Origin: Candidatus Omnitrophota bacterium
GTDB lineage: Bacteria; Omnitrophota; Omnitrophia; Omnitrophales; JACROU01
DNA length: 34,312 bases
Assembly: GCA_029261035.1 (NCBI GenBank)
Contig: JAJDCD010000008.1
Coordinates: 1-34,312 of the forward strand
Direction: 5' to 3'
The notes under the pieces were generated by a model. That model was not told the origin of the DNA. It did no database searches and was given only the letters and a program-made list of their open reading frames with translations. The stretch's first letter is position 1; each line of letters begins with the position of its first letter. Shown here in pieces: positions 1 through 34,312 of the stretch. The position numbers were made by a program, and so were the translations under genes.

Positions 1-46
1 AAAATACAAAAATCAACAATGGTAAAAACAATAATATTTTTTTCAT
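1..46 (-). CDS. 5' end of a gene with a signal peptide, cut by window edge
   Basis: Only the first 15 codons are in the window. An ATG at 46-44 follows a clear Shine-Dalgarno sequence (AAGGAG, plus-strand positions 53-58, 6-nt spacer). The codons read MKKILLFLPLLIFVF: a two-lysine n-region followed by an unbroken hydrophobic stretch, as at the start of a Sec signal peptide or lipoprotein signal. It begins 19 nt after the stop of the DJ-1 family gene, so it is probably the next cistron of that operon. The product is unknown; an exported or membrane protein is all that can be inferred. Confidence 0.65.
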   Translation of the reverse strand, partial: MKKILLFLPLLIFVF

Positions 47-65
47 TTAGTTCTCCTTAGCAAGT

Positions 66-617
66 TTAATTAACAATCATTTCTCTCTTTAATGATTCAG
101 ACGTAGAATCCCCACACAAATTCGAAACTATTTCTAATGCAAATTCCATTGCCGTTCCAGGCCCTCTACTTGTAATTATATTACCGTCAACAACAACACT
201 GTTTTCAGAAAATTTAACTGAAGAAGGGAAGTTTTCTTGAAATCCAGGGTAGCAGGTCGCTCTTTTGTTGTCCAACACACCTGATAGAGATAATACTAAA
301 GAGGGCGCCGCACAAATCGCTGCAATTAACCTCCCTTGATCATTTGCTTTTTTAATTAAATCTATGAGCAAGTCAGAATTCTTCAAATTCTCAGCCCCAG
401 GCATTCCGCCTGGTAAGACAATTGCATCCGGTAAATCAGAGATATTAATTAATAAAGCATCCGACTTTATTAATAAGTTATGCGCTCCCATTACGTTCTC
501 ATTAGCAATACTTACAACCACGACATCTAATTTTGCTCTTCTAAGCACATCAATTAATGTAACGGCTTCGATTTCTTCGAAACCTTCGGCTAAAGGAATT
601 AATACAGTTTTACTCAT
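66..617 (-). CDS. DJ-1/ThiJ/PfpI family protein (YajL/DJ-1 type)
   Basis: A 183-aa single-domain protein of the DJ-1/PfpI superfamily, the usual length for YajL/DJ-1. The nucleophile-elbow cysteine is C102 (IAAICAAP), and the acid that supports it is E17 in GFEEIEAVT. The LPGGMPGAENL turn (about 68-78) and TSRGPGTAMEFAL (about 149-161) are family signatures. Y123 sits where human DJ-1 has His126, which favours the YajL/DJ-1 branch over PfpI-type proteases. Family members are linked to oxidative and carbonyl stress and to glyoxalase or deglycase activity; the exact activity here is inferred. The start is preceded by AAAGGAGGAGG. The ATG overlaps the TGA of the upstream nuclease gene by one base (TGATG), suggesting coupled translation. 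Confidence 0.9.
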   Translation of the reverse strand: MSKTVLIPLAEGFEEIEAVTLIDVLRRAKLDVVVVSIANENVMGAHNLLIKSDALLINISDLPDAIVLPGGMPGAENLKNSDLLIDLIKKANDQGRLIAAICAAPSLVLSLSGVLDNKRATCYPGFQENFPSSVKFSENSVVVDGNIITSRGPGTAMEFALEIVSNLCGDSTSESLKREMIVN

Positions 618-1144
618 CAGACCTCCTCCTTTATATTATTGTTAAAAATGTTTTTAAAAAACGAAATTGTTTTATTTCCTGCTGATTTAGTATGATCTTT
701 CCACATCCCTATTTTCTTAGCTTTAGCTTCTTTTTCAATAAGCAGAAACTCTTCTTTATATTTAAAAGGAAATTTTCTAAATGTTTCCGCCAAACCTATT
801 TCAATCATTTTTTTATTAGCAAATGTTTGATCTTCTAAAAAAACATAAGACAATCTTCTTCCATAACGGTCAAACTCTTCAAGGTCTTTTTCAAGACGCA
901 CGTTTTTCCCTAAAATCATTCTTTTTAAAGCTCTTTTAGATTCTTCTCCATAAGGCTCCCCAATTTTGTTGTATTTTACATTTGAAATTTCAGGAGCATC
1001 GATACCGATCATTCGAACTTTTTGATTGTTTTCCAAAACAAAGGTATCTCCATCAATAACACGACGAACATATTCTCCATATGCAAAATCAGAGAAGAAA
1101 GTTAGCAAGAATACCACGAAACAAAATGAAATTATTTTATGCAT
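617..1144 (-). CDS. Secreted thermonuclease-like (SNase/YncB family) nuclease
   Basis: A 175-aa staphylococcal-nuclease-fold protein. Residues 1-23 form a Sec signal peptide (MHKII, a hydrophobic core, then AYG before EYV). The catalytic set is present: D31 (VIDGDTF), R44 and D49 (VRMIGIDAPE), E52 and R96 (DRYGRRLSY), matching the Ca2+-dependent phosphodiesterase site of SNase. It probably degrades DNA or RNA outside the cytoplasm. A longer TTG-started frame reaches 1180, but the ATG at 1144 puts the signal peptide exactly at the N-terminus, so it is preferred. The ATG lies inside the end of the MFS gene (8-nt overlap). Confidence 0.85.
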   Translation of the reverse strand: MHKIISFCFVVFLLTFFSDFAYGEYVRRVIDGDTFVLENNQKVRMIGIDAPEISNVKYNKIGEPYGEESKRALKRMILGKNVRLEKDLEEFDRYGRRLSYVFLEDQTFANKKMIEIGLAETFRKFPFKYKEEFLLIEKEAKAKKIGMWKDHTKSAGNKTISFFKNIFNNNIKEEV

Positions 1145-2381
1145 AGTCAGACCTTTTATTTGGGTAAAAAGCAACAACAACAGATAAGCCTATCCCTATT
1201 ATAATAAAAAGCAGCATCCCCCACAGAATTTTACTAATAGAATTGCCTTGATCTAAAAGCCAGCCCATCATAACAGGTGCTATTGAAGTAGAAAGAACCA
1301 TAAAAAAAGCTAATAACCCTTTTATTGAACCTAACTTTTTTGTTCCGTAAAGCTCTGCATACAAGGCCCCTTTGATTGTCATGCTAAGCCCTATAGTAAT
1401 ACCTGCACCCGTTAAATAAAAGAAGACCCAAAAAAGATGCTTGCCGTAGATGTAACCCAAAATACCTATTGCTAAAGGAAGAAGCGTAATAGGAAGCAAT
1501 TTTAGAGCCGTTAACTTATCAATCAAAGGACCAATTAGCAAAGACATGAACCCCCGAGTAACAGCAAAAGAAATAAAAGCTATGGCAACTACGGTTATAG
1601 GCCAAGCTTTATAATCCATTAAAACAGATTGGTGAAAAAACAAAGCCGTTAAGTATGCTGGAGGAATTAAAACAGGAACTAACAATACATAAAAACGCCA
1701 ATCCCGAATCATCTGACCTAAACTCCAATGACCGATCGTATGGAGTTCTTTTGAAGCTTGTTTTTCAATCAGCCCCCCATCTTCCTTCATTTTTATGGCA
1801 TGCTTACTATAATGAATTTTTAAGAGCAAAAGGACGCTAGGAAAGAAAAATAGTAACGTTAATAAACCCAGCAAAATCCAACCGCTTCTCCACGTATAAA
1901 TAGTAATCCATGTGGTAATTAATATGGGAAATATGGCTTCACTCAATGGGTAACCTAAATTTGCAATACCTAAGGCTTTCCCTCGTTGTCCTCCAAAATA
2001 TCGAGCCATTGTTGTAGAAGAAATCATTGCTAATGTTCCTTGTCCCAAATTTCTAATTAAAAAGAAGCCGATTAAAACGGTTAAAACACCAACGCTTTGA
2101 CTTAACACAAAACATCCGATTGAAAGTAAAATAGCCGCTGTTAATGTAAAACGAATTAGGTGAACTTTGTCCAATAAATTCCCCATAACAGGAAGAAGAA
2201 AAGCTGAAAGCAATGTTGCCAATGAATACAATGTTGCAATATAAGTTTGACTCATTCCAAAGTCTTCTCTCATATAAGGAATAAATAGCGAGACAAGGAA
2301 TGTTTGTCCAGGACCACTAAACATAGAAGTCAGCATACCAAAAAGAATTAAGTGAGGATATTTTTGAAACAATTTAATCAT
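1137..2381 (-). CDS. Major facilitator superfamily transporter
   Basis: A 414-aa polytopic membrane protein with about 12 predicted hydrophobic segments in two halves, the normal MFS size. A charged central loop (about 190-220) separates them. MFS-like features are the GNLLDKVHLIRF loop after TM2, an R-N-LGQG stretch in TM4, and the matching GPLIDKLTALKL loop in the second half. The substrate cannot be read from sequence; the overall pattern recalls the monocarboxylate or oxalate:formate branch, but this is weak. It starts 8 nt after the thioredoxin-like gene with no clear Shine-Dalgarno sequence, so translation may be coupled, and it overlaps the nuclease gene by 8 nt. Confidence 0.85.
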   Translation of the reverse strand: MIKLFQKYPHLILFGMLTSMFSGPGQTFLVSLFIPYMREDFGMSQTYIATLYSLATLLSAFLLPVMGNLLDKVHLIRFTLTAAILLSIGCFVLSQSVGVLTVLIGFFLIRNLGQGTLAMISSTTMARYFGGQRGKALGIANLGYPLSEAIFPILITTWITIYTWRSGWILLGLLTLLFFFPSVLLLLKIHYSKHAIKMKEDGGLIEKQASKELHTIGHWSLGQMIRDWRFYVLLVPVLIPPAYLTALFFHQSVLMDYKAWPITVVAIAFISFAVTRGFMSLLIGPLIDKLTALKLLPITLLPLAIGILGYIYGKHLFWVFFYLTGAGITIGLSMTIKGALYAELYGTKKLGSIKGLLAFFMVLSTSIAPVMMGWLLDQGNSISKILWGMLLFIIIGIGLSVVVAFYPNKRSDYA

Positions 2382-2389
2382 ATAATTTA

Positions 2390-2974
2390 TTAAGAGAAAT
2401 AATGCGGCTCATTTCCTTTTTTCCATTTAATATTACAACCAATACTCGCTTTTTGTTCTAAAATAGAGGAAGAATCACCCTTTAACAATATTTGTATAGC
2501 CTCTCTAACACTTTCACCCGTAACAGGTAGGCCGTTTTCCGGGCGGCTGTCATCAAACTGCCCTCTATAACCCAATTTTCTATGTCGATCAAATATAAAA
2601 AAATCAGGCGTACAAGCAGCGGAATAAGCCTTTGCTACTTCTTGAGTTTCATCATAACAAAGTGGGAAATTAAGATCTAAACGTTGAGCCATTTTTTTTA
2701 ATTTCTCAGGAGAATCCTCTGGGTAATCTACGATGTCATTGGAACTAATAGCTAAAACCCCAACATCATTTACATTAAAATCCTTCCTAATTAGAGGTAA
2801 TTTTTTTTCGATATGTTTTACATAAGGACAATGAACAGATATAAACATAACTAATAGTAAAGCGCTGTTTTTAAACGTATTTAAATTAACTTTTTTAGAA
2901 GCAACTGTATCCATCATTAAAAAGTCTGGAGCCTCAGTCCCTAATTTAAGCATTGTTGAAGAGGTTAAAACCAT
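2390..2974 (-). CDS. Thioredoxin-fold redoxin domain protein (PRX-like)
   Basis: A 194-aa AhpC/TSA-redoxin fold protein. LGTEAPDFLM near the N-terminus, FISVHCPYVKHI with C49, and ACTPDFFIFD with C121 and the cis-proline region match the bacterial peroxiredoxin-like family that usually reads NHCPYVKH. C49 is the likely redox-active cysteine. There is no CXXC motif, so a simple thioredoxin reductant role is less likely than a peroxiredoxin-like one. No signal peptide is seen, so it is probably cytoplasmic. ATG is preceded by AAAGGAG at good spacing and begins 12 nt after the epimerase stop. Its DJ-1 neighbour two genes downstream hints at a stress-response theme. Confidence 0.85.
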   Translation of the reverse strand: MVLTSSTMLKLGTEAPDFLMMDTVASKKVNLNTFKNSALLLVMFISVHCPYVKHIEKKLPLIRKDFNVNDVGVLAISSNDIVDYPEDSPEKLKKMAQRLDLNFPLCYDETQEVAKAYSAACTPDFFIFDRHRKLGYRGQFDDSRPENGLPVTGESVREAIQILLKGDSSSILEQKASIGCNIKWKKGNEPHYFS

Positions 2975-2986
2975 TAGTATCTCCTT

Positions 2987-3931
2987 TTAAATTGAAGTAA
3001 ATGAAAATTGTAAAGTCCCACCCCATGTTTGACCTGGTTTCAAAATTTGCACACCTGTGTTCCCCCACGCTTTTTCAGATAAATTCAATGCGTTTATTAT
3101 GTGTGTTTGCGGTTCTACAGCAACAAAATTCCTAGGAGTTCCATTCTCATTAGGAGCATAAACAACCACATTTTGAAAGATAGGATCAAATTCCATCGTA
3201 ACTTTAAGTCCGGTGCCCTGATATATTAAATCAATTTTATTTTCTGTTATATCAGAAAAACAATGATCCAAGTCGGGGTCTCCTAAGAAATGAGGAGTCC
3301 TAAAGTCATTCTTCCCTTTCACAGGTTTTGCAGGAGCTATTGGAAGTTGGTTTTCACAAGGAAATATTTTATTCGCTTTCATAAGTAAAACAACATCTTC
3401 ATCCCTCTCTGTTAACTTTCTCTTAAAAAAAGGATGGTAACCAAAACCTACTGGAGCATCTTCATTCCCCACATTTTGCATGTAAAGCGCTATTTGAAGT
3501 TGGTTTTCTCGTAGTTCCATAGATTGGATAACTTTGAGATCAAAAGGGTAATTAAAATCTTCCGAATGACGCGTATCAAAAGAAGCTTCAAACTGCTCTT
3601 CTGTTGCTTTGAGAATATTCCAAGATCGATGCCTCATATCCCCATGAATTGCAGTCCCATCAGGAAAAGATGGTTTCAAATTAAAATTTTTTCCGCTAAA
3701 AGAAAAAGAAGCATTCTCGATTCTATTTGCCCAAGGACACATTAAATATGAGCCAAAGGGCTCTCTGAGTAACTCTTTCTGATCAGGAATCGGGACTAAA
3801 ACATCAACCCAAGTGTCGTAATGTTTGTAGATTAAATCTGTCCAATAGCACCCATATTCTGGTAAAAACTTCAAAGCTAACCGATCGTTCTGAATACTGA
3901 ATTCCTGCGTATCAAATATTTTATCTGTCAT
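2987..3931 (-). CDS. Aldose 1-epimerase family protein (GalM-like)
   Basis: A 314-aa galactose-mutarotase-fold protein of usual length. Expected active-site residues are visible: H96 in AIHGDMR, H166 in GFGYHPFF, D222 in DLDHCF and the general base E273 in VAVEPQTH. These catalyse alpha/beta interconversion of aldoses. The sequence belongs to the wider COG2017 family, so the sugar may not be galactose, and no other Leloir gene is adjacent. ATG follows TAGGAG at good spacing. It is probably the first gene of the run down to position 1, since a 55-nt gap separates it from cinA, although no convincing promoter was found there. Confidence 0.85.
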   Translation of the reverse strand: MTDKIFDTQEFSIQNDRLALKFLPEYGCYWTDLIYKHYDTWVDVLVPIPDQKELLREPFGSYLMCPWANRIENASFSFSGKNFNLKPSFPDGTAIHGDMRHRSWNILKATEEQFEASFDTRHSEDFNYPFDLKVIQSMELRENQLQIALYMQNVGNEDAPVGFGYHPFFKRKLTERDEDVVLLMKANKIFPCENQLPIAPAKPVKGKNDFRTPHFLGDPDLDHCFSDITENKIDLIYQGTGLKVTMEFDPIFQNVVVYAPNENGTPRNFVAVEPQTHIINALNLSEKAWGNTGVQILKPGQTWGGTLQFSFTSI

Positions 3932-3986
3932 TACAACTCCTATGTTTCAATAAATATTACAGCAGATAGCTTTCAAAAAAGCAGAC

Positions 3987-5237
3987 CTATATCATTCCTG
4001 TCTCAATTGTTTTCCATAGGTAAAACATCGCTTTATTTGAAGCAAGATTTCTAACCTTATCCCTATCCCCATTAAAAAGATGTTTATAGACCTTAGTTTT
4101 TTCTTTATAAGATACCCCAATATAAACTAATCCTACAGGTTTTGTTTTACTTCCTCCTGTTGGACCTGCAATCCCTGTAATTCCGATACCTACGGATGCT
4201 GAAAATCGTTTTCGAACATTAGTTGCTAAAGCAGAAGCCACTTCTTTAGATACAGCGCCTTTAGTTCTCAAAATTGTTCGAGAAATATTTAAAACACTCT
4301 CTTTCACACTATTATTATAAGCAACAACTCCTCCCTTGAAACATTTCGAAGAACCTGAAACTTGAGTAATATATTCCGAAACCATTCCCCCTGTGCAGCT
4401 TTCTGCCAGAGCAATAGTCTTCTGTTTTTGAATACATTTCTTTACTAAAATTTCAGAAAATGTCTCATCACCATCGTAAGAGTACACATAATCTTTTAAC
4501 TTCTTTTTAATTTTTGATTTCAATTTTCTTAATACAGGGTTGAATTTTAACTTTGAAGATGCCACAAATCGCAAGTGCCCTAAATCAGGATAAATTCCGT
4601 AAGCCACTTTATTTTTATAGGGAAGCTCCCCTAGTTGATTTAGGAAGTCCACTTCAGAAATACCGATTGCTTTAACTGTTAACTCGCATTTTTTTTCAAG
4701 AAAACTATTGGATTGATATAGAGGAAGAACGGACTTTTCTAACATGTCTAAAAATTCTGAGGGAACGCCAGGCAAAGAAACAATTCTACTTCCGCTAGAT
4801 GAGAGGATGAACCCAGGGGCACTCCCCAATCTATTATTTAAATATTTAGAGCTCTTAGGAATATAAAATTGTTTCTTTAAATTCTTAGTCTGAATAAGAG
4901 ATAACTTTCTTTTCTTCTTTAGATTTTTAATAAAGATTTCAAACTGATTCTTTTTAAATTCGAGGGGCGTATTAAAATATTCGGAAATAATAGATCGAGT
5001 TTGGTCATCAAATGTTGGCCCTAATCCTCCTGAAGTGATAACCCATGAAGATTTTTGGAGCGCAAAATCTAAGGCTTCTTTAGCAGCTTCTAAATTATCA
5101 GGGACCGTAATTTCACCTAATATGGGTATTCCTAAGTTGAATAATAACTTTCCTAAACAACTGAAATTTGTATTAAGAGTTTCTCCCTTAATTAATTCAG
5201 AACCAATACAAATTAGAAAAACACCGTCTTTTTTCAT
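3987..5237 (-). CDS. cinA: CinA: MoCF-like domain plus nicotinamide-nucleotide amidase domain
   Basis: A 416-aa two-domain CinA of standard length. Residues 1-170 are the COG1058 MoCF-type domain: IGSELIKGETLNTN near 11-24, then TSGGLGPTFDDQT at 68-80, with ADP-ribose pyrophosphatase activity known in homologues. Residues 260-416 are the PncC domain, which deamidates NMN in pyridine-nucleotide salvage. The nucleophile Ser280 lies in ALAESCTGG, and GITGIAGPTGGS follows. The start lies 5 nt after the pgpA stop, with AGGA immediately upstream, so coupling to pgpA is likely. Confidence 0.95.
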   Translation of the reverse strand: MKKDGVFLICIGSELIKGETLNTNFSCLGKLLFNLGIPILGEITVPDNLEAAKEALDFALQKSSWVITSGGLGPTFDDQTRSIISEYFNTPLEFKKNQFEIFIKNLKKKRKLSLIQTKNLKKQFYIPKSSKYLNNRLGSAPGFILSSSGSRIVSLPGVPSEFLDMLEKSVLPLYQSNSFLEKKCELTVKAIGISEVDFLNQLGELPYKNKVAYGIYPDLGHLRFVASSKLKFNPVLRKLKSKIKKKLKDYVYSYDGDETFSEILVKKCIQKQKTIALAESCTGGMVSEYITQVSGSSKCFKGGVVAYNNSVKESVLNISRTILRTKGAVSKEVASALATNVRKRFSASVGIGITGIAGPTGGSKTKPVGLVYIGVSYKEKTKVYKHLFNGDRDKVRNLASNKAMFYLWKTIETGMI

Positions 5238-5242
5238 TCCTA

Positions 5243-5701
5243 TTAAATCCCAACAAAATAGCGTAATTGAATATAAATTATTAGAATAACGAGACTATAC
5301 AATCCAGCTATAAGATCATCTGCTATAACACCTATAGCCCCTGGCAGTTTTTCAAACCATTTAATCCCTAGAGGTTTAAGAATATCAAAAAATCTAAATA
5401 GGAAAAACCCTAAAAGAAGAAGATCTAATCTTACCGGAATAAAAATAAAAGGAAGTGTTACACCTAGCACCTCATCGATCACAATATACTGAGGGTCTTT
5501 AATTTTCTTGGAAGTAATATGATATTCTGTAAGAAAGTAAGAAAGTAAAAGAATGATTAAGAAATATATTAAAACAAAGGCGAAATCTCTAGGCAAAAGA
5601 AAAAGAACGATCAAGCCTCCAATACTCCCCCAAGTCCCAGGCGCTTTGGGCATAAACCCTAAGCCACACCAAGATAAAAATAATAAAATAACTTTATCCA
5701 C
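5243..5701 (-). CDS. pgpA: Phosphatidylglycerophosphatase A
   Basis: A 152-aa integral membrane phosphatase that removes phosphate from phosphatidylglycerophosphate to give phosphatidylglycerol. PgpA signatures are PKAPGTWGSIGG (about 18-29), VIDEVLGV (about 74-81), FRFFDILKP and GVIADDLIAGLYS near the C-terminus. The start is a GTG at 5701, preceded by AGAAGG, and overlaps the pgsA stop by 8 nt. Its position directly after pgsA pairs the two consecutive steps of phosphatidylglycerol synthesis. Confidence 0.93.
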   Translation of the reverse strand: MDKVILLFLSWCGLGFMPKAPGTWGSIGGLIVLFLLPRDFAFVLIYFLIILLLSYFLTEYHITSKKIKDPQYIVIDEVLGVTLPFIFIPVRLDLLLLGFFLFRFFDILKPLGIKWFEKLPGAIGVIADDLIAGLYSLVILIIYIQLRYFVGI

Positions 5702-6275
5702 TCAGAACCTTCTTATTGTTTCTAAAAAACTCTACTCCTGAATAAAGAGTCCAAAGAAGAGCTGCAAATAAAAAGAAATATTGAATCACATTCAAAATAG
5801 GAGCATATACCTCAAACCAGAAGAAAAAAGCATTCCCTTGATAATCTCTAGCCATCAAATAAACAAATGAAGAGTATATAGAGGCAAGTTGGAAGATCAT
5901 TTTTAATTTTCCACTTTTTTCAGCCTGAACAACAACCCCTTTCTTTAAGAGAACAATGCGAATAATTGTTATCAAAACCTCTCTAATTAGAATAGGAATA
6001 ACCCATAGCAAGGAATACAAACCAATAATACTGTAAGTAATCATTGCTCCTAAAACCAAAACTTTATCTGCTATTGGGTCTAAAATCTTCCCTATAGTTG
6101 TTATAAGACCTGTTTTTCTAGCGAGCAAACCATCCCAGTAGTCGGTTAAACCAGAGAGTATAAGCATAAAAATTGCGATCCAACGGTATGTGATCTGCGT
6201 TTGTAAAAGACAGTAAATAGCAATAACACTGAAAAGAAAACGTAGGTAAGTTAAACGATTTGGTGTAATTAACAT
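5694..6275 (-). CDS. pgsA: CDP-diacylglycerol-glycerol-3-phosphate 3-phosphatidyltransferase
   Basis: A 193-aa inner-membrane CDP-alcohol phosphatidyltransferase. The full signature D-G-x2-A-R-x8-G-x3-D-x3-D is present, from DGLLAR (about 48-53) to DPIAD (about 66-70). These aspartates bind the catalytic metals and CDP. The other hydrophobic stretches give about five to six membrane segments. The N-terminal MLITPNRLTYLRF start is typical of PgsA. It makes phosphatidylglycerophosphate for the PgpA encoded by the overlapping next gene. The family also includes PssA and cardiolipin synthases, but sequence and context favour PgsA. Confidence 0.92.
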   Translation of the reverse strand: MLITPNRLTYLRFLFSVIAIYCLLQTQITYRWIAIFMLILSGLTDYWDGLLARKTGLITTIGKILDPIADKVLVLGAMITYSIIGLYSLLWVIPILIREVLITIIRIVLLKKGVVVQAEKSGKLKMIFQLASIYSSFVYLMARDYQGNAFFFWFEVYAPILNVIQYFFLFAALLWTLYSGVEFFRNNKKVLSG

Positions 6276-6316
6276 TAAAGAAACTTTCGAAATTAAAAGG
6301 TTAGATAAAATAGAAG

Positions 6317-7687
6317 TTACTTATTATTGAGAAATGTTCCAGTTAAATCGTATTCATAAGAATCTGTAATTTGACACTGAACGATGTCTCCCGGTTTTAG
6401 AATGAGAGATTCAGGTGTTTCAACATAAGTACTCCCATCTACATCCGGAGCATCCATATAAGTTCTCCCCACATACCCTGGCTTCCCTTTTGGAGCAAGA
6501 CCCTCTATCATGACAGAAAAAGTCTTTCCGATAAAACGTTTGTTTTCTTGTTCGGATATTTCTTGCTGAAGACTCATTAAGCGATGCAATCTTTCTTTCT
6601 TAATTTCTTCATCTATATGTCCCTCTAATTTGGAAGATGTTGAAAACTCTTCATAAGAATATGTAAAGACTCCTAAACGTTCAAATTTTGCCTCTTTTAC
6701 AAAATCCATCAATTGATTAAAATCATCTTCTGTTTCTCCTGGAAACCCAACAATAAAAGTTGTTCTGATCGCTACTTCAGGAATAATTGTTCTTATCCGT
6801 TTTACTAAATTATGCACAAACTCTTTATCAACATGTCGATTCATTCTTTCCAACATTCTTGAACTAATATGTTGCAATGGAACATCAATGTAATTACAGA
6901 TTTTATCTGAACTAGCAATAGTTTCTAAAATGCGATCACTCAAATGTACAGGATATGCATACAACAATCGTATCCAAGCAACATCATCTATTGCATTGAG
7001 TTCTTTCAATAATTCTGGGAGAAGCAGTTTGTTTTCAAAATCTTTTCCGTAAAACGTCGTATCTTGGCCTGTCAAAATAAGCTCTTTGGCGCCTTCCCGA
7101 GATTGCCTTTTAGCTTCTTCCACAACATCATGAATAGGCCTGGAACGATGCAAGCCTTTTAACTGAGGAATAATGCAAAAAGAACATTTGTGATTGCAAC
7201 CCTCAGAAATTTTTACATATTTATAATGACTAGGTGTTAATGAAAAACGAGGGGCCTCTGCATCATATAAATATAGAGGTTTTCCAACTTCAACAACCTT
7301 CTTACCTGCCTGAACTTCTTTAATTATCTCTGCTATCCGTGGATAATCTCCACTTCCAACAAAAGCATCAACTTCAGGCAATTCCGATTCAAGTTCATGG
7401 TGATATTTTTGAGGAAGACAGCCTAAAACAACTAGTTTTTTAATTTTACCCTGTTCTTTCAAAGCAGTTAATTGCACAATTTGATCTATTGATTCCGCGC
7501 GGGCTTCATGGATAAAAGCACACGTATTTACAATAGCGACATCACAATCCTCAACATCGTTCACAATTTTATAGTCATTTTTTTCTAAGATGCCCAATGT
7601 CAATTCACTATCAACCAGTGTTTTTGCACATCCAAGAGAAACCATACCTACTTTTACTTGGGATTCTTTTTCAATTACTTCACTCAT
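6317..7687 (-). CDS. rimO: Ribosomal protein S12 methylthiotransferase RimO
   Basis: A 456-aa methylthiotransferase with three expected parts. The N-terminal UPF0004 domain carries auxiliary cluster cysteines C20 (SLGCAKT), C56 (NTCAF) and C90 (LGCLPQ). The radical-SAM core has C164-x3-C168-x2-C171 (GCNHKCSFC). A C-terminal TRAM domain covers about 390-456. CAFIHEARAESIDQI marks it as RimO rather than MiaB. It beta-methylthiolates the conserved Asp of ribosomal protein S12 using SAM and two 4Fe-4S clusters. ATG follows TAGGT. It lies downstream of the ftsK terminator, so it probably has its own promoter in 7688-7740, although no good match was found there. Confidence 0.95.
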   Translation of the reverse strand: MSEVIEKESQVKVGMVSLGCAKTLVDSELTLGILEKNDYKIVNDVEDCDVAIVNTCAFIHEARAESIDQIVQLTALKEQGKIKKLVVLGCLPQKYHHELESELPEVDAFVGSGDYPRIAEIIKEVQAGKKVVEVGKPLYLYDAEAPRFSLTPSHYKYVKISEGCNHKCSFCIIPQLKGLHRSRPIHDVVEEAKRQSREGAKELILTGQDTTFYGKDFENKLLLPELLKELNAIDDVAWIRLLYAYPVHLSDRILETIASSDKICNYIDVPLQHISSRMLERMNRHVDKEFVHNLVKRIRTIIPEVAIRTTFIVGFPGETEDDFNQLMDFVKEAKFERLGVFTYSYEEFSTSSKLEGHIDEEIKKERLHRLMSLQQEISEQENKRFIGKTFSVMIEGLAPKGKPGYVGRTYMDAPDVDGSTYVETPESLILKPGDIVQCQITDSYEYDLTGTFLNNK

Positions 7688-7740
7688 ACTTGAACCTACT
7701 TTATAATTTAATAAGAAAGATATTCTTTGCTGAATAAAGG

Positions 7741-7775
7741 GAAAAAGGAAAGGGCACTTCTTCTCAGAAATGCCC
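7741..7775 (-). terminator. Intrinsic terminator after ftsK
   Basis: Plus-strand 7752-7756 (GGGCA) pairs with 7771-7775 (TGCCC); after one mismatch, 7758-7761 pairs with 7766-7769 around a TCTC loop. Reading the minus strand, the hairpin is followed by TTTCCTTTTTC (7751-7741). It lies 39 nt past the ftsK stop and should end the pnp-dut-ftsK transcript. Confidence 0.75.
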
Positions 7776-7814
7776 CCACAAAATAAAATATAAATATAAA
7801 AACTTGATTAATTA

Positions 7815-10361
7815 TTAAATGGGTTCTTTTTCATACTCATCTTCAACATCTTCATCCTCTTCTTCGTACTCTGTTTCCGTTTCTGTTTCTACTACCTCAT
7901 CTTCAACAACCTCATCCTCTTCAAGATAACTTTCTCTTGAGACAAGAATTTCTCTAGGTTTACTCCCTTGATGAGACCCAAGAACACCCTCATCTTCCAT
8001 CATATCAATCATTCTAGAGGCTCTGCTATATCCTAACCTTAGCTTTCTCTGTAACATAGAAGCTGAACCTTGACCTGTTTCCAATACAATTCGAATAGCT
8101 TCATCATATAACTCATCTTTCTCCATCTTCTGAGATGATTGCTTTTGTTCTCCAACCTTTATCAAGCTTTCAACATAATCTGGATCCGCTTGATCAGATA
8201 AAAATTCTACAACATTATTAATTTCATTATCTTTAATATAAGCAGCTTGAGCTCGAATAGGTTTAGCCTGTCCAGGCTCCAAAAACAACATGTCTCCTTT
8301 ACCTAGTAAGGTATCAGCACCATTCGTATCCAAAACGGTTCTAGAATCTACCTTAGAGGCAACTTTAAAAGATAGCCTAGCAGGAAAATTTGCTTTAATA
8401 ACACCTGTAATAACATCCACCGATGGGCGTTGTGTTGCTAGAATAATATGAATACCAACAGCTCTTGATAACTGGGCCAATCTTGTAATAGCGCCCTCAA
8501 CCTTATCTTGAGCCACCATCATTAAATCCGCTAATTCATCTATAATAACAACGATATAAGGAAGTTTTGCTGGTATTTTCGCATCACCTTTATCCATATC
8601 CTCAGGCCGGTCATTAAAAGCTACAATATTACGAACACCCACCTTTGCTAATAATTTATATCTAGATTCCATTTCGCCAACAACCCAATTCAATGTATTA
8701 GCTGCTTTTCTAACATCTGTTACAACAGGAGAAATCATATGAGGAATTTTGTTATAACATGCCAATTCAACCATCTTAGGGTCAACCATAACAAATTTCA
8801 AATCATCCGGAGAAAGAGAATAAGTTAACCCTAAAATAATTGCATTCACACAAACGGTCTTTCCAGCTCCTGTAGTACCTGCAATTAACATATGAGGCAT
8901 TTCTGCTAGGTCAGCAATTAAGGGCTTCCCACTCGAATCCTTGCCTAAAACGAGAGGCAAACGTTGTTTCCTATTTTTATATTGAGGAGTCTCCAATAAC
9001 TCTCTCATGTAAACCATGTTTTTTGTTGAATTAGGAATCTCAATTCCAACAGCTGATTTCCCAGGAATAGGGGCAATAAAACGCAAACTTGTCGCCTTTA
9101 ACGCTAGAGCTAAATCATGCTCTAAATTTAAGATACTACTTACTTTCACACCTGGTGCTGGAAGTATTTCGTATCGAGTAATTACAGGTCCCTGCTCAAC
9201 CTCAACAACTTTGACATCAATTCCAAAATCCCTCAAAGTATTTTCAAGAATTCTTGAGTTACCTTCCAGATCTTCATCAACTTTTTCTTCAACTTGAACT
9301 GGAACATCTAACATATTTAAACTTGGGAAAGTATAATCATTATGCAGATCATCTTTACTAACAGAAATGGAAACCCCTTCCTCATGAATAGCTGCAGAAG
9401 CCCCATCCGACTGTTTTGAACTCCCTTTTCTTTCAGAGAACTTCTTCTCCCTAGCTTCTACCTTAGCAGCAGAACCAGCTTCCATTTTCATCAGCTCTTC
9501 AGCTTCTTTTTCGATTTTCTTTTCATCTTTTTTGTTGAATAGCTTACTAACTAACGAACTTTTTGATTCTTTCTTAGAATCAACTTGAGCCGAGCTTTGC
9601 TGGTTCATCTGCTTAACAGGATCATATTTAGTAACTTTTAAAGCTACATTTTTAAAACTAAAAGGTTTCTTATCTTTTTTTTCTAAATCCTCAACATTTT
9701 TATTTAATGATCTGTTCAATATGATTTTCTTATCTTTTATATCAATTTTCTTATTTTTTTTATGGGACCTTGAGGCAATGCTTTCTATTTCCCCCTCTTC
9801 TTTTCTCGATTTGATTTCTTCAAACTTATTCTTAATTATCTCGATTATTTTTTGAGCTAATAGTTTAAATAAGGGGTAGAGCAAAAATTCTGTTGCCAAT
9901 AAAAAGGAAAGAAAAAGACAAGAAACGGATAAGATCAATCCGCCTAATTGCCCAAAATAATTATAAAGAAAATCAGCAACCAAATAACCCAATAACCCTC
10001 CAGTGCTAACTTTAGACTCATCCGGTGACAATAACGTTACAATTGCTGTTGAAGAAATAATAAAAAATGCTAACCCAATAAGCTTAAAGGTTTTTCTGCT
10101 AGGAATTTGCTGTAAAAACAGACAAAATGAGAGAAAGAAAAAAGAAACGGGAACAAAGTAAGAGGAAATTCCGAATGTCAAAATAAGGTAATGTGAGATA
10201 TAAGCACCCGCAAGACCTGTAGGATTAAAAATAGTAATTTGATCTTGAGAGCTAAAAAAAGGATGGTCTTCAGGGTGGTTGAAAATAATACTGGCAAACA
10301 AAAAAGCTCCAACGAATAATAAAATAACTCCTAGGATTTCATTGATTCTTTCTTTTTTCAT
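7815..10361 (-). CDS. ftsK: DNA translocase FtsK/SpoIIIE
   Basis: An 848-aa FtsK. Residues 1-170 hold four to five membrane segments that anchor it at the septum, and about 170-345 is a charged linker. The alpha/beta motor follows, with Walker A GTTGAGKT at 495-502 and Walker B VVIIDELAD at 604-612, then ATQRPSVDVITG. The winged-helix gamma domain (about 749-806), which reads KOPS-type DNA signals, ends the conserved part. It pumps chromosome DNA through the division septum and activates XerCD at dif in homologues. After the gamma domain there is an unusual acidic tail (about 813-848, mostly E, D, V and T). ATG has GGAG 8 nt upstream, inside the dut end. Confidence 0.96.
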   Translation of the reverse strand: MKKERINEILGVILLFVGAFLFASIIFNHPEDHPFFSSQDQITIFNPTGLAGAYISHYLILTFGISSYFVPVSFFFLSFCLFLQQIPSRKTFKLIGLAFFIISSTAIVTLLSPDESKVSTGGLLGYLVADFLYNYFGQLGGLILSVSCLFLSFLLATEFLLYPLFKLLAQKIIEIIKNKFEEIKSRKEEGEIESIASRSHKKNKKIDIKDKKIILNRSLNKNVEDLEKKDKKPFSFKNVALKVTKYDPVKQMNQQSSAQVDSKKESKSSLVSKLFNKKDEKKIEKEAEELMKMEAGSAAKVEAREKKFSERKGSSKQSDGASAAIHEEGVSISVSKDDLHNDYTFPSLNMLDVPVQVEEKVDEDLEGNSRILENTLRDFGIDVKVVEVEQGPVITRYEILPAPGVKVSSILNLEHDLALALKATSLRFIAPIPGKSAVGIEIPNSTKNMVYMRELLETPQYKNRKQRLPLVLGKDSSGKPLIADLAEMPHMLIAGTTGAGKTVCVNAIILGLTYSLSPDDLKFVMVDPKMVELACYNKIPHMISPVVTDVRKAANTLNWVVGEMESRYKLLAKVGVRNIVAFNDRPEDMDKGDAKIPAKLPYIVVIIDELADLMMVAQDKVEGAITRLAQLSRAVGIHIILATQRPSVDVITGVIKANFPARLSFKVASKVDSRTVLDTNGADTLLGKGDMLFLEPGQAKPIRAQAAYIKDNEINNVVEFLSDQADPDYVESLIKVGEQKQSSQKMEKDELYDEAIRIVLETGQGSASMLQRKLRLGYSRASRMIDMMEDEGVLGSHQGSKPREILVSRESYLEEDEVVEDEVVETETETEYEEEDEDVEDEYEKEPI

Positions 10362-10364
10362 CCC

Positions 10365-10820
10365 TTAGACTCCAGTATGTCCGAAACCACCACTTCCACG
10401 CATTGTCGTGTCTAACTCTTGCTCAATAACAAGTGTTGCTTGCTTCACTTCCTGAATAACCATTTGAGCAATTCTCATCCCTCTTTCAACAAGAAATGAT
10501 TCTGAGCTTAAGTTAATCAATATTATTTGTATTTCGCCACGATAATCAGCGTCGATAGTTCCAGGAGTATTCAAACAAGTAATTCCAGACTTAATCGCCA
10601 AACCACTTCTAGGTCTTATTTGAGCTTCATAGCCAATAGGGATGCTCATACATAATCCCGTCGGAACCAGAACTCTTTCTCCAGGCAAAAGCTCAACAGG
10701 TTGATCCTGAGGGCATGCTGCCCTCAGATCCATACCACTAGCACCTTCACTCATATACTGAGGAGATTCCAACCCTTCCGCATGCGAAAGAGTTTTCAAT
10801 TTAATAATTGGTTCTTTCAT
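10365..10820 (-). CDS. dut: dUTP diphosphatase
   Basis: A 151-aa trimeric-type dUTPase. It hydrolyses dUTP to dUMP and PPi, keeping uracil out of DNA and feeding dTMP synthesis. All five motifs are present in order: [24 protein letters not shown] with the catalytic Asp, [10 protein letters not shown], and the C-terminal [10 protein letters not shown] that closes over the active site. A TTG-started extension to 10862 would run back through the pnp end; the ATG at 10820 (MKEPIIKL) gives the standard length and begins 1 nt after the pnp stop. It lies 3 nt before ftsK, so pnp-dut-ftsK read as one unit. Confidence 0.95.
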
Positions 10821-10821
10821 A

Positions 10822-12939
10822 CTATTCTTCAGAGGCTGAAGTATCTGCAGGTTCCTCAGCAACTTGTTTTGCGCTCAGGTTAATCTTACCTCTTTGATCA
10901 ATGCCAATAACTTTAACCTGTATTAAATCACCTTCCTTAACAATATCTCCAACATTCTTAACATACTCATTGGATAACTCAGAAACGTGACACAACCCAT
11001 CTGTACCAGGGATGATTTCACAGAAAGCACCAAAGTCCATGATTTTTCTCACTTTTCCTTGGTAAATCTTTCCAATTTCAGGCTCTTCAACCATCGCTTT
11101 AATCTTGCCGACCGCTAACTCTAAAGAAGCTGCATCAGCAGAAGCAATGTTAACTTTACCTGTATCATCAATATCAATCTTAGCACCGGTTTCTTCAACC
11201 AGCTTTTTAATATTTTTTCCACCAGGACCAATAATATCTTTAATCTTATCTTGCTTTACCATAATAGAAACAATTCGAGGAGCAAAGCTAGAAAGATCTT
11301 TTCTTGGTTCCGCTATAGTCCCTTCCATAATATCCAGGATTTTAAAACGAGCTACATGAGCTTGCTCCAAAGCCTTTTTCATTATCTCAGGAGTAATTCC
11401 TTTAATTTTAATATCCATTTGAAGCGCATTGATACCATCACGAGAACCAGCAACTTTAAAATCCATGTCCCCCAAATGATCCTCAACACCTTGAATATCT
11501 GTCAAAACTTCCCAATCTTCACCTTGTTTCACAAGTCCCATTGCAATACCAGCGATAGGCGCCTTGATAGGAACCCCGGCATCCATAAGAGCCAAAGAGG
11601 TACCGCAAACAGTCGCCATAGAACTAGAACCGTTTGATTCTAAAATTTCAGAAACAGCTCGAATAGTATATGGGAAATCCTCATGCGCAGGAAGAGTAGG
11701 TTTAATAGAACGCTCCGCTAGTGCTCCATGTCCAATTTCTCTTCGTCCTGGACCTCTATTTGGACCAATCTCACCAACACTAAAGGATGGGAAATTGTAA
11801 TGCAGTAAGAAACGCTTGTTGTACGTTCCTTCTAATGAGTCAATCATCTGCTCATCATGCTTTGTTCCGAGAGTAACGACACATAGACCCTGCGTTTGCC
11901 CTCTAGTAAACAACCCGCTACCATGAGTTCGAGGAAGTATTCCCGTTTCACAAGTTATAGGTCTAATATCTTCAAAACCTCTTCCATCAGGTCTTTTTTT
12001 ATTCTTTAAAATCATTTCACGAACTTCTTTTTTCTCTAAATCATGAAAGAGATGTTTGATATTAGACTCTTTAAAATCGTCTGCTTTAGTATCAAACTTT
12101 GAAAGAACTTCGTCGTAAAGATCATTAATCGCGTCTTGCCTTTCCAACTTGTCATGAATGTCGTTGAACTTAACGAACTTCCCTTTACATGTTTCTTCTA
12201 CGCTCTTAACAACATCTTCAGGAATTTGCAGGCCTTTTACTTCCCACTTCTTTTTCCCGCATTGTTTTACAAGTTCTAATTGAATTTTTATCAAATCCTG
12301 AATCGCTTTATGCCCAAACTCAATCCCTTCCAGCATTTTCTCTTCAGATAATTCAACAGAACCAGACTCAACCATAACAATATTTCCTGCTGTAGCTGCT
12401 AGAATTAAATCTAAAGTCGTTTCTTCCATCTGAGCTAGCGTTGGATTAAGAACAAATTCTCCACCAACGTAACCTACTCGACAAGCACCAATAGGTTCAG
12501 AAAATGGAATCTCTGAAATTGCAATAGCTGCAGAAGCCCCTAACATAGCTAAAACATCGGATTGGTTTTCATGGTCAACGCTTAATACTGTCGCTGAAAC
12601 TTGAGTGTCATTAAAATAATCATCTGGAAATAACGGACGCAAGGGTCTGTCAATCAAACGTGAGGTTAAAGTTTCTTTATCTGTAGGACGAGCTTCTCTT
12701 TTGAAAAATCCACCTGGGATTTTCCCAGCAGCATATGTTTTCTCTCTGTAATCACAAAGAAGTGGAAAGAAATCTTTCCCAACTTTAGGATCACGAGATC
12801 CTACTGCAGTAACCAAAACTGTGTTTCCGCCGTAGTGAACTAATACAGCTCCATTTGCTTGCTTTGCTAATTTTCCTGTTTCAATTGTTAATGTTTCGTT
12901 CCCAAAGGGAATTGATACCTTAAAAGTTTCGCTTTTCAT
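10822..12939 (-). CDS. pnp: Polyribonucleotide nucleotidyltransferase (PNPase)
   Basis: A 705-aa PNPase, standard length, doing phosphorolytic 3'-5' RNA decay in the cytoplasm. There are two RNase PH domains (about 10-150 and 315-545) with an all-helical linker between. The second carries the phosphate-binding [10 protein letters not shown] (437-446) and metal aspartates D491 and D493 in GDMDFK. A KH domain (about 555-615, [12 protein letters not shown]) and an S1 domain (622-691) follow for RNA binding. ATG has AGAGGA 6 nt upstream. The gene lies behind rpsO with a terminator and a leader hairpin between them, the same plan as the E. coli rpsO-pnp locus. Confidence 0.97.
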
Positions 12940-12958
12940 TATTTTCCTCTTCCTTTAG

Positions 12959-12985
12959 CTACAAATAAGCCTTTGCTTACCGTAG
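12959..12985 (-). promoter_or_regulatory. Stem-loop in the pnp leader
   Basis: Plus-strand 12966-12970 (TAAGC) pairs with 12975-12979 (GCTTA) around a 4-nt loop. Outside a small internal loop, 12959-12962 (CTAC) pairs with 12982-12985 (GTAG). It sits about 20-45 nt ahead of the pnp start. In E. coli a hairpin at this place is the RNase III and PNPase autoregulation site; the same role here is inferred by position only. Confidence 0.4.
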
Positions 12986-12990
12986 ATCTA

Positions 12991-13026
12991 TAAATTAAAG
13001 GGGCACAGAATAATTACCGTGCCCCT
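12991..13026 (-). terminator. Intrinsic terminator after rpsO
   Basis: A perfect 8-bp stem: plus-strand 12999-13006 (AGGGGCAC) with 13019-13026 (GTGCCCCT), 12-nt loop. On the minus strand it is followed by TTAATTTA, a modest U tract, so termination may be partial and let some transcripts run into pnp. It lies 26 nt beyond the rpsO stop. Confidence 0.75.
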
Positions 13027-13052
13027 GTCAAACTCTTACTCAAACAGCTGAA

Positions 13053-13322
13053 TTACTTTCTTAAGTTCAGCTTTTTAATAACTTCTTCGTACTTTTCTAA
13101 TTGATTGTTTTTGAGGTATTTCAGAAGTTTTTTTCTTTTAGTCACCATCTTGATCAGACCATACCTAGAGTGATGATCTTTAACGTGCGCCTTAAAATGG
13201 TCTGTCAGTTCATTAATACGCTTTGTAAGCAAAGCAATCTGAACCTCAGAGGATCCTGTATCTGAATTTGATTTTTGAAAATCTTTAATTACTTGTTCTT
13301 TCTTATCTCTAGTCATCACCAT
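13053..13322 (-). CDS. rpsO: 30S ribosomal protein S15
   Basis: An 89-aa S15 from the ATG at 13322, the normal length. It binds the central domain of 16S rRNA early in 30S assembly. Signatures are DTGSSEVQIALLTKRI, LTDHFKAHVKDHHSR and the RKKLLKYL helix. A TTG-started frame reaches 13385, but those extra residues have no S15 counterpart. A second in-frame ATG (13316) would give 87 aa. The best Shine-Dalgarno sequence (AAAGGAG, 13336-13342) is 13 nt from the chosen ATG, longer than usual, and lies in a possible hairpin. Confidence 0.95.
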   Translation of the reverse strand: MVMTRDKKEQVIKDFQKSNSDTGSSEVQIALLTKRINELTDHFKAHVKDHHSRYGLIKMVTKRKKLLKYLKNNQLEKYEEVIKKLNLRK

Positions 13323-13329
13323 ATTAAAT

Positions 13330-13349
13330 CCAAAGCTCCTTTTAATTGG
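13330..13349 (-). promoter_or_regulatory. Possible hairpin sequestering the rpsO ribosome-binding site
   Basis: On the minus strand this 20-nt segment begins CCAA and ends TTGG, and inside it AAAG-GAG-CTTT can pair. Both folds place the GGAG Shine-Dalgarno core (13336-13339) in a loop or stem. S15 represses its own translation through leader structures in several bacteria, though those structures are not conserved. The stem is short, so support is limited. Confidence 0.3.
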
Positions 13350-13392
13350 TCTATCTAAGTAAATACTCTTAAACTGGTAGTACAAACGAAGT

Positions 13393-13398
13393 ATTATA
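13393..13398 (-). promoter_or_regulatory. Candidate -10 box of an rpsO promoter
   Basis: A perfect TATAAT on the minus strand in the 180-nt gap between ribF and rpsO. It would give a leader of about 65 nt. The hexamer at the correct -35 distance is poor, and a nearby TTGACC is only 10 bp away, so the call rests on the -10 box and context. The rest of the gap (13399-13502) is AT-rich, with T-rich runs just after ribF but no clear hairpin. Confidence 0.3.
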
Positions 13399-13502
13399 CC
13401 TGTTTATAGGTCAAAAGAAAGACTTATTTCCACCTATGTAAGCTTGTTTATCTCTTTATTTTTCAAGGGTTTAGAGAAAATAAAAATAAAAATTCAGAGA
13501 TC

Positions 13503-14498
13503 CTAAGAGCAATGTATATATTTATCGACGGAAATCACGTCTTTTTTAATCTGTTTTTGTAATAAATCAACAGACCCAAATTTCTTCTCATTACGGATTT
13601 TCTTAACAAAAGTGACCTCAATGGTCCTTCCGTATAAGCTTCCTTTAAAATTGAGAATATGCAGCTCTGGAATTATCTTCTTTTTCTTATCCACCGTTGG
13701 TCTAAAACCAATGTTTAAAAGCCCCCATAACTGCTCTTTGATTATTTTGTCTTTAAGTAGGAGCTTAGCTGTATTTGCCGTTTTTTTCAAACCCATATCC
13801 AAAATATCTAGTCTTACTAAATAAACCCCTCTCGGAGGGAGAGCTTCGCTGTGTGGATTTAAGTTTGCTGTTGGGAACCCTAGCTTCTTTCCCAATCCAC
13901 GACCTTTAACAACCTCACCGAGAATTGAATAAGACCTTCCTAATAAACGACTCGCTTTTGATAAATGTCCTTTTTGAATAAAATCTCGGACAATAGAACT
14001 GCTCATGGTTTCATTACGATATTTTTTGTGCTCTGCTTGAAAAAAACGGAACTGGTACTTCTTAGCTAAATCTTTCATTAATTCGGATGTGCCCTTGCGG
14101 TTTTTCCCAAAACGAGAATCATACCCCAACACAACTTCATCCACATTTAACTGTTCCACTAAAACTTTTTTAACAAAATCCTCAGGCGAATACACACTAA
14201 ATTTGTTCGTAAAATCAACAAGAAAACAACCCTCGATTCCAAAATCACTCAACAAATGAAGCCTATGTTGTGTTGAAGTGATAAAACAAGGAGCTTTTTT
14301 CTTTTTCAATATACTTAAAGGGTGATTTTCGAAAGTAAAAACTACGGGAATCCCCTTGCGAATTCGCGCTCTTTTTTTAACTAAACTAAGCACATGCTGA
14401 TGTCCTAAATGCAATCCGTCAAAAGTCCCTAAAGTTAATATTAGAGGAGCTTTCTTTTTGATTTTTTTATACCCTTTTAGGTTTTTAACTACCCACAT
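13503..14498 (-). CDS. ribF: Bifunctional riboflavin kinase / FMN adenylyltransferase
   Basis: A 331-aa RibF. The N-terminal nucleotidyltransferase domain carries TLGTFDGLHLGHQ (about 22-34), the HxGH-like motif that makes FAD from FMN. The C-terminal flavokinase domain (about 190-331) has GRGLGKKLGFPTANL (199-213), NIGFRPT (262-268) and a catalytic Glu, probably E278 in PELHILNF. A lysine-rich loop (about 235-258) lengthens the kinase domain relative to many homologues. Its ATG overlaps the truB end by 14 nt, fitting the conserved truB-ribF pair. Confidence 0.94.
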   Translation of the reverse strand: MWVVKNLKGYKKIKKKAPLILTLGTFDGLHLGHQHVLSLVKKRARIRKGIPVVFTFENHPLSILKKKKAPCFITSTQHRLHLLSDFGIEGCFLVDFTNKFSVYSPEDFVKKVLVEQLNVDEVVLGYDSRFGKNRKGTSELMKDLAKKYQFRFFQAEHKKYRNETMSSSIVRDFIQKGHLSKASRLLGRSYSILGEVVKGRGLGKKLGFPTANLNPHSEALPPRGVYLVRLDILDMGLKKTANTAKLLLKDKIIKEQLWGLLNIGFRPTVDKKKKIIPELHILNFKGSLYGRTIEVTFVKKIRNEKKFGSVDLLQKQIKKDVISVDKYIHCS

Positions 14499-15207
14499 AA
14501 GAGTCTTCCATTGTTGCTTGAATTAAATAGTTATCTAATTCTATATTTATATTTTTCGCTTTAACATGTTGTATAGGTAAGGATTTTTCTACAGAATACG
14601 CTCCTGATGAAATACGTCTTAAAACATTTAGTGAAGCTCCCACATTCAAGGCTTTTCCAATATCTTCGGCTAAAACACGAATATAAGTCCCTTTAGACAC
14701 CTTCGCTCTAAATTGAACGAAAGGAAGATCAACTTTCAAGATTTCCATAGATAAAATTGAAATTTTTCTACTGTCCCGATCAACCTCTTTTCCCTTTCTG
14801 GCCAAACGATATAGCGGAGTCCCATTAACTTTGATTGCTGAAGTCATTGGGGGCTTTTGCCACTGCTCCCCAATAAAAGATTTCATCTTATTTACAATCT
14901 CTTCTTCTGAGAGATGCTCGACGCAATTTTCAGCTAAGACATCCCCATCAGGGTCTCCCGTTGAGGTTGTTAATCCTAGATGTATCGTTCCTTCATACTC
15001 TTTTTCATCACATAAGCTTTGTGAGGAAATTTTCGTAGCTTTATTTATAAACAAAACCATAAGTCCTGAAGCAAACGGATCCAAAGTCCCTCCGTGTCCA
15101 ACCTTTTTAAATCGGAAACGTCCCTTTACTACCTGACAAATATCATTGGAAGTCCAGCCAGGTTCTTTGTCTATAAGTAAAATACCAGATTTTTCATTCG
15201 GATTCAT
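14485..15207 (-). CDS. truB: tRNA pseudouridine(55) synthase TruB
   Basis: A 240-aa TruB that isomerises U55 of the tRNA T-loop. The catalytic Asp is D43 in GHGGTLDPFASGLM. Other signatures are KEPGWTSNDI (14-23), KEYEGTIHLG and SKGTYIRVLAEDIG. The chain ends soon after the core domain, so it lacks the PUA domain found in longer homologues such as E. coli; such short forms are known. ATG has TGGAG at good spacing and begins 26 nt after rbfA. Confidence 0.95.
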   Translation of the reverse strand: MNPNEKSGILLIDKEPGWTSNDICQVVKGRFRFKKVGHGGTLDPFASGLMVLFINKATKISSQSLCDEKEYEGTIHLGLTTSTGDPDGDVLAENCVEHLSEEEIVNKMKSFIGEQWQKPPMTSAIKVNGTPLYRLARKGKEVDRDSRKISILSMEILKVDLPFVQFRAKVSKGTYIRVLAEDIGKALNVGASLNVLRRISSGAYSVEKSLPIQHVKAKNINIELDNYLIQATMEDSYVGS

Positions 15208-15233
15208 AGGAACTCCAATTCTGAAAAATTATT

Positions 15234-15605
15234 TTAGGACTGTTCTTCTGAAGATTCTGATTTTTCATCTTGAATTTTTTTGAGAATACTTTCAATATGC
15301 ATCGTATTTTCTAATGTACGATCTATCTCAAAAGATAATCTAGGGGTAACTCGGAGATTAATCCCTCTTGCTATTTCTTTTTGCAGGAAACCTTTAGAAT
15401 GATTTAGTGCAGCCTCTGAAGACTTTTGAACTTTTTCTTCTCCTAAAACACTGAAATATACTTTTGCATTTTTTAAATCCGGAGAAACAGAAACACGAGT
15501 AATGGTAACAAATCCTAAGCGGGGATCTTTGATCTTTGTGATTACGTGCTGACTAAGCGTTTGCTTAATCAGAGCTTCAATTTTTACTTTACGACTTCCC
15601 TGCAT
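15234..15605 (-). CDS. rbfA: 30S ribosome-binding factor RbfA
   Basis: A 123-aa RbfA with the single KH-like fold that helps mature the 16S rRNA 5' end of the 30S subunit. The family pattern includes RKVKIEALIKQTLSQ at the N-terminus, DPRLGFVTITRVSVSPDL in the centre, and RVTPRLSFEIDRTLE near the end. It ends in a short acidic Ser/Glu tail. A TTG four codons upstream (15617) could also start it, but the ATG at 15605 is preferred, with GAGG upstream. It starts 19 nt after infB. Confidence 0.93.
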   Translation of the reverse strand: MQGSRKVKIEALIKQTLSQHVITKIKDPRLGFVTITRVSVSPDLKNAKVYFSVLGEEKVQKSSEAALNHSKGFLQKEIARGINLRVTPRLSFEIDRTLENTMHIESILKKIQDEKSESSEEQS

Positions 15606-15624
15606 AGCTTCTATCAACCTCTGA

Positions 15625-17733
15625 TCAAACTAATTTTGTAGCGACCTTTTCAATCTTATAAGCTTCAATAATATCGTTTTCCTGAACATCCTTAAAACCC
15701 TCTACCACAATACCACAGTCATGACCTTCGGCAACATCCTTAACATCATCCTTAAATCTCTTTAAGGAACTCATCTTTCCATCGAAAGCAACAATACCTT
15801 CTCGGATTACTCGAATTCGATTATTCCTCGAAATCTTACCCTTCGTAACCATACAACCTGCAATAATTCCTAATTTAGAAGATTTGAATTTCTGCTGAAC
15901 AAGAGCTTCCCCCTGAATAGATTCTTTCAATGTGGGTTCCAATAACCCTTCCATAGCATTTGTAATATCCTGAACAGCTTCATATATAATGCTATAAAGA
16001 CGAATATCAACACCTTCCTTTTGTCTAATAGGTTCCGCTTTTTGGTCCACTTTTACATGAAAACCAATAATAATCGCATCGGAAGCTGCTGCTAACATAA
16101 CATCAGACTCATTAATTCCTCCGACACCCGCATGGATAGTTTTTAACTTAATTTTTTCAGAAAGTATCTTCTCTAAGGATTGTTGTAACGCTTCTATGGA
16201 CCCTTGCACATCTGTCTTAATAATCATTCTCAATTCTTTTATATCTCCAGATTCAATACCAGAAAATAAATCATCTAAACTGATATGCTTGGAAAACTGC
16301 GCTGATAATTCTTTTTCTCTAATTTCAAGCAAACGTTTTTCAGCAATTTTTTTAGCTGTCTTATCATCAGGAGCAACAAAAAAGGATTCGGCAGACTCTG
16401 GAACACCAGACAAACCTAAAATTTCAACTGCTCGCGATGGCCCAGCTTCTTTAACGGTCTTCCCCCTATCATTATGCATTGCTCTAATTTTTCCATAAAA
16501 CTGCCCGCAAATTACGATATCCCCTAACTTCAATGTCCCATTTTGGACAATTACAGAGGTAACAGCTCCATGACTTTTTGTTAACTTACTTTCAATAACG
16601 GTTCCCTGAGCAGAGCCCCCAGGGTTTGCTTTTAATTCTAAAATTTCAGACTCTAAAAAAAGCATTTCTAAAAGATCCGGAATTCCTTGACCCGTTTTTG
16701 CAGAGACAGGAACAAAAATTGTTTTTCCACCCCGATCTTCAGACACCAACCCATGACTCTGAAGTTGAGTCTTTACTTGTTCGAAATTCGCTGAGGGTAA
16801 GTCTATTTTATTAACTGCAACAACAATAGGAACATCAGCCGCCATAGCATGATCAATAGCCTCAACTGTTTGAGGTTTAGGGCCATCGTCGGCAGCAACA
16901 ACCAATACAACAACATCCGTTACATTAGCCCCCCTTGAACGCATAGCTGTAAAAGCTTCATGCCCCGGAGTATCCAAAAATGTTACAAACCCTTTTCCTG
17001 GTATTTGAATTTCATAAGCTCCAATATGCTGAGTAATCTTTCCAGATTCCTTAGAGGCTAAATTACTTTTCCTAAGAGCGTCTAATAGAGAAGTCTTCCC
17101 GTGATCCACATGCCCCATCAGAGTTACAACAGGTGGGCGCATAACTAAATCCTCACTTCTATCAACTTTTTTCAATTCCTTTAAAAGAAACTCTTCTTCA
17201 GAGGGTGCTTTTTCAATAATAATTTCACATTTATTAGCAACAAGCTCACATATCTTTTCATTCAATAATTGATTTACATTTGCGAAAATTCCCACATCCA
17301 TTAAAAGTTTAATAAGAGCAGCTGTTTTTAAATTTATATGAGTTGCCAACGCACCTACAGTTATTGGCATTTTTACAGTTATAACTTTTAAATCCTTCTT
17401 TTCTTCAACAACCGCTTCAGCAACAACTTCCTTACTTGGCTCAACTTCAACAGCAGCTTCCGGAATGTCTTCTGATTTCACTTTTTTCTTTAATTTTAAA
17501 GATAAAGGCTTTTTAACCTTTTTCGGTACTTCTTCAACTTTAGCTTCAGTGGACTCATTAGGCTTATCCCCTTGAGTAGAAGATCCCCCTACTAAGGATT
17601 TTCTTAAAGCAGCAACTTCCTCGTCACTTATAGCAGACATATGGTTTTTAACGTCAAAGCCTAAACTTTTCGCTAAAACAACCAAATCTTTACTTGGTTT
17701 ACCTATTTCTTTTGCAAGTTCATGTATTCTCAT
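15625..17733 (-). CDS. infB: Translation initiation factor IF-2
   Basis: A 702-aa IF-2, the GTPase that brings initiator fMet-tRNA to the 30S and promotes subunit joining. The N-terminal IF2_N subdomain (1-48) is followed by a short charged Lys/Glu/Ala/Val linker (about 50-115), a second IF2_N-like region, and the G domain. The G domain shows G1 GHVDHGKT 207-214, G3 DTPGHE 254-259, G4 NKID 308-311 and SAKTGQG for G5. Domains II to IV follow. The protein is shorter than the E. coli alpha form mainly because the linker is short. It begins 8 nt after nusA, with GAGGA upstream. Confidence 0.97.
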
Positions 17734-17741
17734 AAAAAGCT

Positions 17742-19058
17742 TTATTCCTCTGTGCTTTCTTCATCTTCTTCTTCTTTAGAATCTTCAACATTCTTTAAAT
17801 CTTCAGCCGCAGCCTCAAGTTTAGCTTCATTCAATTTAGCTTCTTCTTTAAAAGCGTCGTCTAAAAGGGTAGGCGAAATCGTTTCTTTTTCAAACTTTTT
17901 AGCCATTTCACCAATCGATGGTAATTTATTTTCAACTTTCTTTTCCTTAAGAATAGCCTCATGAGCAGAAGCAATAATTTTTTCTGCCGTTTTAGGGCCT
18001 ATGCCCTTAATTTCAGATAGAGCCTCAGCCGAAGACATCAGAAGATCTTTAAGAGTTTTAATACCAGCACCATTTAAAATTGTTTCTGTTTTCGCACCAA
18101 CTCCATCCAATTCAGAAATAGGAACTTTTTGACTAACGCTTCTCACTTCAAGCTTCCAATCAGTCAGCTTTGAAGCTAAGCGAACATTCTGACCTTTTTT
18201 CCCTATTGCCAAGGACAGCTGATCGTCAGCAACAAAAACGTTAGCAACCTTAGTTTTTTTATCTAATTGAATTTCCGAAAGTTCTGCAGGACTTAAAGCA
18301 TTTCGAATATAAGTTTCAGGGTCTTCAGACCAACGAACAATATCAATCTTTTCTCCTTGGAGCTCCATGACAACGTTCTTAACTCTTTGTCCTCTCATTC
18401 CAACGCAAGAGCCTACACAGTCAATTTTATCATCACTACTCGTCACAGAAATCTTTGTTCGGGTCCCCGCTTCTCTCGCCACCCCTTTAATTTGAACAAT
18501 ATTATCAGCAATTTCAGGAACTTCTAACTCGAATAAACGCTTTACCAAAATTGGATGAGAACGAGATAAAATAATTTCTGGTCCTCTAGAAGATTTCTTC
18601 ACTTCAACAACAAGAACTTTTATTGGATCTCCCTGCCTGAATACCTCCGTATAACACTGCTCGCGTTGAGGCAGAACCCCTTCTGTTTTACCAAAATCTA
18701 TAAGTACAGCCCTTTTCTCAATTCGATGTATTGTCCCACTAATAATGTCATTTACACGTTTGATGTAATCGTTATAAATCACATCTCTTTCAGCCTCACG
18801 TATCTTCTGCACAATCACTTGCTTTGCTGTCTGAGCAGCTATACGTCCAAACTCAGGGTAATTAACAGGCTTACCATCTTCAAGCAGCCTAAACTCTCCT
18901 GATTCCTTATCTATTTCAACATCAAAATCTTCCTTGTCAGGAAAAGTCTTCCTACAAGCTGAAATAAGCGCCAATCTCAACGCTTCAAAGAGTAGCTCTT
19001 TATTTATATTCTTCTCTTTTTCAATATTATCTAAATTTCTTAAAAGCTCTTCATTCAT
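17742..19058 (-). CDS. nusA: Transcription termination/antitermination factor NusA
   Basis: A 438-aa NusA: RNA-polymerase-binding N-terminal domain (1-100), S1 (105-170), KH1 (about 180-250, with GSCVGMRGQRVKNV), KH2 (255-310, with LAIGKKGQNVRLA), a helix-hairpin-helix repeat (315-370) and an acidic tail (about 400-438). It modulates pausing, hairpin-dependent termination and antitermination. ATG follows AGGAG at 7-8 nt. The usual upstream partner rimP is not adjacent; a HAMP membrane protein precedes it instead. A consensus promoter and an intrinsic terminator both lie between that gene and nusA, so nusA may be controlled by attenuation. Confidence 0.96.
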   Translation of the reverse strand: MNEELLRNLDNIEKEKNINKELLFEALRLALISACRKTFPDKEDFDVEIDKESGEFRLLEDGKPVNYPEFGRIAAQTAKQVIVQKIREAERDVIYNDYIKRVNDIISGTIHRIEKRAVLIDFGKTEGVLPQREQCYTEVFRQGDPIKVLVVEVKKSSRGPEIILSRSHPILVKRLFELEVPEIADNIVQIKGVAREAGTRTKISVTSSDDKIDCVGSCVGMRGQRVKNVVMELQGEKIDIVRWSEDPETYIRNALSPAELSEIQLDKKTKVANVFVADDQLSLAIGKKGQNVRLASKLTDWKLEVRSVSQKVPISELDGVGAKTETILNGAGIKTLKDLLMSSAEALSEIKGIGPKTAEKIIASAHEAILKEKKVENKLPSIGEMAKKFEKETISPTLLDDAFKEEAKLNEAKLEAAAEDLKNVEDSKEEEDEESTEE

Positions 19059-19090
19059 TCAAATTCTCCTACAGAGATATAATTTATCCC

Positions 19091-19120
19091 TAAAATAAAA
19101 AATGGGCCAACAGGCCCATT
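19091..19120 (-). terminator. Strong intrinsic terminator/attenuator in the nusA leader
   Basis: A perfect 8-bp stem: plus-strand 19101-19108 (AATGGGCC) with 19113-19120 (GGCCCATT), 4-nt loop. On the minus strand it is followed by TTTTATTTTA. It lies 57 nt past the stop of the HAMP gene and 42 nt before the nusA start, and downstream of the promoter at 19146-19173. It therefore acts on both read-through from the HAMP gene and the nusA promoter's own transcript. Confidence 0.85.
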
Positions 19121-19145
19121 CGTCCTAACTTCTAATTTGTTAGAT

Positions 19146-19173
19146 ATTATAGGATGATTTTAAGTGTTGTCAA
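19146..19173 (-). promoter_or_regulatory. Consensus sigma-70 promoter for the nusA operon
   Basis: On the minus strand a perfect TTGACA (19173-19168) is separated by 16 bp from a perfect TATAAT (19151-19146). The expected start of transcription is near 19138-19141. The -35 box begins 4 nt after the stop codon of the HAMP gene. The transcript would meet the terminator hairpin after only about 20 nt. A 5-bp inverted repeat (19125-19129 with 19139-19143) lies at its 5' end. Confidence 0.75.
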
Positions 19174-19176
19174 TCA

Positions 19177-19734
19177 TTAACACTCCTGCTTTAGCTTATC
19201 CAGGAGCTGCTTCATACTCTGAGATGTTTCTGGGGGTAATTGACCTAGAGGAAGTTTCTGAATCTCTAAAACAATCTGATCTTTCTTTTCCTTCTTACTC
19301 CTCATTAACTCTAAGACTTTATTGATTTCATCTGCTATATCCTTATAAAAGTCGTTTGTTCTAAGCTTAATATTTGAAGGAATCTGCCCTTTAGCTATCT
19401 GTTTCAAAGTAACACGAAAACGGTAAATAGGCCCTCCTACACGATGTAAAAATTTAATGCTCAGAAAAGCCGAAACAACAATAGTTACTAGTAGAGCAAT
19501 AGTCACCCTAACAGTAATCAAGTAGTTAATACTCGACATTACCTCATAAGGACTAATTTTACCTAAACGATAGGGTCCACTCATCATAGTATCTCTAATA
19601 GTCCAATTGACTAAAACAGAAATTACGATAGCAGAAATAAAGAGAATAATAACCATCAAGAACGTATATTCTTTCTGCATCTGCGGATCAATAAGTAATG
19701 TTTTTACACTTCTTTTATGTTGATATTTCGGCAT
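19177..19734 (-). CDS. Small HAMP-domain membrane protein without output domain
   Basis: A 185-aa protein with two membrane helices (about 23-45 and 71-93), a short loop of about 25 residues between them, and a HAMP-like segment (about 94-145) starting FLHRVGGPIYRFRVTLKQI. A charged, helical C-terminus (146-185) follows. There is no kinase, methyl-accepting or cyclase output domain, so any signal would have to pass to a partner. GGPIYRF-type HAMP proteins of this size occur in several phyla and their role is not established. The ATG at 19734 has GGAGG 5 nt upstream; a TTG start at 19788 would overlap the -35 region and is rejected. Confidence 0.7.
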   Translation of the reverse strand: MPKYQHKRSVKTLLIDPQMQKEYTFLMVIILFISAIVISVLVNWTIRDTMMSGPYRLGKISPYEVMSSINYLITVRVTIALLVTIVVSAFLSIKFLHRVGGPIYRFRVTLKQIAKGQIPSNIKLRTNDFYKDIADEINKVLELMRSKKEKKDQIVLEIQKLPLGQLPPETSQSMKQLLDKLKQEC

Positions 19735-19757
19735 ATCCCCTCCACCACTTTCAATAC

Positions 19758-19769
19758 TAAGTATACTTA
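19758..19769. repeat. 12-bp perfect palindrome over the HAMP-gene -10 box
   Basis: TAAGTATACTTA is a perfect palindrome. It covers the whole -10 hexamer of the minus-strand promoter for the HAMP gene. Its placement suits a repressor operator, but no regulator is identified. Confidence 0.4.
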
Positions 19770-19788
19770 CTTTTTTGCCAAGTTTCAA
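19760..19788 (-). promoter_or_regulatory. Promoter of the HAMP-domain gene
   Basis: On the minus strand TTGAAA (19788-19783) lies 17 bp from TATACT (19765-19760); each hexamer matches the sigma-70 consensus at five of six positions. Transcription would start near 19753, giving a leader of about 20 nt that includes the GGAGG site. Confidence 0.55.
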
Positions 19789-19833
19789 AATATTGCTATA
19801 TAATCACTTATATATTATCGGACTTATTTGAGA

Positions 19834-19864
19834 TATATTAATGATGTTTCTTGACATTAATATA
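19834..19864. repeat. 10-bp perfect inverted repeat over the GT2 promoter
   Basis: TATATTAATG (19834-19843) and CATTAATATA (19855-19864) are exact reverse complements with an 11-nt spacer. The right arm overlaps the TTGACA box at 19851-19856. With a centre-to-centre spacing of 21 bp, about two helical turns, it is well placed for a dimeric DNA-binding protein. Confidence 0.45.
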
Positions 19865-19879
19865 CGATTTCTTTAGTTT
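19851..19879 (+). promoter_or_regulatory. Candidate promoter of the plus-strand GT2 gene
   Basis: A perfect -35 box TTGACA (19851-19856) is followed after 17 bp by TAGTTT (19874-19879), a weak -10. Such a promoter could depend on an activator or be held low by the overlapping inverted repeat. It would give a leader of about 25 nt ahead of the ATG at 19912. Confidence 0.45.
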
Positions 19880-19911
19880 ATAGCTTTTAAACGACAAAAC
19901 CAGAGATAAAT

Positions 19912-20646
19912 ATGACACAAGAACCGCAAATTAGCTTTATTATTCCCGTATATAATGAAGAACACAATATTGCTTTAGTCTTCAAGAACCTTTTTGAAGT
20001 TATCAATAAGCACCCAGATTGGAATTCAGAAGTCATCATTATTGAAGATGGAAGCAAAGACAGTACGAAACAAGTCATTATTGAAGAACTGAAAAAATAC
20101 CACTCTTTTGAACTTATTCTGCACGAAAAAAATCAAGGGTACACTCGTTCTTTGAAAGATGGTATTTCTAAATCTAAAGGTAAATATTTAATGTATATAG
20201 GAGCGGACGAAGAATTTGACTGTTCTGAAGTTCCCCACTTTGTTGATTTATTTTTAAATAATCCAAATGAAAAAATAGATATCGTTTTAGGTGTTCGTTG
20301 GCAACGAAATGCTTATAAGTTATTTCGTTTTTTTCTTTCTATTATTTATATTTTTCTGCTCAATTTCATGTTCAAGTTAAGAATAAATGACTATAACTGG
20401 TCCCAAGCATGGAGTAGAGAAGTTATTGAAAAAATCCAACTCACCTCTAATTCCCTTTTTGTTTTACCTGAAATTATTATCAAAGCACATGACTTAAATT
20501 TTAAAATCAAAGAAATTCCATCAAATCACAGAGGAAGGCAAACGGGTAAATCCTCAGTTAATATGTCTATTATGGGAAAAGCTTTGTGGGAATCAATCAA
20601 GTTCTGGAAATTTAGAAATTCAAAAAAGTACAACCCTTCCGTCTAA
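19912..20646 (+). CDS. GT2-fold glycosyltransferase with altered DxD motif
   Basis: A 244-aa family-2 glycosyltransferase and the only plus-strand gene. The GT-A start is clear: ISFIIPVYNEE (7-17) and IIIEDGSKDST (42-52). Where the metal-binding DxD normally stands, it reads IGADEEFD (about 96-103): the first Asp is Gly97 and Asp99 remains. A hydrophobic segment (about 143-162) suggests membrane association. It resembles polyprenyl-phosphate glycosyltransferases of the DPM1 type, but the substrate is unknown. The Shine-Dalgarno sequence is weak (AGAGAT). Its stop overlaps the stop of the converging GT2 gene by 4 nt. Whether it is fully active is uncertain. Confidence 0.8.
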   Translation: MTQEPQISFIIPVYNEEHNIALVFKNLFEVINKHPDWNSEVIIIEDGSKDSTKQVIIEELKKYHSFELILHEKNQGYTRSLKDGISKSKGKYLMYIGADEEFDCSEVPHFVDLFLNNPNEKIDIVLGVRWQRNAYKLFRFFLSIIYIFLLNFMFKLRINDYNWSQAWSREVIEKIQLTSNSLFVLPEIIIKAHDLNFKIKEIPSNHRGRQTGKSSVNMSIMGKALWESIKFWKFRNSKKYNPSV

Positions 20647-21395
20647 GAAAAGATCTCCTTCTTCTTTACCCTTTTACTAGCACTAAATAAATGCAAATAT
20701 CGAATAAAAATCAAATCTAGAAACATCTTTAAAGAGTCTCCAACCAAACTAACCTTACTCTGATCTGCATTAAACCAGTTAATTGGGAGCTCTTTAATTT
20801 TCAAGCCTTCTCTTTCTGCTAAAAACAAAATCTCCCCATCAAAAGAGAAACCGTCTATTTTTTGATTTTGGAATAGTTTTTTACCCGATTCTTTTTTAAA
20901 TGCTTTGAAGCCGCATTGAGAATCACGAATTCCAGGAAACAAAATAAGCTGTCCTAAAAAATTATAAATACGCCCCATAATTTCTCTATACCACAACATT
21001 TTTCTTTCCTTCGATTTATCCTCTAAGGCTCGAGAGCCAATAACAACGTCATATCCATTTTCCAAATAAGGTAACATCATATCCATTTCTTCAATAGGCG
21101 TCGATAAATCAGCATCTGAAAAAAGAATGTAATCCCCTTGAGAAAGTAAAACGCCACTTCGAACACTATACCCCTTTCCTTTATTTGTGCCGTTAGAAAT
21201 AACTTTATGAATATTCAAATCCAAGTATTGTTTGGCAACTTCAAGTGTATTATCATTACTTCCATCATCCACAACAATGATTTCAGACTGAAAACTTTTA
21301 CCTTCTATATAATTTAATACTTTTTCCAATGAGGCTGGTAAACGCTGAGCTTCTTGATAAGCAGGTATAATAATTGATAAATAAGGATTAGACAT
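20643..21395 (-). CDS. GT2 glycosyltransferase, dolichyl/polyprenyl-phosphate glucosyltransferase-like (ALG5 type)
   Basis: A 250-aa GT-A enzyme. LSIIIPAYQEAQRLP (6-20), VVDDGSNDNT (41-50), the intact DxD in FSDADLSTP (D94, D96), then VIGSRALEDK and RDSQCGFKAF match the ALG5/DPG-synthase group. That group transfers glucose or a related sugar from UDP-sugar to a polyprenyl phosphate on the cytoplasmic face. No C-terminal membrane pair is present. It begins 2 nt after the YbhN-like gene and is the last cistron of the cluster, running tail to tail into the plus-strand GT2 with no terminator between. The sugar donor is inferred. Confidence 0.87.
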   Translation of the reverse strand: MSNPYLSIIIPAYQEAQRLPASLEKVLNYIEGKSFQSEIIVVDDGSNDNTLEVAKQYLDLNIHKVISNGTNKGKGYSVRSGVLLSQGDYILFSDADLSTPIEEMDMMLPYLENGYDVVIGSRALEDKSKERKMLWYREIMGRIYNFLGQLILFPGIRDSQCGFKAFKKESGKKLFQNQKIDGFSFDGEILFLAEREGLKIKELPINWFNADQSKVSLVGDSLKMFLDLIFIRYLHLFSASKRVKKKEIFS

Positions 21396-21397
21396 AA

Positions 21398-22399
21398 TTA
21401 AGACCCTTGTTCCAAACTCTTTTTGTCCCTAACCATATATTGATTAATAAAAAACAAGCCCAGAACCCCAGGAATCACATATCGTAATGTAACAAGCACA
21501 GATCCAGCAAATAAGAGAGCCTCATTTGCATAAGGTGAAAGAAAATAAATAAACGCACCATCTCTAAGCCCTATTCCTGAAATTGTAACAGGAACAAGCC
21601 CAATCAAAATTGCAACAGGGGCCCAATGATAAGCCGTAATCAGTGTCATATCTACTCCAACTGCTTTAAAAAAATAATAAACTTGAGTCATATGTAAAAA
21701 CCATAAAAGGATACTAAGTAATATTATTAAAATAATTTGATAATTATTTTCTCTTATATGTTTAATTAATAGCTGCCCATCTTCTAAGAAATGTCCAATT
21801 CGGTTTAAATATTTTCTTTTTTCCAAAAATTGAACTCCTCGACTGTAACCGGGGATAATTTTAAGAGGTACAAAATAAATAAAAAATGTCACAGCTAAAA
21901 CAAACAAAATAAATACACTACAAACAACATCCGCTCTAGCTATAGTATTTAAATAACTAGCCGTCTGACCAACCAAAGGCTCTTGTGATAGAAAAAAAAC
22001 TCCATAACCAAATAAAAAAACAACCCCTAAGGAGCTTAAATCTAAAAGTTTTTCAAAGATCACAATATTGAATCCTCGAGACATATCCACTTTACCCGTA
22101 TTTCTTAAAAAAACTGCTTTGGCTAAATCCCCCATTTTAGAAGGAAGTATTAAGTTTAAAGAATTAGAGGATAGTAATAACTTTACAGACTCAAAAAAAG
22201 AACATGTGCAACTTTTAACAACTAACAACTGCCAACGAAATGCTGTAATAGCAATTAAAGGCAAAAATAAAAAAAATGCCACTCCTAAATCAAACCAGTT
22301 AGGTTTTTTAAAGGCGTTTACAAATTCAACAAAATCAATGTGTCTAATAAGAAAAATCAGTATAACAACTGTTATAACGAGAGCTATTAAACGCTTCAT
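21398..22399 (-). CDS. YbhN/AglD-like integral membrane protein (LPG-synthase TM superfamily)
   Basis: A 333-aa polytopic protein with about seven to eight membrane segments. Two family patterns stand out: NLILPSKMGDLAKAVFLR (about 77-94) and PVTISGIGLRDGA near the C-terminal third. This superfamily (UPF0104) includes the membrane part of MprF, E. coli YbhN, and the AglD-like region of archaeal glycosylation. Many members sit beside polyprenyl-sugar transferases and are suspected to take part in lipid or lipid-linked sugar transfer or flipping. The ATG overlaps the TGA of the 547-aa gene (ATGA), a strong sign of coupled expression. Confidence 0.8.
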   Translation of the reverse strand: MKRLIALVITVVILIFLIRHIDFVEFVNAFKKPNWFDLGVAFFLFLPLIAITAFRWQLLVVKSCTCSFFESVKLLLSSNSLNLILPSKMGDLAKAVFLRNTGKVDMSRGFNIVIFEKLLDLSSLGVVFLFGYGVFFLSQEPLVGQTASYLNTIARADVVCSVFILFVLAVTFFIYFVPLKIIPGYSRGVQFLEKRKYLNRIGHFLEDGQLLIKHIRENNYQIILIILLSILLWFLHMTQVYYFFKAVGVDMTLITAYHWAPVAILIGLVPVTISGIGLRDGAFIYFLSPYANEALLFAGSVLVTLRYVIPGVLGLFFINQYMVRDKKSLEQGS

Positions 22400-24039
22400 G
22401 AGTAATTCTCTTGCCAGGTAATTTGCTTTTTGGTGTTCAGTTCTTCAATTTTATCGTTTAAGAAAGTCCAAGGAACTAACTGAGAAGATTGATAAGGCTG
22501 ACTCGTAGCAACGTAGATAGAAGTTAAATCCGTACTCAAAGCAATGGAATTGATTTTAATTTTTTTATCATCAAGCATAATTTTATTTTCAACTTTTAAC
22601 CCCTTATCAAAATAAAATTTACGGACATAACGAACCCCTACTTTTTTCTTGCTGTAAATAATCTTTCTTTGTAATAATGAGCGTACTAAATTCCGAGAGA
22701 AACGGCCTACGAACAATAAGAATAGACGGAAAAGGATAAAAGTGTTTGTTTTAAGAAGAATTTGAGGTCTGACACAAAAAGACCCAGAGACTGTAATATG
22801 ATCATCTGCTTTCACATACTGAGAATCCCCAATCATATGAGAAACCAAAATATCTCCCTCACTTGTTTTTAATGCAATCCCTGTATCCGATTGTTTCAGC
22901 TTAGAATCTTTGAAGTACTTAAATACGCCCCCCTTATTCAGTCCTAGAACATAATAATGATTCTCTAATTGCTTAACAAACAAAGAGGACTCCTTAAATA
23001 AATACTCCCCTTCAAACAAACGACTAGAGACTGGCTCCCTTTCTTCATTGAAGTCTAAATAAGCTTGAAGATAATTATAAATTAAGTGTCCAAAAATACG
23101 GTCATCATCTGTATAAGCTCTATTCCCTTCAATAAGCGCCTTGCAGTGTCTATCTACCAAAAAAGAAGCTTCTGGGATATGCTTACCTAAGACTTCTAAA
23201 CCATGAGGAAAAAAATGAAATGTATTTCTACTGCCGTACTCCCCACCATAACTCCCATCAGGATGGGAGAAGTAAGTCATAAATTTCACAGCTTTTTTGA
23301 GAACAGGAATCAAATTCTGATCCTTTGATTTTTGATAATATTTTGCTAGAAAATCAACACAGATACTTAAATACCCAGGATCACAACCTTCATACTCAGG
23401 AAACCATCCTTCAGTTGTTTGCCACGATACTAATTCTTTTATTTTTTCTTCTGCAGCTAACTTATATTTCTGATCATGGGTAATCTCAAAAACATTTTGC
23501 AAACATAAAGCAACCAAAGCATGATGATTGGAAAGGATTCCTGTCTCATTATGATTTATCAACCAATCTCCTCGATGCTTAAAAAAGTCAACAATCAACA
23601 CGTCCTCTAACTTTAACAACAAATAAGACTCTGTAGATGCATATAAAGAAAAGGCAACAGCACCCATTGCTTTTTCAAAAGGATAATAATCATCACAAGA
23701 AGAATCCTTATGACTCGATTTTCTAGAAAAATGAATACCAGCCTCAACCCACTCTTTAATTCTGGGTTGTTGATAGAAAGGATTGTTTGGAAAGTTATTT
23801 TTATAAACAATTGCTAAAGGTAATACATATTCTTGATACATACCGCTAGGAAAGTCTGCTGTGCGATAATGCCAATAACTTCTATCAAAAGAACCATATG
23901 TTTTGGAAAAAGGGTTACGGTCTAAAAGCTCAATGATTTTAGGGATATAGAGAAGTGCCTCATGAAGAAGTGCGTCTTTATGAGTCGCTGCAGAAGAATT
24001 TTGCATAGAACTAACTGATTCAGAACTGTCTTTAACCAT
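22396..24039 (-). CDS. Uncharacterised 547-aa protein, possible alpha/alpha-toroid carbohydrate-active enzyme
   Basis: I do not recognise a named family. Residues about 25-345 are rich in amphipathic helices with conserved-looking aromatic and polar patches: LSNHHALVALCLQNV (about 168-182), GWFPEYEGCDPGYLSICVDFLAK (about 211-233) and HPDGSYGGEYGSRNT (about 258-272), then FFPHGLEVLG. This recalls the (alpha/alpha) toroid of heparinase II/III-type lyases and glycoside hydrolases. The rest (about 350-547) looks beta-rich, like a lyase C-terminal domain, with a hydrophobic stretch near 432-445. There is no signal peptide, which is odd for a polysaccharide lyase. It lies between a GT2 and the coupled YbhN-like gene, so it may act on a cytoplasmic or lipid-linked glycan. 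Function is not assigned. Confidence 0.6.
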   Translation of the reverse strand: MVKDSSESVSSMQNSSAATHKDALLHEALLYIPKIIELLDRNPFSKTYGSFDRSYWHYRTADFPSGMYQEYVLPLAIVYKNNFPNNPFYQQPRIKEWVEAGIHFSRKSSHKDSSCDDYYPFEKAMGAVAFSLYASTESYLLLKLEDVLIVDFFKHRGDWLINHNETGILSNHHALVALCLQNVFEITHDQKYKLAAEEKIKELVSWQTTEGWFPEYEGCDPGYLSICVDFLAKYYQKSKDQNLIPVLKKAVKFMTYFSHPDGSYGGEYGSRNTFHFFPHGLEVLGKHIPEASFLVDRHCKALIEGNRAYTDDDRIFGHLIYNYLQAYLDFNEEREPVSSRLFEGEYLFKESSLFVKQLENHYYVLGLNKGGVFKYFKDSKLKQSDTGIALKTSEGDILVSHMIGDSQYVKADDHITVSGSFCVRPQILLKTNTFILFRLFLLFVGRFSRNLVRSLLQRKIIYSKKKVGVRYVRKFYFDKGLKVENKIMLDDKKIKINSIALSTDLTSIYVATSQPYQSSQLVPWTFLNDKIEELNTKKQITWQENYS

Positions 24040-24055
24040 GATTTACAATCATCCT

Positions 24056-24949
24056 TTAAGGACGTTTTTGATATGCCACAATAAGATCTGCCAACAAACC
24101 TAAGACAACAACCACAAAAGCACCTAAAAGTATTATGACATCCGATTCTTGCAATGAAGACGTATACTTAACACTCATAATAGATTTAATAATGCCCAAA
24201 AGAAATAACATCCCTCCTAAAGGCAAAAATACTTTTAGTGGATCAAAATACATAACCATTCTTAAAATAGTTTGAATGTAATTAGCCGCATCTTTGATGG
24301 GGTGAAATTTAGATACTCCAATTCTCTTATGATATTCCGTAGGAATATATTTTACCCTATACCCATTAATTAAAAAAGCTAGAGTCATTGTAGTTACACA
24401 AGAAAATCCTTTTGGAAGAACCCATAAATATTTAAGCATCACATCTCTCTTAAATGCTTTTAGCCCTGTATTTAAATCCGGGATATGGGTACTAGTCAAA
24501 TAACAGGCAAACTGCCTAATGAGCCACTTCGCAGGAGCTCTTAACCACCTCATAGTGCCCTTTTCGCTTGTTCTAGCACCATTGACCTGGTCGAAAGCAG
24601 GCATATGCTCTAAAAGCTTAGGAATATCACTTGCCGTATAAGTGCCATCAGCGTCTAACATCACAATAAACTTCCCCTTTGCCTGCATGATTCCGGTTTT
24701 CCTACAGGTTCCAGAGCCCTGATTCACAGGCCTTTGAATGATTCGAACATCTTTCTTCTTAGCTCTTTGAACAGTCTGATCTGTAGAAGCATCATCAACA
24801 ACTAAAATCTCATAATGATAAGAAGTTTTCTCCATCGTTTGCCTTACATCATCAATCACTTTTTCAATAGCTTCTTCCTCGTTATAACAAGGTAAAACTA
24901 CGGTAACATCTAACGATGTTTCTTGTATTTCTTTCTCTATTTCTGCCAT
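24056..24949 (-). CDS. GT2 glycosyltransferase with C-terminal membrane pair (GtrB/DPM-like)
   Basis: A 297-aa GT-A enzyme: [18 protein letters not shown] (15-32), [11 protein letters not shown] (49-59) and intact DxD in MLDADGTY (D99, D101), followed by two membrane helices near 236-257 and 270-291. This layout is that of polyprenyl-phosphate mannosyl/glucosyl or arabinofuranosyl-type transferases such as GtrB, DPM1 and ArnC, which load one sugar onto a lipid phosphate. The donor is unknown; UDP-xylose or a uronate from the neighbouring genes is possible. Its start lies 13 nt inside the UDP-xylose synthase gene, which links the two. Confidence 0.87.
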
Positions 24950-25899
24950 TGTAAAACACCTTGTTCCTGTTTTAATTGTTTAAAATACTCAATAGTTTTA
25001 TTTAACCCATGTTCCAAATCAATATTAGGCTCCCAGCCTAAAACATCTTTAGCTCTAGTAATATCTGGCTGTCTTACTTTAGGATCGTCCACAGGTAATT
25101 CTTTGAATTCAATAACGCTATCTGAAGAAAGAATTGATTTAATTCGTTCTGCTAATTGCAAAACAGTCATCTCCTTAGGATTTCCTAAATTAATAGGCTC
25201 AAAAAAAGTTTTTTGAGAAAATAAATAAATCCCTCGAATCAAGTCCTCGACAAAACAAAAACTACGAGTCTGCCCACCCTCACCAAATACGGTTATTCCA
25301 TCCCCATTAAGGGCTGCAGAAATAAATGCTGGAATCGCCCTACCATCGTTAGGTTTCATTCTAGGGCCATAAGTATTAAAAATACGAACGATTTTCGTAT
25401 CGACTCCATGCATACGATGATAAGCTAAAGTCATAGCTTCAGCAAACCTCTTAGCTTCATCATAAACTCCTCTTGGTCCTATTGGATTAACATTCCCCCA
25501 ATAGTCTTCTGTCTGTGGATGAACTAAAGGATCTCCATAAACTTCCGAAGTTGAAGCTAATAAAAAAGATGACTTTTTAGATTTAGCAAAACCCAAAGCA
25601 TTATGAGTCCCCAAAGCGCCTACTTTTAACGTTTGAATCGGGTAATGTGAATAATCAAAAGGACTTGCCGGGGAAGCAAAATGAAAAACAATATCTACAG
25701 GATCTGGATATTCTATTCGTTCACTTACGTCTTGTTCCAGAAGAAGAAAGTTTTTTTCTGATTTTAAATGCGCTATATTTTTAGGGTTCCCTGTCAAAAA
25801 ATTATCAACACATATTACTTTATCTCCTTTGGATAAGAAGAGATCTGTTAAATGAGATCCAATAAAACCCGCTCCTCCAGTAATTAATATATTCTTCAT
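24937..25899 (-). CDS. UDP-glucuronate decarboxylase (UDP-xylose synthase)
   Basis: A 320-aa extended SDR. The nucleotide-binding GGAGFIGSH is at 8-16. Catalytic residues are T117 and E119 in [10 protein letters not shown], with Y146 and K150 in [17 protein letters not shown] (about 211-220) carries the Arg typical of UXS. The stretch [17 protein letters not shown] is close to universal in UDP-xylose synthases and argues against a 4,6-dehydratase. It converts UDP-glucuronate, which the ugd gene of the same cluster can supply, to UDP-xylose. ATG overlaps the upstream epimerase stop by 4 nt (ATGA). Confidence 0.92.
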
Positions 25900-26855
25900 A
25901 CTCCAATTCCTTTTTCAGAATGATAGCCCACAAACCACTCCACCGTTTCCTTCAGACCAGAATCCAAATCTTTAATTAGTTTATAATTTAACTCTGATTT
26001 TGCTTTTTCAATATCTGCCAGAGTTTTCCGGACATCGCCAGGACGCTTCTCTGTAAATGTAGGCTCAATATCTGTTATCCCTAAATCATCCCTTATTTTA
26101 TTAAATAAATCCAAAATAGATATGGAGTCACCACTCGCAATATTGTAAACAGCCCCTTTCTTATCAGGCCCTTCAGCAGAAAGAAAATTTGCTTGAACAA
26201 TATTATCTATATGAACAAAATCTCTGGATTGCTTCCCGTCCCAGTGTAGCTCAGGTGATTCCTTCTTAAGTAAACTATCTACAAAAACTGGTATTACTAA
26301 CGCATATTGAGACTCTCGAGTTTGACGTGGACCAAAAGCATTAAAATACCTCAAATTCACAGTATCAAACCCTAAAACATTTGCAAAAAAAGTACAATAT
26401 TGTTCAGAGATTAATTTGCTTAAACCATAAGGTGATTGAGGATTTAATTCAAAATCTTCTTTCACTGGAAAAGTTTTAATTTCTCCATACACCGCTGAAG
26501 ATGAAGAAAAAATAAGCCTTTTAGCTCCGGCTTCTTTTGCCTGACACAAAAGGTTCAAAGTACCAGATACATTCACATCATGAGTTTCGAAAGGTTTCTC
26601 TACCGACTTTTCCACTGCTCGATTTGCAGCAGTGTGATAAATAAACTCCACGTCCTTCATCGCTTTTTTTGCAATATCAGAATCTCTAATATCTCCTTCA
26701 ACTACCTCAATACTACTCTCAAAAGGCTTCAAATTGGATTCCAATCCAGTAGAAAAATTATCTAAAACGCGTACTTTTTTTCCATTCTTAAGAAGACCTT
26801 CCACCAAATGAGATCCAATAAAACCCGCTCCACCTGTCACCAAATTAACTTTCAT
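25896..26855 (-). CDS. NAD-dependent sugar-nucleotide C4 epimerase, WbpP/TviC-like
   Basis: A 319-aa extended [13 protein letters not shown] (8-17), SSSSAVYGE (117-125), and catalytic Y143 and K147 in [26 protein letters not shown] resembles the UDP-N-acetylhexosamine C4 epimerases WbpP and TviC more than classical GalE. The likely reaction is UDP-GlcNAc to UDP-GalNAc, or the same change on the uronic acid form. It directly follows a WbpA/TviB-type dehydrogenase, the same pair that makes the Vi-antigen type aminouronate. ATG has GAGGAG 8 nt upstream. UDP-glucose 4-epimerase activity cannot be excluded. Confidence 0.82.
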
Positions 26856-26876
26856 ATCCGTGCTCCTCGTTCTAAA

Positions 26877-28217
26877 TTATAATGTATTGATGTTCTTAGA
26901 AATAAACCCCTTATTTCTCAAAATATTTCTTGTATCAAAAATAACTTTTGATCCTTCTACGATAGATTCATAATCCATATCCGTATGATCTGTAGTAATT
27001 AAAACCAAATCAGAGTCACTCAAAGTTTTTTTTGTTAAAGGCTTCGAAAGCAAACGAATCTCTTCCCAATGCAACTTAGGTACAAACGGATCATGATATT
27101 CCACTATGGCTCCTTGGCTCTGAAGCATCTCAATAATTTCAATAGCTGGAGATTCTCTAACATCATCAACATCTTTTTTATACGATACGCCTATCAACAG
27201 TATTTTAGAGCCACTAATTGATTTCTGTTTTTCATTTAACAACGTTGCAACATTTCCAACGACAAAACCTGGCATCGATTCATTAACCTGTCTAGCCAAA
27301 TCTATAAATCGCAATTCCTGTCCATGAAACTTAGCTTTCCATGACAAATACATAGGATCAACACCAATACAATGACCTCCGATTCCAGGACCTGGATAAA
27401 AAGGCATAAATCCAAAAGGTTTTGTTTTAGCTGCCTCAATCACTTCCCATATATCTATATTGAGATCTTCAGCGGCCTTAGCCAGTTCGTTTATCAAACC
27501 AATATTAACAATACGAAAAGTATTCTCCAACAATTTAGACATTTCAGCTGCCCTAGGAGAAGAGACTGTTACAACTTCTTTTACAATATTTTTATATAAA
27601 ATCGAACCTAGTTCTGTGCATTTATTTGTAACACCACCAACAACTTTAGGAATATTTGATGTATCAAAATTCGCATTACCTGGATCAATGCGTTCTGGAG
27701 AAAAACATAAATAAAAATCTCTCCCAACTTGCAACCCATCTTTTTCAAATTCAGTTAATAATATTTCCTCAGTAGTCCCTGGGTAGGTCGTGCTTTCCAG
27801 AATAATCAATTGTGATTTTTTTAAATTCTCAGAAATTCCTAAAGTAGCACTCATGATAAAAGAAAGATCGGGATCCCAACTCTTACTTAGAGGTGTTGGG
27901 ACACAGATAATAACAACATCTTGAGTCTTTATTGCAGAAAAAGTAGAAGCAAATTTTAGTTTCTTACTTTTAATTAATTTCTTAATACGCTGATCTTCAA
28001 CCCCTTGCACAGGGGACTTCCCCTTAGATAATAACTCAAATTTCTTTTTTGATATTTCGAGTCCCAGGACGGGGTGGCCAGCTTCAGCAAAAGCTACGAG
28101 AAGAGGCAATCCAACATAACCCAAACCCACAACACAAATTCTGGCTTCTTTGTTTTTGATCTTCAACTTTAGATCACTCAACATATTTTTCTGTTTAGCT
28201 TTTATTTGAGATACCAT
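26877..28217 (-). CDS. UDP-N-acetylhexosamine 6-dehydrogenase, WbpA/TviB/WecC type
   Basis: A 446-aa UDP-sugar dehydrogenase. The NAD site is VVGLGYVGLPL (29-39). K228 (MSKLLENTFR) and nucleophile C283 (GIGGHCIGVDP) perform the two-step oxidation of C6. FSPERIDPGN (172-181) and the HCIGVDP form mark the N-acetylhexosamine branch (WbpA, TviB, WecC) rather than UDP-glucose dehydrogenase. The product would be UDP-GlcNAc-uronate or the Man/Gal isomer. The ATG is overlapped by the rmlD stop (TAATG) and has AAGGG 7 nt upstream. Confidence 0.88.
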   Translation of the reverse strand: MVSQIKAKQKNMLSDLKLKIKNKEARICVVGLGYVGLPLLVAFAEAGHPVLGLEISKKKFELLSKGKSPVQGVEDQRIKKLIKSKKLKFASTFSAIKTQDVVIICVPTPLSKSWDPDLSFIMSATLGISENLKKSQLIILESTTYPGTTEEILLTEFEKDGLQVGRDFYLCFSPERIDPGNANFDTSNIPKVVGGVTNKCTELGSILYKNIVKEVVTVSSPRAAEMSKLLENTFRIVNIGLINELAKAAEDLNIDIWEVIEAAKTKPFGFMPFYPGPGIGGHCIGVDPMYLSWKAKFHGQELRFIDLARQVNESMPGFVVGNVATLLNEKQKSISGSKILLIGVSYKKDVDDVRESPAIEIIEMLQSQGAIVEYHDPFVPKLHWEEIRLLSKPLTKKTLSDSDLVLITTDHTDMDYESIVEGSKVIFDTRNILRNKGFISKNINTL

Positions 28218-29119
28218 TATTTACCCTTAATTATTTTTTCTTCTACCATGTAGTCATTTAATGCCAAATTCCAATCCCTCATCTGAAAACCAAAAACACG
28301 CTTTAATTTTGAATTATCTAAGCAAGAATTCTTTGGCCTCATCGCAGGACGACTATAATCCTTTGTTTTAATCGGCACTACTTTAACATGTTTACGACCG
28401 GCTAATTTAATAATTTGATCCGCATATTTCTTCCAGTGCGTAACCCCTGAATTACTTAGATGAAACACTCCCGAAATACTTTTATTTTTCTTCCACTTTA
28501 AAATAATTTTTTTTATCGATTGCGCCAAATCTTTTGTGTAAGTCGGGGATCCTTTTTGATCCGAAACTACCTTAAGGACCTTTTTAGCTCTTGATATATT
28601 AAGTATGGCTTTAACAAAATTATGCCCGTTACGACCATAAAGCCAAGAAGTTCTTAATATAAGTTTTGGCCCCAACCAACTCCCCACCAATTCTTCAGCT
28701 AACCACTTACTATAACCATAAACATTAACAGGATTAATTTCCTCAGATTCCCTAACTTTCCCTTTCGCATTCCCGCTATAAACATAATCAGAACTTATAT
28801 GTATTAATAAAGGTTTTTGATTTCCTAAACCCTTCAATAAATAGAGTGTTGCTAGAACATTCTCTCGATAAGCCTCTTTAGGGTTTAACTCACATTCATC
28901 CACTTGGGTTTTTGCAGCTGCGTGAATAACAACATCCGGTTTTACTTTAGAAATAATTTTTTCAGTTTTATTCAGATCCAACAAATCGCACTGGAAGTAA
29001 TGTACTCCTAAAATTTTTCTTTTTTTTCTACCCAATCCATAAAGTTGAAAATTCTCTTTAAGAACCTCCACCAAATCTCGCCCCAACATCCCTCCAACAC
29101 CTGTGATCAAAACCTTCAA
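28217..29119 (-). CDS. rmlD: dTDP-4-dehydrorhamnose reductase-like SDR
   Basis: A 300-aa RmlD-family reductase that uses NAD(P)H to give dTDP-L-rhamnose. GVGGMLGRDL (7-16) is the cofactor loop, SSDYVYSG (109-116) the active-site stretch, and Y134 and K138 the catalytic pair. LRTSWLYGRNGHNF follows. The start codon is TTG at 29119: no ATG or GTG fits, the frame must begin just before KVLITG, and GGAGG lies exactly 7 nt upstream. An intrinsic terminator lies only 21 nt ahead of the start, so this gene may head a separate transcript or depend on read-through. The lack of rmlC leaves some doubt about its substrate. Confidence 0.87.
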   Translation of the reverse strand: MKVLITGVGGMLGRDLVEVLKENFQLYGLGRKKRKILGVHYFQCDLLDLNKTEKIISKVKPDVVIHAAAKTQVDECELNPKEAYRENVLATLYLLKGLGNQKPLLIHISSDYVYSGNAKGKVRESEEINPVNVYGYSKWLAEELVGSWLGPKLILRTSWLYGRNGHNFVKAILNISRAKKVLKVVSDQKGSPTYTKDLAQSIKKIILKWKKNKSISGVFHLSNSGVTHWKKYADQIIKLAGRKHVKVVPIKTKDYSRPAMRPKNSCLDNSKLKRVFGFQMRDWNLALNDYMVEEKIIKGK

Positions 29120-29126
29120 TTCAATA

Positions 29127-29131
29127 CCTCC
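29127..29131 (-). promoter_or_regulatory. Shine-Dalgarno site that fixes the TTG start of rmlD
   Basis: GGAGG on the minus strand, 7 nt ahead of the TTG at 29119. No other plausible start codon is in frame near it, so this site decides the call. Confidence 0.8.
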
Positions 29132-29140
29132 ACATAAGAT

Positions 29141-29179
29141 GGAAAAAGGGGAATAGAAAAACCACCCTTTCCATTCCCC
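29141..29179 (-). terminator. Strong intrinsic terminator between rmlB and rmlD
   Basis: A 12-13-bp stem on the minus strand: plus-strand 29148-29159 pairs with 29168-29179 (one G-U), 8-nt loop, followed by TTTTT (29147-29143). It begins 19 nt after the rmlB stop and should end the lptD-ugd-rmlA-rmlB transcript in part or in full. Confidence 0.8.
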
Positions 29180-29198
29180 TCTAAACTTCTTACATCAT

Positions 29199-30176
29199 CT
29201 ACTTAAGCGTAAACTTATCTTTCTTTAACGGCTGCCACCACCATTCATTTTCTTTATACCATTTAACGGTGTTCTTCAATCCCGTTTCAAAAGGTACTTT
29301 CGGCTTAAATCCTAAATGATTTATTTTAGATGTATCCAAACTATATCTAAAATCATGCCCCAAACGATCCTGAACACGTTCAATCATGGCTGAATCATAT
29401 GAGAATTCAGACAAAATTCTATTAACCAAATCAAAGTTTTGCAACTCATCTAACGTCCCAATATTATAAACCTGGCCTCTATCTCCTTTTTCAATCAAAA
29501 GATCTATCGCATAACAGTGATCCTCAACATAAATCCAATCACGAACATTCTTGCCATCACCATAAAGAGGAATTTTTTTTCCTTCAATTAAATTTGTCAC
29601 AAATAAAGGAATCGCTTTTTCAGGAAATTGAAATGGCCCATAGTTATTACCACAACGACTAATAATAATTGGGGTCTGATAAGTCGTCGCATATGCCAGC
29701 GCCAAAAGGTCGGATCCTGCCTTACTTGAAGCATAAGGACTATTAGGTACTAAGGGGAAATCCTCTCTAAAGGAACCCTCCTGTATTGAGCCGTAGACTT
29801 CATCTGTAGACACATGAAAATAAAGCTCGTGATCAAATTTTTTCGAAGCATCTAACAAGACACGCGTACCTTGTATATTTGTTTGAATAAAATCACTTGC
29901 GTGTTCAATTGAACGATCCACATGTGTCTCCGCTGCAAAGTTGACAATCATCTGACTTCGTTCAGCTAAAGCATTTACAAACGTTTCATCACAAATATCC
30001 CCTTGAACGAACTCATATCTCTCGTTCCCATCAATGTCTTTTAAGTTATTAGGATTACCTGCATAAGTTAATTTATCTAAATTAATAACATTCCAGTCAG
30101 AGTGCTTATTTAAAACATAGCGCACAAAATGACTTCCAATAAAACCCATACCGCCCGTAATTAAAACCGTCTTCAT
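29199..30176 (-). CDS. rmlB: dTDP-glucose 4,6-dehydratase
   Basis: A 325-aa extended SDR of usual RmlB length. GGMGFIGSHF (8-17) binds NAD; T124, D125 and E126 in HVSTDEVYG and Y148 with K152 in SPYASSKAG form the active site. The TDE triad is specific to dTDP-glucose 4,6-dehydratases. RCGNNYGPFQFPEK and GRNVRDW-like GKNVRDWIYVEDH support it. It makes dTDP-4-keto-6-deoxyglucose. ATG overlaps the rmlA stop by 4 nt (ATGA). The protein ends 19 nt before a strong terminator. Confidence 0.95.
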   Translation of the reverse strand: MKTVLITGGMGFIGSHFVRYVLNKHSDWNVINLDKLTYAGNPNNLKDIDGNERYEFVQGDICDETFVNALAERSQMIVNFAAETHVDRSIEHASDFIQTNIQGTRVLLDASKKFDHELYFHVSTDEVYGSIQEGSFREDFPLVPNSPYASSKAGSDLLALAYATTYQTPIIISRCGNNYGPFQFPEKAIPLFVTNLIEGKKIPLYGDGKNVRDWIYVEDHCYAIDLLIEKGDRGQVYNIGTLDELQNFDLVNRILSEFSYDSAMIERVQDRLGHDFRYSLDTSKINHLGFKPKVPFETGLKNTVKWYKENEWWWQPLKKDKFTLK

Positions 30177-30898
30177 TCTTTAATCCCTTTTCTTCTTACA
30201 AGTGTACTTGCACGATATAGCGACTCAAATGTCCCAGCATCTGTCCAGTAACCATTCAAAACATCGTACTCCATTAGACCTTGCTTAATATAAGCATTAT
30301 TCACATCTGTAATCTCTAACTCTCCTCGACCTGAGGGCTTAAGCTTTGAACATAGGTCAAAAACATTTTTATCATACATATAAATTCCTGTGACAGCATA
30401 ATTTGATTTCGGTTTTTTAGGCTTCTCAACTATTTTACTCACTTTTCCATTTTTGATTTCCGCGACTCCAAATCTCTCAGGATCACTCACCTTCTTAAGC
30501 AAAATACGAGAACCTTCTTTTTGCTTTCTGAACTTTTTAGCAAATGGAGCAATGTTTGCTTCAATAATATTATCTCCCAATATCACCATACATTGTTCAT
30601 TGTCCACAAAATGCTTTGCCAAAGCTAAAGCGTGTGCAATCCCGCCCTCACCTTCCTGATAAGCATAATGCAAAGCATCTAAGCCTAATTTTTTCCCATT
30701 TCCAAGCAACCTCAAAAACTCCCCAGCAGAATGCCCTCCTGTAACCAATAAAACCTCTTTAACTCCTGCTTGAACCAGAGTTTGAATAGGATAAAAAATC
30801 ATGGGCTTATCATAAACAGGCAGTAAATGTTTGTTAGTAACTTTTGTTAATGGATTTAGCCTAGACCCAAGTCCTCCGGCCAAAACAACACCTTTCAT
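30173..30898 (-). CDS. rmlA: Glucose-1-phosphate thymidylyltransferase (short form)
   Basis: A 241-aa sugar-phosphate nucleotidyltransferase. LAGGLGSRLNPLT (6-18) followed by NKHLLPVYDKPMIFYP is the nucleotide-binding signature. GDNIIE and VEKPKKPKSNYAVTGIYMYD continue the RmlA pattern. It would join dTTP and glucose-1-phosphate to give dTDP-glucose for RmlB. It is about 50 residues shorter than the enterobacterial enzyme, lacking the C-terminal allosteric helices; such short RmlA forms are common in other phyla. ATG has GAGGAG 6 nt upstream. UTP specificity is possible but less likely beside rmlB. Confidence 0.9.
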   Translation of the reverse strand: MKGVVLAGGLGSRLNPLTKVTNKHLLPVYDKPMIFYPIQTLVQAGVKEVLLVTGGHSAGEFLRLLGNGKKLGLDALHYAYQEGEGGIAHALALAKHFVDNEQCMVILGDNIIEANIAPFAKKFRKQKEGSRILLKKVSDPERFGVAEIKNGKVSKIVEKPKKPKSNYAVTGIYMYDKNVFDLCSKLKPSGRGELEITDVNNAYIKQGLMEYDVLNGYWTDAGTFESLYRASTLVRRKGIKE

Positions 30899-30977
30899 AA
30901 CAACTCCTCAATAAAAAAACTCTAAATACTAAAATTAAACTTATAAAAACAAAACTTACATGAATCTAGAATAAAGT

Positions 30978-32303
30978 TTAATATTTAGTTTTTAGAGCTT
31001 CAACATTCACGGGTTTTCTTCCAATAGATAAATACTGAAAACCTAATTCCTTCATTTTCTCAGGAGAGTAAATGTTTCTTCCGTCAAAAATCAAAGGTCT
31101 TTTCATTAGAGACTTAATTTTTAATAAATCTATTTGTTTAAACTCACTCCAATCTGTCATGATCACCAACGCTTCAGCGTCCTTAGCTGCCTCATACGGG
31201 TCTGTTGCATAAACAATATCTTTCAACACAGTCCGCGCATTATCCATAGCCTGAGGATCGAAAGCCTGAATGGTAACCCCTTCCTCTATTAACATTTCTA
31301 TAAGGTCGATTGCAGGAGCAAAACGAATATCATCCGTATCCGCTTTAAAAGAAATACCCAAAACCCCAACAGTTTTGTTTTTCAAATTCCATAAATGATC
31401 TTCAATCATTTTTTTAAAGTACAACTTCTGAGCCTCGTTAACATCTCCTACAGCCCTAAGCATATCCATATTGACACCCAACTTTTCACCAATACGAACA
31501 AATGCTGATAAATCTTTAGGAAAACAAAAGCCACCAAAACCAATACCTGGTTTTAGAAAATCTTTCCCGATCCTTCGATCCAAACCAATACCTTCTGCAA
31601 CCTGAGTCACATCAGCACCAACCTGAGCGCAAATACGAGATATTACGTTAATAAATGAAATTTTAGATGCCAAAAAAGAATTTGAAGCATGTTTAATAAT
31701 TTCTGCGCTTCTAATATCCGTAACAACAATATGAGCGGATAAGGGTTTGTATAATTCTTTCAAAATCTTTTCAGCCCTTTCACTCTCAACACCGATAACT
31801 ACACGGTCAGGATTCATAAAATCATGAATTGCAGAACCCTCTCTTAGAAACTCCGGGTTAGAAGCCACATCAAATTCAACCCTTCCATTGAGGTTTGCTT
31901 CTATTGTTTTCTGAACCCAAACACCTGTTTCAACAGGAACCGTACTTTTTTCTACAATCAATCTATATTCATTCATATTATTAGCAATTGATTCAGAAAC
32001 GGTTTCAACAAAGCTTAAATCCGCTTCTCCATTTTCTTTAGGCGGGGTGTTTACACATATAAAAATAACTTCACATTGAGCCACAGCCTCTTTAATATCA
32101 GTAGAAAAACTCAAACGTTTTTCTTTTACGTTAAGTTTAACCAGCTCATCTAACCCAGGTTCATAAAAAGGCATATTTCCATTAAGAAGCTTTTCAATTT
32201 TAGACTCATTATTATCAACACAAATTACATCGTTTCCTAAATTAGCAAAACAAGCTCCTGTTGTTAACCCAACATAACCTGTTCCTACAATCGCAATTCT
32301 CAT
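30978..32303 (-). CDS. ugd: UDP-glucose 6-dehydrogenase
   Basis: A 441-aa dehydrogenase: IVGTGYVGLTTGACFA (5-20), STVPVETG, NPEFLREGSA (149-158), K204 (EIIKHASNSF) and nucleophile C260 (GFGGFCFPKD). NPEFLREG and GGxCFPKD mark the UDP-glucose branch, unlike the second dehydrogenase in this cluster. It oxidises UDP-glucose to UDP-glucuronate, the substrate of the UDP-xylose synthase five genes downstream. ATG has AAGGTGA 7-8 nt upstream and lies 45 nt after lptD. The 79-nt gap to rmlA is AT-rich with nothing recognisable in it. Confidence 0.95.
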   Translation of the reverse strand: MRIAIVGTGYVGLTTGACFANLGNDVICVDNNESKIEKLLNGNMPFYEPGLDELVKLNVKEKRLSFSTDIKEAVAQCEVIFICVNTPPKENGEADLSFVETVSESIANNMNEYRLIVEKSTVPVETGVWVQKTIEANLNGRVEFDVASNPEFLREGSAIHDFMNPDRVVIGVESERAEKILKELYKPLSAHIVVTDIRSAEIIKHASNSFLASKISFINVISRICAQVGADVTQVAEGIGLDRRIGKDFLKPGIGFGGFCFPKDLSAFVRIGEKLGVNMDMLRAVGDVNEAQKLYFKKMIEDHLWNLKNKTVGVLGISFKADTDDIRFAPAIDLIEMLIEEGVTIQAFDPQAMDNARTVLKDIVYATDPYEAAKDAEALVIMTDWSEFKQIDLLKIKSLMKRPLIFDGRNIYSPEKMKELGFQYLSIGRKPVNVEALKTKY

Positions 32304-32348
32304 ACCGGTTCACCTTCCATCATTAATTTATGTAAATACTTTTACACC

Positions 32349-34312
32349 TCAATATTGCGGCGTAGAAGAAGTGTTTGCAATATTAGCAGGCGCTTCACTG
32401 GCTCCTGAAACAAATCTTCCGATTCGTGGCCTAGAAAAAGAAGCTCGATTTCCTGCTTTAAGCGGAAACTGAGGAAATGCTTTCAAACGAAGCTCCACAA
32501 AAAGTTCTTTATTTGAACTATCTATCTCTGAGTCCCGAACATTATACCCAAAGTCCAAATACCAATCATGTAAATCACGAGTGACTCTCAACTCCCATTC
32601 CTCAATGGTACTTGAATCAAACTCAACTCTCGTATAACCCCCTAAGGACCATAAATCATTCAAACGATAATTAAGATCAAAGGTCAGCAAGCTAGATCCA
32701 CCAAAATCAATATCTTGCTTAATAAACTGATGACTCATTAAAAATCGAAATCTATCTTTTTCTAAAATTAGGTCTATTTCCGCAAAATCAAACTGGTCAG
32801 AAACCATATCGTATTCCCACAAAATTTCAGAAATAAGCCACTCATAAGGACGGAATTGAATTTCCTGCCGCCACTTCGTCCACGCATCAGCACCAAGGGC
32901 ATTATCATCAATAGAAAAAGTTAAAAATGTATTAAAGCTAAGCAGATCTACCCTTTGCCACGCACCATCAATATACCTTTTTGTCTGAAATCTATTTTCT
33001 AAACCAAAAGTAACTTCATCTTTACGAAATAAATTATCAATGTCATCAAAAGGTTCTAAGTTTCCTTCAGGAACAGACACAAAACGAATGGAATCGTAAC
33101 GAACGCTCGGCTCCAAAACATGTCTAATTTTATTTATATTTAAACCTAAAATATTAGTATCTACATCAAATACGTTATAAAACCGTGTTCTTAAATCGAA
33201 ACCATATCCAAAATTATGACGTTCAATCCCTTTTTCTCCACGCTTATCTCGACTAAACCAAGATTCTCTAAAATTAGCAAATGGAACAAATTCCCAATTC
33301 CTAACACTAATAGGATAATTCAACTCATGAAAAGTATCAAAACGCACAACATCCTTATCTTCACTACTTCGCGCATTTTTTTGATTAAATGCAACAAATT
33401 GATTTTCTGCTCGATAGTAAAAGTTTGTATTCATAATTTCCTGACGATTCCAGGTGAACTTTACTTCCGGCAATTTCTCCAAAACAGTAAAAAAGCGATT
33501 TGTTCTTTTTTCTAAATCTATAATAAAACTATAACGATCTGTAGCTCTGGTAAAAGTCACATATGACTCTGGTTGAGTTTCTTTACGAAACTCTCGCTCA
33601 AAATAATCTTGTAAAAAAAACTCGTCGCTAAAATAATTCCATTCTGTAATTACATTTGTAAATTCATCAAAATCAACTCGGTGTTTAAAACTAAACCGAC
33701 CTCGAGTATCATCAACTCGATCTCCTAGCCCATCCCCACCAGAAACTCCCTGAGGAGTTTTTTCATCGTTGGCAATATAAGCCTTTATCTGACCCTCTCC
33801 CATTTTTTCAAATCGGTAGTCCACATCCACACCACCACCTACCCCACGTTTGGAACGGTAGTCCACCTGCCCTTTAACCTTTAGGTTCTTTCCTAAGGAA
33901 GTAGTTTTAGATGACAAAATATAAAAACCATCATCACTGGAATAACCTGGTACAAGTTCAAAGGGCGGCTCAGTCGTGTTTAAAGGCATAACTAAATAGG
34001 GCCACCAAAATACAGGCTTACCCAAGACACGAAACACGATATCCCTAGCAACAAATTTGTCTCCAGGAAATATAGTCACTCTCTTTGCTTTTACATCAAA
34101 ATGAGGTCTATCAAAAGCACATGTGGTTACAGAAGCATTATAAAGTCGGATCTCATCTTTTGAAACTTGCTCAACCTGCTCCCCACGTCCCGTCCAAGGA
34201 CCACTTGTTACCTTTGCGTCTGGAAAAGAACCTTGTCTTTGCTTAAAATCATAAAAGACCTTTTCGGCTCGAATAACTTCGCCACTTTCCTGATAAATGT
34301 AGACATGCCCTT
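32349..34312 (-). CDS. lptD: LPS-assembly protein LptD (OstA), 5' end outside window
   Basis: The frame stays open from its stop to the window edge, so at least 654 codons are present and the true start lies beyond 34312. A GTG at 34079 is internal. The first visible part fits the periplasmic OstA jelly-roll (GEVIRAEKVFYDF, then YNASVTTCAFDRPHFDVKAKR), followed by IFPGDK and FWWPYLVMPL. The rest has the alternating aromatic pattern of outer-membrane beta strands (the OstA_C barrel). It inserts LPS into the outer leaflet with LptE. Only one Cys is visible (in VTTCAF); the C-terminal Cys pair of E. coli LptD is missing. It precedes the nucleotide-sugar genes directly. Confidence 0.88.
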   Translation of the reverse strand, partial: GHVYIYQESGEVIRAEKVFYDFKQRQGSFPDAKVTSGPWTGRGEQVEQVSKDEIRLYNASVTTCAFDRPHFDVKAKRVTIFPGDKFVARDIVFRVLGKPVFWWPYLVMPLNTTEPPFELVPGYSSDDGFYILSSKTTSLGKNLKVKGQVDYRSKRGVGGGVDVDYRFEKMGEGQIKAYIANDEKTPQGVSGGDGLGDRVDDTRGRFSFKHRVDFDEFTNVITEWNYFSDEFFLQDYFEREFRKETQPESYVTFTRATDRYSFIIDLEKRTNRFFTVLEKLPEVKFTWNRQEIMNTNFYYRAENQFVAFNQKNARSSEDKDVVRFDTFHELNYPISVRNWEFVPFANFRESWFSRDKRGEKGIERHNFGYGFDLRTRFYNVFDVDTNILGLNINKIRHVLEPSVRYDSIRFVSVPEGNLEPFDDIDNLFRKDEVTFGLENRFQTKRYIDGAWQRVDLLSFNTFLTFSIDDNALGADAWTKWRQEIQFRPYEWLISEILWEYDMVSDQFDFAEIDLILEKDRFRFLMSHQFIKQDIDFGGSSLLTFDLNYRLNDLWSLGGYTRVEFDSSTIEEWELRVTRDLHDWYLDFGYNVRDSEIDSSNKELFVELRLKAFPQFPLKAGNRASFSRPRIGRFVSGASEAPANIANTSSTPQY

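Follow-up and report, generated by a model that had tools for sequence, protein, structure and literature searches.

The rimP leader described by Naville and Gautheret in 2010 is a terminator upstream of rimP-nusA-infB whose stem has the conserved pattern GGGc...gCCC. It has no antiterminator, and its motif was not observed in other terminators (PMC2965389). NusA was named as the likeliest effector of this element, with feedback by RimP also mentioned as possible (PMC2965389). In B. subtilis, NusA is autoregulated through NusA-stimulated termination in the 5' leader (Mondal 2016, as relayed in a review, PMC12288461), and in S. agalactiae a short RNA upstream of rimP-nusA ends 31 nucleotides past the start (PMC4448216). 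Regulation by NusA of the operon that encodes it has been reported in E. coli as well (PMC6511841), and U-tract interruptions are reported to be common in NusA- and NusG-dependent terminators (PMC8060035).

Here we describe an element ahead of nusA in a Candidatus Omnitrophota genome. Judged from its sequence, the element in the window (the whole stretch of DNA analysed, 34,312 nucleotides) is a real, conserved attenuator of the rimP-leader type in a setting that lacks rimP. The mechanism is already known; what is new is the presence of such a leader in Omnitrophota, the rimP-less setting, and the conservation of the stem at a single site.

Promoter, hairpin and operon in the window

A first-pass annotation of this DNA had described a perfect TTGACA-16-TATAAT promoter just after an upstream stop codon, followed by an 8-base-pair hairpin with a T tract and then nusA. 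Each of these elements is present (Table 1). On the minus strand, the upstream open reading frame ends with a TAA codon at 19179-19177, and the -35 element begins after a gap of 3 nucleotides. Transcription is predicted to start at approximately 19140-19138. The stem AATGGGCC (19120-19113) is joined through a TGTT loop to GGCCCATT (19108-19101) and is extended by a G-U pair (19121/19100), and the end of the stem is separated from the nusA ATG (19058) by 42 nucleotides. The 48-nucleotide leader RNA has a folding energy of -15.3 kcal/mol (z -3.8), and none of 200 shuffled sequences folded equally well. Release is predicted to occur at about 19094-19092 and would yield an RNA of ~47 nucleotides. 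The annotation had also noted the lack of a good second promoter between the hairpin and nusA, and indeed no further minus-strand promoter matching at least 9 of 12 positions was found in this interval.

Table 1. Coordinates of the leader elements and operon genes in the window.
Feature	Positions	Strand	Details
sigma70-type promoter	19146..19173	-	TTGACA 19173-19168, 16-nt spacer, TATAAT 19151-19146; 12/12 match
leader RNA segment, predicted start to hairpin	19122..19140	-	start predicted from -10 spacing
terminator hairpin, rimP-leader type	19100..19121	-	8 perfect pairs plus one G-U; core TGGGC...GCCCA
U tract TTTTTTATTTT	19092..19102	-	T6-A-T4; read from sequence
nusA Shine-Dalgarno AGGAG	19066..19070	-	7 nt ahead of ATG; from sequence
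nusA, 438 aa	17742..19058	-	Pfam: NusA_N, S1, KH, HHH
infB (IF-2)	15625..17733	-	Pfam
rbfA	15234..15617	-	Pfam
truB	14485..15207	-	Pfam
ribF (FAD synthetase / riboflavin kinase)	13503..14498	-	Pfam

The first 400 kb of the window's contig served as the background sample for the coincidence of promoters and terminators. Both strands of this sample together carry 2 perfect promoters, 7 promoters matching at 11 of 12 positions and 27 strong terminators. Among all promoters that match at 11 or more positions, only the nusA promoter is followed by a terminator within 80 nucleotides downstream. Strong intrinsic terminators are sparse in this sample, and many of them fall within 360-395 kb.

Two additional features of the window's leader were observed. 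Downstream of the terminator and ahead of the Shine-Dalgarno sequence of nusA, the minus strand at 19092-19072 is predicted to form a further hairpin, TAGGGATA...TATCTCTG. Moreover, a CAAATT segment in the 5' portion of the leader is predicted to be able to pair with AATTTG immediately before the nusA ATG.

Pfam assignments agree with the annotated operon order nusA-infB-rbfA-truB-ribF. The gene upstream of the promoter had been called a HAMP gene, but its HAMP_2 match is sub-threshold (E 0.0011, 19.3 bits versus a cut-off of 24.3). Comparison of this gene (19177-19788, minus strand) with locus L004 indicates that its start is likely an ATG near 19734 rather than the TTG at 19788. Small membrane proteins like the one encoded by this gene precede nusA in many relatives.

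Conservation of the leader and loss of rimP

The named relatives of the window's NusA all belong to Candidatus Omnitrophota. Conservation of the promoter and hairpin in relatives had been set beforehand as a check, and each of the 30 distinct class members whose upstream DNA could be read, among them the window, has the order promoter, hairpin, T tract and nusA. The promoter matches at 11 or 12 of 12 positions, in the same place, in 24 of these 30. The distance from the -10 element to the TGGG of the stem is 24-41 nucleotides among the 30 relatives, with 65 in locus L019, where the -35 element was not identified, and the terminator lies 17-99 nucleotides from the start codon (159 in one case). 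The T tract is kept in the relatives, commonly with interruptions. The segment between the transcription start and the hairpin varies in sequence and in length among relatives and holds no conserved sequence.

The class stem, AAGTGGGC...GCCCACTT, is nearly invariant in the 30 relatives. Four of its eight pairs never vary, three change on one side only, and in one both sides differ, with A-U in place of G-C, as seen in the window (stem TGGGCC). Because half of the pairs are unchanging, we conclude that the sequence of the stem is kept as well as its pairing.

A search of 56 genomes with the exact pattern AGTGGGN(4-14)CCCACTTYTTT yielded 32 matches, all located at the start of nusA or rimP-nusA, compared with 2 matches for the reversed control. 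The window's own stem, with one compensated pair that differs from the class consensus, is not matched by this pattern. A covariance model derived from these leaders was used to search 58 whole genomes, and in 38 genomes of the class its top-scoring match lies directly upstream of nusA; this model was built from many of the searched genomes, and the independent information it provides is the near-absence of matches elsewhere in them. In class genomes lacking a match at nusA, either nusA was not found or it lies at a contig edge (G002, G024). The model matches inspected at sites other than nusA proved to be ordinary terminators that lack GTGGGC. A pairing antiterminator was sought in the 30 leaders, and no consistent one was found. 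An Rfam search of ten loci returned no relevant match.

The annotation's remark that rimP is missing upstream of nusA holds well beyond the window, as rimP (PF02576, PF17384) was not found in the window's genome or in its class, with the exception of genome G044. The rimP gene of G044 (locus L052, contig C307) resides on a contig with a second nusA, 44% identical, and for this reason the rimP-nusA contig is probably contamination from another class. This second rimP-nusA has an AGTGGG leader of its own, and G044's own nusA is without rimP. Across the phylum, 106 of 146 sampled genomes carry rimP, and all 106 lie outside the window's class.

In sister classes, rimP is located ahead of nusA. A promoter and an AGTGGG...CCCACT hairpin precede rimP in several of these classes (loci L043, L045, L053, L054, L057, L100, L102, L105, L113 and others), and others are without such a leader, in a scan that left 9 of 34 rimP loci unscored where the gene-placing motif was missing. 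At loci L048, L049, L050, L103 and L118, the scanned region upstream of rimP-nusA holds no recognisable leader or consensus promoter, and coding-like sequence reaches rimP, as if the genes were fused to an upstream operon. In the simplest history suggested by these distributions, the leader predates the class, rimP was lost behind it, and the leader now heads nusA.

Proposed regulation and alternative explanations

We are fairly confident that an attenuator of the rimP-leader type heads nusA-infB-rbfA-truB-ribF in this rimP-less lineage, with NusA most likely stimulating termination in a negative feedback arrangement. RNA polymerase would start at the consensus promoter and make ~20 nucleotides before reaching the GTGGGC-type stem of the terminator, where NusA carried by the polymerase would most likely stimulate termination. 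When NusA is ample, most transcripts would be shortened to the ~47-nucleotide RNA. When NusA is scarce, read-through into nusA and infB would close a negative feedback loop. Our analysis supports reading the layout, as the first-pass annotation had, as probable attenuation of the nusA operon by NusA. Sequence and comparison establish the promoter, the terminator, selection on the stem and the confinement of the element to this operon. We infer that transcripts terminate here in vivo, that this depends on NusA and which way the feedback runs, and for the NusA step we draw on work in other bacteria.

A weak hairpin or an interrupted U tract was considered as a mark of NusA dependence, and neither proved distinctive. 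The strength of the window's hairpin (-15.3 kcal/mol) is not unusually weak compared with the other terminators of the contig, and interruptions of the U tract are also present in those terminators. Because both properties are shared in this way, NusA dependence is not readable from the sequence.

It is also conceivable, with a chance that we place somewhat below even, that an effector reads the stem sequence itself and not just its stability, for example through the S1-KH surface of NusA. The leader would then be a sequence-specific sensor for nusA/infB dosage alone, and its survival after the class-wide loss of rimP would mean that RimP is dispensable for this sensor.

Alternatively, the leader might attenuate transcription through an effector other than NusA that acts on the conserved stem or the U tract, such as NusG, a different elongation factor or a signal from ribosome assembly, or the attenuation might be constitutive and simply set a level. 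We judge this unlikely, although certain features are suggestive. Distal U-tract interruptions and a TTNTTT motif are features reported where pausing and termination depend on NusG (PMC8060035), and the window has TTATTT. Furthermore, the conservation of the stem sequence exceeds what general NusA-enhanced termination would seem to need. However, the motif occurs only at the NusA-encoding operon, and a review describes the B. subtilis leader as NusA-responsive (PMC12288461).

Another explanation is that the hairpin simply terminates transcripts of the HAMP-like gene upstream, that weak read-through or a promoter escaping notice supplies nusA, and that the consensus promoter is incidental. The window has no other terminator between the upstream gene and nusA, and with the promoter only 3 nucleotides past the upstream stop codon, the hairpin may end transcripts of the upstream gene too. 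In relatives, however, the upstream gene is a different one (acyltransferase-like, desaturase-like and others) and is sometimes on the opposite strand, whereas the promoter and hairpin are retained with a constant, short spacing between them. Because the upstream gene varies in both identity and strand, the hairpin is not merely its terminator. Some relatives (L008, L028) also have an extra hairpin with a T run ahead of the promoter, and ordinary 3' terminators do not preserve the stem sequence. We therefore regard this explanation as quite improbable.

The positions of the promoter and terminator predict a discrete short RNA, and so the locus might instead produce a trans-acting small RNA of ~47 nucleotides. 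Because the segment preceding the hairpin is unconserved in sequence and length, no base-pairing seed is apparently under selection, and a trans-acting product is very improbable. Finally, RimP, the first gene product of the operon in most bacteria and the subject of the feedback possibility raised by Naville and Gautheret (PMC2965389), has a negligible chance of being the effector, because the window's class retains the leader without any rimP. The loss of rimP behind a leader that stayed amounts to a natural experiment, one that speaks against RimP and is consistent with NusA or some other component of the transcription machinery.

Comparison with described rimP leaders

These findings extend a little-studied but widespread attenuator to an uncultured class of Omnitrophota. 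The exact stem sequence is kept once per genome, and many natural variants are now at hand for testing why.

The element resembles the Rfam family RF01770 (rimP) in name, operon and terminal hairpin, and E. coli K-12 carries TGGGCtttaGGCCC followed by T7 just upstream of rimP. At its gathering score, RF01770 matched none of 20 Omnitrophota genomes, the window's own included, and E. coli was the only match among 14 controls; the model has 102 positions. This model therefore misses the general form of the leader and seems to represent the gammaproteobacterial one.

The correspondence with the rimP leader of Naville and Gautheret is more extensive. The GGGc...gCCC stem is present both in the window (AATGGGCC/GGCCCATT) and in its relatives, and the U stretch TTTTTTATTTT follows directly after the window's stem. 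The element occupies the 5' UTR of nusA-infB, and its distance of 42 nucleotides from the start codon in the window falls within the described range of 4-130. Specificity for the operon is also shared, with every one of the 32 exact matches in 56 genomes located at the operon start, as is the lack of an antiterminator or of a larger conserved RNA element in the Omnitrophota leaders. Two differences are apparent. The conserved stem is longer in the window's class (AAGTGGGC/GCCCACTT), and the operon begins with nusA instead of rimP, although rimP as first gene is the usual setting of the leader and not part of the motif.

The B. subtilis leader is ~180 nucleotides long and heads rimP (PMC2965389), whereas the window's leader is ~80 nucleotides long. 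Autoregulation by NusA has been demonstrated experimentally in B. subtilis (PMC12288461), whereas we infer it for the window. The two systems have in common a promoter, an intrinsic terminator within the leader and then the operon that encodes NusA.
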